Origin: Bryobacterales bacterium
GTDB lineage: Bacteria > Acidobacteriota > Terriglobia > Bryobacterales > Bryobacteraceae
Direction of reading: 5' to 3'
Length of the DNA: 58,084 nt
NCBI GenBank assembly: GCA_003163855.1
Contig: PLRJ01000190.1
Location: forward strand, 1 to 58,084
The notes beneath the pieces were generated by a model that did not search any database, was not told the origin of the DNA, and was given only the letters and a program-made list of their open reading frames with translations. Each line of letters opens with the position of its first letter. Within the stretch, counting starts at the first letter, position 1. The position numbers and the translations under genes are program-made. Positions 1 through 58,084 of this stretch are shown in pieces.

Positions 1-64
1 TACCGCGAAGCGGTTTAGTTCATCGACGGAAATTGCCGGGAGAAGATCCAGAGTCAGGCGATAG
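1..64. other. Left-edge remainder, unassigned
   Basis: This is the stretch between the window edge and the stop codon of the FAH-family gene. On the minus strand one frame stays open to the edge and reads with protein-like composition (ending ...LPAISVDELNRFAV). No ATG, GTG or TTG start lies in that frame after the preceding stop, so it may be a gene remnant or chance. On the plus strand another short frame ends in TAG at 16-18. I cannot assign either. Confidence 0.2.
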
Positions 65-895
65 TCAGCCCACTTGGTTTACTAAAGTGCCGATGGGCAG
101 AATGGTGATCTTTACCTCGTCGCCTGGCTGCAAGGTAAAGGAATCCGGAGGAACGATACCGGTGCCGGTCAACAGGAACGCGCCGTGTGGGAACGAGTTA
201 TTACTGTAGAGGTACTTCACCAGTGTCTGGGTAGTCCGCTTCAGCGAGGCCAGCGTTGTTGAGTCTGAAAACTCCAATATCCCGCCGCGCCGAATCTCGA
301 GCGAGATGGTGGTCTCTTTGGGAAGGGACAGCCGCGTCACGTAAATGCATGGGCCGAGCGCGCAACTGCGGTGATAAACCTTCGCCTGCGGCAGATAGAG
401 CGGATTTTCTCCCTCGATATCGCGTGAGCTCATGTCGTTGCCGATGGTGTAGCCGGTTACTTTGCCTCTGGGAGTGATCAGAAGCGTCAGTTCCGGTTCC
501 GGGACAGACCACTTGGCATCGTCGCGGACCGCCACTTTGCCGTAGGGTCCAACAACGCGTGCCGCAGTGGCCTTAAAGAACAACTCGGGACGCTCTGCCG
601 CGTAGACGCGGTCGTAGAAATCGCCACCGCCGGCTGACTTGGCTTCTTCCATGCGGGCGTCGCGGCTGCGATAGTAGGTAACGCCGGCGGCCCACACTTC
701 CTGATTGCTGATGGGTGCGCGCAGATTGTTCAGGACCTGATGATCAGGCGTTTGGTCCCACCTGGGTAAAGACGCTTCTAATATTTCGCAGAGGTCGTCT
801 TCAAGAAGAAGCGCGTCCCATTCCAGGCCTGAGCCCTCATAGAACGCGCCGTTACTTTCAACTGCAAATCCACTCAAGGTCCGGTAAAGTCTCAT
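65..895 (-). CDS. Fumarylacetoacetate hydrolase (FAH) family protein, sugar-acid dehydratase-like
   Basis: This 276-residue protein has the FAH fold signature in its second half. Metal ligands are visible as E133-x-E135 in a VPEPEL motif and D154 in GNDMSSRD, with K172 downstream. Members cleave or dehydrate 2-keto acids using Mg2+ or Mn2+. The spacing of the GNDMSSRD block and the length resemble the branch containing 2-keto-3-deoxy-arabinonate/xylonate dehydratases and GguC/AraD1-like proteins more than true fumarylacetoacetase, but this is a similarity judgement. It is the last visible gene of a minus-strand run behind the DUF3300 gene, 27 bases away. A YjhG-type xylonate dehydratase at 15.3 kb would make a 2-keto-3-deoxypentonate, a fitting substrate. 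Family is confident; substrate is inferred. Confidence 0.85.
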   Translation of the reverse strand: MRLYRTLSGFAVESNGAFYEGSGLEWDALLLEDDLCEILEASLPRWDQTPDHQVLNNLRAPISNQEVWAAGVTYYRSRDARMEEAKSAGGGDFYDRVYAAERPELFFKATAARVVGPYGKVAVRDDAKWSVPEPELTLLITPRGKVTGYTIGNDMSSRDIEGENPLYLPQAKVYHRSCALGPCIYVTRLSLPKETTISLEIRRGGILEFSDSTTLASLKRTTQTLVKYLYSNNSFPHGAFLLTGTGIVPPDSFTLQPGDEVKITILPIGTLVNQVG

Positions 896-922
896 GCCCT
901 ACCAGACTATCGCTGTGGGTGG

Positions 923-1987
923 TTAATGATCGCGACGATCGTCGTGATGTTCGTCGCGGTGCTCGTCGCGGCGTTCCACACGATGTTCTTCGACGCGGGG
1001 TCCCGGTGTGCCGTGATACGGAGCCGTATAAGGATGGACGTACGTGCCGCGATTTACCCAGGTGCGCGCCCAGGGATGATTGTCGATGAGAATGGCGTGG
1101 TCGTGCCATCCGAAACCTACATTACCCCAACCGAAAGGCGCGAAAGCTGCGCCAATTTGAACGCCGCCGCCGCCGAAGCCGAAGATGCCGCGTATGGCAA
1201 AGCCAGGGCGAGGCGCAACGAACACAACACGCGGGTTGTAGTAGGGGACATAATAGAAGCCCGGATTTGCCGGATAAATCTCGATGTCACCTGGACCGGC
1301 GTAGACTACCCGCTCATATTGACCGAATTGAGGATCGCGCAGGTAGCCATATTGGTAGGCTTCGGCTCGCAGGCGCTGCACCGCGTCCATCACATCAGGA
1401 CGTTGCGCCAGCACCGCGTTGCCCAACTGTTGAGTCCAGCCCATATTCTGCGCCATATAGTTGAGGGTTTGAGGGAAGGGCAGGAGCGCCATCACGCTGG
1501 GCGCAAACTGCAGATTGTCGCCGCGGATGGCATCGGCGAGAGCAGGACCGTGTAAGAACGCGTGCTGGTTAGCCCAGCCGGCCGCGTCAGGTATCTGATT
1601 GGAGTAAGTAGAAGCTGTCAGCGTTTGCGCCAGCAAACCGTCGGGATACAGGGCAATGGGTCCAATCAGTTGATCCAATTGCTGCGGAGACATAGGAGGC
1701 GGAGCATAGGCAGGTTGCGGATAGCCCTGCGGCGGATACTGCCCCTGCGGGGGGTATTGGCTTTGCGGATATTGGCCCTGCGGCTGCGGGTATTGCTGCG
1801 GATCTTGGGGCTGGGGATACTGCTGTTGTGGATACTGTGGCGGCGGATACTGCTGCTGTTGCTGAGCCGGTGGGTATTGCCCGTCATTCGGCGCGGGGGG
1901 ATATTGCTGCGCTAAGGCCGCACCTCCCACACAAACACCCAGCACAAGGCTGATTGCCCATCTGAATTCTTTTCTCGTTCGCTTCAC
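923..1987 (-). CDS. DUF3300 secreted protein with Pro/Gln/Tyr-rich linker
   Basis: The protein has 354 residues. Residues 1-26 look like a signal peptide ending ALA. Residues 28-98 are a low-complexity Tyr-Pro-Gln linker. The DUF3300 domain follows (about 100-215, starting LDQLIGPIALYPDGLLAQ, with WANQH and MGWT further on). After a Gly/Phe-rich segment with many aromatic residues, the tail is rich in His, Arg, Asp and Glu and could bind metal or nucleic acid nonspecifically. DUF3300 has no established function; it is common in Acidobacteria and Proteobacteria and predicted to be extracytoplasmic. It lies between the GT39 and FAH-family genes on the same strand, without obvious functional linkage. 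Confidence 0.85.
   Translation of the reverse strand: MKRTRKEFRWAISLVLGVCVGGAALAQQYPPAPNDGQYPPAQQQQQYPPPQYPQQQYPQPQDPQQYPQPQGQYPQSQYPPQGQYPPQGYPQPAYAPPPMSPQQLDQLIGPIALYPDGLLAQTLTASTYSNQIPDAAGWANQHAFLHGPALADAIRGDNLQFAPSVMALLPFPQTLNYMAQNMGWTQQLGNAVLAQRPDVMDAVQRLRAEAYQYGYLRDPQFGQYERVVYAGPGDIEIYPANPGFYYVPYYNPRVVFVAPRPGFAIRGIFGFGGGGVQIGAAFAPFGWGNVGFGWHDHAILIDNHPWARTWVNRGTYVHPYTAPYHGTPGPRVEEHRVERRDEHRDEHHDDRRDH
1694..1906 (-). repeat. Degenerate QYPPQ-type coding repeat
   Basis: Within the DUF3300 gene, about 71 codons encode an irregular array of Gln-Tyr-Pro-Pro, Gln-Tyr-Pro-Gln and Pro-Gln units. On the plus strand it appears as recurring gcggatactg/gcgggtattg blocks. Such linkers act as flexible spacers in cell-surface proteins, and copy number may vary between strains. 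Confidence 0.85.
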
Positions 1988-2103
1988 CGTGAACTCTCCT
2001 CTCCCAAAATTTGGACGCCTGTAGCAGTCTTAAGGATACGCCGCAGGTAGGGGATGGAACATTAAGGTCTATTCAAGTAGCGAGGCTAGGTGACGTGACG
2101 GGT

Positions 2104-3846
2104 CTAACGGGCATTGCTCAAAACATATTTGCCGCCGCTGGAAACCAGAACGTTATCTTTAATGCCCGGGACCAGCGGACTTATCCGCTTAATCCCGGGC
2201 TCATCGACAACAAAGTAATACCGCTGGGGACTCAACCACCGTCGCTTGAAATCCGCATCGTCGATAAAAACATCAGGAGCACCTGGAGCGTACGAGCCAT
2301 AAACCAGGTTGTTAAACCTACCATTCAGCAGCAGACTCGTCCTGTCGGTATAAAAGTAGACCGACGAGTAAGTGTAATAGTGATGGTCAACAATAATGGT
2401 CCCGGGAGGAGCCTTCAGGATCGCCTTCGCCAGGTTGTGCGAAGACAAATAGGGATCAAACACAACCAGCGCCAGGCGCGCAGCCTGAAAGAAAAGGACC
2501 ATCATGACAGCGGCCGCAATAAACGCTTTTTTGCCCTTCGCCCCGACCGTGCCGATGCATCCAAGAGCGAAGGCGACGGCCGCCAGGGCCAACGGCGTGC
2601 GCAAATAAGCCATAGCTGGAATCGTCAGATCTTCCATATGGCCCAACGAGAGCTTGTACGCCTCGGGATGGAACGCCAGCGCCTGTGAAATGTCACCCGG
2701 CGCCGGCACGCCGCGGCTGAGCCAGAAGAACAGCGCGCACAAAAACGCCGCAACGCCGGCAATGGCCGACAGCACACGAGTGCCGACGGTGATAAAACGT
2801 CCGCCCGCCGCCATGGCACAGCCAAGCAATAGCGCCACGGCCGGATAAATCGGCATCGAATAGTATTCCTGCGTCGTCGAGAACGTGAAGAAAACCATGA
2901 CGAAGCCTATCCAGCAAAGGGTGAAAAATCGAATATCACTCTCTCGATCCACGGGCTTGTAACCCGCCTTAAAGACGGCAGGCAGGTAGACGCTCCACGG
3001 GAAAAGCCACAGCAGGTGAAACAGCCAGAAGAGAGGCCGTGGAACCGTATCGTAATCGCGCGGCGAGCGCAAATTGAGGAAGCGCAGCAGTTGCTCATTG
3101 ATGAAGTAGAACCACAGGAACCCGTGATACTGCCCCGGAATGCTGCGCATCGTAAAGTCGAAAACAGGAGGGTTGCGGACCGCCGCCAGCACGTGCCAGG
3201 GAACGGCGATAACCAGCATTAGCAGCAGTCCTGAAACGGGACGCAGCCGCCGCCAATTTTTTCTCGTAACCAGCAAGTAAATTAATCCGGTCCCAACCGG
3301 AAATAAGAGACCGATGAGGCTTTTCAGAAGAAGACCAACGCCAAGGCTGATCCAAAGCACGTACGCCCAGACCTTGGGCCGGCGCTCGTCTTCATCGAGC
3401 GCCCGCAGCATGGCCCACATCGCGAGCGTGATGGTGAACGTCAGCATCACGTCCGGTATCTGTATGCGGGTAAAAAGAAAGAGCCCAATGCAGGTTGCAA
3501 TTACCAGTCCCGCATATTGGCCCACCTGGCGCCCGAAGGCCCACATGCCGAACGCGGCCGTCAGCAGCGCCAGGCCGATGGAAAAAACCGCCACCGGAAT
3601 GCGCGCCACCCAGTCGTGCACGCCGAAAATTTCATAACAGCCGGCGATCTCCCAATAGATGAGCGGACTCTTCTCCAGGTAGAGCACGCCATCAAGCCGG
3701 GGGGTTACCCAGTCTCCGGAAGCAATCATATTGCGGGCAATTTGCGCCTGCACCGCATCCACATCATCCATCAAAGAAGGCGGCGAAATCATGCACCCGA
3801 AGTACACGCCCGCTGCTACCAGCAGCACCAACAGATAAGATCGCAA
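2104..3846 (-). CDS. GT39 (ArnT/PMT-like) integral membrane glycosyltransferase
   Basis: This 580-residue polytopic protein belongs to the GT39 family, which transfers sugars from polyprenyl-phosphate donors to lipids or proteins on the periplasmic side. The first periplasmic loop after TM1 has the acidic motif MDDVDAVQAQIARNM and then LEKSPLIYW, matching the ArnT-type catalytic loop (D/E pair, then KPPL-like). About ten to twelve hydrophobic segments follow, with a soluble C-terminal part. I use the TTG start one base after the stop of the upstream oxidoreductase gene, because the next ATG would cut into TM1. This close spacing suggests translational coupling. The acceptor is unknown; lipid A modification by 4-amino-arabinose is only one possibility. 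Confidence 0.85.
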   Translation of the reverse strand: MRSYLLVLLVAAGVYFGCMISPPSLMDDVDAVQAQIARNMIASGDWVTPRLDGVLYLEKSPLIYWEIAGCYEIFGVHDWVARIPVAVFSIGLALLTAAFGMWAFGRQVGQYAGLVIATCIGLFLFTRIQIPDVMLTFTITLAMWAMLRALDEDERRPKVWAYVLWISLGVGLLLKSLIGLLFPVGTGLIYLLVTRKNWRRLRPVSGLLLMLVIAVPWHVLAAVRNPPVFDFTMRSIPGQYHGFLWFYFINEQLLRFLNLRSPRDYDTVPRPLFWLFHLLWLFPWSVYLPAVFKAGYKPVDRESDIRFFTLCWIGFVMVFFTFSTTQEYYSMPIYPAVALLLGCAMAAGGRFITVGTRVLSAIAGVAAFLCALFFWLSRGVPAPGDISQALAFHPEAYKLSLGHMEDLTIPAMAYLRTPLALAAVAFALGCIGTVGAKGKKAFIAAAVMMVLFFQAARLALVVFDPYLSSHNLAKAILKAPPGTIIVDHHYYTYSSVYFYTDRTSLLLNGRFNNLVYGSYAPGAPDVFIDDADFKRRWLSPQRYYFVVDEPGIKRISPLVPGIKDNVLVSSGGKYVLSNAR

Positions 3847-3847
3847 G

Positions 3848-5194
3848 CTAAACCGTCTCTACCAGCGGATGCTTCCACGGCGCGCGATACGGCCGCGCCA
3901 GCAACTGATTTGCTTCTTCATCGCCGACCACCATTTGTTTCGCGGAATCCCAGGTGAAACTGCGCCCCAGCTTCATGGAATTGTTCGCCAGAATGCAAGA
4001 CGCGGTGGAGATGTAGCCCTGCTCAATGTCCGCCACGGGACGGCCGCGCTCATCCACCGCCTGCAGGAAGTTCCGCATGTGCTGCCGGACCGCCGGCGCC
4101 ACATGCCTTTCCAGATCCTTCTCGGTTCTATCTTCCGGATACTCAACCAGTTCATAGGTCACCTGGCGCTCCACCTTTTCGCCGCCGCCCAGCGGTGTGA
4201 ACTCATAGCCATAAACATCCGCTTTCAGCGTGCCTTTGTCACCATAGAACGTCGCGCCCCACGGATGCGCCGGGTCGGCCGCTTCGCCCCAACTGCGGTG
4301 CTGCCAGACAACGCGCAAGTCATTGAAGTCGAAAGTGGCCGTCTGGGTATCCGATATGTTGGCCTTGCTCTGCGGGTCTACAAAAATGCCGCCGGTGGAA
4401 CCGATGCGCGTGGGCCATCCAAGGTTCATCATCCAACGCGTCATATCCAGCATGTGGACACACATATCGCCCACAATGCCGTTGCCGTATTCCATAAACG
4501 CACGCCATCCGCGAGGATGAACCAGGCTGTTATATGGGCGCATGGGCGCGGGTCCGGTCCACATTTCATAATCGAGCGACGGCGGCGGCGCCGAGTCGGG
4601 CGGATTCGCAGTGGCGCGCATATGGTAGTAGCAGTAAATTTCCACCAGCGCGATTTTGCCCAGCTTCCCTTCCTCTATAAAGAGTTGCTTCGCCTCAACC
4701 AGGTGCGGCGTACTGCGCCGCTGCGTACCCACCTGCACCACGCGATTATATTTTCGCGCGGCCTGCAACATTGCGGCTCCTTCGCGCACATCTACGCTGA
4801 TAGGTTTTTGCACATAAATGTCGGCGCCCGCTTTAACCGCTTCAATCATGGCGAGCGCGTGCCAGTGATCCGGCGTACCAATCAGCACAATATCCAGATC
4901 GCGCTGGCGCAGCATCTCGCGGTAATCGGAGAACAGGCGCGGCGTTTTGCGCGAACGCTGCCGCGACGCTACAATCGATCCCGCGTCGGCCAGCATATTT
5001 TTATCGACGTCGCACAGCGACACCACTTCCACCGGCTCCACTTGGATAAGGCGCAGCAGATCGATCTTGCCGTACCAGCCGCAGCCGATCAATCCTACGC
5101 GCCGTATTTTTCCGCCGGCTGCGCTCGCGGAAGCCAGCGAGGGCAGCAGGGCCGCGCTGGTTGTCTGGAGAAATTCACGTCGATTCACCACCAT
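3848..5194 (-). CDS. Gfo/Idh/MocA family oxidoreductase with Tat signal
   Basis: This 448-residue secreted NAD(P)-dependent dehydrogenase has a twin-arginine signal at the N terminus (NRREFLQTTSAALLPSLASA). A Rossmann motif follows (VGLIGCGWYGKIDL, about residues 33-46). The Gfo/Idh/MocA hallmark EKP-type motif appears as VQKPIS, with TPDHWHALA upstream, and the C-terminal domain contains GNGIVGDMCVHMLDM with the conserved D-x-x-x-H pattern. Tat-exported members are abundant in Acidobacteria and Planctomycetes and usually act on sugars, inositols or glycosides. It is first in a minus-strand run with the GT39 gene directly downstream. The exact substrate cannot be read from sequence. Confidence 0.9.
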   Translation of the reverse strand: MVVNRREFLQTTSAALLPSLASASAAGGKIRRVGLIGCGWYGKIDLLRLIQVEPVEVVSLCDVDKNMLADAGSIVASRQRSRKTPRLFSDYREMLRQRDLDIVLIGTPDHWHALAMIEAVKAGADIYVQKPISVDVREGAAMLQAARKYNRVVQVGTQRRSTPHLVEAKQLFIEEGKLGKIALVEIYCYYHMRATANPPDSAPPPSLDYEMWTGPAPMRPYNSLVHPRGWRAFMEYGNGIVGDMCVHMLDMTRWMMNLGWPTRIGSTGGIFVDPQSKANISDTQTATFDFNDLRVVWQHRSWGEAADPAHPWGATFYGDKGTLKADVYGYEFTPLGGGEKVERQVTYELVEYPEDRTEKDLERHVAPAVRQHMRNFLQAVDERGRPVADIEQGYISTASCILANNSMKLGRSFTWDSAKQMVVGDEEANQLLARPYRAPWKHPLVETV

Positions 5195-5401
5195 AGTTTA
5201 CGTGAAAGCCCTTATTTGCAGGCGTTCCAAACAAGAGATGTCGAAAAAAGGCCAAAAAACAAGCTTTTTTTGCATTTTTCTTCTTTACAACCAGTCGAGT
5301 GTCCCGTATGATCGGATTGACCGGGAAGATAACAAACATTTGTAGGCAGTTTTGTTTTAAAGCTTTTTGGCCCCAATTTAAGTAACAGACAGGGAGGTTT
5401 T

Positions 5402-5719
5402 ATGGCCGAAGTTAAACGGATGACCCAGACCGCGATCGTCAAAGAACTTGCGGAGACAACGGGCGTAAATAATAAGGTTTCCAAGCACTACATGGAGACG
5501 CTGGCGACGCTTGCCGTGCGCGAAACCAAGAAGAATGGAGTTTTCATTCTGCCTGGTATCGGACGCCTGGTACGCGCCGATCGCAAAGCGCGCGTGGGCC
5601 GCAACCCGGCGACTGGCGAAGCGATAAAGATTCCAGCCAAGAAGGTTGTGAAGTTCCGTATCGCCAAATCCGTCAAGGACGCGATTGTTCCGCCCAAAGC
5701 AGCCACCAAGAAAAAGTAA
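5402..5719 (+). CDS. HU/IHF-family DNA-binding protein
   Basis: This 105-residue basic protein is homologous to HU: N-terminal helices (about 1-50), then the signature GIGRLVRADRKARVGRNPATGEAIKIPAKKVVKFR containing the DNA-intercalating arm with its conserved R-N-P-x-T-G-E. The Ala/Lys tail (PPKAATKKK) is an extension seen in histone-like variants. A strong ribosome-binding site (agggaggt) precedes the ATG. The 200-base upstream region is AT-rich with A- and T-tracts near 5243-5278, consistent with an UP-type promoter, though I could not fix -35/-10 boxes. It would compact and bend DNA. Compared with typical HU (about 90 residues) the N terminus is slightly long. Confidence 0.93.
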   Translation: MAEVKRMTQTAIVKELAETTGVNNKVSKHYMETLATLAVRETKKNGVFILPGIGRLVRADRKARVGRNPATGEAIKIPAKKVVKFRIAKSVKDAIVPPKAATKKK

Positions 5720-5736
5720 GCGTAGCCGCCAATAAG

Positions 5737-5779
5737 AACGGACCCAAGGCGCCACTACGCAATGGGTCCGTTTTCTTTT
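5737..5779. terminator. Intrinsic terminator, probably bidirectional, between HU-like gene and tatA
   Basis: A perfect 10-base-pair stem (aacggaccca at 5737-5746 and its complement at 5763-5772) encloses a 16-base loop and is followed by a T-rich run on the plus strand (ttttctttt). On the minus strand the same stem ends with ttcttatt. The convergent HU-like gene ends at 5719 and tatA at 5792, so one hairpin can serve both. Confidence 0.85.
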
Positions 5780-5791
5780 GCGTTGTCCGGT

Positions 5792-5962
5792 TTATTTCGT
5801 CTTCTGTTTCGGAGGCGTCTCGTCTTCGCCCTTCATCGAATTCTTGAAGTTGCGAATGCCTTCGCCCAAACCCTTTGCCAAGCTGGGGATCTTAGCTCCG
5901 CCAAACAAAAGCAGGAACACAACGGCTATCACTACTATTTCCGGTCCGCCTAGGCTTCGCAT
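5792..5962 (-). CDS. tatA: Twin-arginine translocase subunit TatA/TatE
   Basis: This 56-residue protein has the complete TatA layout. A short N terminus (MRSLGGPE) is followed by one hydrophobic segment (IVVIAVVFLLLFGG), the FGG hinge, and the amphipathic helix AKIPSLAKGLGEGIRNFK, then an acidic/basic soluble tail. TatA oligomers form the passage for folded proteins carrying twin-arginine signals, with TatC as receptor. No tatB or tatC is present, so the rest of the system is elsewhere. The local oxidoreductase (3848-5194), sulfite oxidase (13854-15008) and enolase-superfamily enzyme (26509-27798) carry candidate Tat signals. It lies 25 bases behind the Yip1-like gene and may be cotranscribed. 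Confidence 0.92.
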   Translation of the reverse strand: MRSLGGPEIVVIAVVFLLLFGGAKIPSLAKGLGEGIRNFKNSMKGEDETPPKQKTK

Positions 5963-5987
5963 GGATTCTCCTACGCCTATTGTAAGG

Positions 5988-6716
5988 CTAGCGCTGAAAG
6001 GCAGCGCCGCCGATGCGGAATAGCAGACTGATCAATACCAGCGGAGCGACAATCATTACCGCTTTACTCTTGTTCACTTTGAAAGCCGCGCTGACGATCA
6101 GCACCAGCATCACCATCCACCAGATTTCAAAGATGGAAAAGTAGCCCAGGAAGGCCATGGCAAACTTGTTGGTCCCTTCCGGCAGAAATATGTCCAGCCC
6201 AAGGGCCGGTCTTAATTCCGCCATGGTGGAAATGTCACCCTTGGTTTTCAGAATGACCACGCTGGCGATGGAAGATAAGAGCTGAATGATGCTGCATCCG
6301 GCAATGAGATTAAACATCTGGCGAAAAGTAGCCCGCACCGTGAATATCTGGCTGACGCCAAACAGGACCAGGGCCTGTAAGGCAAATATGACTGCGGCCC
6401 CAATCGGCGCCAGGTACATGGTGTAGCTCTGAATCTTCAAGCCCATCTGCATACTGCGCTGATATTGAGCCGGATCTACATTATCGGGTATGGGCGCGAT
6501 CTCCATGACGTGCCGAACAACCGGCATTAACACCATGCTGGCAACGATGGAGACAATGGAAAACAGAATCAGCGGTCCTACCCAGAACCATTTGGTGTGT
6601 ACCCGTCTCGCGCTTCCTTGCGCATCGATAAGAAAGCCTGGTATTCCGGCTAAGTCGTCCGCGAAATTCTCCGGGCCGTCGAGCGGCGCATCCTGTGCTG
6701 GTGCATAGCCTGCCAT
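5988..6716 (-). CDS. Yip1/YIP1-family multi-span membrane protein
   Basis: A 242-residue protein with a soluble N terminus of about 40 residues and five predicted membrane segments (about 45-65, 100-125, 140-160, 190-210, 218-236). The arrangement matches the bacterial YIP1 family (PF04893), common in Acidobacteria with no established biochemical role. The start is supported by aaggag upstream of the ATG. It is divergent from the CusF-like lipoprotein and precedes tatA on the same strand. Confidence 0.65.
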   Translation of the reverse strand: MAGYAPAQDAPLDGPENFADDLAGIPGFLIDAQGSARRVHTKWFWVGPLILFSIVSIVASMVLMPVVRHVMEIAPIPDNVDPAQYQRSMQMGLKIQSYTMYLAPIGAAVIFALQALVLFGVSQIFTVRATFRQMFNLIAGCSIIQLLSSIASVVILKTKGDISTMAELRPALGLDIFLPEGTNKFAMAFLGYFSIFEIWWMVMLVLIVSAAFKVNKSKAVMIVAPLVLISLLFRIGGAAFQR

Positions 6717-6779
6717 ATCTTAACTGCTCCTTGGGGTTTAGGGCATTATATAAACAATAGCCAAGCTACGCTGGAAAGA

Positions 6780-7106
6780 GTGAAAAATTTTCTGTTAGCG
6801 GCCGTACTTCTAGCCGCGCTCGCATCCTGCCGAAGTCAAAGCCCCGCTACGAAAGAGAAGCACTATCCTTTCACCGGGAGAGTGGTCTCGGTCAGTTCAA
6901 CCGACCAGACGGCGGCCATCGCCGGGTCGGCTATTCCCAACTACATGGACGCCATGACTATGGACTATCCGTTCAAGTCAAAAGACGATTTTAAAAAGCT
7001 GCACGCTGGCGACCAGATCTCCGCCACCTTCAACCTGGACGAATCCGGCTCCTACAATCTCTCCGATGTGAAAGTGACCGGCCACTCCTCCGGTGAGAAG
7101 AAGTAA
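6780..7106 (+). CDS. CusF-like copper-binding lipoprotein
   Basis: A 108-residue exported protein. The N terminus is a lipoprotein signal ending LLAALASC, so the mature protein is predicted to be acylated at Cys17. The mature part matches the CusF/copper-binding small OB-fold domain: TGRVVSVSS, IPNYMDAMTMDYPF with paired Met residues, and LHAGDQISATFNL. Such domains bind Cu(I) or Ag(I) through Met/His/Trp, and related domains accompany SCO1 and CusB. The GTG start is the first possible in frame, with a weak ribosome-binding site. No copper efflux pump is nearby. The downstream yihY-like gene starts immediately after the stop codon, implying cotranscription. Confidence 0.8.
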   Translation: MKNFLLAAVLLAALASCRSQSPATKEKHYPFTGRVVSVSSTDQTAAIAGSAIPNYMDAMTMDYPFKSKDDFKKLHAGDQISATFNLDESGSYNLSDVKVTGHSSGEKK

Positions 7107-8015
7107 GTGGACCCAGCCGATACCACGCAGCCTGTATACGTAACTGCGAAAGACCCATTTCTGATGGGTCCGCGCAGTATCGTTACAAGCTGGCGCGGGC
7201 TTTGGGAAAGCATCTGGCCGTCGCTGGCCTTCTTTGCGCGCACCGAAGTTCACGTTTACTCCTTCGCCGTCGCCGCCAATATTCTCATCTCCTTTTTTCC
7301 CTTTCTAGTGGCCATGCTGCTGCTATGCCGCTATGTGCTCCACTGGCAAAGCGCGGTCGAAGTTATTTTGCAAACGGTAGGAGCGTACTTTCCAGAGGGA
7401 TTTGGCGTTAACTTTCGCGGCTATCTTATGTCTGCGTCCTACCAGAAATTCAGCTGGCTATCGGTCTTTTTGCTGCTGTTTACTGCCAACGGAATTTTCA
7501 CCCCGCTGGAAGTAGCTTTGAACCACATTTGGCGCGTTAAGGCGAACCGCAGTTTTCTCCGCAACCAGGTCATTAGCCTCGGCTTGATCTTCGTCTGCGG
7601 AATTCTGGTGCTTGCTTCGATAACATTCACCACGGTAAACGTCACTTTTCTGAAAGATCATTTCGGCTCCAGCCAGGCGTTCGCCAGCCTCCAGGCGGTG
7701 GCACTGCGGATTTCCGCCTTGCCCGTGACGATGCTGATGATCTTTCTTGTTTACTGGCTGCTGCCGAATTGCCAGATTCCGTGGCGGCGCCTGATTCCCG
7801 CTTCGGCCGGCGTGGCCGTACTGCTTGAGATATCGAAATACCTGAACATCCTGACCTGGCCCTGGCTGCACGACAAGCTAAGCAAAGATGTTCCGCCCTT
7901 TGTCCAGTCGATAAGTATTATTTTGTGGTCGTTCGTGGCGACGATGATAATTCTGGCCGGTGCAGAGTGGTCGGCCCGGGTCCACATCACAGAGCTCGAG
8001 AAAGTTGCGCCGTAA
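7107..8015 (+). CDS. YihY/virulence factor BrkB family membrane protein
   Basis: The 302-residue protein has six hydrophobic segments and motifs of the YihY/BrkB family (formerly misnamed RNase BN), including FSWLSVFLLLFTANGIFTPLEVALNHIW and FLVYWLLPNC. The family resembles transporters or lipid-handling proteins, but its function is unsettled. The GTG start directly abuts the TAA of the CusF-like gene, with an AG-rich stretch upstream acting as ribosome-binding site. A later ATG 17 codons in (MGPRSIV) is an alternative start. Confidence 0.88.
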   Translation: MDPADTTQPVYVTAKDPFLMGPRSIVTSWRGLWESIWPSLAFFARTEVHVYSFAVAANILISFFPFLVAMLLLCRYVLHWQSAVEVILQTVGAYFPEGFGVNFRGYLMSASYQKFSWLSVFLLLFTANGIFTPLEVALNHIWRVKANRSFLRNQVISLGLIFVCGILVLASITFTTVNVTFLKDHFGSSQAFASLQAVALRISALPVTMLMIFLVYWLLPNCQIPWRRLIPASAGVAVLLEISKYLNILTWPWLHDKLSKDVPPFVQSISIILWSFVATMIILAGAEWSARVHITELEKVAP

Positions 8016-8103
8016 ACAAACCAAAGACTGGCATTCGGCTGATTTTTGCGCTACTCTTCGGCTAACTACGCTTCTTTTCGCTGACGGGAACACTCACATT
8101 ATT

Positions 8104-8700
8104 ATGGCGATAGCCATCACGTTCGATGACGGGCCGAACCGTACCACGACACTCCAATTATTGACAATGCTGGAGCAGTTGCGCATTCCAGCCACCTTCT
8201 TTGTACTCGGCTACATGGTGGAAAAGAATGCCGATTCGCTAAAGATGATCGCGAGCTCACGGCTGAAGCACGAGGTTGGCAACCACTCCTGGTCGCACTC
8301 CAACTTTGAAAAGATGAGCGACAGCCAGCTTCGTACTGAAATAACCAGCGTGAACGATATTGTGGTTAAGGTGCTGGGCAAGAGCTACCTGCCGAAACTG
8401 GTGCGGCCGCCGCGAGGCCAATTGCGCCCCGCACAGCGCAAGTTGATTGAAGGAATGTCGATGAAACTGGTGGGCTGGGATGTGGATCCGCATGATTGGT
8501 CACATCACCAGACCGAATCAGCCATCATTAAGAACATTTTGACCAATACCTGCGACGGGAAAACTATATTGGCCCACGATGTGCATCCGCATACAGTTGA
8601 CGCTATGAAAACGGTGCTTCCGGCGCTGCAGAAGAAGAAATTTTCGTTCGTTACAGTGTCAACGCTGGGCCGCTTCACGAAGGGCGGACTGACGGCTTAG
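8104..8700 (+). CDS. NodB-type polysaccharide deacetylase
   Basis: A 198-residue carbohydrate esterase family 4 catalytic domain with all five NodB motifs: TFDDGP (general base and metal Asp), NHSWSH (metal His pair), RPPRGQ, the DPHDWS region and ILAHDV (catalytic His). These enzymes remove N- or O-acetyl groups from chitin, peptidoglycan or exopolysaccharide using Zn or Co. I use ATG 8104, just before the domain; upstream codons overlap yihY and read as non-protein-like sequence. With this start no signal peptide is present, which is unusual for a cell-wall enzyme. Its 3' end overlaps the convergent heme A synthase gene by 42 bases. Confidence 0.9.
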   Translation: MAIAITFDDGPNRTTTLQLLTMLEQLRIPATFFVLGYMVEKNADSLKMIASSRLKHEVGNHSWSHSNFEKMSDSQLRTEITSVNDIVVKVLGKSYLPKLVRPPRGQLRPAQRKLIEGMSMKLVGWDVDPHDWSHHQTESAIIKNILTNTCDGKTILAHDVHPHTVDAMKTVLPALQKKKFSFVTVSTLGRFTKGGLTA

Positions 8701-9642
8701 CTCCGCCACCGGCACTTCCAAGGGGCCGGCTTGTCCCGCCTCCAAGATCATCACGACGACCGCGACCCACAACGTATCCGCCAGAAGTAAATGGCTCAAT
8801 TGCATCCAGAGGGGCGCCAGCAAGGTGAGATTCAGCGCACCCCAAACGATCTGGAAGACGGCCAACCCGATGACCCGCATTGCGGCCTTACCCGCGACCG
8901 TGCCCGGGTGGCTGCGAATCAGGGTCAATCCCGCCCAGATGATGAACGCCGCGCCCAGCAATGCCATGGCCGGATGCGTCAGCCGCAGTCGGAGCAACAG
9001 CGGCGATCCGCTGGCGAAATCGCGCTGCATACCTTCCGCCAGAGAAGCCGAAGGAAACAGAGTATCGCCCAGCGCCGCAATCACGCCGGTGAGGCTGACC
9101 ACAACGGTAACAAGCGCGGCCCAGAAAAACAGCGGCGGAGAATCGCGCAGCCGTAACCGCGAGATGGAGTTCGACGCAAGCCATGCCGTTATAGCCATGG
9201 CGCCCAGCAGCAGCATCGTATTGGTGAGATGCGCCGACAGATACCAAACGCGCCCGGCGGACTGATCTTTTGCCACTAAGCGAAAGATAACCAGGCCAGC
9301 CCCCAGCGCCGCCTCAATCAGCAGAAAAACCAGCGAAGCAAGCGAATAGCGCCGCACTGCATGGCGCTTCGGAAATGCCATAAAAGCCCAGATACAAAGC
9401 ACAACCATGCCGATTGTGTCCGCGCTAGTCATCATCCGGTGGGTAAATTCGATAATCGTCGGCTTCGTCATCTGTGCTGGCAGCACTTGGCCGTTGCAGA
9501 ATGGCCAGTGTGCGCCGCAGCCGTCTCCGGAGTAGGAAACGCGCACGTAAGCGCCCCACAAGATTACGGGAAAGTTGAACGCCAGCAAGGCCCACGCGAA
9601 CCATCCGAACCGTCGGCGCGCGGTATCTGTCCGGAAATTCAT
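8659..9642 (-). CDS. ctaA: Heme A synthase, COX15/CtaA family
   Basis: The 327-residue, eight-span membrane protein oxidises heme O to heme A for aa3-type terminal oxidases. The first periplasmic loop contains the paired cysteines GDGCGAHWPFCNG, followed by the His-bearing EFTHRMMT. Heme-ligand histidines recur in LSAHLTNT, RLTHPAMA and QLSHLLLAD, the fourfold pattern expected of COX15/CtaA. It is the last gene of a minus-strand operon (dehydrogenase, dehydratase, Nudix, ctaA) with 11 bases to the Nudix gene. No cytochrome oxidase or ctaB is in the window. The overlap of its end with the deacetylase gene is on opposite strands. Confidence 0.92.
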   Translation of the reverse strand: MNFRTDTARRRFGWFAWALLAFNFPVILWGAYVRVSYSGDGCGAHWPFCNGQVLPAQMTKPTIIEFTHRMMTSADTIGMVVLCIWAFMAFPKRHAVRRYSLASLVFLLIEAALGAGLVIFRLVAKDQSAGRVWYLSAHLTNTMLLLGAMAITAWLASNSISRLRLRDSPPLFFWAALVTVVVSLTGVIAALGDTLFPSASLAEGMQRDFASGSPLLLRLRLTHPAMALLGAAFIIWAGLTLIRSHPGTVAGKAAMRVIGLAVFQIVWGALNLTLLAPLWMQLSHLLLADTLWVAVVVMILEAGQAGPLEVPVAELSRQSALREAAQR

Positions 9643-9653
9643 GTCTATCTCTA

Positions 9654-10208
9654 CTATCGCGCGGTTCTTTCAAGGCGTTTGTGGGCAACCATCAAAACGG
9701 CCGCTACGCTGCAGACCTCGGTAATCCGGCCGTCCATCACCATGGCCACAACTTGGTCGAACGGACGCCAGTCCACCACAATGTCTTCTTCGGGATCAAG
9801 GTGCATGGGCGTCTCGGAAAGTTCGGTGGCGAGAAAAAGGCTCTGCATATCGTCCGACACGCCGTTGCAGACGTCCACAACGCTCAACATCTCCCAATGT
9901 TGAGCGATAACACCGACTTCTTCAGCCAGCTCGCGCTGGGCGGTGATCAGCATGTCGGCCTCATGCGGCGCAGACCCGCCGCGCGGAATTTCCCAGCTGT
10001 GGCGGTTCAGCGCATAACGCCATTGGCCCACCAGCGCCACTTCGCCCGCGGCATTCATCGCGACAATGCCAACCGACGGACGTATCTCGACAACGCCATA
10101 AATTCCAGGCTGGCCATCGGGCCTTATCACGTCGTCTTCACGCACGCGAATCCAGGCATTTTCGTAAGCTATGCGGCTTGCTTTGGTCTGCCACGGGTTT
10201 GGCGGCAT
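9654..10208 (-). CDS. Nudix hydrolase, ADP-sugar pyrophosphatase-like
   Basis: A 184-residue protein with a Nudix box (GGSAPHE...QRELAEEVGV) that coordinates Mg2+ and hydrolyses nucleoside diphosphates linked to another moiety. Compared with the classical G-x5-E-x7-REUxEExGU pattern, there is one extra residue between the first Glu and the RE pair, as I count it. The length and the SWEIPRG motif before the box fit the ADP-ribose/ADP-sugar pyrophosphatase branch. It is tightly packed between the threonine dehydratase (3 bases) and ctaA (11 bases). Substrate is inferred only. Confidence 0.85.
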   Translation of the reverse strand: MPPNPWQTKASRIAYENAWIRVREDDVIRPDGQPGIYGVVEIRPSVGIVAMNAAGEVALVGQWRYALNRHSWEIPRGGSAPHEADMLITAQRELAEEVGVIAQHWEMLSVVDVCNGVSDDMQSLFLATELSETPMHLDPEEDIVVDWRPFDQVVAMVMDGRITEVCSVAAVLMVAHKRLERTAR

Positions 10209-10211
10209 TGT

Positions 10212-11195
10212 TTAGTTGGCCACGCAGATGTCGGCCAGAACGTCCAGATCGACATTTCCACCGGACAGAATCACGCCGGTAGAACGGATTCCGCCGGGCA
10301 GCAGATGTTGCATAACCGCCGCCGCGCCTACCGCGCCGCTTGGTTCAGTTAATAACTTCATTCTTGTTAGCAGGAAGCGAACCGCCGCCTTGATCTCGTC
10401 TTCTGAAACAAGCAGAATGTCTTCGATCATCGACTTGACGATGGGAAAAGTCACCGCACCGGGAATATTGGTCCGCAAGCCATCGGCGATGGTAGCGGGC
10501 GGAGCAATCGCGGTACGATGTCCCGCTTTTAACGATAGCGCCCAATCGTTCGCCTGTTGCGGTTCCGCGCCGAAAACACGAATGCCTGGCCGCAGCGTCT
10601 TCGCGACGATCAGGGTTCCCGAAAGCAATCCGCCGCCGCCGACCGGGACGACGATGGATTCCAAATTCGGGTTTTCATTTAAAATCTCGAGTGCTACGGT
10701 GCCTTGCCCCGCGACAATCAGCGGATGATCGTAGGACGGAATCACCGTTGCGCCGCTTTCCTCGGCAATGCGTGCTGCGATAGCCTCGCGATTTTCCTTC
10801 AACCGGTCGAAAAAGACGATGGTCGCCGGAAAGCGCCGGGTGGACTCCACTTTTGAGCGCGGAGCGTCGGTCGGCATCACAATGGTTGCCTGGACGCCCA
10901 GATGCGCGGCCGCCATGGCCACGGCTTGCGCGTGATTGCCGGAGGAGAAGGTAACCACTCCGCGTTTTCGGTCCTCCGCGCTCAACGCCATCAGGAAGTT
11001 CAGCGCGCCGCGAATCTTGAACGCGCCACCCGTTTGCAGATTTTCGCACTTGAACCAGGTCTCGACACCGGCGAGTTCACTGAACAGGTGCGATGCCAGC
11101 AGCGGCGTATTGCGGGCAAGCGCCCTAATGCGCTCGGCGGCCAGGTGGACATCATCCAGCGTGATGTTCGTGACTAAAACTTCTTCGCTCGTCAT
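10212..11195 (-). CDS. Threonine/serine dehydratase (PLP fold type II)
   Basis: At 327 residues, this is the short, catabolic form with no C-terminal ACT-like regulatory domain. PLP-binding Lys60 lies in GGAFKIRGALNF; SSGNHAQAVA forms the substrate loop and VGGGGLLSG binds the cofactor phosphate. The enzyme deaminates threonine to 2-oxobutanoate (or serine to pyruvate) through an enamine intermediate of the kind RidA proteins hydrolyse. RidA domains occur at 33-34.5 kb and 38.4 kb but are not linked. It lies 6 bases after the D-2-hydroxyacid dehydrogenase gene. Serine racemase activity is an alternative that sequence does not exclude. Confidence 0.9.
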   Translation of the reverse strand: MTSEEVLVTNITLDDVHLAAERIRALARNTPLLASHLFSELAGVETWFKCENLQTGGAFKIRGALNFLMALSAEDRKRGVVTFSSGNHAQAVAMAAAHLGVQATIVMPTDAPRSKVESTRRFPATIVFFDRLKENREAIAARIAEESGATVIPSYDHPLIVAGQGTVALEILNENPNLESIVVPVGGGGLLSGTLIVAKTLRPGIRVFGAEPQQANDWALSLKAGHRTAIAPPATIADGLRTNIPGAVTFPIVKSMIEDILLVSEDEIKAAVRFLLTRMKLLTEPSGAVGAAAVMQHLLPGGIRSTGVILSGGNVDLDVLADICVAN

Positions 11196-11201
11196 CTCGC
11201 T

Positions 11202-12182
11202 TTAATAGCCCGCTTTCTTATCTACGATGTTCGCCAGCGGCTCGCCTGCGATATAGCGCTGCAGATTCGCGACAAATAGCTGCATGCTTAATTCCAGCCA
11301 ATCCGGATCGACAGTACGGTCGGTGCAATGCGGGGAAATTAAGACATTTTCCATATCCCACAATGGCGATGACGGCGGCAGCGGCTCCTCTTCAAATACG
11401 TCGAGCGCGGCGCCGCCGATGCGTTTCTGCTGCAAAGCGCGAATTAGTGCCTCCTCATCTATCACGGGACCGCGGCCGACGTTGATGACAATGGCGTCCT
11501 GCTTCATGACGGCGAATTGAACGTCGCTGAGCATGTGATGTGTTTCCGGCGTAAGCGGCGCGGCGGCGAGCACGACATCCACTCCCGCTAGCATAGTTCC
11601 GAGTTCATCGGTGGGGAAAATGCGGTCGAGTACTTCATCGTTCTTGGATCTTTCGGGATTGCGGCGAACGGCGTGGATCCTGGCGCCCATACCCTTGGCC
11701 AGAATGGCGCATTCGCGGCCGATTTCACCGTAGCCGACCACGCCCATAATGCGGTCGCGCACGAAACGAGTGGAGAAATCGTCCCATTTGTGGGCTTGCT
11801 GGCTTTCCACCAGCCGACGCACACGCTTGTAGTGGTAGAGCATTCCAAGCACCGCAAATTCCGCCAGCGATCGCTTGAATACGCCGCGCGCGTTGGTAAC
11901 CGGAATGTCACTTTCAATCAGAGCCGGGAATAACAACTTCTCGACACCGGCGGAAAGCGAGTGAATCCAGCGCACCTTATGTGCGTGCGGCCAAATCTTG
12001 GAGAAGTTAACGCTCTTGCCAGTCAGCCCAGAATAGAGAATGACCTCAGCATCGGCTGCCAGCTTCTCCACTTCATCTTCCTGATTGCTGATGTGGAAGT
12101 CGGCCACATCTTTGACTGCATCGAGAATCCGCAAGGAGTAATTGTCGGGTTGGAAGATTACCAGAACGTTCAATTTCGGCAT
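11202..12182 (-). CDS. D-2-hydroxyacid dehydrogenase
   Basis: I choose ATG 12182 (MPKLNVLVIFQ), giving 326 residues. A longer frame exists but would overlap the divergent gene and reads as non-homologous. The NAD-binding motif is GVVGYGEIGREC. NVGRGPVIDEEAL carries the catalytic Arg region and SPHCTDR the catalytic His. The family interconverts 2-keto acids and D-2-hydroxy acids (glyoxylate, hydroxypyruvate, phosphoglycerate). The gene heads the dehydrogenase/dehydratase/Nudix/ctaA operon and faces the zinc-ribbon gene across 48 bases. Confidence 0.9.
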   Translation of the reverse strand: MPKLNVLVIFQPDNYSLRILDAVKDVADFHISNQEDEVEKLAADAEVILYSGLTGKSVNFSKIWPHAHKVRWIHSLSAGVEKLLFPALIESDIPVTNARGVFKRSLAEFAVLGMLYHYKRVRRLVESQQAHKWDDFSTRFVRDRIMGVVGYGEIGRECAILAKGMGARIHAVRRNPERSKNDEVLDRIFPTDELGTMLAGVDVVLAAAPLTPETHHMLSDVQFAVMKQDAIVINVGRGPVIDEEALIRALQQKRIGGAALDVFEEEPLPPSSPLWDMENVLISPHCTDRTVDPDWLELSMQLFVANLQRYIAGEPLANIVDKKAGY

Positions 12183-12230
12183 GAGTCGCTTTAGCCATCT
12201 TAAATGGCGGTGACCCGTTAAACTAGAAGA

Positions 12231-12842
12231 GTGGAACCTAGATGTACCTGCGGCGCGATGCTTCCGCCCGATGCACGCTTCTGTCACAAATGTGGCAAAC
12301 CGCAGTATGAAGAGGATGTAGCACGTCTGGCGGAGCTGGAGGCGGAAATGACGCCAACGCCAGTGGCCGCGCCTGCGCCGGAGCTTATAGCGAAGCCGAT
12401 CGGCATCGGCAACCTGCGCGCGGTGGGAATCACGATGGCGGTAGCCGCGCTGGCTTTAGTCTGCATGGTTTTGGCGAGCATGGTGGCCCCGCCCATTGTC
12501 CCCATCATTCTGTGTGCCGCAGGCTTCGCCGCCGCCCGCTTCTATCGGGGATCGAGCAGCATAACGGCGCTGGCCGGCGCGATTCTCGGAACCATGACGG
12601 GCGTTTGGTTGTTTCTTGTTTTCGCTCTGTCGGTAGCGGTAGTTACCGTTTCGTTATCTTCTCCCGATGGCGAGCAACTTGCCAAAGCATTCTCGCCCAA
12701 AGTGCCGGTCGAAATGATCCACATGCTGCAGGATCCTCATCAGATGGTGACGGGCGTTCTGGTGCCTACCTTCTTCGTGCTGGTGATCATAGCGGCGTTT
12801 GGCGGATTGCTGGCTGCGCGCTTACGAACCCGCGGCCGCTGA
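12231..12842 (+). CDS. Zinc-ribbon membrane protein of unknown function
   Basis: A 203-residue protein starting with GTG. The N terminus is a short zinc ribbon (CTCG...CHKCG, residues 5-24). After a Pro/Ala linker come four hydrophobic segments (about 62-85, 92-108, 114-140, 175-195). Zinc-ribbon/multi-span proteins of this layout are frequent in Acidobacteria and uncharacterised. It lies 58 bases upstream of the PfkB kinase gene and could lead the plus-strand operon. Confidence 0.6.
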   Translation: MEPRCTCGAMLPPDARFCHKCGKPQYEEDVARLAELEAEMTPTPVAAPAPELIAKPIGIGNLRAVGITMAVAALALVCMVLASMVAPPIVPIILCAAGFAAARFYRGSSSITALAGAILGTMTGVWLFLVFALSVAVVTVSLSSPDGEQLAKAFSPKVPVEMIHMLQDPHQMVTGVLVPTFFVLVIIAAFGGLLAARLRTRGR

Positions 12843-12900
12843 TGCAAGCCGGCGGTTGTTACGCTGGTAGTCCAAGCCCGTCCACCGCAAACTTCCCTGA

Positions 12901-13845
12901 ATGAGTAAACCGATTCTCACGCTTACCGTTAACCCGGCCATCGACCGTATCGTCACGGTCGACAGGCTGGTTTTTGAGGACCGCGCTTACATTGAATCCA
13001 CCACCGAGATGGCGGGGGGCCGCGGCATCAACGCCGCGCGCGTGTTGACCAGTTTCGGCGCCAGCGCCGTTGCCATCACAACCTCGGGCCGCGAAAGCGG
13101 ACGCAGGATGGAAGAGTTTCTGCAGAAGGACACCTTCGACAAAGAATTTGTCAAGATCCGAAACGCTATACGCACGAATTTAACCATTTCCGACCGGCAG
13201 GGTTTGTCGATCAAGCTGAACGAGGTTGGCCCTGCCCTGTCTGTTCCTGAACTGCGGCGAATTATGCAGGCGACGGAAAAGCGGCTGGAGGGTTCGTCGT
13301 GGCTGATGGTCTGCGGCAGCCTGCCATCGGGCGTAGATCTGCACTTCTACACCAAGCTGTTGAAGGCGGCCGCCAAGCACCATGTCGAGACACTGCTAGA
13401 CACCGACGGCGATCCCTTTCTGCACGGGTTGGAAGGTGAGCCGACGATTGTTAAGCCGAATCAGTCGGAAGCGGAGCGGCTGTTGAACACTCCTTTGATT
13501 ACCCGCTCGCAATTGATCGATGCGGTACAGAAGATTATGAAGATGGGCCCGAAGTCAGTGGTGCTGTCCCTGGGCAGCCGCGGCGTGATTGCTGCGACAA
13601 CAACCGAGGGCGTTTTGGAGGTTGTGCCGCCCCCAATCGACGCCGTGTGCCCCATCGGCGCGGGCGATGCCATGTCTGCCGCCATTGTATGGTCGCTGGC
13701 AAAAGGTGATCCGTTCAGCGATGCACTGCGCTGGGGAGTGGCGGCGGGTACAGCGTCATCGAAGCTGCCTGGGATTACGATGGCTAACCTTGAGCAAGCG
13801 AAAGAGATTTATCCGCACACGCAAATTACGCGCGTCGTGACGTAA
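12901..13845 (+). CDS. PfkB-family hexose kinase (1-phosphofructokinase/LacC type)
   Basis: The 314-residue sugar kinase has an N terminus (LTLTVNPAIDRIV) typical of 1-phosphofructokinase and tagatose-6-phosphate kinase. The glycine-rich motif is GGRGINAARVL, and the C-terminal signature is PIGAGDAMSAAIVW with the catalytic Asp in GAGD. It phosphorylates a phosphosugar with ATP. No PTS gene is nearby, so a role in fructose uptake is not supported; a phosphofructokinase role is possible. Eight bases separate it from the sulfite oxidase gene. Confidence 0.88.
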   Translation: MSKPILTLTVNPAIDRIVTVDRLVFEDRAYIESTTEMAGGRGINAARVLTSFGASAVAITTSGRESGRRMEEFLQKDTFDKEFVKIRNAIRTNLTISDRQGLSIKLNEVGPALSVPELRRIMQATEKRLEGSSWLMVCGSLPSGVDLHFYTKLLKAAAKHHVETLLDTDGDPFLHGLEGEPTIVKPNQSEAERLLNTPLITRSQLIDAVQKIMKMGPKSVVLSLGSRGVIAATTTEGVLEVVPPPIDAVCPIGAGDAMSAAIVWSLAKGDPFSDALRWGVAAGTASSKLPGITMANLEQAKEIYPHTQITRVVT

Positions 13846-13853
13846 CACTGCTT

Positions 13854-15008
13854 ATGCCAGAAACACTGAGTGCAACCAGGCGGCAGTTGCTTACAGGCTT
13901 AGTCGCAACGGCGGCCTTCGCGCAGACGCAAGAGACCATTTCGATTCCCGGCAAGCAATCGATGCTGGTGCATAACGATCGTCCGGAGGATCTGGAAACT
14001 CCCTTGAGTGGTTTGAACACCTGGATAACGCCGAACGATCTGTTCTTTGTCCGCCAGCATTTGCCGCGGCCCCGTGTCAATGAGGGTCAGTACCGGCTGA
14101 CGCTGGATGGAAAGGTAAATCGGCCGTTGCAACTGACGCTGGCCGACCTTCGCAAGCTGCCGCAATACACATTGGCCGCCACGCTTGAGTGTACGGGAAA
14201 CGCGCGCGGTTTCTTCCGGCCGCGTGTGCCGGGTATTCAATGGGGCCGGGGCGCTATTGGTAATGCCGAATGGTCGGGTCCACGGCTCAGCGATGTATTG
14301 AAAATGGCCGGCGCTAATCTCGATTCCACTTACGCCACCTTTAACGGCGCCGATGTTGGAGTAGCGAAGACGCCTGATTTTATCCGCTCGCTGCCCATGA
14401 AGAAGTCGCTGCATCCGGCCACTCTGCTGGCGCTGAAGATGAACGGCGAGGCCATTCCTGACATACACGGGTTCCCGGTCCGCTTGATTGTCCCGGGCTG
14501 GGATGGAACCAGTTGGGTGAAGTGGGTAACGTCTATTACGGTGGCCGACGAACCTAATACAGGCTTCTTCATGGACCCGGCTTACCGGTTTCCTAAACAT
14601 CCGGGCGCGCCGGGCGTAGCGATTGATCCGTCCGATCTTGAGGTGATTGAAGGGATGCCGGTCAAGTCGTTTATCACGAGTCCGACCGACCAGGAAAGCG
14701 TGCCTTTGAGCAAGACAACTATTCGCGGTGTAGCCTGGGCCGGTGAAGAGAAGATTGAGGCAGTTCACATTTCAACCGACGGCGGCAGCCGCTGGGAAGA
14801 AGCGCAGCTTTCGCCGCAAAAGCTCGCCTTCGCGTGGCGGCTGTGGAGCTACGAATGGCAACCACCCAAGCAGGGCTACTATAACCTTCTTTCGCGGTCA
14901 ACTGATTCAGCGGGGCGCGTTCAACCTGTGGTTGCAGCGTGGAATCCATCGGGCTACCTTTATTCCGCTATCGATAAGATTGGGGTTGTGGTGGAGAAGG
15001 GCGCATGA
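13854..15008 (+). CDS. Sulfite oxidase-type molybdopterin oxidoreductase, Tat-exported
   Basis: The 384-residue protein starts with a Tat-like signal (TRRQLLTGLVATAAFA). The molybdopterin domain (about 50-250) has the Mo-ligating Cys113 in LECTGNARG, then the FNGADVG and HGFPVRLIVPGWDG substrate/cofactor segments. The C-terminal third matches the Mo-co dimerisation domain (SPTDQESVP..., ending near residue 375). It oxidises sulfite to sulfate in the periplasm. The cytochrome c gene overlaps its stop by ATGA, the arrangement of SorA/SorB sulfite:cytochrome c oxidoreductases. A different substrate within the family remains possible. Confidence 0.92.
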   Translation: MPETLSATRRQLLTGLVATAAFAQTQETISIPGKQSMLVHNDRPEDLETPLSGLNTWITPNDLFFVRQHLPRPRVNEGQYRLTLDGKVNRPLQLTLADLRKLPQYTLAATLECTGNARGFFRPRVPGIQWGRGAIGNAEWSGPRLSDVLKMAGANLDSTYATFNGADVGVAKTPDFIRSLPMKKSLHPATLLALKMNGEAIPDIHGFPVRLIVPGWDGTSWVKWVTSITVADEPNTGFFMDPAYRFPKHPGAPGVAIDPSDLEVIEGMPVKSFITSPTDQESVPLSKTTIRGVAWAGEEKIEAVHISTDGGSRWEEAQLSPQKLAFAWRLWSYEWQPPKQGYYNLLSRSTDSAGRVQPVVAAWNPSGYLYSAIDKIGVVVEKGA

Positions 15009-15292
15009 AGATCATGCTGCTTGCTTTTTGTCTAGGCGTGATCCTGAATGCCGCCGATGATGCGACCTTACCAGCGGGTAAGAAGGCGGAGCAGCAAGCG
15101 TGCGTGGCCTGCCACAGTACTCGGATCATTGAATCGCAGCGTCTATCGCCGGCGGCATGGAAAAAGGAGATGGCCAAGATGATCGGGTGGGGAGCCGTTG
15201 TGCCGAATCAGGAAATCCTGCTGGACTACCTGACGACGGAGTTCAACGACTCGAAGCCCGTGCCATCGCCCGAACATTCCAAATCTAAATAG
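15005..15292 (+). CDS. Small c-type cytochrome, SorB-like subunit
   Basis: A 95-residue periplasmic protein with a signal peptide (about residues 1-17, ending LNAA) and one heme motif C33-V-A-C36-H37. MAKMIGWG about 25 residues later supplies a Met axial-ligand candidate. The pattern [11 protein letters not shown]...W matches cytochromes paired with sulfite dehydrogenases. It starts inside the stop of the sulfite oxidase (ATGA) and would accept its electrons. Its 3' end overlaps the convergent dehydratase gene by 8 bases. Confidence 0.9.
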
Positions 15293-17243
15293 ACTTAAGC
15301 CGTTGCACAATCGCGTCTGTATCGTAGACACAGCCGGCCCAGACTCCGCCGCTGGCCTGAATCAAGGCCGCCCATAACTTTGTGTCGTCGGGCAGTCTCG
15401 GATCGGGCTCCAAGTCAGAGCGCATGGGCCGCGCGGCCAGCCTGCGGGCGCCTTCTCCGGCGCTGAACTCTTCTCCTTTTTCACCAATCAGGTTGACGGA
15501 TGCATCGAGCTTTACGCGATCGACGTGAATCTCAAGCAGGTCGCCGTCCAGCAGCTTGCCGACGGGTCCGCCGGCCAGCGCCTCGGGCGAAACATGTCCG
15601 ATGCAAGCACCGGTTGAGACGCCGCTAAAGCGCGCGTCCGTGATAACCGCGATGTGCTTGCCGAAGGTGAGATGTTTCAGGGCGGAGGTGATCTGATAGA
15701 TCTCCTGCATGCCCGAACCCATGGGTCCGCCGCAGATAAGCACCATGATGTCACCGTCCACCACCTGTTTGCTTTTGATGGCTTGAATGGCAGCGTGCTC
15801 GCTGGTGAAGATGCGCGCCAGGCCGCGCTTGCGATAGACGCCGTCCGCATCCACAAGCGAGGGATCGATGGAAGTACTCTTGACCACTGAACCGTCGGGC
15901 GCCAGGTTGCCTACCGGAAAGCTGACGGTAGGGGTTAAACCTTTGGCTTTGGCGGCATCGGGCGAAAGAATGACGTCGGCGGCATCGATACCGTCACGGG
16001 TCTTCAATTCAGCGTGCAGCGCGTGCCTTCGCTTGCTATCCTTCCACCAATTCAGGCATTCGTCCAGGGTCTCGCCGCTCACGGTTTTCACCGAAGTGTC
16101 CAGCAAGCCGCGATCGCGAAGTTGCAGCATCACTTCCGGAACAGCTCCGGCGAGGAAGACCTGGACAGTGGCGAAATTCCTGGGCCCGTTAGGAAGGCAA
16201 TCCACAAGCCTTGGAACCTGGCGGTTGAGTTCGGTCCAATCGTGAACGGTGGGACGCTTCAATTTGGCCGAGTAGGCGATGGCCGGGATGTGAAGCAGCA
16301 GATTGGTGGACCCGCCGAAAGCTGCGTGCAGCACCATGGCGTTGCGCAATGAGGCTTGGGTCAGTATATGGGTGGTATTCATGCCGAGCGAGTGTTGGCG
16401 AAGAATGGCCAGGGCTGAGCGGCGCGCGCCATCGAGCCAGATGGGATGTCCGGAAGGCGCCAGAGCAGTATGCGGCAGCGCGAGTCCGAGTGCTTCGCCG
16501 ACCACTTGCGAAGTTGCCGCGGTGCCGAGAAATTGACAGCCGCCACCGGGCGAGGCGCAGGCAGTGCAGGCCATCTCTTCGGCGTATTCAAGCGAGATCT
16601 GGTTATGCGCGAAGCGCGCGCCAATGGTCTGCACCATGCCCGCGTCCTCGCCTTTTTCCGGCAGCAGAGTTACGCCGCCCGGCACCAGGACAGTAGGCAG
16701 ATCGTGACAAGCGGCGAGTGCCATCATCATGGCGGGAAGGCCTTTATCGCAGGTGGCGATGCCAATGACGCCGCGCCGTGTGGGTAGGGAGCGAATCAAA
16801 CGGCGCAGCACCATGCTGGCGTCGTTGCGAAACGGCAGCGAATCGAACATGCCGGCGGTGCCTTGTGTGCGGCCGTCGCAGGGATCGGTGCAAGCTCCGG
16901 CGAATGGGACTGCACCCAGTTTCTTCAGCTCGTTGGCAGCTTCACGGACGAGGAGGCCGACTTCCCAATGGCCGGTGTGGTAGCCGAGCGCCACCGGTGT
17001 GCCGTCTTCGGCTCGTAGGCCGCCGTGGGTGCTGAGCAGCAGGAATTCGGGGCCAGCCATCTGCTTGGGATCCCAACCCATGCCGGCGTTTTGAGAGAGC
17101 CCGAATAATTGCCCGGATGGGGCGTTCAACAAAAGCTCCGGCGTGAGTTCCAGTTTGCCGGCAGGTCCGGCGGCGTGGGTACTTACGCTCAATAGATCCG
17201 GGTTGTCAGCTTCGAGAACTTCCACTGCGGAGGGGATTCGCAT
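15285..17243 (-). CDS. YjhG/YagF-type D-xylonate dehydratase (IlvD/Edd family)
   Basis: With the start at ATG 17243 the protein has 652 residues. The sequence follows E. coli YjhG almost throughout as I recall it: [75 protein letters not shown] and [18 protein letters not shown]. Conserved cysteines in DPCDG, TCDKG and GGGCQF are candidates for Fe-S cluster binding. It dehydrates D-xylonate to 2-keto-3-deoxy-xylonate, feeding a Dahms or Weimberg pathway. Two earlier ATGs (17255, 17261) are in frame; the latter overlaps the divergent fbp start codon. Substrate is family-based. Confidence 0.92.
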
Positions 17244-17259
17244 ACTATAAGCCATAACC

Positions 17260-18243
17260 ATGATTGTGACGGTTCAGCAGCACATTCTTCAGCAACAGAA
17301 GAAGTACCCCGGCGCGCGCGGGAATTTATCGTGGCTTTTGTCAGGCATCACGCTGGCTACCAAGATGATTGAATCAAAGATCCGTCGAGCAGGTTTGCTC
17401 GACGTGCTTGGCGCCGCCGGCGAAACCAACGTACAAGGCGAGGCACAGCAGAAGCTCGACGTGTACGCGAACCAGGCTCTGCTGCATTGCCTGGGTATGC
17501 GCGACAACGTGGCCATGATGGTGTCGGAAGAGAACGAAGAGCCAATTACTCTGGATCGCGCCGATGGCGACGGTGAATATGCGATTGTGTTCGACCCGTT
17601 GGACGGGTCGTCGAATATAGATGTCAATGTAAATGTCGGCACCATATTTTCTATTTTCCGGCGCGATCCGGGCCAATTTAAGATGGACCCCAACGCGCAT
17701 GTGCTGCAGCCCGGGTTGAAACAAGTGGCGGCCGGCTATGTTGTGTACGGCCCTTCGACGGTGCTGGTTTATACAACCGGCAACGGCGCGTTTGGATTCA
17801 CGCTTGACCCCGCGATTGGTGCGTATGTGCTAAGTCACGACAACCTCAAGATGCCGGATTACGGTACCTATTACTCCGCCAACGAGTCGCGCTTCGACAG
17901 CTTTCCTGCCAACTACCGCGAGTACATCGCCGACTTGCGCGAGGGTTTCGAAGGGCGCGAGTACAGTTCGCGCTATATCGGCTCGCTGGTAGCGGATTTT
18001 CATCGGACGATCCTTAAAGGCGGCGTCTTTCTTTATCCGCCGACGCCGAGCCATCCCGGCGGCAAGCTGCGGTTGCTTTATGAGGCGAATCCGTTGGCGT
18101 ATATCGCAGAACAGGCGGGCGGCATGGCGATTGATGGGAAGAATCGAATTCTGGAAATTCAACCGACCGATATCCATCAGCGGACGCCGCTGGTTCTGGG
18201 CAGTAAAGCGGAAGTAACGGCTTTTCAAGCATGGAAAGCATAG
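17260..18243 (+). CDS. fbp: Fructose-1,6-bisphosphatase class I
   Basis: This 327-residue gluconeogenic enzyme removes the 1-phosphate from fructose-1,6-bisphosphate. It aligns along its length with E. coli Fbp: the [10 protein letters not shown] helix, [14 protein letters not shown], the metal-binding [34 protein letters not shown], and [13 protein letters not shown] near the active site. The start matches the family N terminus. Its start codon overlaps the first possible start of the divergent xylonate dehydratase, so the two genes leave no ordinary promoter space and each promoter probably lies within the other's 5' coding region. Confidence 0.95.
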
Positions 18244-18258
18244 GTTACGATTTCGCCA

Positions 18259-18771
18259 GTGGCCGCTCTATATAGTTCCCTTGGGAGAAAATTTTGCAGG
18301 GCTGGTGGCACTGTTAATGTGAAGCGCAACCAGCTTTGCTGCGGGATCCGCTTGAGGCTTGCGGATGATGTCGAACTCCCGGCTGAACCATCTCGGCCAA
18401 GGCTGGGGAATAGTGATTTACGCGAGGCTTTTGCGGGAACCAGGCAGATCTTCAGAGGAGAGTTGTTGGAGGTAAACGTTGGCTTTCCCGGTAGTCTGCG
18501 AGTTGTTGACGTTCCGGGCGATCGGGGTCAGATGAAGAACGGACGCCTGCTTAGGAATGGGGCGGCCATTTCTGAGCCCTACCGCGATCTAGATCTGGGT
18601 TCGGATGGCGATTTTCCGCTATTCGCTGTTCCGCAAGGTTAGTACTTCATGCTGAATGACAACCGGAAGCAGTTAGGCAATAGCCGGACGCGGGAGCATA
18701 TTGTTGCAAGGCTGATTGGAGCGTATCCGAATGTGCCGGCAGGGTTGGGCGTGCCGCGGATGATTCGGTAG
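18259..18771 (+). pseudogene. Decayed signal peptidase I (S26) homologue
   Basis: The frame reads as a degraded type I signal peptidase. VELPAEPSRPRLGNSDL aligns with the R-I-P-S-x-S-M-x-P-T-L-x-x-G-D region, SLRVVDVPGDRGQMKNGRL with KRVIGLPGDxVEIRNGxL, and NGAAISEPY with NGxPLxEPY. Reading then meets TAG at 18640-18642, exactly where family members have His or Tyr in VPxGHYFxMGDNR, and continues in frame as YFMLNDNRKQLGNSR to TAG 18769. The catalytic Ser (SxSM reads AEPS) and the catalytic Lys (KRV reads LRV) are both lost. This is a nonfunctional remnant unless it has gained another role. It follows fbp by 15 bases. Confidence 0.65.
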
Positions 18772-18790
18772 GCGCGCGGCTGTGCTTTGC

Positions 18791-18994
18791 TTATCGTTTG
18801 CGGCAGAGGACAGTGACGAGTGCAAAACCGGCCAGAGCAAAGTAGCCTTCAACCCGGTTGGCCGGCACTGAGGAGAGTTGGGCAGGATCCTGCTGCTCAG
18901 AGACTTCGGCTCGTTGCCCCACCAAGGGTAATGCCAAGAGCAAGACGATAGCCGGTGCGGCGGATTTCAGGACTTTTAGGAATGAAAATCTCAT
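18791..18994 (-). CDS. Small secreted protein with C-terminal membrane anchor
   Basis: A 67-residue protein. Residues 1-28 form a signal peptide (KVLKSAAPAIVLLLALPLVG), then about 18 polar residues, then SVPANRV, a hydrophobic segment (GYFALAGFALVTVL) and a basic end (CRKR). Signal, short mature part, V-P motif, transmembrane helix and Arg/Lys tail resemble PEP-CTERM-type sorting substrates, but there is no PEP triplet. An AAAGG ribosome-binding site precedes the ATG. It lies just downstream of the exopolysaccharide operon. Function unknown. Confidence 0.6.
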   Translation of the reverse strand: MRFSFLKVLKSAAPAIVLLLALPLVGQRAEVSEQQDPAQLSSVPANRVEGYFALAGFALVTVLCRKR

Positions 18995-19081
18995 ATAGGA
19001 CAGACCTTTCTGAGAACCCCGATTGGTTGGAGTTTACCAGTAAACGGCCGCCGGCAAAAGTCGTGGAGGTACTGGGAAACG

Positions 19082-20134
19082 CTAAACTCTGAGTAAATTT
19101 CTATATCGCTGCGGGTTCAAAATGGCCCTCACAAACCAAACCCAATGTCGTGGTTGCGAAACGATTTCGCCGAGCATGCGGAAACGCTTTGCGAATAGTG
19201 CGGAAGCGAGATAAACGGGATCGGCGAAGCGCAACCGTGGATATCGTGCCAGCAGCAGGTGATGGAACCAGCGCAGCTTGCCAACTTGGCCTAACTCGAT
19301 CGGAAGAGGAACGGGAAACGCGAGAATGCGTTCTGCCTCCTTCAGGTAGAGAGCCAGCGTGAGGTAGTGACCGCAAGTGGCGTAGCGTCTAACCAGTTGA
19401 TGCCAGTCCACTGTCGTTGTTTGGGAGAGAAGTTGGAGGTCGTACAGGCCGCGAAGCCGCGGGAAAATGGTGTCTCGATAGATGTTGAGCAGTTGCGCGT
19501 GCAGGACAAGGTGACTGGCAAGATGGGTGGCGCTGGGAAGTAGAAAATGCGCTCCATCGAGTTCAAACGGTTGAGCGTCGCGAAAGATTTCGGCTGCGGG
19601 AAGAAGGCGCCGGCAAATGCGAGTCCCCACGGAGTGGTGCAATTCGACTTGCGGAGAATTGGGGCGCTGGAGCGCGGCGGCGTGATGGCGGAAGAGCACC
19701 AGTTCGTCGGCATCGCTGGGATGAAAGCCTTGTTGGCGCAGGTGTTCGAGAGCGCGAGGAATATCGGCTTCGGGAATAAGAAGGTCGATGTCTTGGAGAT
19801 GGCGCGAGCCAAGGTTTGGATAGATGCCGGCCAGCAGGAATGCCAGGCCTTTTAAGGCGACCGGTTGGATGCCGATGTCGTTCAGCAACTTTGCGATGTG
19901 AGTTGCTTCCGCCAGGATACGCTGATTGCGCTCCAGGCTTAACGCAGCGGTGGTTTGGAGGAGTTGCGCGACGGCGGGCGGAATTTGGCGGGTGAGACCC
20001 AGGGCTTCGACCCGAGGCCAGACCGCGGGCAGCAATAGATGGTCGTGAGCATCGGAGATGATTCCTGGCCAGTCGTGCACGCTGGGAGGGCACGCCATGG
20101 CTCGAGCAGCGAAGAGGGCGGCTAAGGGAGCCAA
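19082..20134 (-). CDS. Nucleotidyltransferase-fold protein (NTP_transf_5 type)
   Basis: A 350-residue protein resembling PF14907. The N-terminal helical part is followed by VALKGLAFLLAGIYPNLGSRHLQDIDLLI, which carries the D-x-D catalytic pair of the nucleotidyltransferase fold, and by VELHHSVG. Members occur in exopolysaccharide and PEP-CTERM/exosortase gene clusters and in lasso-peptide loci, with unknown substrate. Here it is the last gene of the operon, 11 bases after the GT2 gene, consistent with modifying a glycan or its carrier. Confidence 0.75.
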   Translation of the reverse strand: MAPLAALFAARAMACPPSVHDWPGIISDAHDHLLLPAVWPRVEALGLTRQIPPAVAQLLQTTAALSLERNQRILAEATHIAKLLNDIGIQPVALKGLAFLLAGIYPNLGSRHLQDIDLLIPEADIPRALEHLRQQGFHPSDADELVLFRHHAAALQRPNSPQVELHHSVGTRICRRLLPAAEIFRDAQPFELDGAHFLLPSATHLASHLVLHAQLLNIYRDTIFPRLRGLYDLQLLSQTTTVDWHQLVRRYATCGHYLTLALYLKEAERILAFPVPLPIELGQVGKLRWFHHLLLARYPRLRFADPVYLASALFAKRFRMLGEIVSQPRHWVWFVRAILNPQRYRNLLRV

Positions 20135-20145
20135 CGTAGGCCGCT

Positions 20146-21225
20146 TTACGAGGAGGCGAGTCTTTTGAACGTTCGTTTCAGCTTAGAAGCTGGTGTCCAG
20201 AAGTTTCGCAAGATAGCTCCGCCTGAGTGGAAGGGACAGAGGAACAGCATTTGCCACATCGCTCTGGCGCCTAAAGATCGTACATGGTGAATCAGTTTGG
20301 GGTCGACCGGTTGTTTGGTTAGCAGGCGCTCCAGCAGCAGGTAAATGACACCTTCATGCACCCACCGGTCGGTGCTTACATCCAGGCCAAACTCGCGCTT
20401 GGCAAATGCGCTACGCTCCTCCCAGATTTTTCGATAGGAACTGGATACTTTCAAGACCTTGCCAAGGTCGCTGGGAATGTCGGTGGTGGTGGTGAGATTG
20501 GCGCCGTGGATGCGCATCAAGCCGAGAGGCTCGTCAATGACGTTAATGGCGGTAATCAACGTAGCCAGGTCGCGCAGCATCCCATCGGCGCACTGACGAA
20601 AGGCAGGATCAAGCGGGAAAATGCGTGCCGCAACTTCGGAGCGAAAGGAGAGGCCTGAACAGGGAGGGAGGCCGATCAACTCGCCGGATAATAAGCGAAC
20701 ACCACACCAGCCACTGGCAGGCGAGGCGGGAAAGCGCTCCATAAGGGTCTCGCGCAGATCCTGGCTCACTTGGCGCACCGGATGCACTACCATGCCCGCC
20801 TGGTTGTTCAAACGGAAGCGATCGACTGTGGCCTCGAGCTTGTTCGGCAGCCATACATCGTCGGCGTCCAGCAGTGCTATGATTTCGCCGGTTGCCAGCG
20901 AATAAGCGGCATTAAGCGCCTGGCCGACACCCTGGTTCACCTGAAAAATATACTTAATCTGCGAATGGCGGCTGGCGTGGCCGATGATGGTTTCGCGCGA
21001 ATGGTCGGATGAGCCGTCGTCGCAAATACAGATTTCGAAGTGGCGGTATGTCTGGTTGTAAACGCTGGTCAGCGTTTCCCCAATCAAGTGGCCATAGTTG
21101 TAATTGGCAACTAGAATGGATACCTTTGGCTCGGGCTTCAGAGGGCCGAGAACCATGGGCTCGAGTTGACCGATATCATGCAGCAGTGGTTTCTGGTCAA
21201 CCATGGAATATCGTTCTTTTACCAT
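20146..21225 (-). CDS. Family 2 glycosyltransferase
   Basis: A 359-residue cytoplasmic GT-A enzyme. The nucleotide-sugar domain begins KVSILVANYNYGHLIGETLTSVYNQTY, followed by CDDGSSDHS and LLDADDVWLPNKLE, the metal-binding D-x-D. The C-terminal part is helical and without membrane segments. It adds a sugar to a lipid-linked intermediate of the exopolysaccharide repeat. Linkage to UDP-galactopyranose mutase (12-base gap) suggests a galactofuranosyltransferase, but that is inference. Confidence 0.9.
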   Translation of the reverse strand: MVKERYSMVDQKPLLHDIGQLEPMVLGPLKPEPKVSILVANYNYGHLIGETLTSVYNQTYRHFEICICDDGSSDHSRETIIGHASRHSQIKYIFQVNQGVGQALNAAYSLATGEIIALLDADDVWLPNKLEATVDRFRLNNQAGMVVHPVRQVSQDLRETLMERFPASPASGWCGVRLLSGELIGLPPCSGLSFRSEVAARIFPLDPAFRQCADGMLRDLATLITAINVIDEPLGLMRIHGANLTTTTDIPSDLGKVLKVSSSYRKIWEERSAFAKREFGLDVSTDRWVHEGVIYLLLERLLTKQPVDPKLIHHVRSLGARAMWQMLFLCPFHSGGAILRNFWTPASKLKRTFKRLASS

Positions 21226-21236
21226 AGAACATCGTT

Positions 21237-22397
21237 TTACCCGGCCAGGGTCGGGGTGTCACTCACGCCAACTTCGCGTGCTTGCGTGATTTCGTCATAA
21301 AGCTTTAGCGCCCGTCCCACAGCCTGGTCCATGTTGTAGTACTTGTAATCGGCGAGCCGGCCGGCGAAGTAGACACGGCCATTAAGGTCTTTCGCTTCAG
21401 CTGCATATTTCGCAAAGATCAGTTTATTCGCTTCACAAGGAACTGGATAGTACGGTTCGTTTATTCCCAAAATATGGGGCTGCGGGTACTCGTAGGCGAT
21501 AGTGCTGCCGGGAACATTTTGGCCGGTGAAGTGCTTGAATTCGAGAATTCGGGTATAGAGATGATCGTTCGGGAAGTTTACGACCGACATTTGCTGAAAA
21601 TCGGAGGTCTGTTCGTAGCGGAAGTCAAAACTGAGACTGCGATAGGGAAGCTGGCCATGACGGTACTGGAAGTATTCATCGATGGGGCCGGTGAATACGA
21701 CGTTTCTGGCTTGAACATCCGGCAGAATGTCGGCAGCCTGCGTTTTCAGCATGATTCGAATGTTGGGGTGGGCCAGCAGGCTCTGGAAGAGCTCGGTATA
21801 GCCGCGCGCGGGGATGCCTTGATAGACATCCTGAAAGTAGCGGTCGTCGCGGCTGATGAATACAGGAACGCGGCCGGTGACGGAAGCGTCGAGTTGCGCC
21901 GGTTCCAAGTCCCACTGCTTGCGGGTATAGCTTTCAAACACTTCGCGGTAGATGTAGCGGGCGAGCTCCTTCAACTCAGGGTCTTGCTCGTCGAGCATCT
22001 TGAGGATCGGAGTTTTGACGCCGAAGCCGTAGCGCTCAATCAGCTTGCGTTCCAGGCGGTCGGCCATGCTCGATGGGAACAGCGACGCCAGCGAGTTCAG
22101 GTTGAAAGGGACGGGTACGAGTTTGCCTTCAATGAAGGCTTTGACGGTGTGCTGGTATGGGCGCCAACTGGTAAATTGCGAGACATATTCCCAGATCTTG
22201 CGCGAGTTGGTGTGGAAAATATGAGCGCCGTAGCGATGAATTAAGACGCCGTGCTCATCGTAGCGGTCGTAGGCGTTGCCACCAATGTGATCGCGGCGAT
22301 CGACGATCAGAACCTGTTGATCGGCCTGTGAGGCTAGTCTTTCAGCCAGGACGGCGCCGGTGAAGCCGGCCCCCACGATAATCCAGTCAAACTTCAT
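21237..22397 (-). CDS. glf: UDP-galactopyranose mutase
   Basis: A 386-residue flavoprotein that isomerises UDP-galactopyranose to UDP-galactofuranose. The FAD-binding motif is IIVGAGFTGAVLAERLA with VDRRDHIGGNAYD. Further family blocks are YGAHIFHTNSRKIWEYV, VPFNLNSL, FESYTRKQW and the C-terminal FAGRLADYKYYNMDQ containing the substrate- and FAD-binding residues. Its presence predicts galactofuranose in the exopolysaccharide or lipopolysaccharide. It is 18 bases after the epimerase gene. Confidence 0.95.
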   Translation of the reverse strand: MKFDWIIVGAGFTGAVLAERLASQADQQVLIVDRRDHIGGNAYDRYDEHGVLIHRYGAHIFHTNSRKIWEYVSQFTSWRPYQHTVKAFIEGKLVPVPFNLNSLASLFPSSMADRLERKLIERYGFGVKTPILKMLDEQDPELKELARYIYREVFESYTRKQWDLEPAQLDASVTGRVPVFISRDDRYFQDVYQGIPARGYTELFQSLLAHPNIRIMLKTQAADILPDVQARNVVFTGPIDEYFQYRHGQLPYRSLSFDFRYEQTSDFQQMSVVNFPNDHLYTRILEFKHFTGQNVPGSTIAYEYPQPHILGINEPYYPVPCEANKLIFAKYAAEAKDLNGRVYFAGRLADYKYYNMDQAVGRALKLYDEITQAREVGVSDTPTLAG

Positions 22398-22415
22398 GTT
22401 GCTCGTACTATGAGA

Positions 22416-23390
22416 TCACGTCAGCATATCCCAGGCCCCGACGGGTGCGGGGATTTGCGGAGCAGGAATAGCCGCTGGCGGGTCGTTATGAATAGACTGC
22501 ACCACAAACGGCAGATGCGTCAGCGGATCGTCGGGCGAATCCAGACCGAGGTGCTTCTTCTGAAGCAGGATGTCGGCGACGAACTGCGCTACCTCTACTT
22601 CGCGCGCCGGCGCGATGCGAAGTTCCGAGCTGGATTTCGCCACCACGATAATGCGGCGCGCCAATGTTTGAAGGTCGGTACGTATGCCTGTGCCCACGTT
22701 GATAGGGCCCGGCAATGCGTCGGCTTTCACCGCACGAATGAGGCTCTCGACAGCGTGGTCTATCCAGACAAAATCGATGATTTGTTTGCCGCCGAAAAGC
22801 GTAAGCGGCTCACCTTTTAAAGCCTGGTGAGCGAAGATCGGGATAACGCGGCCAAAGTCTCGCGGGCCATACACGTTAGTCAATCTAACGGTCCTGACCT
22901 GGAAGGTAGGGCAATTGAAAATGCCGCAGTAAACCTCGCCTGCTGCCTTGCTGGCGCCATAGGCGTTCTTAGGTGTCAGTGGAGCGGTTTCGCTTACCGG
23001 CAGGCGAGTTGGTTCACCGTAAACCTCACGGGACGAAGCGAATAGCAGCCGCTTTACTCCGCTGGCGGCGGCCGCGCGAAGCACCTCGAACGTGCCGTTT
23101 ACGTTGGTGCTGAAGGAATAATCGATATCCTGGGCAGATCCCATCACGTTCGATTGCGCTGCCAGGTGGTACACGATATCGACATTGCTCACGGCCTCTT
23201 CGACAGCTGCCCGCTCGCGAATGTCGGCTTGGATAAAGCGGATGCGGTGAATCGACTTACTTAGGTTTTCCAGCCTGCCGCGGCGAAGGTTGTCGAGGAC
23301 GACAATATGGTTCGACCTTTCGCTCGCCAGCCGGTCAACCAGATGGCTTCCGATGAAGCCTGCGCCACCGGTAACTAAAATTCTGCTCAT
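22416..23390 (-). CDS. NAD-dependent sugar epimerase/dehydratase (extended SDR)
   Basis: A 324-residue extended short-chain dehydrogenase acting on nucleotide sugars. The NAD motif is GGAGFIGSHLVDRL; the catalytic region shows FASSREVYGEP and the Y-x3-K motif AYGASKAAGE. The C-terminal domain contains IDFVWIDHAVESLIRAV. Family resemblance is to UDP-glucose/UDP-glucuronate 4-epimerases. As the second gene of the operon, next to glf, it could supply UDP-galactose for the mutase. Exact activity cannot be determined from sequence. Confidence 0.9.
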   Translation of the reverse strand: MSRILVTGGAGFIGSHLVDRLASERSNHIVVLDNLRRGRLENLSKSIHRIRFIQADIRERAAVEEAVSNVDIVYHLAAQSNVMGSAQDIDYSFSTNVNGTFEVLRAAAASGVKRLLFASSREVYGEPTRLPVSETAPLTPKNAYGASKAAGEVYCGIFNCPTFQVRTVRLTNVYGPRDFGRVIPIFAHQALKGEPLTLFGGKQIIDFVWIDHAVESLIRAVKADALPGPINVGTGIRTDLQTLARRIIVVAKSSSELRIAPAREVEVAQFVADILLQKKHLGLDSPDDPLTHLPFVVQSIHNDPPAAIPAPQIPAPVGAWDMLT

Positions 23391-23477
23391 AATTCGTGTG
23401 TCTGGAAATCTTAGGTGCAGCGAGTAGATCTTAGTATCGCCCAGCTTGCCGACGCGTAGTTAGTACATCTGGTTTGG

Positions 23478-24932
23478 CTAGTAGGCGCCGTCTGCGGTTA
23501 TAACTGCCCGTATGGTTCTAATCAGGATATAAGTATCGAGCCATATGGACCAGTTGCGGACATAGTATTCGTCAAATGCGATCCGCTCCTCATACGTGGT
23601 GTTATTGCGGCCGGAGACCTGCCAAAGACCAGTAAGGCCTGGCCTGACTCGCGAATAGAGGGTATAGCCTGTTCCGTACTTCTCGCGATCGCGCAGCGGA
23701 AGCGGGCGCGGACCTACCAGGCTCATTTGTCCGGTAATTACGTTAATCAACTGGGGCAATTCATCCAGGCTAAAACGCCGCAGCCATTTTCCAATAGAGG
23801 TAACGCGGGGATCGTTCTTAAGCTTACGGTCGCGCTCCCACTCCGATCGCAGCGAAGCATCTTTGGCCAGGTGTTCGGCCAGTATACCTTCGGCATTTGG
23901 CGCCATGGTGCGAAATTTCAAGGCCCCGAAAAGCTGCCCATTGCGGCCATAGCGGTCCTGCTTATAAAAGACTGGTCCGGGAGAGGTCAGCCTGATGGCT
24001 AGAGCGACAGCCAGGAACAAAGGCGCCAGGAACACGAGCGCCAGGAGGCTGAGAACCAGGTCTGTGGCGCGCTTGCTGATGGCGGCGCTGGTATGGAATA
24101 GCCGCTGGGGCAACTCAAAGCCAACTTCGCCACCGAGTTCACGCGCCGAGATACCAAGACTGCAAAGGCCGGGCATGTCCGGCACCAGTAAGACATGGCT
24201 GAAGCCTTGGCAGTAGTCCTGAATGACGTGGCGCAGTTCGGCATGCGACCTTTGAGGCATTGCGATGATGGCGTAATTTACGCTGCGCGGACTGGTAATG
24301 TAACGTGCGGCATTGAGCGCGCCTATCAGCGGCGGAAGATCACTCGGCCACTGGGCAACGGGATCGTCGGAGAATACGCCCGCGATCTTGATACCCAGAG
24401 CGCCATCCTGGAGTTTACGGATGACGCGCTGCGCGCTGGGACCCGAGCCGAGAACGACAGCAGGTATTCCCCAGAAAGTCTTGTCAACGATCAGGCGGCG
24501 CAAAAGATTCCTGGACATCCAAACAAGCGGCGCGCCGGCCGCCCAAGTCACCAGAAAAATGGAGCGTGAGTAGGTTTCGGCATTGTGCCAGATGAAGGTG
24601 GTTGCTGCAAGCAGGAGGAACACGGTGCTAATGCAGGCGAAGATACGCCGCATCTCCTCGGCTGAGTGTAGGAGGACTCCAGGATAGAGTCCCTTGGCAC
24701 CGAAGGCGCAAAGCAAAAGCAGAAGACAGGGGAGCATCTCGAGGTTGGAAGTGAGATTGTAGGAAGGCGAAACGAGATGCCTTACCCATAAAGTAAGAGC
24801 GAAAACGAGTGACAGGGTCAGCAGGTCGGAAGAAAACGTGCAGAGTGTCATGATCCACTGATTACCTGACGGCAGGCTGGGCACTCGCAGTTCCGAGGTT
24901 ACGGATGGTAGTAATGCTGGCTTTGCACCCAT
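23478..24932 (-). CDS. Polyprenyl glycosylphosphotransferase (WbaP type), initiating exopolysaccharide synthesis
   Basis: With ATG 24932, preceded by aagga, the protein has 484 residues. The N-terminal half has about four membrane helices and a CoA-binding-like Rossmann domain (AVVLGSGPSAQRVIRKL). The C-terminal half is the bacterial sugar transferase domain: FYKQDRYGRNGQLFGALKFRTM, the catalytic DELPQLINVITGQMSLVGPRP and RPGLTGLWQVSGR. It transfers a hexose-1-phosphate, commonly galactose or glucose, to undecaprenyl phosphate as the first step of glycan assembly. It opens the five-gene operon. No flippase or polymerase is in the window. Confidence 0.92.
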   Translation of the reverse strand: MGAKPALLPSVTSELRVPSLPSGNQWIMTLCTFSSDLLTLSLVFALTLWVRHLVSPSYNLTSNLEMLPCLLLLLCAFGAKGLYPGVLLHSAEEMRRIFACISTVFLLLAATTFIWHNAETYSRSIFLVTWAAGAPLVWMSRNLLRRLIVDKTFWGIPAVVLGSGPSAQRVIRKLQDGALGIKIAGVFSDDPVAQWPSDLPPLIGALNAARYITSPRSVNYAIIAMPQRSHAELRHVIQDYCQGFSHVLLVPDMPGLCSLGISARELGGEVGFELPQRLFHTSAAISKRATDLVLSLLALVFLAPLFLAVALAIRLTSPGPVFYKQDRYGRNGQLFGALKFRTMAPNAEGILAEHLAKDASLRSEWERDRKLKNDPRVTSIGKWLRRFSLDELPQLINVITGQMSLVGPRPLPLRDREKYGTGYTLYSRVRPGLTGLWQVSGRNNTTYEERIAFDEYYVRNWSIWLDTYILIRTIRAVITADGAY

Positions 24933-24950
24933 AGGAAATCCTTGTCTCAC

Positions 24951-25298
24951 ACCTGAAAGTTGGCAGGGTAGAGAATATTCTGTCTAATCTTTGTCCGGGC
25001 TAACATCCAGAGTAAGCTTTTCTGCCCAATTTGGTGTGTAATTCGGTACTGCTTCCGATGAGGGATATTGGGTGAAACCTGCGTGTAAACCGCCAATCCG
25101 CAAGGGAACCGCTAGTACTTTTGGGACTTATCGCCCCTTCGCTCCCAGTACGATATTCACCTCAATCTTCCGTTTAGGGTAACCGCCGAGTTCGGGTCGA
25201 ACACATTTCGAGTTTTATATCGGACTACTGTTTTAGCACAGGTTTTGGGCGATGTCACGGTATAGGCAGGTGCGACTGACCGCGTATAATCGGCCACA
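24951..25298. other. Intergenic region between divergent exopolysaccharide operon and VOC-phosphatase gene
   Basis: This is a 348-base region with no open frame of interest. It must hold promoters for both directions. Only one core-promoter-like element is evident, the TATAAT at 25285-25290 for the plus strand. For the minus strand no clear -35/-10 pair or sigma-54 site stands out. I looked for a cyclic-di-GMP riboswitch and saw no convincing match. Confidence 0.5.
25285..25290 (+). promoter_or_regulatory. -10 box TATAAT, possible leaderless transcript
   Basis: A consensus TATAAT ends eight bases before ATG 25299. Initiation about seven bases downstream would put the transcript start at or within a base or two of the ATG, and there is no Shine-Dalgarno sequence in the intervening cggccaca. 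No good -35 hexamer lies 16-18 bases upstream. Confidence 0.45.
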
Positions 25299-26483
25299 AT
25301 GGCCAGCAGCTTTCTCCGTCTGCAAAGCGTGACTGTTTACGTTCGAGATCAGGACCTGAGCCTGCGTTTCTACGTCGATAAACTTGGGTTCAAAGTGATG
25401 GCCGATACGCTGCTGCCGGACGGTACTCGCTGGGTGGCCGTGGCGCCTCCCGATGGGTCCGCCATACTCGGTCTGATCGCGCCGGCGCCTGGTTCCGAGG
25501 AGTTTAAACGAATTGGCCGCAACACAGAAGTCGTCTTTCTGGCCGAAGACGTACAAGCTAAATTCAGTCACTGGACAGCACTTGGAGTGGCCATTCGCAA
25601 GCTTGCGCTCATGCTGACGTGGTCTGGAACGTTCGCCATCTTCGAGGACCTGGATGGCAATTCATTTGGGCTGATGGGATATGACGAGGCCACCAAGCGT
25701 ATAGAAGAGGATCGGCGCGCGGAAACCGCCAAGCTGGAAGCGGAACGGCGCGCCGCTCAGGAACTCGAAATTGCCAGGCAAGTGCAGGCGCGGCTGTTTC
25801 CGCAATCGAAGCCGCAAGCTGGAAAGCTTGATTACGCCGGGTTGTGTATTCAGACTCGCGTGGTGGGTGGCGACTACTACGATTTTCTTTCACTCGGTCC
25901 TGACCGGGTGGGATTGGTGATCGGCGATATTGCGGGCAAGGGCATAGGCGCCGCACTCCTGATGGCAAGCCTGCAAGCCAATTTGCGAAGCCAGTGCGCC
26001 AACGCGCTGAACGATCCGCTTGCCCGCCTGCCGCTGGTGAATCGGCTGTTTTACGAGAACACGGGAGAAAGTGCTTACGCCACGCTCTTCTTTGGTGAAT
26101 ACATTGCGCCATTGCAGCGGATGCAATATGTAAATTGCGGTCACCTTCCGGGGTTGTTGCTGCGGCGCTCTGGCGCGGTGGAGTTGCTTGGTTCAACCTG
26201 TACCGTACTTGGTCTGTTCAAGTCGTGGGATTGCCCCGTGCATGACGTTTCTCTCCTCGCGGGAGACTTGCTGCTGCTCTACACGGATGGGTTAACGGAG
26301 GCGGCGAACGAAGCGGGCGAGGAGTATGGAGAAGAGCGGCTGATTGAGGCGCTGCGAAGGCATCAGCACTTGCTCCCGGACGCCTTAATTGCAGCGCTTG
26401 TCGATGAACTGCGGGCATTCTCTCCGCATGAGCAACAGGACGATGTCACGGTGATTGTGGCCAAAGTTCCTGAATCGCTTTGA
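25299..26483 (+). CDS. VOC (glyoxalase-like) domain fused to SpoIIE/RsbU-type PP2C phosphatase
   Basis: This 394-residue protein has two domains. Residues 1-130 are a VOC/glyoxalase-bleomycin-resistance fold (VTVYVRDQDLSLRFYVDKLGFKV ... FAIFEDLDGNSFGLM). A charged helical linker (about 133-165) leads into a PPM/SpoIIE phosphatase with ARQVQARLFPQ, VGGDYYDF, VIGDIAGKGIGAALLMA, LYTDGLTEAANEAG and QQDDVTVIV; these Asp residues bind Mn2+. Such phosphatases usually dephosphorylate anti-anti-sigma factors in partner-switching. The VOC domain may sense a small molecule or metal, which is inference. No anti-sigma or STAS gene is adjacent. The C-terminal end is 25 bases before the enolase-superfamily gene. 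Confidence 0.9.
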   Translation: MASSFLRLQSVTVYVRDQDLSLRFYVDKLGFKVMADTLLPDGTRWVAVAPPDGSAILGLIAPAPGSEEFKRIGRNTEVVFLAEDVQAKFSHWTALGVAIRKLALMLTWSGTFAIFEDLDGNSFGLMGYDEATKRIEEDRRAETAKLEAERRAAQELEIARQVQARLFPQSKPQAGKLDYAGLCIQTRVVGGDYYDFLSLGPDRVGLVIGDIAGKGIGAALLMASLQANLRSQCANALNDPLARLPLVNRLFYENTGESAYATLFFGEYIAPLQRMQYVNCGHLPGLLLRRSGAVELLGSTCTVLGLFKSWDCPVHDVSLLAGDLLLLYTDGLTEAANEAGEEYGEERLIEALRRHQHLLPDALIAALVDELRAFSPHEQQDDVTVIVAKVPESL

Positions 26484-26508
26484 GATATTTTCTGACAAGA
26501 GGAATTCC

Positions 26509-27798
26509 ATGCCGAATTGGACGCGCAGAGAAACTATCGCATCGCTTTCAGGACTGACAGCCGTCATGTCGTTTGGCGTGGCAAAGGTGCTGGGTCGCAC
26601 ACCCATTAAAATTACAGACCTTAAATGCGCCATTATTGGCCGCAATCCGGTGGTGCGCATCGTCACTGATCAAGGCATCTCCGGCTATGGGCAAGCCGAG
26701 TCCGCCAAACCCTACCTGAAACCAATGGTGCTTTTTTATAAGGACTACATTGTTGGCGAAGACCCGACTGACGTCGCGCGCGTGATGCTGAAGATCCGCC
26801 GGCTTGGCGCGTTCAAGCCGTGGGGTTCGGCAGTCAGCGCCATCGAGATAGCTTTATGGGACATCGCCGGCCAGGTAGCGGGCGTACCGGTATATAAGTT
26901 GCTAGGCGGCAAGATACGCGACCGAGTACGCGCCTACAATGGCGCCGTCCGTTTCCCCATGACGGGCCAGACGCCGCAGGATTACGCCGAAAACATGCAG
27001 AAAATGAAGGAGGCGAAAGAGGGATTCACGCTTATCAAGCAAGCTGTCGGCTTTCACAATCCGGCGATGATGCGCGGCATTCCTGACGCATGGTATGACG
27101 AACCACGAACTGGAGCCTCACATCCCGATCGCGGCCTGATGACGGAACGCGGTCTCGAGTATGTCATCAGCTGCGTCCAGGCGATGAAGAAGGTTCTCGG
27201 CGATGAAATCGGCCTTGCGCTGGACTGCGGGCCCGGCTGGACGGTAAAAGATGCCATCACTTTTGCCAGAGCGCTGGAGCCGCTGCATATAGCGTGGCTG
27301 GAAGACATAATTACCGGCGACTACACACCTTACCCAAATGCCGAAGTCTTTCGCGAGGTGACACAGAGCACGTCGGTCGCGATTCACACGGGAGAACAGA
27401 TCTACCTCCGAGAGAATTTCAAGGATCTCATCGAGAAGCAGGCAGTGAATGTCGTGGGCCCCGATCCGGAAGATGTCGGCGGGTTAGCAGAGATGAAGTG
27501 GATTGCGGAATATGCCGATCTTCACGGCATTCTGATAGCTCCTCATGGCGTTTTCGACGGACTGATCGGGCTTGCGGCGCATGTTCAGTTGGCGGCCGCG
27601 TTGCCGCAAAACTACATTGGCTTCGAGTATCCCCTGGGTCAGCCCGAGTGGTGGTATCAGATTGTCGATGGCTTGCCCGACCCCATCATGAAGAAAGGCT
27701 TCATCGATGTTTGGGACAAGCCCGGTCTGGGTGTCACGTTTAATATTCCAGCGGCGAAAGCCCGGCTGACGGATGCGGATCGTCACTTCTTCGATTGA
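26509..27798 (+). CDS. Mandelate racemase/muconate lactonizing enzyme family protein, Tat-signal
   Basis: I chose ATG 26509 because aagagga precedes it and it gives a Tat-like signal (NWTRRETIASLSGLTAV). The 429-residue enolase-superfamily protein has the N-terminal capping domain and an (alpha/beta)7-beta barrel. Metal ligands are visible as D in LALDCGPGW, E in WLEDIITGDYTPY and E in HTGEQIY; a catalytic His lies in APHGVF and a Lys in TLIKQAVG. This set suits the galactonate/sugar-acid dehydratase type, which abstracts the proton alpha to a carboxylate. Export of such an enzyme is unusual outside Acidobacteria and Planctomycetes. It is followed by the isochorismatase-like gene. Confidence 0.9.
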   Translation: MPNWTRRETIASLSGLTAVMSFGVAKVLGRTPIKITDLKCAIIGRNPVVRIVTDQGISGYGQAESAKPYLKPMVLFYKDYIVGEDPTDVARVMLKIRRLGAFKPWGSAVSAIEIALWDIAGQVAGVPVYKLLGGKIRDRVRAYNGAVRFPMTGQTPQDYAENMQKMKEAKEGFTLIKQAVGFHNPAMMRGIPDAWYDEPRTGASHPDRGLMTERGLEYVISCVQAMKKVLGDEIGLALDCGPGWTVKDAITFARALEPLHIAWLEDIITGDYTPYPNAEVFREVTQSTSVAIHTGEQIYLRENFKDLIEKQAVNVVGPDPEDVGGLAEMKWIAEYADLHGILIAPHGVFDGLIGLAAHVQLAAALPQNYIGFEYPLGQPEWWYQIVDGLPDPIMKKGFIDVWDKPGLGVTFNIPAAKARLTDADRHFFD

Positions 27799-27806
27799 GA
27801 GAACAG

Positions 27807-28634
27807 ATGGTTATGTCGCCGCGCTTTTTGCTGTTCGGTGTAGTTATGTTTGCGGGCTACGCGTGTTGGCCAGCGCAGACGCCCGTGTACCATCTGCCAC
27901 TGCGTTCGCGCGTCCATTTGTTCCACGGCGGCAATGAATGGAGCGAAGCTCAAGTTGACTACTCGTTCGATCCGGCGAAGAGCGCCCTAATTGTCTGTGA
28001 CATGTGGGATCAACACTGGTGCCGCGGAGCGAACGCCCGAGTTGGCGAACTGGCGAAAAAATTAGAGCCGGTGCTGGAGTTCTCGCGCAGCAAGGGAATC
28101 ATTATTGTGCACGCACCGTCTGACACCATGCAATTTTATGCGAAGGTGCCCCAACGCCAGCGCATGCTGACGTTACCGTCATTCACTCCGCCGAAGGAAA
28201 TGCAGATCAGCGCGCCTGCTCTGCCGATCGACGACTCAGATGGCGGTTGCGATACGGCAGGGGATAAAGAACACCGCGTCTGGACCTGTGAACAATCGAT
28301 CTTGAAAATTGCGCCGGGTGATTACATCTCGGACAACGGGCAGGAGATTTATAACCTGCTGCGTTCGCGCGGAGTTCAGACCATCTTCTACACGGGCGTA
28401 CACACCAATATGTGCATTTTGAACCGGACGTTCGCTATCAAGCAAATGACCAAGTGGGGAATGCGCTGCATATTATTGCGCGACTTGACTGATGCCATGT
28501 ACGGACCACAGGACGCGCCGCACGTGACTCATAGAGAGGGCACTGAACTGGTGATCGAGTATATCGAGAAGTATTGGAGCCCGACCGCGCTCTCGACCGA
28601 TCTCGGCCGGGCTCTAAATTCAGATAAGAACTAG
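27807..28634 (+). CDS. Exported isochorismatase-family cysteine hydrolase
   Basis: With ATG 27807 (gagagaac upstream) the product has 275 residues. The N terminus is a hydrophobic signal (FLLFGVVMFAGYACWPAQT) in which a Cys could be a lipobox. The hydrolase domain carries the Asp of ALIVCDMWDQHWC and the catalytic Cys of FYTGVHTNMCILNR. Members hydrolyse amide or ester bonds in compounds such as nicotinamide or N-carbamoyl-amides, or isochorismate. It is 8 bases after the enolase-superfamily gene and probably cotranscribed. Its 3' end overlaps the convergent small protein gene by 4 bases. Confidence 0.87.
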   Translation: MVMSPRFLLFGVVMFAGYACWPAQTPVYHLPLRSRVHLFHGGNEWSEAQVDYSFDPAKSALIVCDMWDQHWCRGANARVGELAKKLEPVLEFSRSKGIIIVHAPSDTMQFYAKVPQRQRMLTLPSFTPPKEMQISAPALPIDDSDGGCDTAGDKEHRVWTCEQSILKIAPGDYISDNGQEIYNLLRSRGVQTIFYTGVHTNMCILNRTFAIKQMTKWGMRCILLRDLTDAMYGPQDAPHVTHREGTELVIEYIEKYWSPTALSTDLGRALNSDKN

Positions 28635-28819
28635 CTCTGCTGTTCGCCGCCGTCGTCTTTCTTTTCGAAGTGCTCCGCGATAGCGCCAGCGCCTTCGAAT
28701 CCGGTAAGAGCAGCGGCAGCTTCGGTGAATATACCGGCATTCGGATCCAGCTTCTTCATGCCCTCAACTGCCGCCACAGCTCCCGCAAGTTTCTCTGCAT
28801 CTTCTAGAAAACCCATCAT
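28631..28819 (-). CDS. Small hypothetical protein
   Basis: A 62-residue acidic protein with a good AAGGAG site upstream of the ATG. It has no signal or membrane segment; the Ala/Gly-rich helical middle and Asp/Glu-Lys tail suggest a soluble protein. I do not recognise a family. Support is the ribosome-binding site and its convergent position behind the isochorismatase-like gene. Confidence 0.5.
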   Translation of the reverse strand: MMGFLEDAEKLAGAVAAVEGMKKLDPNAGIFTEAAAALTGFEGAGAIAEHFEKKDDGGEQQS

Positions 28820-28943
28820 TCTTCTCCTTAGCTTGTTCAGCGTAAATCAGCATAACACCTTTCGGGCGGTTTCAAATCGGGTGCCAATGCGAGAATGGCT
28901 AACTAAGCCAGTCGCTGCGCTTGACCAAGACTTACAACATTAA

Positions 28944-29285
28944 GACCGGATCCCTGGCTGGGCTGCTCCGCCGGCGGCAGCCGAAGGGTCGGGCGTCCAG
29001 GTGGATGGCCAGCGTGCGCTTGATCTTTTCAAGCGCGCTTGCGAAGCCGATCTGGCTGAAGGATGAGGCGATGAAGGAAATATCTATGCGAGGGGAATCG
29101 GCGTCCCCAGAGACATGCCCTTCGCCGTCTCCTTATTTAAGAAAGCGTGCGATATGGGCAACAGTTACAGAAGCATTTATCGGGCTGGCGATGGAGTTCC
29201 ACGTGATCCGCTGAAAGCCAGGGAGTACTTTAATAAGGCATGCAGCCTGGGTCAGCAGCAAAGCTGTACGGTGGCGATGCAATGA
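28944..29285 (+). pseudogene. Sel1-repeat (SLR) protein remnant
   Basis: The reading frame contains Sel1-type repeats: GSGVQVDGQRALDLFKRACEADLAEG, then TGA at 29067-29069 where the repeat normally has Cys, then GNIYARGIGVPRDMPFAVSLFKKAC, DMGNS, IYRAGDGVPRDPLKAREYFNKAC and SLGQQQSC. A few residues are also missing after DMGNS in the next repeat unit. No start codon is evident; the frame is open from a TAA at 28941. The last TGA overlaps the start of the NTF2-like gene. Sel1 proteins are tetratricopeptide-like scaffolds, and this copy is broken. Confidence 0.7.
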
Positions 29286-29734
29286 TGCGTTCTTTGCAAA
29301 TTATCGGCTGCCTGGTGCTCGCGGCCGGCGCGATGCGTTCGGCGACTCCGAGTTCAGAAAATCGCGCTATTAGGGCGGTGATTCAGCGTTACGTCGATGT
29401 TCGTAACCATTTCGACGAAGCTGCGCTGCGCGAGTTATTCACTCAGGACGCCGACCAGCTGGTTTCAAACGGAGAGTGGCGGCGCGGGTTGGAGAATCTG
29501 GTGCAAGGGGCTGCGGCGAGTTCAAAGAAAGAGAATGGGCGGAGTTCGGTGGTTGTGGATCACATACGGCTGCTAAGTCCGAATGTTGCCATTGTGGACG
29601 GCCGCTATGAAACGTCGGCGGCGGGAGCAAGTTCGCCTCGCAAGATGTGGTCGACGTTCGTTTTGCTCAAAAAGGAAGGACGTTGGCGCATCGCGGCTAT
29701 TCGCAATATGCTGCCCACGGTGCCTCTGCCTTAG
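29282..29734 (+). CDS. Secreted NTF2-like (SnoaL/DUF4440) protein
   Basis: A 150-residue protein (ATG 29282; 29285 also possible). The N terminus is a signal peptide (RSLQIIGCLVLAAGAMRSA). The rest matches the SgcJ/EcaC-type NTF2-like fold: AIRAVIQRYVDVRNHFDEAALRELFTQDA, GRYET and TFVLLKKEGRWRIAAIRNM. This cone-shaped fold binds small hydrophobic ligands, but the role is unknown here. It overlaps the end of the Sel1 remnant by ATGA. It converges on the LivM gene. Confidence 0.8.
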   Translation: MMRSLQIIGCLVLAAGAMRSATPSSENRAIRAVIQRYVDVRNHFDEAALRELFTQDADQLVSNGEWRRGLENLVQGAAASSKKENGRSSVVVDHIRLLSPNVAIVDGRYETSAAGASSPRKMWSTFVLLKKEGRWRIAAIRNMLPTVPLP

Positions 29735-29745
29735 CGATCACGTTC

Positions 29746-30657
29746 CTACCGTGAGGAAGCGCCCAATAAACCGCGCGGCCGGATGAGCAGTGTCACGGCG
29801 ATTAGAGCGCCTATTAAGACAACTTGCAAAGCGGCGCCGCGGGCTTGTTGTGCCTGCGGGATCCATGCCCTCAGAAGCCCACCGGAGGCGGTCCAAAATC
29901 CCCAAACGACGAAGGCGCCGAGGATTGCTCCTCGATTGTTGCCTGCTCCGCCGACGATCAACATCGCCCAGAGTTGAAAGGTCAGGATGGGAAGAAAGTC
30001 TTCAGGCGCGATGAAGCCGAGGAAGTGTGCGTAAAGCGCGCCGCCTAAACCCATCAGCATGGCGCCGATGACAAAGCTCTGTAAACGGAAGGCCCAGACG
30101 CGTTTGCCGATTGAAGATGCCGTCTCTTCCTCTTCACGAATGGCACGCAGGACGCGTCCCCACGGGCTGTTCACCAACTTTTCCAAGGCCAGGTAGACGA
30201 AGGCTAGTAAGGAGAGCGATAGCGCCAGATATGCAAGGTTCCAGCGCAGACCGGTTCCCAGCGAACTCTGCATCGGCTTCGGGATGAATTGGACTCCGAA
30301 GGGGCCGCCGGTCAAAGGCGTGGCATTGTTAGCGACAACCTGGATGGCGACAGCGATGCCGAAGGTTGTTATGGCCAGGTAATCGCGGCGGAGGCGCAAC
30401 GCGACTGCTCCGGCGCAGAGTCCGACTAAGCCGCTGACGAGTGTGGCGGCGACAAGGCCGACTGCTACAGGCCAACCGAATCTACTCGGCGTAGTCAATA
30501 GGGCCGAGGTGTAGGCTCCGGTTGCGACGAAGCCGGCTACACCCACGTTGAAGAGGCCGGTAAAGCCCCATTGCAGATTCAGACCTAACGCGATGATTGA
30601 GAATACAGTGGCGAACACCATGAAGAAGCTGGCGTAGGCGAGCCAACCTATGACCAT
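29746..30657 (-). CDS. livM: Branched-chain amino acid-type ABC permease LivM
   Basis: A 303-residue, nine-to-ten-span inner-membrane permease. The family signature GFTGLFNVGVAGFVATGAY appears near the N terminus, RLRRDYLAITTFGIAVAIQVV in the middle, and the EAA-like cytoplasmic coupling loop ALEKLVNSPWGRVLRAIREEEETASSIG. It forms a heterodimer with LivH and is driven by LivG/LivF. The start overlaps the LivH stop (TGATG). It is the last gene of the operon. Despite the name, members also transport amides, urea or other small organics. Confidence 0.92.
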   Translation of the reverse strand: MVIGWLAYASFFMVFATVFSIIALGLNLQWGFTGLFNVGVAGFVATGAYTSALLTTPSRFGWPVAVGLVAATLVSGLVGLCAGAVALRLRRDYLAITTFGIAVAIQVVANNATPLTGGPFGVQFIPKPMQSSLGTGLRWNLAYLALSLSLLAFVYLALEKLVNSPWGRVLRAIREEEETASSIGKRVWAFRLQSFVIGAMLMGLGGALYAHFLGFIAPEDFLPILTFQLWAMLIVGGAGNNRGAILGAFVVWGFWTASGGLLRAWIPQAQQARGAALQVVLIGALIAVTLLIRPRGLLGASSR

Positions 30658-31574
30658 CAGCTTCGTTCTCCGAATAGCCCGTTTGGCCGGACCATCAGAA
30701 TCAAGATCAATACGACGAAGGCGGCCGCCGGGCGATACTCAGCGCCGACTAGGATAACTGACGCGCTTTCGGCAAGGCCAACCACAAATCCCCCCAGCAC
30801 TGCTCCCCAAATGGAACCGATGCCGCCTAAAATGACGGCGGCAAAGAGGGGCAGTAGAAGCTCGCCTCCCATGGTTGGACGAAGTTGAACGGTGATGCCG
30901 GCGAACACTCCCGCTATGGCTGCCAGTACTCCGCCGATGATCCAGACGGCGCGCAAAACGCGTTCGGGATCGATACCGGTTACTTGCGCCAGCGCGGGAT
31001 TGATGGCCGTTGCACGCATGGACCGGCCCAACGTGCTGTAGCGGAGGAAGAAATGCAGTGCGATGACGGTGATGAGCGTAAGTGCTAAAACCAGCAACTG
31101 GTCTGGTGTGAAGCGCAGGCCGCCGCCGAAACTGCGGGGGAGAAGAACCAGGGCGATCTGAAGGTTTTGCGCAAAGTATTTAGGCACGCCGCCCTGCCAG
31201 AACAAAAGAAGGTTACGCAGCACGAGAGCCGCGCCGAAGCTGGCGATTACCAGCGTGATGGAGCCGTGTTTGCGCAGCCGCTTGAAAAGGATTGCGTCGA
31301 GTGCGAGCGCGAGGAGAGCCGTTAAACCGGCGGACGCCACCATCGCAAGCAGAAGGCCCCAGCCGAAGGAAAAAGGGCCGAGGGGCGCGGCGAGTGCTTC
31401 ATTGATTTGCGCGAGACCACTGGTGACCAGCAGCGCAAGATAGGCGCCCCAGGCGAGTAATTCGCCGTGACTGAAGTTTGAAAAGCGGACGATGGATATG
31501 GTGAAGCTTAAGCCGATGGCGCCGAGCGCTACTACGGAACCAATGATCAGGCCGTCGGCGATAATCTGAAACAC
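30657..31574 (-). CDS. livH: Branched-chain amino acid-type ABC permease LivH
   Basis: A 305-residue permease with eight membrane segments. The N-terminal motif FSNFSHGELLAWGAYLALL and the coupling loop RYSTLGRSMRATAINPALAQVTGIDPERV match the LivH family. The start is GTG, sharing its G with the TAG of LivF (TAGTG), so translation is coupled. It pairs with LivM, whose start overlaps its own stop. Confidence 0.92.
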   Translation of the reverse strand: MFQIIADGLIIGSVVALGAIGLSFTISIVRFSNFSHGELLAWGAYLALLVTSGLAQINEALAAPLGPFSFGWGLLLAMVASAGLTALLALALDAILFKRLRKHGSITLVIASFGAALVLRNLLLFWQGGVPKYFAQNLQIALVLLPRSFGGGLRFTPDQLLVLALTLITVIALHFFLRYSTLGRSMRATAINPALAQVTGIDPERVLRAVWIIGGVLAAIAGVFAGITVQLRPTMGGELLLPLFAAVILGGIGSIWGAVLGGFVVGLAESASVILVGAEYRPAAAFVVLILILMVRPNGLFGERS

Positions 31575-32293
31575 TAGGCGCGGCCGCCAAGATAGAGTTC
31601 GGCCACACGGTGGTCGTTCAACAAATCGGAACTCTTGCCGACGACTCGCTCTCTTCCCTCGACCAGCACGACGGCACGGTCGGCCAGCGCCAGCGCGGCT
31701 TTGACGTTCTGCTCCACTAGCAAGACCGTTACACCGGTAGCGCGCACTTCGCGCAGTTTACTGAAAACCTGATCGACCATCTTGGGACTTAAGCCTGCGG
31801 ATGGTTCATCCAAAATCAGCAGTTTAGGCCGAGCGATAAGTCCGCGCGCAACGGCTAGCATTTGGCGCTGTCCGCCGGAAAGCCGTCCGGCTAAATAGGC
31901 GCGTTGGCGGTGAAGGTCTGGAAACATTGCGTAAACAGGATCCAAACTTTCACGCCGATTGGCTTTCACAATGGACGCCGCAAGCTCAAGATTTTCAGCG
32001 ACGCTGAGATTGACAAAAACGTTTTCCGTTTGCGGCACGAAAGCCAGACCTTCAAAAACCATACGATGCGCCAACGTTTTAGTGATGTCGTGTCCGAACA
32101 GCAGGTTACGTCCGCGGCTGATGGGGACCAAGCCAGCCACGGCCTTCACCAATGACGATTTACCTGCGCCATTCGGTCCTATAATTGCCACAATCTCACT
32201 GGCCTGGACAGCTAAAGACGCGCCGCGAACAATGGGCAGCCCAGGCTCATAGCCTGCTTCCAGTGCCTCAATGGCAAGCGCCGGCATGGTCAT
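31574..32293 (-). CDS. livF: ABC transporter ATP-binding protein LivF
   Basis: A 239-residue ATPase with Walker A GPNGAGKSSLVKA, signature LSGGQRQMLAVARGL and Walker B LLILDEPSAGLS. The product resembles LivF (PQTENVFVNLSVAENLE is a LivF-type Q-loop region). It energises LivHM together with LivG. Its start overlaps the LivG stop by ATGA. Confidence 0.92.
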   Translation of the reverse strand: MTMPALAIEALEAGYEPGLPIVRGASLAVQASEIVAIIGPNGAGKSSLVKAVAGLVPISRGRNLLFGHDITKTLAHRMVFEGLAFVPQTENVFVNLSVAENLELAASIVKANRRESLDPVYAMFPDLHRQRAYLAGRLSGGQRQMLAVARGLIARPKLLILDEPSAGLSPKMVDQVFSKLREVRATGVTVLLVEQNVKAALALADRAVVLVEGRERVVGKSSDLLNDHRVAELYLGGRA

Positions 32294-33063
32294 GCTGCAT
32301 TGCCCAGATAGGCCTCAATTACGCGCGGATCGTTCATTACGGTCTTAGCGTCGCCGGAGACTAATAGCTGCCCTTGCGCCATTACGAGCACTGGCTGGCA
32401 TAAAGCAGCGACGAGATCCATGTTGTGTTCGATGATCAAGAATGTCGTGCCTTCGGCATTGAGTGCGGCCACCTTTTCGACAATCTGATTGAGCAAGACC
32501 GGGTTGACGCCCGCGCCGGGTTCGTCCAGCAGCACGAGCTTTGGTTTTGAAACCATCACTCGCGCTAGTTCAAGCAGCTTGCGCTGGCCACCCGACAAAA
32601 TGCGCGCGGGCTGCGTCTCGAGTTCAGATAGTCCCACAAAATTGAGCCAATGCCTGGCGGCTTCCCGCGCGTCGCGTTCCTGCTGCGCAACCAGCATTGG
32701 GCGCAGCCAGTTATTCCAGAGGCGCTCACCTGCCTGGTTTTTTGCGGCTACCATCACGTTATCCAGTACCGACATCTCCGGGAAAGGCCTGGGAATTTGA
32801 AAGGTTCGCGCCAGCCCGGCTGAAAATATGTCGCAAGGTGCAAGGCCGCAGATGTCGCGGCCGCCCAGTAAGATGCTTCCGGAAGTTGGCTTCATAGCGC
32901 CGGCGAGGCAGTTGAAGAGGGTCGTTTTACCAGCGCCGTTAGGGCCGATGAGGCCTGCGATGGAGCCGGATTTTAAGGAAAAGGAAATTTGGCTAACCGC
33001 GTGATGGCCGCCGAAATTCTTTGTCACTGCGTCGGCTACCAGAAGATCACTGCCAGTTGTCAT
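32290..33063 (-). CDS. livG: ABC transporter ATP-binding protein LivG
   Basis: A 257-residue ATPase with Walker A GPNGAGKTTLFNC, LARTFQIPRPFPEMSVLDNVMVA typical of LivG, signature LSGGQRKLLELARVM and Walker B LVLLDEPGAGVN. The C-terminal ANDxxVIEAYLGN element appears as MNDPRVIEAYLGN. It starts 17 bases inside the end of the AKR-RidA gene, so the ribosome reinitiates there. Confidence 0.92.
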   Translation of the reverse strand: MTTGSDLLVADAVTKNFGGHHAVSQISFSLKSGSIAGLIGPNGAGKTTLFNCLAGAMKPTSGSILLGGRDICGLAPCDIFSAGLARTFQIPRPFPEMSVLDNVMVAAKNQAGERLWNNWLRPMLVAQQERDAREAARHWLNFVGLSELETQPARILSGGQRKLLELARVMVSKPKLVLLDEPGAGVNPVLLNQIVEKVAALNAEGTTFLIIEHNMDLVAALCQPVLVMAQGQLLVSGDAKTVMNDPRVIEAYLGNAA

Positions 33064-34525
33064 GAGTGATAGCTTCCGCTTCTATCTCGACCAGGTATCC
33101 GTCGCCGATCAACGCCGCCACCACCAGCATGGTGTTGGCGGGACGAATGTGTCCGAAATAGCTGCCATGCACCCGGCTGACGGCCTCCCAGTCGTTGGCG
33201 TTGGTGAGATAAATTCTGGTGCGCACGACGTCTTCCAGTCGACCACCCAGCGCTTTGATGCTGGCGCTGATCTTATCCAGAATGTAAGTAGTCTGCACGG
33301 CGGCATCGTTGCGACCGATGAGATGGCCGCTGCCATGTGTCGCGGTTGTGCCGGAGACGATGATGCGGTCTCCGCTGCGAACGGCGCGTGAGTAGCCGGC
33401 GATGGGCTCCCAGATGCTGCCGCTGTCGATGGTCCAGCGGTTGGAATATCCTTCGCTCGGTTGGCGCTCCCAGAGCGGCTCAAGAGAATTGAGGTGATGA
33501 CTCAAGTCACCAGATGCTGTCAGGAACGGCGGCTTTCGATATTCATCGCCGCAGTCGCCAGGCAGGTTTTTGGTTCCGGCGAAAGCCTTCGAGAGCGTTG
33601 CATGGTCTTCGTCATCCAAAGCGAATGTAAAAACCTTGAGGTTGTCTGACCGATGCTCGGATTCACCCAGCCTTGCTCCGACAATGATGGCGCCCACAGC
33701 CTTTTGTTCAAGTACCCAGCGCGCGGCGACGTTCGACAGCGAAACGCCGTGCTTGCGTGCGACGGCGTGCGCGGCTTGCAGAACGTTTTGCAGAGCCTGC
33801 CATCCACCTACAGCTTGGATGAAGCGGCTGTACTTCATCTTGCTCCAGTCGTTGATGGCGGCAGGTTCGCTTGCACCCAGCCAACGCTCGCTGAGAAAGC
33901 CGCCACCCATAACGCCGTAGGTCAACAGACGCACGCCCCGTTCCAGGCAGAGGGTAGACATTTGTTCGGTTCCGCGCCGGTCGAGCAGCGACATGCAGAC
34001 CTGGTTGGTGGCGACGGGAATGCCTTCGTTCAACAGGACGCGCAAGTGCGCGGTATCGAAATTGGTTAGACCCAGGTGGGCGATTAAACCTTGTTCGCGC
34101 AGACGGGCGAGTTCCAGCATGGCGTCGATGTAGCGAGGGTCATCGAAGGTCCACCAGTGAAACTGCATCAGGTCGATACACGAAGTTTGTAAGCGATGGA
34201 GCGCGCGCTCGACGCCTTCACGTACGACGGCAGCAGTCATGGGACCTGGAGCCGGACACCATTTTGTAAATGCGCGTGCGGATGGATGATTTGGGGACGC
34301 CAGCAACGTTCCGGTAATTACTTCCGCCGAGCCGTAGTGGTCGGCCATGTCGAAGGTGTCGAAGCCGGCGCGCGCGTATTCGGCCAGATCCGCAGCCGCT
34401 TCAACAGGATCGAGCGTTTTGCCATCGCGCTCCATATCGGCGACCTGCCAGAGACCCGTGACGATGCGCGAGATCTCAAGGCCAGGGGCCAGGATTGTGC
34501 GACCGGGTGTTCTTGTTTCTATCAT
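33047..34525 (-). CDS. Aldo/keto reductase fused to RidA (YjgF) domain
   Basis: This 492-residue protein has an NADPH-dependent reductase barrel at the N terminus (about 1-330) with the catalytic set Asp and Tyr in FDTFDMADHYGSAEV, Lys in FTKWCP and His in MQFHWW. From about residue 360 to the end is a complete RidA domain (SGTTATHGSGHLIG; IYLTNANDWEAV; RPANTMLVVAAL, whose Arg binds the imine; VEIEAEA, whose Glu matches the RidA catalytic end). RidA hydrolyses reactive enamines/imines to keto acids and ammonia. One polypeptide could therefore release ammonia and reduce the resulting carbonyl. Its start overlaps the LivK-like stop (ATGA). Substrate unknown. Confidence 0.92.
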   Translation of the reverse strand: MIETRTPGRTILAPGLEISRIVTGLWQVADMERDGKTLDPVEAAADLAEYARAGFDTFDMADHYGSAEVITGTLLASPNHPSARAFTKWCPAPGPMTAAVVREGVERALHRLQTSCIDLMQFHWWTFDDPRYIDAMLELARLREQGLIAHLGLTNFDTAHLRVLLNEGIPVATNQVCMSLLDRRGTEQMSTLCLERGVRLLTYGVMGGGFLSERWLGASEPAAINDWSKMKYSRFIQAVGGWQALQNVLQAAHAVARKHGVSLSNVAARWVLEQKAVGAIIVGARLGESEHRSDNLKVFTFALDDEDHATLSKAFAGTKNLPGDCGDEYRKPPFLTASGDLSHHLNSLEPLWERQPSEGYSNRWTIDSGSIWEPIAGYSRAVRSGDRIIVSGTTATHGSGHLIGRNDAAVQTTYILDKISASIKALGGRLEDVVRTRIYLTNANDWEAVSRVHGSYFGHIRPANTMLVVAALIGDGYLVEIEAEAITHDNWQ

Positions 34526-35787
34526 TTCGGTAGCCGGGCTTGAATAGCGGTGACATCTTCGGCGGATATCTGTCCCGTTGTGACCACTTCGCCGTTCGCG
34601 ATCTTCCAGGTGCGGAAGGGGCCTGCAATATCGCCATATTTGTCGAACTGCACCGGACCAATGACGCCAATATAACGCACGGGCTTCTTCTCGCGAATCA
34701 GTTGCAGTGCGCGGGCGAAACCTTGTGGACCGGCATAAACAACTTCCCCGCCAGGCGCCGTTACTTTGCGAATGGCGTCGCGAATGGCGACTGCTTGAAA
34801 TTTGCCCGCCTGGGCAATGGCTAAGCCGACAATCACGCCCGCATCGAACGCGCGGTCTGCCGCGGGCGAGCCGGCATCAAATCCTCCGCTCATGGCTGGA
34901 TAGGTCCTGGCAAAGTAATCACTCGATGGCGTTCTGGTTGAGCCCGATGACGTGCCATAAGCATTGTTCAAAAATTGCTTTCCCACGCCTTTGATGAAGT
35001 CGGCAGTATTCATGCCGTCGTTCAAGAGGAAGCGCTGTGTCCCGCCCTGTTGAATCCAGGTCCGCACAATGGTGGTGCCGTCGCCCGGATAGCCGATGAA
35101 GTAGAGCGCGGGCGGATCGGTCTGCAGCGCCTTGGTGACTTCGGCATTATAGGAAGACTGTTCGGGATTGTAGGCAGTGGCGCTGGTGATTTTGCCGCCC
35201 ATTGCCTGATAAGCACGGCGGAATTCGGAAAGCATGTTAACTCCGAAATCGTTGTTGACATAGATGATGGCGAGAGTTTTCATACCCTGATCCAAAGCGT
35301 ATTTGGCAGCGGCGGTTCCTTGCAGAGAATCGGCCGTGATGGTGCGGAAAAACCAGCCGTTCGTCTTTCCTTGAACGGCGAGCTTGGTTAGCGATGGCGT
35401 GGACGATGCGGGCGACATCTGCACCACGCCGGCCGGAGCCGTTACTGAAGTGACCATCGGAATGGAGACGGAACTGATGATGCTGCCAATAATGACGGGT
35501 ACCTTTTTTAAATCCACTAACTGGCGCGTCTGATCGACACCTACCGAGCCCTGGCTTTGATCGTCGCGCAAGTCCAGGGCAAGTTTGCAGCCGGCGATCC
35601 CCTGCGGGCCGGCGGCTTTGTTTAGATCCTGAAACGCTAGCTCAACGGACTTGCTTGCGGCTTGACCATAGCGGCCGGCGGCGCCGGTGAGCGATACGAC
35701 CATTCCTACTGTGTGAGTGCAAGACGGGGATTGGGCAGCAGCGATAGCCGCTGTGGCAACAAAAATCAAGAATCGCATGATGATCAT
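34522..35787 (-). CDS. livK: Periplasmic ligand-binding protein, LivK type
   Basis: The start at ATG 35787 overlaps the stop of the nucleobase permease (ATGA) and gives a signal peptide (MIIMRFLIFVATAAIAAAQS). The 421-residue protein is a type 1 periplasmic binding protein: VGMVVSLTGAAGRYGQAASKSVELAFQDLN, VDLKKVPVIIGSIISSVS, LAIIYVNNDFGVNM, DPPALYFIGYPGDGTTIVRTW and PVRYIGVIGPVQFDKYGD. It delivers substrate to LivHM. Residues typical of leucine-, urea- or aromatic-binding relatives cannot be distinguished by eye. Upstream in-frame codons extending to 36081 are antisense-like noise. Confidence 0.92.
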   Translation of the reverse strand: MIIMRFLIFVATAAIAAAQSPSCTHTVGMVVSLTGAAGRYGQAASKSVELAFQDLNKAAGPQGIAGCKLALDLRDDQSQGSVGVDQTRQLVDLKKVPVIIGSIISSVSIPMVTSVTAPAGVVQMSPASSTPSLTKLAVQGKTNGWFFRTITADSLQGTAAAKYALDQGMKTLAIIYVNNDFGVNMLSEFRRAYQAMGGKITSATAYNPEQSSYNAEVTKALQTDPPALYFIGYPGDGTTIVRTWIQQGGTQRFLLNDGMNTADFIKGVGKQFLNNAYGTSSGSTRTPSSDYFARTYPAMSGGFDAGSPAADRAFDAGVIVGLAIAQAGKFQAVAIRDAIRKVTAPGGEVVYAGPQGFARALQLIREKKPVRYIGVIGPVQFDKYGDIAGPFRTWKIANGEVVTTGQISAEDVTAIQARLPK

Positions 35788-37136
35788 TTCTTTCCCGGCA
35801 GCACGGCGTTCAAGAAGAGCGCGCACATGCCGCCAGTGGCAATGCCGGAGGAGAACGTATCTTTCACAATCGGCGGCATGCCTTGGATAATGTCCGGAAC
35901 GAACGTAACTCCGAGTCCGAGGCCGAACGAGATGGCGGCGATGGTTGAGGCGCGGCGGTCCATTTCCACGCCGGAAAGAATTTTGATTCCCGAGACAGCG
36001 ACGGTTCCGAACATAATCAGGGTGGCGCCTCCGAGCACGGCTTGCGGCATGGATTGCACAACGCCGGCAACCATGGGACACAATCCGAGAAGGATTAGTG
36101 TGCCCCCGACGAACAAGGCGATATAGCGGCTGCCGACGCCGGTCAGTTGGATGACACCGTTGTTCTGCGCAAAGGTTGTACTCGGAAACGAGTTGAAGAG
36201 AGCGGCCAGCATTGAGCTGACTCCGTCGGCCATAACTCCGCCGCGCAGGCGCTTGAAATAGATTGGCCCGGTGATGGGCTGACTCGTCAGCAGCGATGTG
36301 GCGGTTAAATCTCCGATGGATTCAATCGCCGTGATGACGTAGAGAAAGCCGAACGGAATAAGAGCGGTCCAGCGAATGCCAAGGCCGTAATGAAGCGGCG
36401 CCGGCACAATCAGCCACGGCAGATGGTGCAGTTGTTCGAAGCCTATCTTGCCGCCGATGATGGCTACGACATAGCCTCCGGCGAGTCCGGCAACGACGGA
36501 AACCAGGCGCAGCCATTCGGATTTGCTGCTGTTCAGCACAACGATAAGGATGATGACGATAGCGGCCCAACCGAGATTCTGAAGTGAGCCGAAACTGCCA
36601 GTTGTCCTGGCGTCAAAGCCGCCGCCAAGACTGGTGATGCCCACCTCTACCAGAGTCAGCCCGATGAGAGTGACGACTACGCCGGTGACCAGGGGCGTAA
36701 TTACCTTACTGGCGATCTCAATAAAAGGACTGATGAGCAGGGGGACGATGGCGGCGAGCATACACGTCCCGAAGACGATACCCAGCGCCTGCGCCTGGCT
36801 GCGGCCTTCGCTTATGCAGGTCTTGGCGAGGGCGATGATGGGTCCCAGAAAAACGAAGCTTGTGCCTTGAATACTTAGCAGGCCAGAGCCCACAGGGCCG
36901 ATTCGGCGGCTCTGGAGCAGTGTTCCGACACCTGAAATCATGAGCGCCATGCTGACGAGAAAGATTTCCGAGGCGCCATCGAGGTTCAGAGCTTTCGAAA
37001 CAAGCAACGGCGGCGTGACGATGCCGACAAATACGGCCAGTACATGCTGCAACGCAACAAAGATGGATTGACGCAGCGGCGGCTTGTCGTCCAGTCCGTA
37101 GATAAGATCGGGGGCAGATGTTTCGATATTGGACAT
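35784..37136 (-). CDS. NCS2 nucleobase:cation symporter (xanthine/uracil permease)
   Basis: A 450-residue, 12-14-span permease. The N terminus (DDKPPLRQSIFVALQHVLAVFVGIVTPPLLVSKAL) is the QH-motif region of the NCS2 family, followed by SIQGTSFVFLGPIIA and, near the C terminus, TFAQNNGVIQLTGVGSRYIALFVG, the conserved family segment. Substrates are xanthine, urate, uracil or similar. It is the first gene of the coupled operon with the Liv-type ABC genes, suggesting uptake of two related or alternative nitrogen compounds. No purine or pyrimidine catabolic enzyme is adjacent. Confidence 0.9.
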   Translation of the reverse strand: MSNIETSAPDLIYGLDDKPPLRQSIFVALQHVLAVFVGIVTPPLLVSKALNLDGASEIFLVSMALMISGVGTLLQSRRIGPVGSGLLSIQGTSFVFLGPIIALAKTCISEGRSQAQALGIVFGTCMLAAIVPLLISPFIEIASKVITPLVTGVVVTLIGLTLVEVGITSLGGGFDARTTGSFGSLQNLGWAAIVIILIVVLNSSKSEWLRLVSVVAGLAGGYVVAIIGGKIGFEQLHHLPWLIVPAPLHYGLGIRWTALIPFGFLYVITAIESIGDLTATSLLTSQPITGPIYFKRLRGGVMADGVSSMLAALFNSFPSTTFAQNNGVIQLTGVGSRYIALFVGGTLILLGLCPMVAGVVQSMPQAVLGGATLIMFGTVAVSGIKILSGVEMDRRASTIAAISFGLGLGVTFVPDIIQGMPPIVKDTFSSGIATGGMCALFLNAVLPGKK

Positions 37137-37188
37137 CTAGACCAAAACGATAGCTCACCAGGAGAAACGCCGGGCGGCCGGGACGGCA

Positions 37189-38067
37189 TCAGGCGGCTTC
37201 GGCTAGTGGTTTTTGACCCTCCGAACGCAGTTGGATGAGCAGTTTGGCCAGACGGAAGTCGGATTTTGCTTCGCGGAAGGCGGCCAGATCGGCAGTTGAA
37301 AAAACGAAGCCAAGTTTTTCTGGTTGGAAGGATTGACCGCTGGCTTCGGCTTGCTTTTCGAGTACGGCGGCTAGTTCGTATGTCTTCTTTTCCTCTTCCA
37401 TGCGGGCTTGTTGGAGGGCCTTCAGTTCAGCCAGATCTTTGGCCCGGTAGCGGGTGAGGCGGTTCTGCTGCAGGTGCAGGTTGCGGAAGTGTTTTTCGTA
37501 GGCGATCTGGATATGGGCTTCAAGCAGATGGGCGGGTATATTTTCGCCGGTTAATTCGAACTCTCCGAGGGCGTGGAAGTTGGCTTCGAGAATGGGGATG
37601 CGGGCAAGGCGCCAATCGTGATCGGCTATGGCCTGCACGAGAGTGGCTTCAAAGGCTCCGACAGGCTTGAGTTCTTTGTGATAAGCGTCGCAATGGGCTT
37701 GATAGCGAGCGGCGTCTTCGGTGGGCAGCAGGATGGCTTGGCCGGTGAGTCCGTGGCGTACGGCGTTGTAGCGGGTGAGGGATTTAGCTGCGTCGGTGCG
37801 AGGGCCGGTGGATTTCTGGGCGTTGGCGCGGTTGGCGGCTAGTTTGGCTTCGGAGATGGCGGGTTTGAATGTGGGTTCGGGCGCGGGCGCGGCGGCAGCG
37901 AGTGCAGTTGTGTAGTTAAATTCTTCGGGAGCTGAATCGGCGTCAGTGACGGTGGCCACGGGCGTGGGTGCTACGGCAGCGGTGGGAAGTCCTTTTTGAG
38001 CGGCTTTTCGGGCGAGTTTGGCGGCTCGGCGCTCGGCGGCGCGGCGTTCGGTGCGGGATTGAGACAT
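37189..38067 (-). CDS. Uncharacterised 'ANRANAQKSTGPRT' family protein
   Basis: A 292-residue soluble protein. Residues 1-30 are rich in Arg, Ala and Lys (RTERRAAERRAAKLARKAAQ), then a Pro/Ala linker, then the distinctive motif ANRANAQKSTGPRTDAAKSLTRYNAVRHGLTG (about 83-115), and a long helical part with charged heptad-like segments (about 130-290). From memory, proteins with this motif occur in many paralogous copies in Acidobacteria and Planctomycetes; their function is unknown. An AAGGAG site precedes the ATG. The leader contains a GCGGGCT direct repeat. No neighbouring function is implied. Confidence 0.75.
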   Translation of the reverse strand: MSQSRTERRAAERRAAKLARKAAQKGLPTAAVAPTPVATVTDADSAPEEFNYTTALAAAAPAPEPTFKPAISEAKLAANRANAQKSTGPRTDAAKSLTRYNAVRHGLTGQAILLPTEDAARYQAHCDAYHKELKPVGAFEATLVQAIADHDWRLARIPILEANFHALGEFELTGENIPAHLLEAHIQIAYEKHFRNLHLQQNRLTRYRAKDLAELKALQQARMEEEKKTYELAAVLEKQAEASGQSFQPEKLGFVFSTADLAAFREAKSDFRLAKLLIQLRSEGQKPLAEAA

Positions 38068-38424
38068 GGGAGTGGCTCCTTTTGGGTTAAGAAAATGAAA
38101 AAGCCCGCAGAGGGTGGATACCTTCTCGCGAGCCCGCTAAAACGTAACATGGGGAGGGGCTAAAACGAACTCTGCTGGTTGTGGAAAAGCGGCCTAGGTG
38201 GTTGTGGGCGTTGAGGTTAGGATTATTTTTCAGGGGTGTGACCGTCCCACGGCGGGTTCGCTGCAAGGGCGATGAAAACGGGTTGAGAAGGTGGGAACAG
38301 TGGCCTCGGGCTCGGGTTTTGCGCGGTCGTGGTTTATCAGGGCAACGGGCTCGCGTTGGTACCCTTCGGGACTACTCGCTTCTTGTGCGCATCCCTGGCG
38401 GACAATCGGAGTTAAGGAGATCAA
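38068..38424. other. Intergenic region with repeat-bearing leader
   Basis: A 357-base region between the divergent 'ANRANAQ' gene and the RidA gene. The minus-strand leader (about 38098-38145) has two copies of GCGGGCT as a direct repeat flanking a weak hairpin (agaaggt-atcc-accctct), then a T run, resembling an attenuator. The rest has no gene; an open frame at 38181-38555 is not protein-like in composition and overlaps the RidA gene. Confidence 0.5.
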
Positions 38425-38805
38425 ATGGCGAGACAAATTGTGTTTACTCCAAAAGCCCCGAAGCCACCACTGACGTACAGTCAAGCTGTCAAGGCTGCTG
38501 GCTTGGTGTTTGTTTCAGGAACCGCACCGCAGGATCCAGAAACCGGCACCATTAACGGCACGACAATTCAAGAACAGACTCGACAGTGCTTGGCGAACGT
38601 CACGGCCATCCTTGCAGAAGCCGGCAGCTCACTCGACAAGATCGTAAGCGCCACTGTTGTGCTGGCTGAAGAGGACGACTTCGCAGGGATGAACGAAGAG
38701 TGGTTGAGGTGGTTCCCGTCAGATCCACCTGCTCGGCAAGGCGCCAAGCTCCCTGTCAAAGTTCCAGGGCTGAAGATTTCTATTGCCGTGATTGCCGAGG
38801 CCTGA
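38425..38805 (+). CDS. Stand-alone RidA (YjgF/UK114) family protein
   Basis: A 126-residue single-domain enamine/imine deaminase homologue preceded by aaggag. Key motifs are FVSGTAPQDPETG, IQEQTRQCLANVTAILAEAGSSLDKIVSATVVL and PPARQGAKLPV, whose Arg binds the substrate carboxylate, then AVIAEA whose Glu is the catalytic end. It clears reactive enamines made by PLP-dependent dehydratases. It trimerises in the family. The gene converges with the broken PEP-CTERM gene. Confidence 0.92.
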   Translation: MARQIVFTPKAPKPPLTYSQAVKAAGLVFVSGTAPQDPETGTINGTTIQEQTRQCLANVTAILAEAGSSLDKIVSATVVLAEEDDFAGMNEEWLRWFPSDPPARQGAKLPVKVPGLKISIAVIAEA

Positions 38806-38812
38806 CTATTCT

Positions 38813-39601
38813 TCAAAGGCAACGATTCGTTTTTGAAGATCTACCTAACAGCTTCCACTTTCCGCTGAGCAAGAAGCCGGCGAAAACAAGCGCTGATAAT
38901 GTTCCGTACGCAGGCTCGGGTGCGAGTGTTGCCCCCAACAACGGCGTGTACGTGTAAAAAGCCTGAAAATCGCCGGTAACTGTAACCTGGGAAGGGTAGA
39001 CAGATACAGTGCCAAGATTGGGTTCACCGAGCGAAAAATAGTCGTTCAGGGTGAGAAAATCCTGGGTGGAAATTGTTAGCGGTACCAATCCCAAGCCGCT
39101 GAAGGAGCTGAGCAGAAAGCCTGGACTGGCTGATCCGCTCGTGACCGCAACCGAGGCATGTGGCTGCTTCTCCAAACTGCACAGTCTGGCTGTTCGATAT
39201 GTCTGGAATGGCGGCCGTAGCAACCTGAACGCCCAGTAGGTTGAGCGCCACAATAGTTGTCGCGGTGGGAACAAGTTGGACTGGATCGGGCACCGGAGTG
39301 TCGAAGAACGGCGGCTGGAGAACCAACGCGGAGTTGTAAACCAGCGTAGACGTATTCACTACCACGGTATAAATCAACTGACGCTGGTAAGAGTTCCAGC
39401 CGCTGGGTTGAACTCCGGCAACTGAATGGGTGAATTGTTGGCGCCAGAGCCAATAGAGTAGTCGGGTCCACCTGTGGCTGTAAACGCAAAGCTTGAATTT
39501 ATACTCGCATTCTGAACGATAACTGCGGCATGCGTCAAAGACGCAGGCACCAATGACGCAATCAACACTGCGAGCAATCGAATGGATTTGGTCCCGAACA
39601 T
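38813..39601 (-). pseudogene. PEP-CTERM sorting-domain protein with two compensating frameshifts
   Basis: Read from 39601 the product starts with a signal peptide (SIRLLAVLIASLVPASLTHA) and then beta-rich sequence ending ...AAGTLTSVS at a TGA (39374-39376). The protein continues in the next frame as LIYTVVVNTSTLVYNSALVL through QTVQFGEAA, and then, near 39158, in the first frame again as ASVAVTSGSASPGF..., ending with LAPEPAYGTLSALVFAGFLLSGKWK, a PEP-CTERM signal. One missing T near 39376 and one extra base near 39158 would restore one reading frame. It is either a pseudogene or carries sequencing errors. It likely was an exosortase substrate on the cell surface. Confidence 0.75.
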
Positions 39602-39685
39602 GTGCTCCAGGATATACCAGTTTCCGCTGCATCTGGGTTTAGGTTTTCAGTGCAGCCAATCCACCAATGAAGACGCGACGACCTG

Positions 39686-41569
39686 CTACTTCTGCAGCTT
39701 TGCTCGAACTAGCGCTAAATTGTTTCGAGCCGATTCCTGAGTGGGATCCAACCGGAGGGCCTCTTCAAAGGCATGTTCGGCTTCCTTCAGTTCGCCTCGG
39801 ACTGCCAGCACTGTGCCTAAGTTCGTTTGAACATCGGCATCGGTCGGGTCGGCTGCTGCTGCTGCTCGGAAATGGCCGAGAGCCGCTTGATAATCGTGCC
39901 GCTTGAATTCGAGCGTGCCTAATCCGGCATGGGCTCCGGCGTCGTCCGGTTGAGCTTTCAGCACGGCTTTGTACTCGCTTTCAGCCTCGGCCAAGCTTCC
40001 ACTGGCTGCGAGAGCACGCGCCAAGTTATAGTGCGCGCTAGTATAGGTGGCGTCGCATTCGAGCGCGATCCGCAGTTCTTTAATGGCGTTGGGGACATCC
40101 TGTTGCATCAGCAAATCGGCCGCCAAGCTGTTGTGAGCGGTTGCGCTGCGTGGGTCGAGCTTGATGGCGAGGCGGTATAAATCTGCGGCCTCGGAGGTTT
40201 TCCCCTCGGTTTGGAGCAGCGCGGCGAGATTGTAGTAGGCCAGGAAATCGGGACCATATTTTTCGAGCCGGCGGCGCATTACGGCTTCCTGTAGGGCCAT
40301 ACGCGGGTCGGGCGCATCGGTTCCGCGGGTGGTTTTCGGCAGCAGTTGAAACCAGACATGGCCCATTTCGTCCTGACTGCGGTTGCCTGTCAGCACCAGG
40401 CGCGGCGGGTGGTTGGGATTCCTGGGATTGGCGGCGGAATTATCATACGTGACTCGCATCTCCAGGCGCGTTCCTTTGGGCAGTGAAAGCGGCGTAGCGT
40501 AATCGTATACCGCCTGCCAGTTGATGTCCCAATCGGGAATGTGGATCAGAGTTATGCGTGAACCGTTCGGCAGCGTGGCCCAGGCCTCTATGTTTTTTCC
40601 AAGGTAATGCGCGTGCGGATACACCGCCAACAAATCGGCATCAGTGGGAAGGGTAAGTGAATCGGTGACTGTGAACGTTTTCGATCCCGGGGGAATATGA
40701 ATGGCGCCGTCGTGCTCGAGTTGCACCAGCATCGGAAACTGTGTGGGTGCCTGGTCAGTGAAGTAGAGGCCGACTTCGGCGAGAATGCTCTCGGGCTTGC
40801 CCGTGGGCTGGAGATGCAGGTTCAAGATCAGGTCGGTTCTTGGATCGAGAACCCACGACATGGAAGGCTGTTCGGGACGGAGCACTGAGCCGGGCTTCCA
40901 GAAGAGAAAGTGGGAATCGGGATCGAAATTGTTGGCGGCCGCTTCGGTAATGACGTCCATTCCCGGGAAACCGGGTTGGCCGTCACTGCCATCGCGGCGG
41001 CGCAGCGATTGCGTTCTATCGATAACGATGTTGGCGTGATGAACCACCCTGGGATTGTCCAGCCGCAGTTCAAAGCCGCGCACATAACGGGCGCGCGTGA
41101 CTGTGCTGGGTAAAACGAAGTTGCGGAACAGGTCGCCTCCGCTGGCAGGCAGGTGAAACGGCGCCGCCATCTTCAGGATGAGGTCAGGCGGACCCATCTG
41201 CCACTCCGAGTTAAAGCGAGGCGCAGGCGGCAAGTCAGCGGGAGCGCCCTCGGGCTTTTTCTCGGTCACCCAGTCGGCGAAAAGTTGGATTTGCGCGGGT
41301 GTCAGGCTTCGGTCTCCCGCGAATGGCAGCGAGGTGTGGGCCGGCGGCCAGGGCGGCATGTAGCGGCTCCTGGTGACGGCAACAATTTGTGCCGCGTGGC
41401 GCGAGACGTCGTCATAGGTGAGCAGGGGGAACGGGCCGATGCCGCCAGGATGATGGCAGGGAGCGCAGTGTTCGAAGACAAGCGGGGCAATGTCTTTAGC
41501 AAAGGTTGCGGGCAGCGCGCACCCGGAAAAAAATAGGGCAGCAACGAGGATAGAGCTCAGGCGGAACAT
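39686..41569 (-). CDS. Cytochrome c / copper type-II monooxygenase-like / TPR lipoprotein
   Basis: The 627-residue protein starts with a lipobox (ALFFSGC17). A c-type cytochrome domain follows, with C35-A-P-C38-H39 and a Met in SRYMPPWPP. About residues 140-415 resemble the copper type-II ascorbate-dependent monooxygenase fold, with His-rich clusters VVHHANIV, YPHAHYLGK and DEMGHVW. Residues about 450-620 are TPR repeats (for example YNLAALLQTEGKTSEAADLYRLAIKLDP and ARNNLALVRAKL). This architecture is recurrent in Acidobacteria and Planctomycetes without known substrate. It is the last gene after the DUF2103-like gene, 4 bases apart. Confidence 0.85.
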   Translation of the reverse strand: MFRLSSILVAALFFSGCALPATFAKDIAPLVFEHCAPCHHPGGIGPFPLLTYDDVSRHAAQIVAVTRSRYMPPWPPAHTSLPFAGDRSLTPAQIQLFADWVTEKKPEGAPADLPPAPRFNSEWQMGPPDLILKMAAPFHLPASGGDLFRNFVLPSTVTRARYVRGFELRLDNPRVVHHANIVIDRTQSLRRRDGSDGQPGFPGMDVITEAAANNFDPDSHFLFWKPGSVLRPEQPSMSWVLDPRTDLILNLHLQPTGKPESILAEVGLYFTDQAPTQFPMLVQLEHDGAIHIPPGSKTFTVTDSLTLPTDADLLAVYPHAHYLGKNIEAWATLPNGSRITLIHIPDWDINWQAVYDYATPLSLPKGTRLEMRVTYDNSAANPRNPNHPPRLVLTGNRSQDEMGHVWFQLLPKTTRGTDAPDPRMALQEAVMRRRLEKYGPDFLAYYNLAALLQTEGKTSEAADLYRLAIKLDPRSATAHNSLAADLLMQQDVPNAIKELRIALECDATYTSAHYNLARALAASGSLAEAESEYKAVLKAQPDDAGAHAGLGTLEFKRHDYQAALGHFRAAAAADPTDADVQTNLGTVLAVRGELKEAEHAFEEALRLDPTQESARNNLALVRAKLQK

Positions 41570-41573
41570 CTTT

Positions 41574-41873
41574 TTACTTCGGCTTAAGCGCGTGTTTAAT
41601 CAATTCTTCCAAATCCGGTTTCGCTAGCGCCGTGTTGATAAACAGTTCCTGGCGGGCGCCGGCGCTAAGGGCGATACCTTTCCATCCGGTGGCAGTTGGT
41701 ACAGTGAGGCGGATGACAGGCTCTCCTTTAGCATCGCGCACCGGGCGGATGACGCCGGGGATGATGGATCGAATATTGGCATCGTCGCGCAGCAAGCGTT
41801 CCAGCACGGGCCGAAGGCCGTCGATGATGCTGTGCTCAATCTTAAGCTTGCCCTTTTCCGCGCGCAGTCTCAT
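41574..41873 (-). CDS. DUF2103-like small protein
   Basis: A 99-residue soluble protein (KIEHSIIDGLRPVLERLLRDDANIRSIIPGVIRPVR, TATGWKGIALSAGARQELFI) that resembles the DUF2103 family of predicted metal-binding proteins. It starts inside the TamB stop by ATGA, which ties it to the TamB operon. The family assignment is by eye and moderate; no metal-ligand cluster is obvious. Confidence 0.6.
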   Translation of the reverse strand: MRLRAEKGKLKIEHSIIDGLRPVLERLLRDDANIRSIIPGVIRPVRDAKGEPVIRLTVPTATGWKGIALSAGARQELFINTALAKPDLEELIKHALKPK

Positions 41874-44800
41874 TTGAAGCGTTTCTTGTACTGAAAGTCG
41901 ATGCCGAACTCGCCATTATCATCGCGTATGGCGACGATGGAGAATTGGCGATTCAACGCCCACTCTAAACGGAAAATTTGCTCGGAGGTTTGCGAGAGGT
42001 TAGTGATGTAAGTAACGGTAACGTCGCGCGAAATCTGCTGTTCGACTGAGAGGCGCGCTTGCGGGGTGTTGGTGATGCCTTGGACAAACGGATCGATGCG
42101 GATGTTGGTGATGCCGAAGAGACGCGACAGTCTGCCCGAAACGGGAGATATGGCCTGGCCGAGGACAGAGTTGACGCCCGAACTCAGGGCGCTAATGTCG
42201 CTGCCGCCTTGCGCATTGGATGTGGTTCCTACGCCGGGAGCACGGCCCACTGTGAGCAGCGCGATAATGTCGCGGGGCTGCAGCGGAGGGTCAGAACGGT
42301 AGTTGAAGTTCAGCTTGCTGGGCGTGCCGGAGATGGTGATGTCAACGGTGACGCCTCGGGTCTGGGTTTCGAGATCGAGATCGATCACCGGCTCAGCGCG
42401 CACCGTGTTAACGAAGTTGACTTCGCCGCGATTCAGTGTGTAGCGGGTGCCGAAAACGCGCAGGTCTCCCTGATTGGCGGTTATGCTGCCCAGCAGAATG
42501 GGATGGTCGGGGGTACCGCGCAAGCGGAGTTGAATTTCAGCTTCGACGTCGCGGCTAAGGTTGGTGCTGACTTGCAGGTTGGGTGCGCTTTCAACTGCGA
42601 TGTCGAGGTGCAAGCCATTTAAAAAGTCGCCCTGGTCGCCACTGGCCGAAGCGGTGGCGCCAGCCGCGGCCAGCAGGTTTCCGACGTCGGCGTTAGGAGT
42701 GAAGACCACGCGCGTCACGCTTAGGCTGCCGGAAAGAATGCTGCTGGTGCTGGTGCCGCTGAGCCGGAGATCGGAATTGGCCGTCACGCTGATGCTGTTG
42801 GCATAGCGCACTCGCACATTTTGCGCCTGGCCCTCCAGGTGATAAACCAACGGGGTACCCGCGGCAAAGTTGACGAAGCCGGTGAGGGAGAGTTGACCGC
42901 CGCCACTGGTAGCAGACATTTTTTGGATGGTGGCGCGGTTGCGGGTGAACACTACCGTTCCGTTCACGGCGCTGAGTCCATTGGGAATGCCGGTGAGGAA
43001 GAAAGAACCGTTGGTAACGTCGAGCGCTCCGGTCAGTGTAGGCGCGCTGAGCGAACCTCCAATAGTGACGGCGACCTCCGAAGCACCCGAGGATTGAACA
43101 TTGGGATCGAAAAGCGAAAATATCTGGAGGTTGGCTTTGCCTACGGCCTTGATGTTCAGCGGCTGCCTGCCTACCAGAGAAACTTCTCCAGTAAGCGCGA
43201 TGCTGGTGTCATTGCCGGTGATTTCAAAGCTGCGCACACGAGCGACGCCGCCGGCCGCTTCAATCAGGATGGGTGCTTTATTGCGAAGCATTATCTCGGT
43301 GCTGCCGGGCTTGACGGTGGCGAGGCGAACGGGCGAACTGATCTCCAGATCGTTGATGGTCAAGTGGCCGCGCATCTGCTCCGGTTTTTCCAACGGGCCG
43401 CTAAACTGCATGCCGCCCTGGAGGAAGCCGTTGATAGTGAGTCCTCCGGCGATGGTGGGGAGCAGACTTTTGAGCGTTGCGAAGTCAAGACGTGCGAGTT
43501 GGAGATCGCCTTCAATCGGGGTGCCCTCTACGAGTTGGGCATGGGCTTTGCCGTTCCATTCGGTTTGCAGCAGCTTGCCCGAATAGGAGAGAGCAAGCGA
43601 GTTGCCTTCGGTGACTGCCTTGATATTCGCCTCGCCATAGGGAATGCCCGCAATAGTCACGTGCGTGAGTGACGCTGTGCCGTCGGTACGCAAGGGTGCA
43701 ATTCCGCGGGCAGAGATTCGCAGCGAAGTATCGAAGTGAGCTTCTGCCTGCGCCGCCAGCGCGGGAGCGTACTTATGGATGGTAGAAAGACTGGCTAAGG
43801 GGAAGCCATTGGTGTCGGCGCGAAGATGCACGTCGCCGGTGGACCAGTTATTATTAGCGCGGCGGAAATCGCCGGAAAAGTTCAACAGCGCGGGACCTGA
43901 TTGCACGCGCCCATGCGAGACTTTCAGCAGATCACCTGCGAGATCAGTCTGGAAGGCAATCTGGTTGATCTGTTGCCCATAAGCATCAAGGTTGGCGATG
44001 CGGACATTGGCGTTGCCTGCCGGATCTGCGAGGGAGCCGGCGAGGTTCAGCGTTCCGGAAGCGATGCCGTTGATTACCGGAAGCGGTGCCGTGGAAAATA
44101 AGGCGGCTGTCTTCACTACGTCGAGGTCCGAGAAACGGGCGCTGAGTCGCATTGGTTGACTTTCGGAGATCGACCAATTAGCTAGTCCGAGCGAGGCCGA
44201 ACCTTTTAGGGTTCCTATAGGTTCGCTTAATTGGAATGAGGACAAATTGATGATGGATGCAGAAAGGGCAAGACGGCTATCGAATTGAGTGATGGTTTGA
44301 CCCTGCAGTTTGAAGTTGAAGGCCGCCAAGTCTCCCTGGAGTGTAGGAGCGCTGGCAAGATTCTCGATTGCGCCGGCGAAGTGAACATGGCCGCTGGCCG
44401 CCAAGGCCGGCATGTAAGCCGGTTGAATAGTAGCTCCGAGGATGGGCAGAACGGGAGTCAGGTCGGCCAAGTCGCTGGAATCGACCGATGCATCCAGATT
44501 GCCGCTCAGTGAGCCATCGAAGCTAAGTTGTGAGTGCGGCAACGAAAGCTTTACGTGTGAAAAGTGTACTTCGCCCGACCGGTCGGTGTAAGTGACTCCG
44601 GCGATTCCGGATGTTGGGATGGCGCCTGACTCAGGTGTAATGTCAACTTGAGCCCCAATGACGAAGTTGGCATCGGGCTGCTGGAGCGTCGCGGAAGCAA
44701 AGGCCGTTCCGGCGGCCATGCCCGACCAGGGTACGGGCTGTTTGGTTAGATAGGTGGCAACTTCCTGCAGGGAGACGCGAGAGACTCTTCCCTGTACTTG

Positions 44801-45862
44801 GAGGGAGCGATAGTTCTTGATGATTCCCTCTCCGGAAAAGTGAGCGCCGCGCGCCGAAGCGATCGCTTGTTTGATAACAACGCCCTGCTTGTCAGCGCGG
44901 ATGGCGGCTTCGGCGTCGATGCCTCGCAAGGTAAAGCGGCGGGAGACGTAATCGACCTGGCGGACTTTGGTTTGGCTGGTGAAGACGAAATCAGATCCCG
45001 CAGTGTCGAAACGGAAATCTCCTTTGACGTTCGCGCTGCCGTTTTGCAGCTGGTTCAAGCCTCCCAGAGTGGCCAAGTCGTTCATGGCGAACGCAGCGTC
45101 CAATGCGAACGCGCCGTTCGGGCGTTCAAAGCGGTTTAGCGTGCCCGATCCATCGATGGTTGAGTGATCTGACGTGATATGAAACGAGTCGAATTGAAGG
45201 CTGTTCTCGAGCAGGTGGGCTTTAGCTTGCAGATTCAACAAAGGCGGCTTTAGACTGCGGAATTGCAACTCGGTCGCCGGGAGGGCGATGGCTAAATCGT
45301 AACTGGAACGCGCCAGGTTGTAAGCCAGATCGAGCGCGAAGTGGTAAGACGACAAATCGAGCCGTTCTCGCCGGTCATTCAGTGAGAAAACTCCGTTGTG
45401 AAGTTCGAGACGACCGATTTTGAGGTCGAGCAGTTGTTGAATGGGATGGTGCGAGGAATTGTGAATCTTAGGAGTGGGTATATTAGTGGTGCCATTTGGG
45501 GAGATCAGCAGGTGAACCTCTGGTTTATCCATTGTCAGTGATTCAATATCGATATCGCGGCGCCAAAATGAGAGGATCTTGAGACCGATTTTCAGCCTTT
45601 GTATGCGTACAAGCGGCTCAGCACTGGGCGGCTCGGTTCCATGCAGAACAAAGTTGCCGGCCTCCGCGGTGATAGTGCCGGTATCGTAGCTGAACGTTCC
45701 GATTTCAACCTTGCCACCGGTGGCGCGTTCGACTACCGCGATGAGGCGAGTGCGAACGAGATTCATGAACCAGCGCGTGTGCATGGTCCACCAGCCCGCC
45801 AGTACCACAATGAGCAGCAGCGAGATGACAGCCGGCAAAAAGTAGCGCAGAAACCGTCCCAT
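41870..45862 (-). CDS. tamB: TamB/DUF490 family outer-membrane-linked bridge protein
   Basis: A 1330-residue protein with an N-terminal membrane anchor (YFLPAVISLLLIVVLAGWW) and then long beta-rich, repeat-like sequence expected to form a hydrophobic-lined beta-taco rod. The C-terminal DUF490/TamB domain is clear: RGTPDHPILLGSITANQGDLRVFGTRYTLNRGEVNFVN, DLDLETQTRGVTVDITISGT, RSDPPLQPRDIIALLTVGR, and the end GEFGIDFQYKKRFK. Members move lipids between membranes or help outer-membrane protein assembly with TamA. It is 6 bases behind the SurA-like gene and 1 operon from the Omp85 gene. Confidence 0.93.
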   Translation of the reverse strand: MGRFLRYFLPAVISLLLIVVLAGWWTMHTRWFMNLVRTRLIAVVERATGGKVEIGTFSYDTGTITAEAGNFVLHGTEPPSAEPLVRIQRLKIGLKILSFWRRDIDIESLTMDKPEVHLLISPNGTTNIPTPKIHNSSHHPIQQLLDLKIGRLELHNGVFSLNDRRERLDLSSYHFALDLAYNLARSSYDLAIALPATELQFRSLKPPLLNLQAKAHLLENSLQFDSFHITSDHSTIDGSGTLNRFERPNGAFALDAAFAMNDLATLGGLNQLQNGSANVKGDFRFDTAGSDFVFTSQTKVRQVDYVSRRFTLRGIDAEAAIRADKQGVVIKQAIASARGAHFSGEGIIKNYRSLQVQGRVSRVSLQEVATYLTKQPVPWSGMAAGTAFASATLQQPDANFVIGAQVDITPESGAIPTSGIAGVTYTDRSGEVHFSHVKLSLPHSQLSFDGSLSGNLDASVDSSDLADLTPVLPILGATIQPAYMPALAASGHVHFAGAIENLASAPTLQGDLAAFNFKLQGQTITQFDSRLALSASIINLSSFQLSEPIGTLKGSASLGLANWSISESQPMRLSARFSDLDVVKTAALFSTAPLPVINGIASGTLNLAGSLADPAGNANVRIANLDAYGQQINQIAFQTDLAGDLLKVSHGRVQSGPALLNFSGDFRRANNNWSTGDVHLRADTNGFPLASLSTIHKYAPALAAQAEAHFDTSLRISARGIAPLRTDGTASLTHVTIAGIPYGEANIKAVTEGNSLALSYSGKLLQTEWNGKAHAQLVEGTPIEGDLQLARLDFATLKSLLPTIAGGLTINGFLQGGMQFSGPLEKPEQMRGHLTINDLEISSPVRLATVKPGSTEIMLRNKAPILIEAAGGVARVRSFEITGNDTSIALTGEVSLVGRQPLNIKAVGKANLQIFSLFDPNVQSSGASEVAVTIGGSLSAPTLTGALDVTNGSFFLTGIPNGLSAVNGTVVFTRNRATIQKMSATSGGGQLSLTGFVNFAAGTPLVYHLEGQAQNVRVRYANSISVTANSDLRLSGTSTSSILSGSLSVTRVVFTPNADVGNLLAAAGATASASGDQGDFLNGLHLDIAVESAPNLQVSTNLSRDVEAEIQLRLRGTPDHPILLGSITANQGDLRVFGTRYTLNRGEVNFVNTVRAEPVIDLDLETQTRGVTVDITISGTPSKLNFNYRSDPPLQPRDIIALLTVGRAPGVGTTSNAQGGSDISALSSGVNSVLGQAISPVSGRLSRLFGITNIRIDPFVQGITNTPQARLSVEQQISRDVTVTYITNLSQTSEQIFRLEWALNRQFSIVAIRDDNGEFGIDFQYKKRFK

Positions 45863-45868
45863 AGAATC

Positions 45869-46489
45869 CTACCGGAGTGCCGTATCGAGGTACACGATGT
45901 TGACCTGCTTGCGGGCTTCGGCAAGCCAGGTGTTGAGCGCGGCGTCGGTTCGCTCTTCGGTCAGCTTTTGCGAAATGGCATCGCGCTTGGTTTGAGTTAA
46001 CGGCGGAGGCTCGGTGCCGGGATGCTCGGTTTGGTTGGCTAACTCGATATCTGCGTCTGACACCGATACATCAGGGCTGAATCGGTATTCGATGAAGCGG
46101 AGCATGGTGAGTTGCGCCTTCAGGTAGTTGACCAGGGTGGCCTGGGTGAGATTGTACGATTTCAGCAGGCTTGGGAAAGCAGCCTCACCACCCAGACTAT
46201 TTTCCACTTGCCGCAGATAGATGGACACCTCCTGGTCAGTAGGCAGCGGATAGCGGCTGACTTCCATCTCATGCTGGATGAGGAGGCGCTGCACCAGTCT
46301 GTCGGCAGACGCCCGGCGCGCATCCATACTGCGGTTGACCGGTTCACCATTGATTAGTGCGACCACTCGCAGATCTTCATCGATGCCGAGTTCGGTTATC
46401 ACTTGCTGACCTACCGTAATGGCAAGCTTGTCGATGAGTTCCGCGCGCAGGGTCAGCGAGAACACAGCCATTAATAATAGCCTCTTCAT
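45869..46489 (-). CDS. SurA N-terminal-domain-like periplasmic chaperone, no PPIase domain
   Basis: A 206-residue exported protein (signal about residues 1-16). The rest is helical with features of the SurA N-terminal chaperone domain: IDKLAITVGQQVIT and a RLLIQHEMEV helix, LPTDQEVSIYLRQVEN, and KLTEERTDAALNTWLAEARKQVNIVYL at the end. No parvulin (peptidyl-prolyl isomerase) domain is present. Its start shares a base with the Omp85 stop (TGATG). Position between Omp85 and TamB suggests a chaperone for delivery or folding of outer-membrane proteins. Confidence 0.7.
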   Translation of the reverse strand: MKRLLLMAVFSLTLRAELIDKLAITVGQQVITELGIDEDLRVVALINGEPVNRSMDARRASADRLVQRLLIQHEMEVSRYPLPTDQEVSIYLRQVENSLGGEAAFPSLLKSYNLTQATLVNYLKAQLTMLRFIEYRFSPDVSVSDADIELANQTEHPGTEPPPLTQTKRDAISQKLTEERTDAALNTWLAEARKQVNIVYLDTALR

Positions 46490-49434
46490 CAGAATGCCTG
46501 CCCAAGCGAGAAGTGAAATTGGAACGCATTGATTTTCTGCACGGTGGATATGGCGGTGTTGTTGATTAAATCCTGTTCCGTGCCCTTGAGCCCGAAGAAT
46601 CGCGGCGCGTCCGGGCTCAGTGAGAGGTCGAGCCGGATTGGGCCTATGGGCGTTCTATAACGAATGCCAACGCCGGCAGATTGAACCATGTAGTTGAAGT
46701 CAGTAAGGTTGCGCTGGCGGAAGCGAAAGCTGAACTGGCTAAGTGAGCTATAGACGTTACCGGCATCCTGAAAAATGACGCCACCGAGGTTATCGCCAAA
46801 CAGTGGGAAGCGCAGTTCGAAGGTGTTGGCCAGCAGGACATTGCCGCCGAGTGGGAAGCCGGTGGTGGGATCGCGCGGACCAGCTTGAAAATCTGGAAAC
46901 GAGCGCAAAGAGGTAGAACCGCCCGAATAGATTCGTTCTGCCAGCGGTATGCTTGGTCTGCCGCCTGTTCGACTAATAACGCCGAATTGTGTGTTGCGCG
47001 CAAACACCAGGTCGCGGCCGAAGAGATGATAAGTGGAGTTGCGAAATAAGCCGCGCGCGAACTGAGTTTGCGATCCCAGAAAACCTGGGGCATAACTGAT
47101 GTCGACGGTAGTATAAACGCCGCTGTGCGCGTCGGTGGGATTGTCGCGCTTGTCCTGGATGATGGAGAACTCACCCAGACCAACGGTCTCGGGCTGAGAA
47201 AGCAGCGGCACCAGCAGGTTGTCAATCTTGAGGTTAGAGAGCGTCACGTTGCGGAACACCAACCGATATTGAAATGTGTAGGCGCGCGACACACGCTGGC
47301 TCAGTTGAAGCGAACCTTCGCGTCTGTGCGCCGTATAGGTTCTGATGTCGTTTGAATTTTCAATTAGCGCTGTTGTGGTTAAACTAAGCTTCTCGTTAGA
47401 GATGAATTGAGGAACAAAATAGGTGAGGGCGACTCGTTGATCAATAGTGGAGGCTGCGGTTTGAATGCCGATGGTTTGGCCCACGCCCAGGAAGTTGATC
47501 CGGCTGACACCTAACTGCACGCGTGGAGCAAAGCCCGTGCTGCCTGCCGGATTCTCAAGACTCGTGACACCGCCTCCGATACGGGCGATCTGGGCGCCGA
47601 CACCGAAATTGAAAGAATAGTGACTGGCTTCGTCAAGATCGTAGAGAACGTACTTGTCGTCCTCCTGGCCATCGGGATTTTGGACCGCGGTGTTCACTTT
47701 GGCGAAGATGCCGAGATCGTAAAGGCGGCGCTGGCTGTCGGTTTCTTCCGTTAGGGAAAGCGGGCTGCCTGATTTCAGTTCGATGCGGTCGAGCACAAGG
47801 CTCTGGCGCGTAGTATCCAGGCCTGTCACCAGCACCTGCCGCACGTATTTGCGGGGACCGGGCTTCATGACGTAGCGGACATTAACGGTATCGGGAGAGG
47901 CACCGGGAGTGATAAAGAAATCGAAGGTGGCGTTCAGATAGCCGCGCCCATAGTAGTAATTCAGGAAGTTGGTGCGGTCGTCGGCAATGCTGTTGTCGCT
48001 ATACGGTTGATGGTCGGAGGACGCCAGCATGCCTTTTAGAACGCGCAGGTCGTCGAAGTTTACTCCTTCAATAGCGAGGCTGGAGACAAACCATTGGCGG
48101 CCCTCTTCAATCTGAATTTCGAGTCCGAGATGATTCTCAATATCTTTGTAATCGTCCAGAACATGGGGAATCACTTTAACGTCGCGGAATCCGTTTGCTG
48201 TGTAAAGATTCTGGATGGCCTGCAGATCCTGCTGCATCAGTGCTTCACTGAAACGGCCGTAAGGGAACCGGGGTATGCTGGCAGGTTCGATGGAAAGGCG
48301 TTCCCGCACGGTGGACTCCGGAAAGTAGTGATTGCCAATAATAGTTAGCGCGACGAACTTATGCCGGCTTCCGCGCACAACCGAGTAGGTGATTACCTGC
48401 TCATGTGGACGTTTGCCGCTGGCTACGCTATGCGTCACTTCCGCCTCAAAATAGCCCTGCGCCTGGAAGTATTGTTCCAGGCTGTGCTCGCCTTCGACAA
48501 GAAGATCGGTATCCACCGACTTTTCCTGAAAAACGGGGATCAACTGGTTGAGCTTTCCCGAACTGACCCGCGCCCCGATGATGCGGATGGTGATGCGGGG
48601 GCCGGCCGCAATCTGAATAAAAGGTTGCACGGTGTTTGACGGCTGATGATAATCGAGCTTCATCAATGTAACTTTTGATTCCAGCAGGCTGCGCTTTTCG
48701 TAATAGCGGCGAACATTGTCTATGCCCTGACGGGTGCGCGCCTCGGTAACTTGCTGCCAGCCTAAATTAAGAAAGCCGTAAAGCCGGCGCCAGCGGGTGG
48801 CACGTACAACGTCCTGAATAGGACGACCTGCCTCTCCGGATACTTCAGGAGACTGATAGCGGGCCCTTTGACCTTCGTCTACATCGAACGTGACATTGGC
48901 TTCTTCAAACTTGTTTTCGAGTTCTATGTCTGCACTCACGTTTGCGTTGTAGTAGCCATTTTGGCGAAGAATATCCAACAGCGATTCAACTGCCTGGTTC
49001 TTGTCGGCGTTGCTATAGGGGGTTCCCAGCTTCAGCTTGGTGGCTGCGATAAGTTGGCCATTATTGGGCGGCTGTTTGACTCCTGTTATTTCCACATGGC
49101 CGACGAAGTAAGCCGGCTTGGTGAGGAAACGCAGGGTCACGCCCCCGTCTTGTTCGGAAGCATCCACTGCTAAGTCGGCGTAGCGTCCCGACGCAAAGAG
49201 GTTTTGAATGGCTTGGCGCAGGTCGTGCTCGTGAAAAGGGGTGCCTGGCGAAAACGGCAGTTTTTGCTTCAATTGCTCTGGCGTCAGCGGCTGTTCTGCG
49301 GGTTGGAACTCGATGGCCTGAATCGTCTTGCCTTCAAAGCGAAGCGCTTCCTGGAGCAAGCTCGGGGGTGTGCCCTGCTGCGCAACGCACGCCATGCCTG
49401 CGAGCATTGTTAGCATCGTTATAATTGTTAGCAT
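46489..49434 (-). CDS. Omp85-family outer-membrane assembly protein with about seven POTRA repeats
   Basis: With the start at ATG 49434 the protein has 981 residues and a signal peptide (MLTIITMLTMLAGMACVAQQ). Counting repeats of the beta-alpha-alpha-beta POTRA pattern (ending in VEITGV, SPEVSG, IRIIGA, LTIIGN, LAIEGV, VLVTGL), I find about seven before the beta-barrel, which starts near FNFGVGAQIARIGGG. The barrel ends IRYRTPIGPIRLDLSLSPDAP and HFSLGQAF with a C-terminal aromatic, typical of Omp85. BamA usually has five, TamA three. The TamB partner downstream favours a TamA-like role, but it may be a BamA. A later ATG (49416) is an alternative start. Confidence 0.9.
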   Translation of the reverse strand: MLTIITMLTMLAGMACVAQQGTPPSLLQEALRFEGKTIQAIEFQPAEQPLTPEQLKQKLPFSPGTPFHEHDLRQAIQNLFASGRYADLAVDASEQDGGVTLRFLTKPAYFVGHVEITGVKQPPNNGQLIAATKLKLGTPYSNADKNQAVESLLDILRQNGYYNANVSADIELENKFEEANVTFDVDEGQRARYQSPEVSGEAGRPIQDVVRATRWRRLYGFLNLGWQQVTEARTRQGIDNVRRYYEKRSLLESKVTLMKLDYHQPSNTVQPFIQIAAGPRITIRIIGARVSSGKLNQLIPVFQEKSVDTDLLVEGEHSLEQYFQAQGYFEAEVTHSVASGKRPHEQVITYSVVRGSRHKFVALTIIGNHYFPESTVRERLSIEPASIPRFPYGRFSEALMQQDLQAIQNLYTANGFRDVKVIPHVLDDYKDIENHLGLEIQIEEGRQWFVSSLAIEGVNFDDLRVLKGMLASSDHQPYSDNSIADDRTNFLNYYYGRGYLNATFDFFITPGASPDTVNVRYVMKPGPRKYVRQVLVTGLDTTRQSLVLDRIELKSGSPLSLTEETDSQRRLYDLGIFAKVNTAVQNPDGQEDDKYVLYDLDEASHYSFNFGVGAQIARIGGGVTSLENPAGSTGFAPRVQLGVSRINFLGVGQTIGIQTAASTIDQRVALTYFVPQFISNEKLSLTTTALIENSNDIRTYTAHRREGSLQLSQRVSRAYTFQYRLVFRNVTLSNLKIDNLLVPLLSQPETVGLGEFSIIQDKRDNPTDAHSGVYTTVDISYAPGFLGSQTQFARGLFRNSTYHLFGRDLVFARNTQFGVISRTGGRPSIPLAERIYSGGSTSLRSFPDFQAGPRDPTTGFPLGGNVLLANTFELRFPLFGDNLGGVIFQDAGNVYSSLSQFSFRFRQRNLTDFNYMVQSAGVGIRYRTPIGPIRLDLSLSPDAPRFFGLKGTEQDLINNTAISTVQKINAFQFHFSLGQAF

Positions 49435-49441
49435 CGTTATA
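49406..49441. repeat. Perfect 18-bp tandem duplication at divergent start codons
   Basis: Plus-strand attgttagcatcgttata occurs twice head to tail at 49406-49423 and 49424-49441. It spans the start of the Omp85 gene, where it duplicates six codons (MLTIIT), and ends two bases before the ThiF-like ATG. Each copy ends with a tata segment; the junction creates TATAAT (49420-49425) on the plus strand and the first copy provides TATAAC-like minus-strand sequence. Confidence 0.9.
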
Positions 49442-49442
49442 T

Positions 49443-50462
49443 ATGATGCCGGGCGACGAAGAACGATATTCCCGGCAGATTTTATTCGCGCCGATCGGCT
49501 TGGAAGGCCAGGACAAGATCCGCCAAGCTGAGGTTTGTATCGTGGGTTGCGGAGCACTAGGCAGCTTCCAGGCAGAGGCGCTTGCCCGAGCTGGTGTAGG
49601 GCGCTTGCGATTGATTGATCGTGACTACGTTGATCATACGAATCTTCAAAGACAGTGGTTATACTCCGAAGCTGACGCGGAAAACGAGTCTCCCAAGGCC
49701 ATTGCCGCGGCTGGAAGGCTGCAGCGTGTAAACAGCGGAGTGCAAGTGGACCCCGTAGTGGCCGATGTTACTCCTTCGAACGCAGAGGAGCTAGTCAATG
49801 GCTTTCACCTTATCTTAGATGGCACTGACAATTTTGAAACGCGCTATCTCCTCAATGATATTAGCGTCAAGCTGGACATCCCCTGGGTTTATGGGGCGGC
49901 GTTAGGCAGCTATGGCATTGTGATGCCGGTTGTGCCGGGCGTTGGACCTTGCTTTGCGTGTGTTTACCCTGAACCTCCAGCGGGACCGCAGGAAACTTGC
50001 GATGTCAACGGCATACTGGCTTCGACGACCGCCGCCGTCGCCTCGTTGCAGGTAGCCGCGGCTTTGCGGTTAATTGTTGGTTGGCCTGATTTTGCCTGCC
50101 GCATTCAGACGCTGGACGTTTGGAGCGGAAGTTTGCGCCAGATGAGCGCCGGGGCGCGCGACAAAGACTGCGTGGTGTGCGGGCGGCGGGACTTTCGGTA
50201 TTTGGACGGTTATAAAAGGACGCCGGTAAGCTTGTGCGGCAGGAATGCGGTGCAGATTCATGAACTGGCACGGCCATTGAATTTGATGGACCTAGCGGTG
50301 CGCTTGCGGCCGTTGGGTGAGGTGCGAGTGAACGAGTTCGCGCTGCGCCTGGCGATTCCGAAGTTCCAATTGACGTTTTTCGCGGATGGCCGGGCGATTG
50401 TTAAAGGGACCACTGATGTCGGTGTGGCGCGTAGTCTTTATGCGCGACTTATCGGATCGTGA
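49443..50462 (+). CDS. ThiF/MoeB-type E1-like adenylyltransferase
   Basis: A 339-residue protein. The start ATG 49443 is nine bases from the Omp85 start (ATG 49446 is also possible). It has the E1 core: GDEERYSRQI, VGCGALGSFQAEALARAGVG nucleotide-binding, DRDYVDHTNLQRQ with the Arg finger region, and FETRYLLND. CVVCG and the earlier CFACVYP are the zinc-binding cysteine pairs. It adenylates the C terminus of a small sulfur carrier (ThiS, MoaD or a related protein). No such carrier is nearby. The C-terminal extension (about 260-339) could hold a MoaD/ThiS-like segment, but this is not clear. Confidence 0.85.
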   Translation: MMPGDEERYSRQILFAPIGLEGQDKIRQAEVCIVGCGALGSFQAEALARAGVGRLRLIDRDYVDHTNLQRQWLYSEADAENESPKAIAAAGRLQRVNSGVQVDPVVADVTPSNAEELVNGFHLILDGTDNFETRYLLNDISVKLDIPWVYGAALGSYGIVMPVVPGVGPCFACVYPEPPAGPQETCDVNGILASTTAAVASLQVAAALRLIVGWPDFACRIQTLDVWSGSLRQMSAGARDKDCVVCGRRDFRYLDGYKRTPVSLCGRNAVQIHELARPLNLMDLAVRLRPLGEVRVNEFALRLAIPKFQLTFFADGRAIVKGTTDVGVARSLYARLIGS

Positions 50463-50498
50463 TGGTGGGCTAGTTTAGAATCAAGTAAGCGTTGAATT

Positions 50499-50575
50499 GG
50501 GCGGTTAGCTCAGCCGGTTAGAGCGCCTGCCTTACAAGCAGGAGGTCCACAGTTCGATCCTGTGACCGCCCACCA
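50499..50575 (+). tRNA. tRNA-Val (anticodon TAC)
   Basis: The 77-base gene folds as a cloverleaf. The acceptor stem is gggcggt/accgccc, the D arm contains agctcagccggttagagc, the anticodon stem cctgc/gcagg encloses cttacaa with anticodon TAC, and the T arm contains acagttcgatcctgt. The CCA end is encoded. It lies 36 bases downstream of the ThiF-like gene. Confidence 0.97.
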
Positions 50576-50611
50576 TCTGAATCAACTTACAGAACACCAC
50601 ACCAAACAACC

Positions 50612-51499
50612 TCAGCGACATCTGCCTCGCAGGAAGGCTGCCGATTCTTGCAACGCTTCGCGAGCCAGGCGCAGGACGCCTTGCATAGTAAAAAAGCCGT
50701 GGATAGCGCCGGCATAGCGATGACAAGTGACGGACACGCCGGCGGCTTCAATTTTTCGCGCGTATAGCTCTCCTTCATCGCGCAGCGCGTCGTACTCGGC
50801 GGTGATGACCAGGGTAGAAGGCAAATGACGAAGGTCGTCCTGGTAGAGCGGTGAGACGCGGGGATTGCGCGGATCGGCTTTGTCTTGCAGATACTCGTGC
50901 CAACCTCGCTGCATGTCTTGCGAAGTGGGGCCGTAGCCGGTGGAAAATTCACGGTGGGAAACGAGGCTGCAAGTAGCATCGATCATGGGATAGACGAGGA
51001 CTTGCGCGGCCATTTGGGCAGAGCCGTGATAGCCATTGGCGGCGACGGCGGCCAGATTGGCGCCCGCGCTATCGCCCATCAGAGCGGTTGAAGCGCTATT
51101 CGCCATGGCCCAGGCAAGGGCGGTGTCGGCATCGTCAGCGGCGGCAGGGAAGGGATGTTCGGGGCTCAAGCGATAGTCCACCGCGAGAACGCGGCAGTTG
51201 GTGGCATGGGCTAGTTGGCGGCAGAGCGGATCGTGACTTTCCAGATCGCCACTGATGAAGCGGCCTCCATGGAAGTAGACGATAAGGGGCAGTGTGTCGC
51301 TCTTTGTGGGCCAATATTGACGTGCGTTCAGCGTTTCGGAGAGATGAAGATCTTCTACCCCGGCCAGCGCGGGCGGGTGTCCGGAGTGTGCGGCATTCCG
51401 GCGCATCAACTTGCGAGTTGCTTCGATGTCGAGCGAAGACCTGGGCGGCGAAGCTTTCTGCGACTCGAGAAAGGCCGCTACTTCAGGATCGAGCGGCAT
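50612..51499 (-). CDS. Alpha/beta hydrolase, HSL-type esterase
   Basis: With ATG 51499 (MPLDPEVAAF) the protein has 295 residues; a longer frame would run back into the PfpI-like gene. The hormone-sensitive-lipase branch motif HGGRF (oxyanion hole) precedes the nucleophile GDSAG; catalytic Asp sits in ITAEYDALRDEG and His in GAIHGF. It hydrolyses short- to medium-chain esters. It starts 17 bases inside the DJ-1/PfpI-family gene, so the two are translationally coupled. Confidence 0.92.
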   Translation of the reverse strand: MPLDPEVAAFLESQKASPPRSSLDIEATRKLMRRNAAHSGHPPALAGVEDLHLSETLNARQYWPTKSDTLPLIVYFHGGRFISGDLESHDPLCRQLAHATNCRVLAVDYRLSPEHPFPAAADDADTALAWAMANSASTALMGDSAGANLAAVAANGYHGSAQMAAQVLVYPMIDATCSLVSHREFSTGYGPTSQDMQRGWHEYLQDKADPRNPRVSPLYQDDLRHLPSTLVITAEYDALRDEGELYARKIEAAGVSVTCHRYAGAIHGFFTMQGVLRLAREALQESAAFLRGRCR

Positions 51500-52052
51500 G
51501 GAGTTGGGGCGCCAGGCAGGTAAAGATCTCGCGGTAGAACTCTGGGTGCGATTGCCAGGTCTGGGCGGTAACGATGCGGCCATCACGAACGGCCTGCTGG
51601 GCCACGAATGTGCCACCGGCCTGCTCGGCTTCGAGGCGAACGTGTTCGTAGCAGGTAATGCATTTGTTTTTGGTGAGGCCGGCAGCAGCGAGCACCTGGA
51701 TGCCGTGGCAGATGGAAAATATCCACTTCTGCTGCGTGTCGAACTCCCGTACGATTTCAAGCAGGCGTTGATGGTTGCGGAGGTATTCAGGAGCGCGGCC
51801 GCCCAGAAGGAGGATGGCCTCGTAATCGCGAACGTTCACCTGGTCGAACGAGATGTCGGCGTCAAGGCCATAGCCGGGGCGTTCGACGTAGGTGTCCCAG
51901 CCGGGCTCGAAATCGTGCATGACGAGGTGAAGCCGGCGGACGGACGGGGCAGCGACGGCTACTTGCCAGCCGGCTTCGCGGAAGCGGTGGACGGCGTAGA
52001 GAGCTTCGTACGCTTCGCCAGCGTCGCCCGTGACGATCAGGATTTGTGGCAT
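51483..52052 (-). CDS. DJ-1/PfpI family protein
   Basis: A 189-residue single-domain protein of the class I glutamine amidotransferase-like fold. The conserved nucleophilic Cys lies in WIFSICHGIQVLAAAG, and the Glu-containing strand near YEAILLLGGRAPEYLR is typical. Family members include deglycases, proteases and chaperones, so activity is open. It follows the 39-residue membrane protein gene by 12 bases. Confidence 0.9.
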   Translation of the reverse strand: MPQILIVTGDAGEAYEALYAVHRFREAGWQVAVAAPSVRRLHLVMHDFEPGWDTYVERPGYGLDADISFDQVNVRDYEAILLLGGRAPEYLRNHQRLLEIVREFDTQQKWIFSICHGIQVLAAAGLTKNKCITCYEHVRLEAEQAGGTFVAQQAVRDGRIVTAQTWQSHPEFYREIFTCLAPQLHAARS

Positions 52053-52064
52053 TCGTGAGTTATT

Positions 52065-52184
52065 TTATCGCCAGGTGACAGCGGGTTCACCTTTATGTAG
52101 CAGCAGCCGGATGCCAGTAAGCGCCGAGGCCAGATAGCAGACGCCGAAGAGCGCGAGAATTAGTACCGGCTTGATCTCGCTCAT
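52065..52184 (-). CDS. 39-residue single-span membrane protein
   Basis: A very short gene with an excellent ribosome-binding site (ggagg seven bases before ATG). The product has one hydrophobic helix (PVLILALFGVCYLASALTGI) then RLLLHKGEPAVTWR. It is upstream of and close to the PfpI-like gene, so the three genes to 50612 form an operon. I recognise no family; small subunits of membrane complexes have this form. Confidence 0.7.
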   Translation of the reverse strand: MSEIKPVLILALFGVCYLASALTGIRLLLHKGEPAVTWR

Positions 52185-52226
52185 CCATTCCTCCCCATCG
52201 ATAGATTGATGCGCAAAGATTGCGAT

Positions 52227-54506
52227 TTATGCCAGCCGCGCAGCGAGGTATTTTCCCGTCAGCGACTTGGGCGCCTTCAGGAGGTCGCGCGGCGCCCCCT
52301 CAAACACAACCGCCCCACCTTCGGCGCCTGCGCCTGGCCCCATGTCGATGACCCAATCGGCCCGCGCGACAACATCGAGGTTGTGCTCGATGACGATCAA
52401 AGTGGTACCGTTATCGACCATGGTGTCTAGCAGGGCGAGCAGGGTGGCCACGTCGGCCATATGGAGGCCAGTGGTGGGCTCGTCGAGAACCACAATTTGC
52501 GAAGGCTTCTGGAGTTCAGCCGCCAGTTTCAAGCGTTGACGTTCGCCGCCGGACACGGTGTTGAGCCGCTGGCCGAGCGTGATGTAACCGAGTCCGACGT
52601 CTTGCAACGCCTTTAGTGTGGCTAGTACAGGTTTCTCAGTAAAGTAGGACAAAGCATCGGTCACAGAAAGGTCCAAGACCTCGTTGATGTTCTTTCTACG
52701 CAGCTTCAGTGTGAGAACCTCGCCGGTGAAGCAGCGGCCTTCACAGGATTCACAGCGAACGGCGACCGGGTCGAGATGCTGTAAATCCGTGTAGATAACA
52801 CCGAGTCCTTCGCAGGCGGGGCATGCGCCTTTGGAGTTTGCGCTGAAGAGAGCCGGCTCAACCTTGTTGGCCGTCGCAAAGGCTTTGCGAATGGTGTCCG
52901 CCATTCCTGAGTAGGTGGCGAGATTTGAGCGGCGCGATCCCGCAGTCAGCGTTTGATCGACGTAGACGGCATCCGGGTAGTGCCTGGAAAGACAGCCGTG
53001 AATGAGGGAACTCTTGCCACTGCCGGCGACGCCGGTGATGACGGTAAGAACTCCTTTGGGAATCTTGACCGTGACGTTTCGGAGATTGTTGAGGGTTGCG
53101 TTCGCGAGGAGAAGATGGCCTTTCGCCGCGCGCAGTTTTTCTTTCAATGGCTGATTTTTGGAAAGGTGTTTTCCGGTCAGCGTGCCGCTCTTTTTAAGAT
53201 CTTTGAAGGGGCCTTCGAACACAACTGTTCCGCCGTTCCTGCCGGCGCCTGGACCCATGTCAACGATGTGATCGGCAATGGCCATCACTTCGGGCTCGTG
53301 TTCTACGACCAGAACGGTGTTTCCGGAATCGCGGAGTTTGGTCAGGGTGTTGTTTAGCCTTTCGATGTCGTGCGGGTGCAAACCGATGGTCGGCTCGTCA
53401 AAAATGTAGAGCGACTCGGTCAAGCTTGACGACAGATGGCGCACCATTTTGACGCGCTGCGATTCTCCACCGGAGAGTGTTGCGGTCTCACGGCTCAGAC
53501 TTAGATAGCCAAGTCCGATCTCGACCAGGTGATGGAGCCTTTCCGCCAGCCGAGCCACCAGTGGGGCTACACTGGGCTCGCGAAACGAACGGAAAAACTC
53601 GGCGAGTTCGCTCACCTGCATCGCTGAACATTCCGCGATGTTCTTACCGTTGATTCGGCAGGCTCGGGCGACTTCCGACAAGCGCGTTGCGGCACAGGCG
53701 TCGCAGGGGCCTTGGGTGACGATCTTCTCAAACGCCTCACGAAGATGCGCCGGCATTTTCTCTGCGTCTTTGCTGAGATAGAGGCGCTTGAATTTTGGCA
53801 GCAAACCGTCATACCCTGAGCTGAATGTTTGCCCTTGCTTGTTGGTTTTAATCTTGGTGTCGTCGCGGTGAAGAAAATCGTGCCACTCCTGTTTGGTGTA
53901 CTTCTTAAGTGGCTTGCTGACGTCGAAGAAACCGGACTTGACGAAGGTGTGGAGATTGTAACCACCGACGTTGAAGGTTGGGAAACGGACCGGGCCTTCC
54001 TCAAGGGACTTGTTCTTATCCACCAGAGCATCGATATCGATCTGGGAACCGCGGCCGAGTCCCTCGCACGCAGGACACATACCCACCGGATCGTTGAAGG
54101 AAAGCGCAAGAGCGTGCGGAACAGCGGGCTTTCCGAGGCGAGAAAACAGGATGCGCAGCAAGGTGTAGGTGTCGGTTATGGTTCCCAATGTAGAGCGCGG
54201 ATTGCCGCCGAGGCGTTGCTGATCGACAATGATTGCCGTCGAGAGATTCGCGAGCGTATCGACGTCGGGTTGACCATAGCGCGGCAGAAAATTCTGCACG
54301 AACGCCGGGAATGTCTCATTGAGCAGACGCTGGGATTCGGCGGCGATGGTGTCGAACACAAGTGACGATTTACCGGAACCTGAGATGCCGGTGAAAACGG
54401 TGATTCTCCGTCGAGGGATGTCGAGAGAGATGTTCTGGAGGTTGTTCTCGCGTGCGCCCCTGACCTTTATGGCGTCGAAGCGATCCGAATCGGGAGATGA
54501 ATGCAT
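52227..54506 (-). CDS. UvrA2-type ABC ATPase
   Basis: A 759-residue UvrA homologue, shorter than canonical UvrA (about 940). Two ABC modules are present: Walker [11 protein letters not shown] and [10 protein letters not shown], signatures [11 protein letters not shown] and [11 protein letters not shown], Walker [11 protein letters not shown] and [10 protein letters not shown]. Zinc-binding CPACEGLG and CESCEG pairs remain. The length and the sequence between the first Walker A and the first zinc segment indicate the UvrB-binding region is reduced, typical of the UvrA2/DrrC subgroup linked to drug resistance. The start is MHSSPDSD, divergent from the DinB gene. No uvrB is present. Confidence 0.92.
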
Positions 54507-54577
54507 CCTGGCTGGCGTTCGCGACTGAACATATCATAATTTTGATTGAACATCGAAGGAGATAAGGAGCGATCCGT

Positions 54578-55084
54578 TTGGAAACATTGCTTGAGGCTTT
54601 GCTGGATTCGTGGGATCGGAATAACAAAATACTTGTAAATCTGCTTGTTGCTGTGCCAGAGGGCGGGATGGACGCCAAGGTTATGGCCGGCAGCCCATCG
54701 GTCGCGGAGATGTTTGCGCACATACATTATGTGCGGCTGGTGTTTGTGTCGGAGGACGTTCCGGAGATGGCTGTGAGCGTGCCGAAGCAGGAGTGGATAG
54801 CGGTGAGCGGCAAAAATGAGATGGCGCAGATGCTGGACGAGAGCGCTGAAGTGGTGCGCGATGCGGTAAAGACCAGGCTTGCGTCGGGACGTCCCATGGA
54901 TGTTCATTATGATCATCCGATCCTGCTTCTCCAGATGATGATTTGGCACGAAGGCTACCATCATGGCCAGATCAAGCTAGCCCTCAAGGTGGCGGGGTTG
55001 ACGATGACTAATCAGGAGGCCGGTCCAATAACTTGGCGTGTCTGGATGCAAAAGAGTGCTGGAAACCTAGGATCAAAGCTCTAG
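54578..55084 (+). CDS. DinB-family putative metal-dependent hydrolase or thiol transferase
   Basis: A 168-residue four-helix-bundle protein. The metal-binding histidines are visible as AHIHYVR (His near residue 49) and WHEGYHHGQIKLAL, the C-terminal triad member pair. The start is TTG 54578, backed by a strong aaggag 9-10 bases upstream; no later ATG fits the domain. Family members include mycothiol- or bacillithiol-transferases. The 3' end overlaps the convergent secreted protein gene by 12 bases. Confidence 0.87.
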   Translation: METLLEALLDSWDRNNKILVNLLVAVPEGGMDAKVMAGSPSVAEMFAHIHYVRLVFVSEDVPEMAVSVPKQEWIAVSGKNEMAQMLDESAEVVRDAVKTRLASGRPMDVHYDHPILLLQMMIWHEGYHHGQIKLALKVAGLTMTNQEAGPITWRVWMQKSAGNLGSKL

Positions 55085-55804
55085 CTTGCTTTGATAGGTC
55101 ATGTCGGCGACGGTGAACGAGACGGAGAACTGAAGGCTGAGTATTTGCGCGTTGAATTCGATTTGGCCGTCCTGGCGAGTGATTTCCTTGGAGCGGGGAA
55201 AGTAGTAGACGACCACGTTGTCCTCATCGCGCGGGATGACTTGCACGCTGGAAGGCTTTAAGTCTTTCTTGCCCTCGCGCTTGATGGAGGCTTCGTCTTT
55301 TAGCTGGTTGTCTAACGCGGAAGAGTCCATTTTGATGAGGCGGGTGGGAACACCATAAACAGCGATGGCGTAGTGATCGTCATCCATTGCGGGTGCGTTC
55401 ACATTGCGGGCTTTTAGTTCGGCGGCTTGTACCGGTAGCGCACTTTCCCAGCGCACGGTCAGCTTAGGCGGCGTAAAGTTCGCATTGTTAGTGTCAGTGG
55501 TGTCCGTGGGCTGAGACGAGCGCATACCGCCGCGGCGGCCCATGCCGCCTGAGCCCATGCCTCCCATTCCAGGGACGCCGATGCCTACACCGCCGACTTG
55601 CGCCATGCCAGGATTTTGGCGGTTCTGATTGGTATTGGACGATCTGATGACTTTGGGAGTGACGCTTTTGGCCCAGGGGGAATCATTTAGGACTTGATGA
55701 GCATCGTCGTCAGTCCAACCAGCGATTGGCCTGGTCTGCCACGAGGGGTCGGCGGCGAGCAAGAGTGTCGAAACAACCATTAGCGAGAAGCAATGGGTTC
55801 GCAT
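55073..55804 (-). CDS. Secreted protein with 'GWTDDDAHQVLNDSPWA' motif, unknown function
   Basis: With ATG 55804 the product has 243 residues and a signal peptide (CFSLMVVSTLLLAADPS). A motif IAGWTDDDAHQVLNDSPWAKSV follows, then a Gly/Met-rich linker (GVGIGVPGMGGMGSGGMG), and a beta-rich C-terminal domain (LTVRWESALPVQAAELKA ... VVYYFPRSKEIT). I recognise the N-terminal motif only as an acidobacterial pattern without function. It starts 7 bases after the 76-residue small protein gene, probably cotranscribed. Confidence 0.6.
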   Translation of the reverse strand: MRTHCFSLMVVSTLLLAADPSWQTRPIAGWTDDDAHQVLNDSPWAKSVTPKVIRSSNTNQNRQNPGMAQVGGVGIGVPGMGGMGSGGMGRRGGMRSSQPTDTTDTNNANFTPPKLTVRWESALPVQAAELKARNVNAPAMDDDHYAIAVYGVPTRLIKMDSSALDNQLKDEASIKREGKKDLKPSSVQVIPRDEDNVVVYYFPRSKEITRQDGQIEFNAQILSLQFSVSFTVADMTYQSKLEL

Positions 55805-55811
55805 TTTGGAT

Positions 55812-56042
55812 TTAGCAGCCGTGGCTGGCGCGATGGTCTTCGAGTTCGCGACGGATGGCGCCGCACTCACCACGTAGTTTTGCGACCTCGCCGATTGAAT
55901 TACCGATTTCGAGTTGTAGCTTAGCTTGTCCAAGCCTTTCTAGAGCGACGGCGAGTCGATCGAGCAGTTCAGTGCGGCCTTGGCAAACCGGTTTTATGTA
56001 ATACGCTGACTCGGAAACAAATGGTATGTGGGTTGTGGTCAT
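55812..56042 (-). CDS. Small helical hypothetical protein
   Basis: A 76-residue protein with a helical, coiled-coil-like C-terminal half (LLDRLAVALERLGQAKLQLEIGN..., AKLRGECGAIRRELEDH). There is no signal or clear ribosome-binding site. It is tightly linked to the downstream secreted protein. Function unknown. Confidence 0.5.
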   Translation of the reverse strand: MTTTHIPFVSESAYYIKPVCQGRTELLDRLAVALERLGQAKLQLEIGNSIGEVAKLRGECGAIRRELEDHRASHGC

Positions 56043-56115
56043 GAGTCGCTCTGTTTGGCAGACGAAGTCCTAAGATTTGGGGTTACGTAAGGAATGGTTA
56101 AACTCGGAAAAACGT

Positions 56116-57051
56116 ATGAGTAAACTGATGCTGCTATTTCTTGCGAGTTATGTTTTAGGCGGGCAGCCGGAAGTTAAGAATTTCTTGTACGTGAGCGCGG
56201 GTGATCTGGCGAATGCAAGGCAACTGGTGGCGCGCGCGGACATTGCTGGCGTGCAGGTGGTGTATTCGTGGAAGATGCTGGAGCCGGCGAAAGACCGGTA
56301 CGACTTTTCGGCAATCGAGACCGATTTGGCCTTTGTGAGAGCGGCGCACAAGAAGCTGTTTGTGCAATTGCAAGACAGGTTCTTCACCCCCACTGCGAAG
56401 AACGTGCCCGCCTATCTAATGACAGATAAAGAGTACCGCGGAGGGATTGTTATGCAGTCCGACAACCCCGGCGAGAAAAAGCCGCAAGGTTCGGGTTGGG
56501 TGGCGATGCAGTGGGTGCCCAGTGTGCGGCAACGGTACCAGCAATTGTTGAAGGCACTGGCGGAGAGGTTCGATGGTGAGATCTACGGAGTCAACCTGCC
56601 TGAGACGGCTGCCGATATTGACGTAAAGCATACAGCGGGATTCACATGCGACAACTACTTCCAGGCGGAATTAGAGAACATCGCTTTCGCGCGCGCAGTG
56701 TTCAAGAAATCGTATGTAGTGCAATATGTAAATTTCTGGCCGTGCGAGTGGGATAACGACCATCAGTACATGGAACGTACGTTTGCCTTTGCGGCGGAGC
56801 GCGGCGTCGGACTTGGCGGGCCGGATATCGTGCCGAACCAGCAGGCGCAGATGAATAACTCGTATCCGTTTTTCAACAAGTACAAGGGCAAGTTAAGGCT
56901 TGTGGCTATGGCGGTGCAAGAGGCGACGCTGACTTATAAGAATCCGGCTACGGGGCGAGGGTTTACAAGGGACGAGTTTGAGAAGTTTGGCAGGGAGTAT
57001 TTGGGTGCGGAGATCATTTTCTGGAGTGCTTCGGCGCCTTGGCTGAGGTAG
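56116..57051 (+). CDS. Secreted TIM-barrel-like protein, glycoside-hydrolase-like
   Basis: A 311-residue exported protein (signal MSKLMLLFLASYVLGGQ). Beta-alpha strands alternate: NFLYVSAGDLANARQLV, AGVQVVYSWKMLEPAKDRYDFSAIE, KKLFVQLQDRFF, GEIYGVNLPETAADI, YVVQYVNFWPCEWD, VGLGGPDIVPN and LRLVAMAVQEATL. This resembles GH42/GH5-type barrels with Glu residues in NLPETA and VQEATL at strand ends, but I cannot assign a CAZy family. Function open. A strong hairpin directly after the stop codon marks its end. Confidence 0.7.
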   Translation: MSKLMLLFLASYVLGGQPEVKNFLYVSAGDLANARQLVARADIAGVQVVYSWKMLEPAKDRYDFSAIETDLAFVRAAHKKLFVQLQDRFFTPTAKNVPAYLMTDKEYRGGIVMQSDNPGEKKPQGSGWVAMQWVPSVRQRYQQLLKALAERFDGEIYGVNLPETAADIDVKHTAGFTCDNYFQAELENIAFARAVFKKSYVVQYVNFWPCEWDNDHQYMERTFAFAAERGVGLGGPDIVPNQQAQMNNSYPFFNKYKGKLRLVAMAVQEATLTYKNPATGRGFTRDEFEKFGREYLGAEIIFWSASAPWLR

Positions 57052-57074
57052 GCGCAGGCGAAAGCGCCCGCGCC
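57051..57074 (+). terminator. GC-rich hairpin after the barrel-protein gene
   Basis: ggcgc-a-ggcg, loop aaag, cgcc-c-gcgcc forms a nine-base-pair stem with one mismatch, beginning at the last base of the stop codon. A T-rich stretch comes only about 15 bases later (attatctttta), so intrinsic termination is plausible but weak. Confidence 0.45.
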
Positions 57075-57094
57075 ACCCCGGCCAAAATTATCTT

Positions 57095-58084
57095 TTACTC
57101 CGGTTTGCGCTTGCGGGGTCTTCGGACGGCGCTGGAGCCGGCTGCGGCACGCTTGCGCGGGGCGGCTTTTTTGGGCTTAGGCGGCGGAGGATTGGGTTCG
57201 AAGATGGTGGGCTGGCCTTCCACGATGGGCTGGGGCTCGTCCTCTTCCTCTTCCAGCAGCACTTCGGGCGCCGGCTCGGGGAGTGCGGGCGGATAGAACT
57301 CGGCCCCTAGTTGCACCATAAGGCCGCGCTCGGCGTCGGGTTCGGCGCGGACGACGGTCTTATCCTGCGCGTAATTGAGGAGTTCGGAGAAGCGTTGAAA
57401 GCCGAATTTGGAGAGATTGAATTCGGGATGCTCGGCGGCCATCCACTGTTCCAGCTCTTCGGCGGTGGCTCCGCCTTCTTCCAGTTCCATGCGGTGCGTT
57501 TCCAGCACATCGCGCAATGCTGGCAGAGCTTCGTCGGGACGCGCAGCTACTTTCTCGGGACCACCTCCGCCGTCGCGGCGTTCAATGATGTAACGGCCAC
57601 CCGAGCCGCTGACGTTGATGAATTCGGCTTTCTTCAGGCGCTCGACAAAATCGGAAAAGCTGCCGCTGCCATAGGCGCGTTCGCTGAAGGCAGGGTCGAG
57701 TTGCAGCATGGTGCTCTTCAGCAAACCAAGCTGGGGCTGAACGGCGCGGCGCTCCAGAACTTGAAGCGCGCGCTCCACCAGCGGCATGGCCTGGGAAAGA
57801 TCGAGCGGCGCCGGGCGCGGGCCGCGATCTTTCTTATCGGGCCGGTCTTTTCTATCGCCCCTGTCTCCACCGGCGCGCTCGGGCCGGTCCTGCTGCGGGC
57901 CCCGCTCGGTGCGGTGAATGGGCTCCCCGCGACGATCGGGCATGGGCGTCGCGACAATCGTCGCGCCGTCTTCCAGCAGCGATTCGTAACTTACGAACTC
58001 ATGACAGTTCTGTTGAAGAATGGTGCTGGTGAAGGCCTTGCCGCCTACCACGAATACGGTCTTGCCGTACTCCTTCAGCTTGTT
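57095..58084 (-). CDS. NYN-domain protein with two OST-HTH/LOTUS domains (5' truncated)
   Basis: The gene runs off the right edge; 329 residues are visible from NKLKEYGKTVFVVGGKAFTSTILQQNCHEFVSYESL, the end of a NYN (LabA-like) nuclease fold. A charged, Arg/Asp-rich linker follows (about 60-90), then an OST-HTH/LOTUS domain (LVERALQVLERRAVQPQLGLLKSTMLQLDPAF... FVERLKKAEFINV), then a second (ALPALRDVLETHRMELEEGGATAEELEQWMAAEHPEF...). The tail is acidic (EVLLEEEEDEPQPIVEG), then Pro/Lys/Arg-rich and basic. It is predicted to bind RNA and to cut it. It converges on the barrel-protein gene. Confidence 0.87.
   Translation of the reverse strand, partial: NKLKEYGKTVFVVGGKAFTSTILQQNCHEFVSYESLLEDGATIVATPMPDRRGEPIHRTERGPQQDRPERAGGDRGDRKDRPDKKDRGPRPAPLDLSQAMPLVERALQVLERRAVQPQLGLLKSTMLQLDPAFSERAYGSGSFSDFVERLKKAEFINVSGSGGRYIIERRDGGGGPEKVAARPDEALPALRDVLETHRMELEEGGATAEELEQWMAAEHPEFNLSKFGFQRFSELLNYAQDKTVVRAEPDAERGLMVQLGAEFYPPALPEPAPEVLLEEEEDEPQPIVEGQPTIFEPNPPPPKPKKAAPRKRAAAGSSAVRRPRKRKPE

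Follow-up and report, generated by a model that had tools for sequence, protein, structure and literature searches.

A conserved gene module combining a Liv-type importer with an aldo-keto reductase–Rid fusion protein in a Bryobacterales genome

Seven genes on one strand of a 58,084-nucleotide contig from a Bryobacterales bacterium (the window, meaning the whole stretch of DNA analyzed here) place an NCS2-type nucleobase permease beside a Liv-type ABC importer and a protein in which an aldo-keto reductase (AKR) is fused to a Rid domain. The question that this locus raises is whether the two transport systems and the fused enzyme serve one pathway, and for what kind of compound. The original prediction was that they do: all seven genes would be translationally coupled, and both transporters would feed the pathway of a nitrogen-containing compound, possibly purine- or amide-derived; the Rid domain would hydrolyze its imine, and the AKR would then reduce the resulting keto product. 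Our analysis suggests a different division, in which six of the genes would be part of a horizontally transferred module for the uptake and processing of an amino-acid-like solute and the NCS2 permease would be unrelated to it. We regard this as the probable explanation and hold it with moderate confidence.

Gene order, junctions and conservation

Both the ORF reading of the window and the Pfam domains of the seven ORFs (Xan_ur_permease, Peripla_BP_6, Aldo_ket_red with Ribonuc_L-PSP, two ABC_tran and two BPD_transp_2) confirmed a same-strand run that proceeds on the minus strand from 37136 to 29746 (Table 1).

Table 1. Genes of the seven-gene run, with positions in the window
Feature	Position	Strand	Remarks
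NCS2 xanthine-type permease	35784..37136	-	PF00860; TIGR03173 414.2 bits; looks like a local neighbour outside the conserved module
livK-like substrate-binding protein	34522..35778	-	PF13458; start by homologues 35778, longer ORF from 35787
AKR-Rid fusion, 492 aa	33047..34525	-	PF00248 + PF01042
livG-like ABC ATPase	32290..33063	-	PF00005 + PF12399; 17-base overlap with fusion
livF-like ABC ATPase	31574..32293	-	PF00005
livH-like permease, GTG start	30657..31574	-	PF02653
livM-like permease	29746..30657	-	PF02653

The arrangement is beyond chance, because the order livK-fusion-livG-livF-livH recurs in a sister genome with protein identities of 70-86%. When the junctions were read from the sequence, livK and the fusion gene proved to share an ATGA overlap, livG to start inside the fusion gene with the 17-base overlap that had been noted, and livG/livF, livF/livH and livH/livM to be joined by ATGA, TAGTG and TGATG, respectively. 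All five junctions from livK to livM are thus as originally claimed, whereas the ATGA overlap proposed for the permease and livK depends on an ATG at 35787. The homologues favour a livK start at 35778, nine bases downstream, where a Met is nearly invariant in 19 aligned LivK rows; with this start, a gap of 5 bases follows the permease stop and the overlap disappears. This junction is the weakest of the run. A scan of positions 29500-38200 for promoters and terminators showed no excess over shuffled sequences (3 against a mean of 2.6 and 11 against a mean of 10.2, respectively).

A search of 60 genomes (this one and 59 relatives) yielded one other full-length fusion, which comes from the same genus and is 82% identical. 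One contig of this sister genome, a Bryobacterales MAG, carries livK-fusion-livG-livF-livH and then ends (locus L032); a second begins inside livH and runs on through livM, a TIGR04076 gene and the gene of a further aldo-keto reductase (AKR2), with overlaps that read TAGTG and TGATG, and the two contigs likely abut. TIGR04076 and AKR2 also stand side by side in the genome of the window, on another contig, C208, behind genes for a phosphoglycerate dehydrogenase and a class-V aminotransferase. The gene set is thus complete in this genome, divided between C208 and the window.

We compared 144 fusion loci, the number left after ten duplicates had been removed; L007 and L144 were left out as repeats of L032 (the same 10,964-base contig). 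The genes livK, AKR-Rid fusion, livG, livF, livH and livM form a conserved module, and synteny over the 144 loci upholds the proposal that the Liv genes and the fusion are one unit. The expectation of conserved synteny was borne out for these six genes, which recur together, but not for the NCS2 permease, as detailed below. In proteobacteria, the module is usually also accompanied by AKR2 and the TIGR04076 protein. Across 99 mostly alphaproteobacterial loci, we counted livK at 83, AKR2 and TIGR04076 at 81 each and a GntR regulator at 53, and all five Liv genes at 80, 78 of which also had AKR2 and TIGR04076. The 26 betaproteobacterial loci, many of them on short contigs, had livK at 22, AKR2 at 21, TIGR04076 at 20 and all five Liv genes at 15. 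AKR2 and TIGR04076 were either both present or both absent at all 99 of the former and at 25 of the 26 latter loci, the group labels being assigned from locus numbers.

The 80 loci chosen by similarity are the best 80 of at least 554 confirmed and so favour close relatives; in the censuses of phylum, class and order, sampling was even and not by similarity. With the centre genome included, the fusion occurred in 18 of 396 Acidobacteriota, in 9 of 385 genomes from the class of L085 and in 43 of 397 genomes from the order of L095, and in the class of L033 it occurred in 1 of 369, which was L033's own genome. Forty neighbourhoods come from the order census, in which 43 genomes have the fusion (G458 is L095 itself, and G1387 and G1470 were left out); 33 of the 40 held all five Liv genes with AKR2 and TIGR04076, and in five of these 33 LivK was just 35-37% identical to that of the window. 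In the parts of the open-licence literature that our search covered, we recognized no description of an AKR-Rid fusion or of this module, and the six-gene set is widely shared in bacteria and apparently undescribed so far.

Recurrent neighbours were inspected by eye at 86 loci. The largest unlabelled clusters resemble antisense or overlapping frames, and besides the module genes and GntR regulators no real-looking family occurred at more than 6 of the 86 loci. Cluster 6 resembles GntR-type regulators (7 loci), and clusters 7 (6 loci) and 9 (5 loci) have the look of dipeptide-type ABC permeases. Clusters 10-17 resemble synteny common to four or five Rhizobium-type loci.

Transporters and substrate class

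The NCS2 permease passes the TIGR03173 (xanthine permease) model barely, against a cut-off of 414.15 bits. At 100 bits or more, an NCS2 gene was found at 1 of the 144 fusion loci, namely the window's own, a figure that covers only the visible stretches, since many loci are cut by contig ends. The sister locus has no NCS2 gene and shows a divergent S46 peptidase gene upstream of livK instead; the NCS2 homologue of the sister genome (69% identity) lies on a third contig, beside an amidohydrolase gene. At L132, an NCS2-like fragment (29% over 154 amino acids, below 100 bits) is convergent to the fusion gene. The permease, proposed as a member of the unit, looks like a local neighbour outside the conserved module and would be irrelevant to its function.

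If NCS2 and Liv both fed the metabolism of a purine- or amide-derived compound, with the Rid domain hydrolyzing the imine and the AKR reducing the keto product, then the contiguity of the seven genes in the window would recall the Rut system of E. coli, in which a reductase and a Rid protein are likewise found together with a uracil transporter (PMC8113886). However, the distribution of NCS2, with the sister's copy on another contig, speaks against such a single pathway, as does the absence of the Rid catalytic Arg (see below), and the Rut models matched far under their cut-offs, at 82.0 against 758.65 bits (RutG) and 50.3 against 169.1 bits (RutC). We consider it very unlikely. A nucleobase or Rut-like pathway was rejected because of the NCS2 distribution and the missing Arg, and the suggested purine- or nucleobase-derived substrate is not supported. 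Tempting as it is, the adjacent nucleobase permease is not a guide to the substrate.

The binding protein, two BPD_transp_2 permeases and two ABC ATPases occur together here, as in a HAAT/Liv importer. The structure model of LivK (pLDDT 83.8) has Thermotoga LivK as its best match in the PDB, and the best profile and fold matches of the protein are amino-acid binders, including Leu-binding proteins and Atu2422. Binders of hydroxybenzoate, an aromatic acid, and of urea stand lower in the same PDB lists; Liv-type proteins bind aromatic acids and urea too. Asp257 of LivK is invariant in 19 aligned rows and aligns with an Asp of Atu2422 that presumably holds the amino group of the ligand.

The main argument on the substrate comes from transporter swaps. 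At 17 other Acidobacteriota loci, no Liv genes were found over the threshold, and at 14 of these 17 a gene for an APC amino-acid permease adjoins the fusion gene (tblastn), identified as such by Pfam AA_permease_2 in the two tested and, in three, by NCBIfam matches to amino-acid transporters that stay below cut-off; at L132 the contig begins just before the fusion gene, and the upstream side is out of view. At four alphaproteobacterial loci (L060, L075, L077 and L148), genes for an amidohydrolase and a binding protein of the SBP_bac_5 type are present, according to tblastn at all four and to Pfam at L075 and L077. Some loci (e.g. L157, L158, L179, L185, L133 and L137), a few of them near contig ends, gave no module-level match to the Liv, APC and SBP_bac_5 queries. 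Of the three importer families, two transport amino acids for the most part, and the third often peptides. Since three unrelated importer families accompany the same enzyme, the substrate of the module is probably amino-acid-like, and a substrate containing nitrogen, as originally predicted, is judged likely.

A more specific candidate is tryptophan, kynurenine or a relative, which LivK would import and on whose side-chain carbonyl (e.g. that of kynurenine) the AKRs would act before or beside kynureninase and a 2-aminobenzoate-CoA route. The flanks of L077, L078, L104, L165, L183 and L194 carry, on either side of the module, a gene for tryptophan 2,3-dioxygenase, kynureninase (or a kynureninase-like protein) or a member of the benzoate-CoA-ligase family. 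Among 21 dioxygenase-bearing fusion genomes of the order census, three had both genes within 9 kb of each other, where 0.075 would be expected (Poisson P 7e-5, post hoc and uncorrected), and in a fourth, G1387, they lie 36 kb apart on one contig. However, L078, L165 and L183 are one common arrangement, the kynureninase-like gene of L077 has a KYNU_C match only (33.4 bits), and the ligase is over the benzoate-CoA-ligase cut-off in L078 but under it in L104, whose copy is truncated at the edge of its contig. The dioxygenase is also absent from 21 of the 42 fusion genomes tested in that census, and its presence in the other 21 is no significant enrichment over the fusion-free genomes (9 of 28, p = 0.22). 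In this genome and its sister, whose assemblies are both ~89% complete, the dioxygenase was not found and kynureninase stayed below its cut-off (best 80.7 and 138.9 against 246.4 bits). We regard this lead as doubtful and keep it as a rival, not as the answer.

The aldo-keto reductase–Rid fusion

The fusion consists of an AKR domain (residues ~20-313), a conserved linker (323-345) and a Rid domain (~373-486). Its structure model (pLDDT 88.8, pTM 0.91) matches AKRs in the PDB by Foldseek, and no fused AKR-Rid protein was seen among the 50 Foldseek rows and 60 profile rows listed. The catalytic tetrad of AKRs is Asp-Tyr-Lys-His, and D59, Y64, K88 and H123 of the domain are invariant at 144 of 144 loci; by PF00248, Foldseek fold and intact tetrad, it is a member of the AKR family. 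The C-terminal domain is a member of the Rid family, with a Ribonuc_L-PSP score of 86.2 bits against a cut-off of 27.3.

At the Rid catalytic Arg site, all 144 fusions have Asn (Asn464). The aligned position holds Arg in four of five PDB Rid proteins compared; the fifth, 3i7t, which we take to be Mycobacterium Rv2704, is without Arg and is the best structural match of the domain by sequence. Lacking the catalytic Arg (Arg105 in Salmonella numbering), the domain falls outside the imine-hydrolyzing class (RidA, Rid1-Rid3, RutC). The role of this Arg in imine-hydrolyzing Rids is treated in PMC4433059 and PMC8113886; in the sections of these papers concerned, Rid4-Rid7, which are without it, apparently do not hydrolyze imines (PMC4433059), and enamine deaminase activity is not detectable in Rids that lack it (PMC8113886). 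We also considered 2-aminomuconate deaminase as a precedent for a deaminating Rid without Arg and rejected it, a cleft Arg being conserved there (PMC6742747). With Asn in place of the catalytic Arg in all 144 fusions, the predicted imine hydrolysis by this domain is not supported. What stands of the shared-pathway idea is the unit of Liv importer and fusion, with a likely nitrogenous substrate, but not NCS2 membership, a purine or nucleobase origin or imine hydrolysis. The linker (GDCGDEYRxPPFLTASGDLSHHL, 23 residues) is nearly invariant over the 144 loci, and this near-invariance suggests that it is a working part and not a loose tether.

In the explanation that we favour, LivK would bind the solute in the periplasm and LivHMGF would import it, judging from their families. 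In the cytosol, the AKR domain, its tetrad intact, and the paralogous AKR2 may interconvert carbonyl and hydroxyl groups on the solute or its product, and the Rid domain would bind an intermediate, imine hydrolysis as in RidA being improbable with Asn at the Arg site. The NCS2 permease gene would have come to lie upstream of livK in this lineage and probably has no relation to the module. The location of AKR2 and TIGR04076 on C208, away from the other six genes, counts against the explanation.

A bolder proposal sees in the fusion a novel two-domain enzyme whose arginine-less Rid acts non-hydrolytically on an enamine or keto form produced by the AKR domain, within a mobile module by which soil bacteria salvage a kynurenine-type, carbonyl-bearing amino acid. 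We think this unlikely. If true, one of the arginine-less Rids would gain a function; the portions of PMC4433059 and PMC8113886 concerned describe none. The module could also be a detoxification or repair unit: once an amino acid had been imported, the AKRs would reduce the reactive carbonyls formed from it, and the Rid domain would trap a reactive enamine non-hydrolytically. RidA proteins pre-empt damage by enamines and imines (PMC4433059), and few extra families recur around the module (see above), as would suit such a unit. However, tight pairing with dedicated importers would suit nutrient use better than housekeeping repair, and we consider this alternative quite unlikely.

Origin of the module and comparison with known systems

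In a tree of 94 of the 144 fusions, from which half of the alpha group was left out, the window and its sister are nested in a group that includes 23 betaproteobacterial rows (SH-aLRT 99), and the 17 remaining Acidobacteriota cluster on their own (SH-aLRT 100). GC content is 0.57-0.58 over the module against 0.545-0.589 over the window, and hence without compositional anomaly. The contig looks native: the one flanking gene checked (45869-46489) has its best matches, at 50-54%, in the same genus, and contamination of the contig was rejected on this gene. Since the fusion nests among betaproteobacteria and the contig looks native, the evidence points to a transfer of the module into Bryobacterales, after which TIGR04076-AKR2 would have separated and NCS2 arrived in this lineage; the direction of transfer is our inference.

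The module is a conserved, mobile and, so far, apparently undescribed unit of probable amino-acid-type uptake and processing with an unusual fused enzyme. The functions of Rid4-Rid7 were called "completely unknown" in 2015 (PMC4433059), and as of 2021 none had been reported with deaminase activity, according to the relevant part of PMC8113886. The AKR fusion is kept in alpha- and betaproteobacteria and in Acidobacteriota, together with three unrelated importer families. This conservation and pairing reduce the range of candidate substrates and put one arginine-less Rid within reach of direct tests.

Among known systems, the pyrimidine pathway of E. coli Rut has a transporter, a Rid protein and a reductase in one operon, as here. 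However, no RutA or RutB is found among the seven genes, the Rid domain is without the Arg that RutC needs, and NCS2 is not a conserved partner. The HAAT amino-acid ABC importers (LivK/LivJ, Atu2422) are represented by all five subunits, and LivK matches them in sequence and fold, although its identity is 20-22% in the five best structural matches and the fused enzyme encoded alongside is a feature of this operon. Tas (1lqa), DepB (8hwn) and AKR11B4 (3n2t) share PF00248 and the conserved catalytic residues with the fusion, whereas the nearly invariant 23-residue linker and the C-terminal Rid domain are features of the fusion. Finally, the arginine-less Rids (Rid4-Rid7, 3i7t) have PF01042 in common with it, and 3i7t likewise lacks the Arg, but in the fusion the domain is joined to an AKR and carries an invariant Asn at the Arg site.

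Genes upstream of the permease

Upstream of the NCS2 permease gene, separated from it by 52 bases and on the same strand, lies an ORF of 292 aa, for which a Pfam search returned no match; the two may be co-transcribed. About 1.3 kb past the permease, and divergent from it, we found a single-domain Rid gene that is distinct from the AKR-Rid fusion. Its product retains the catalytic Arg in a PAR motif and is the top PF01042 match in this genome.

Features in the window and on contig C208 of the same genome
Feature	Contig	Position	Strand
Mandelate racemase/enolase-type gene, then isochorismatase-domain gene	window	26455-28634	+
DUF4440 gene	window	29240-29734	+
292-aa ORF	window	37189-38067	-
Single-domain Rid gene	window	38425-38805	+
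TIGR04076 and AKR2 locus (L124)	C208	5562-9723	

Genes beyond livM and on contig C208

The mandelate racemase/enolase-type and isochorismatase-domain genes overlap. On C208, the genes for the TIGR04076 protein and AKR2, a second aldo-keto reductase, lie downstream of phosphoglycerate dehydrogenase and class-V aminotransferase genes, and all four apparently form a single operon.

Neighbors in other loci

The DUF4440 gene is convergent with livM, and a DUF4440-like gene occurs in 13 of 99 mostly alphaproteobacterial loci bearing module genes; its presence in both settings may be coincidental. Four Acidobacteriota loci with the APC permease (L126, L130, L134 and L141) carry a DUF885 gene downstream of their fusion gene.
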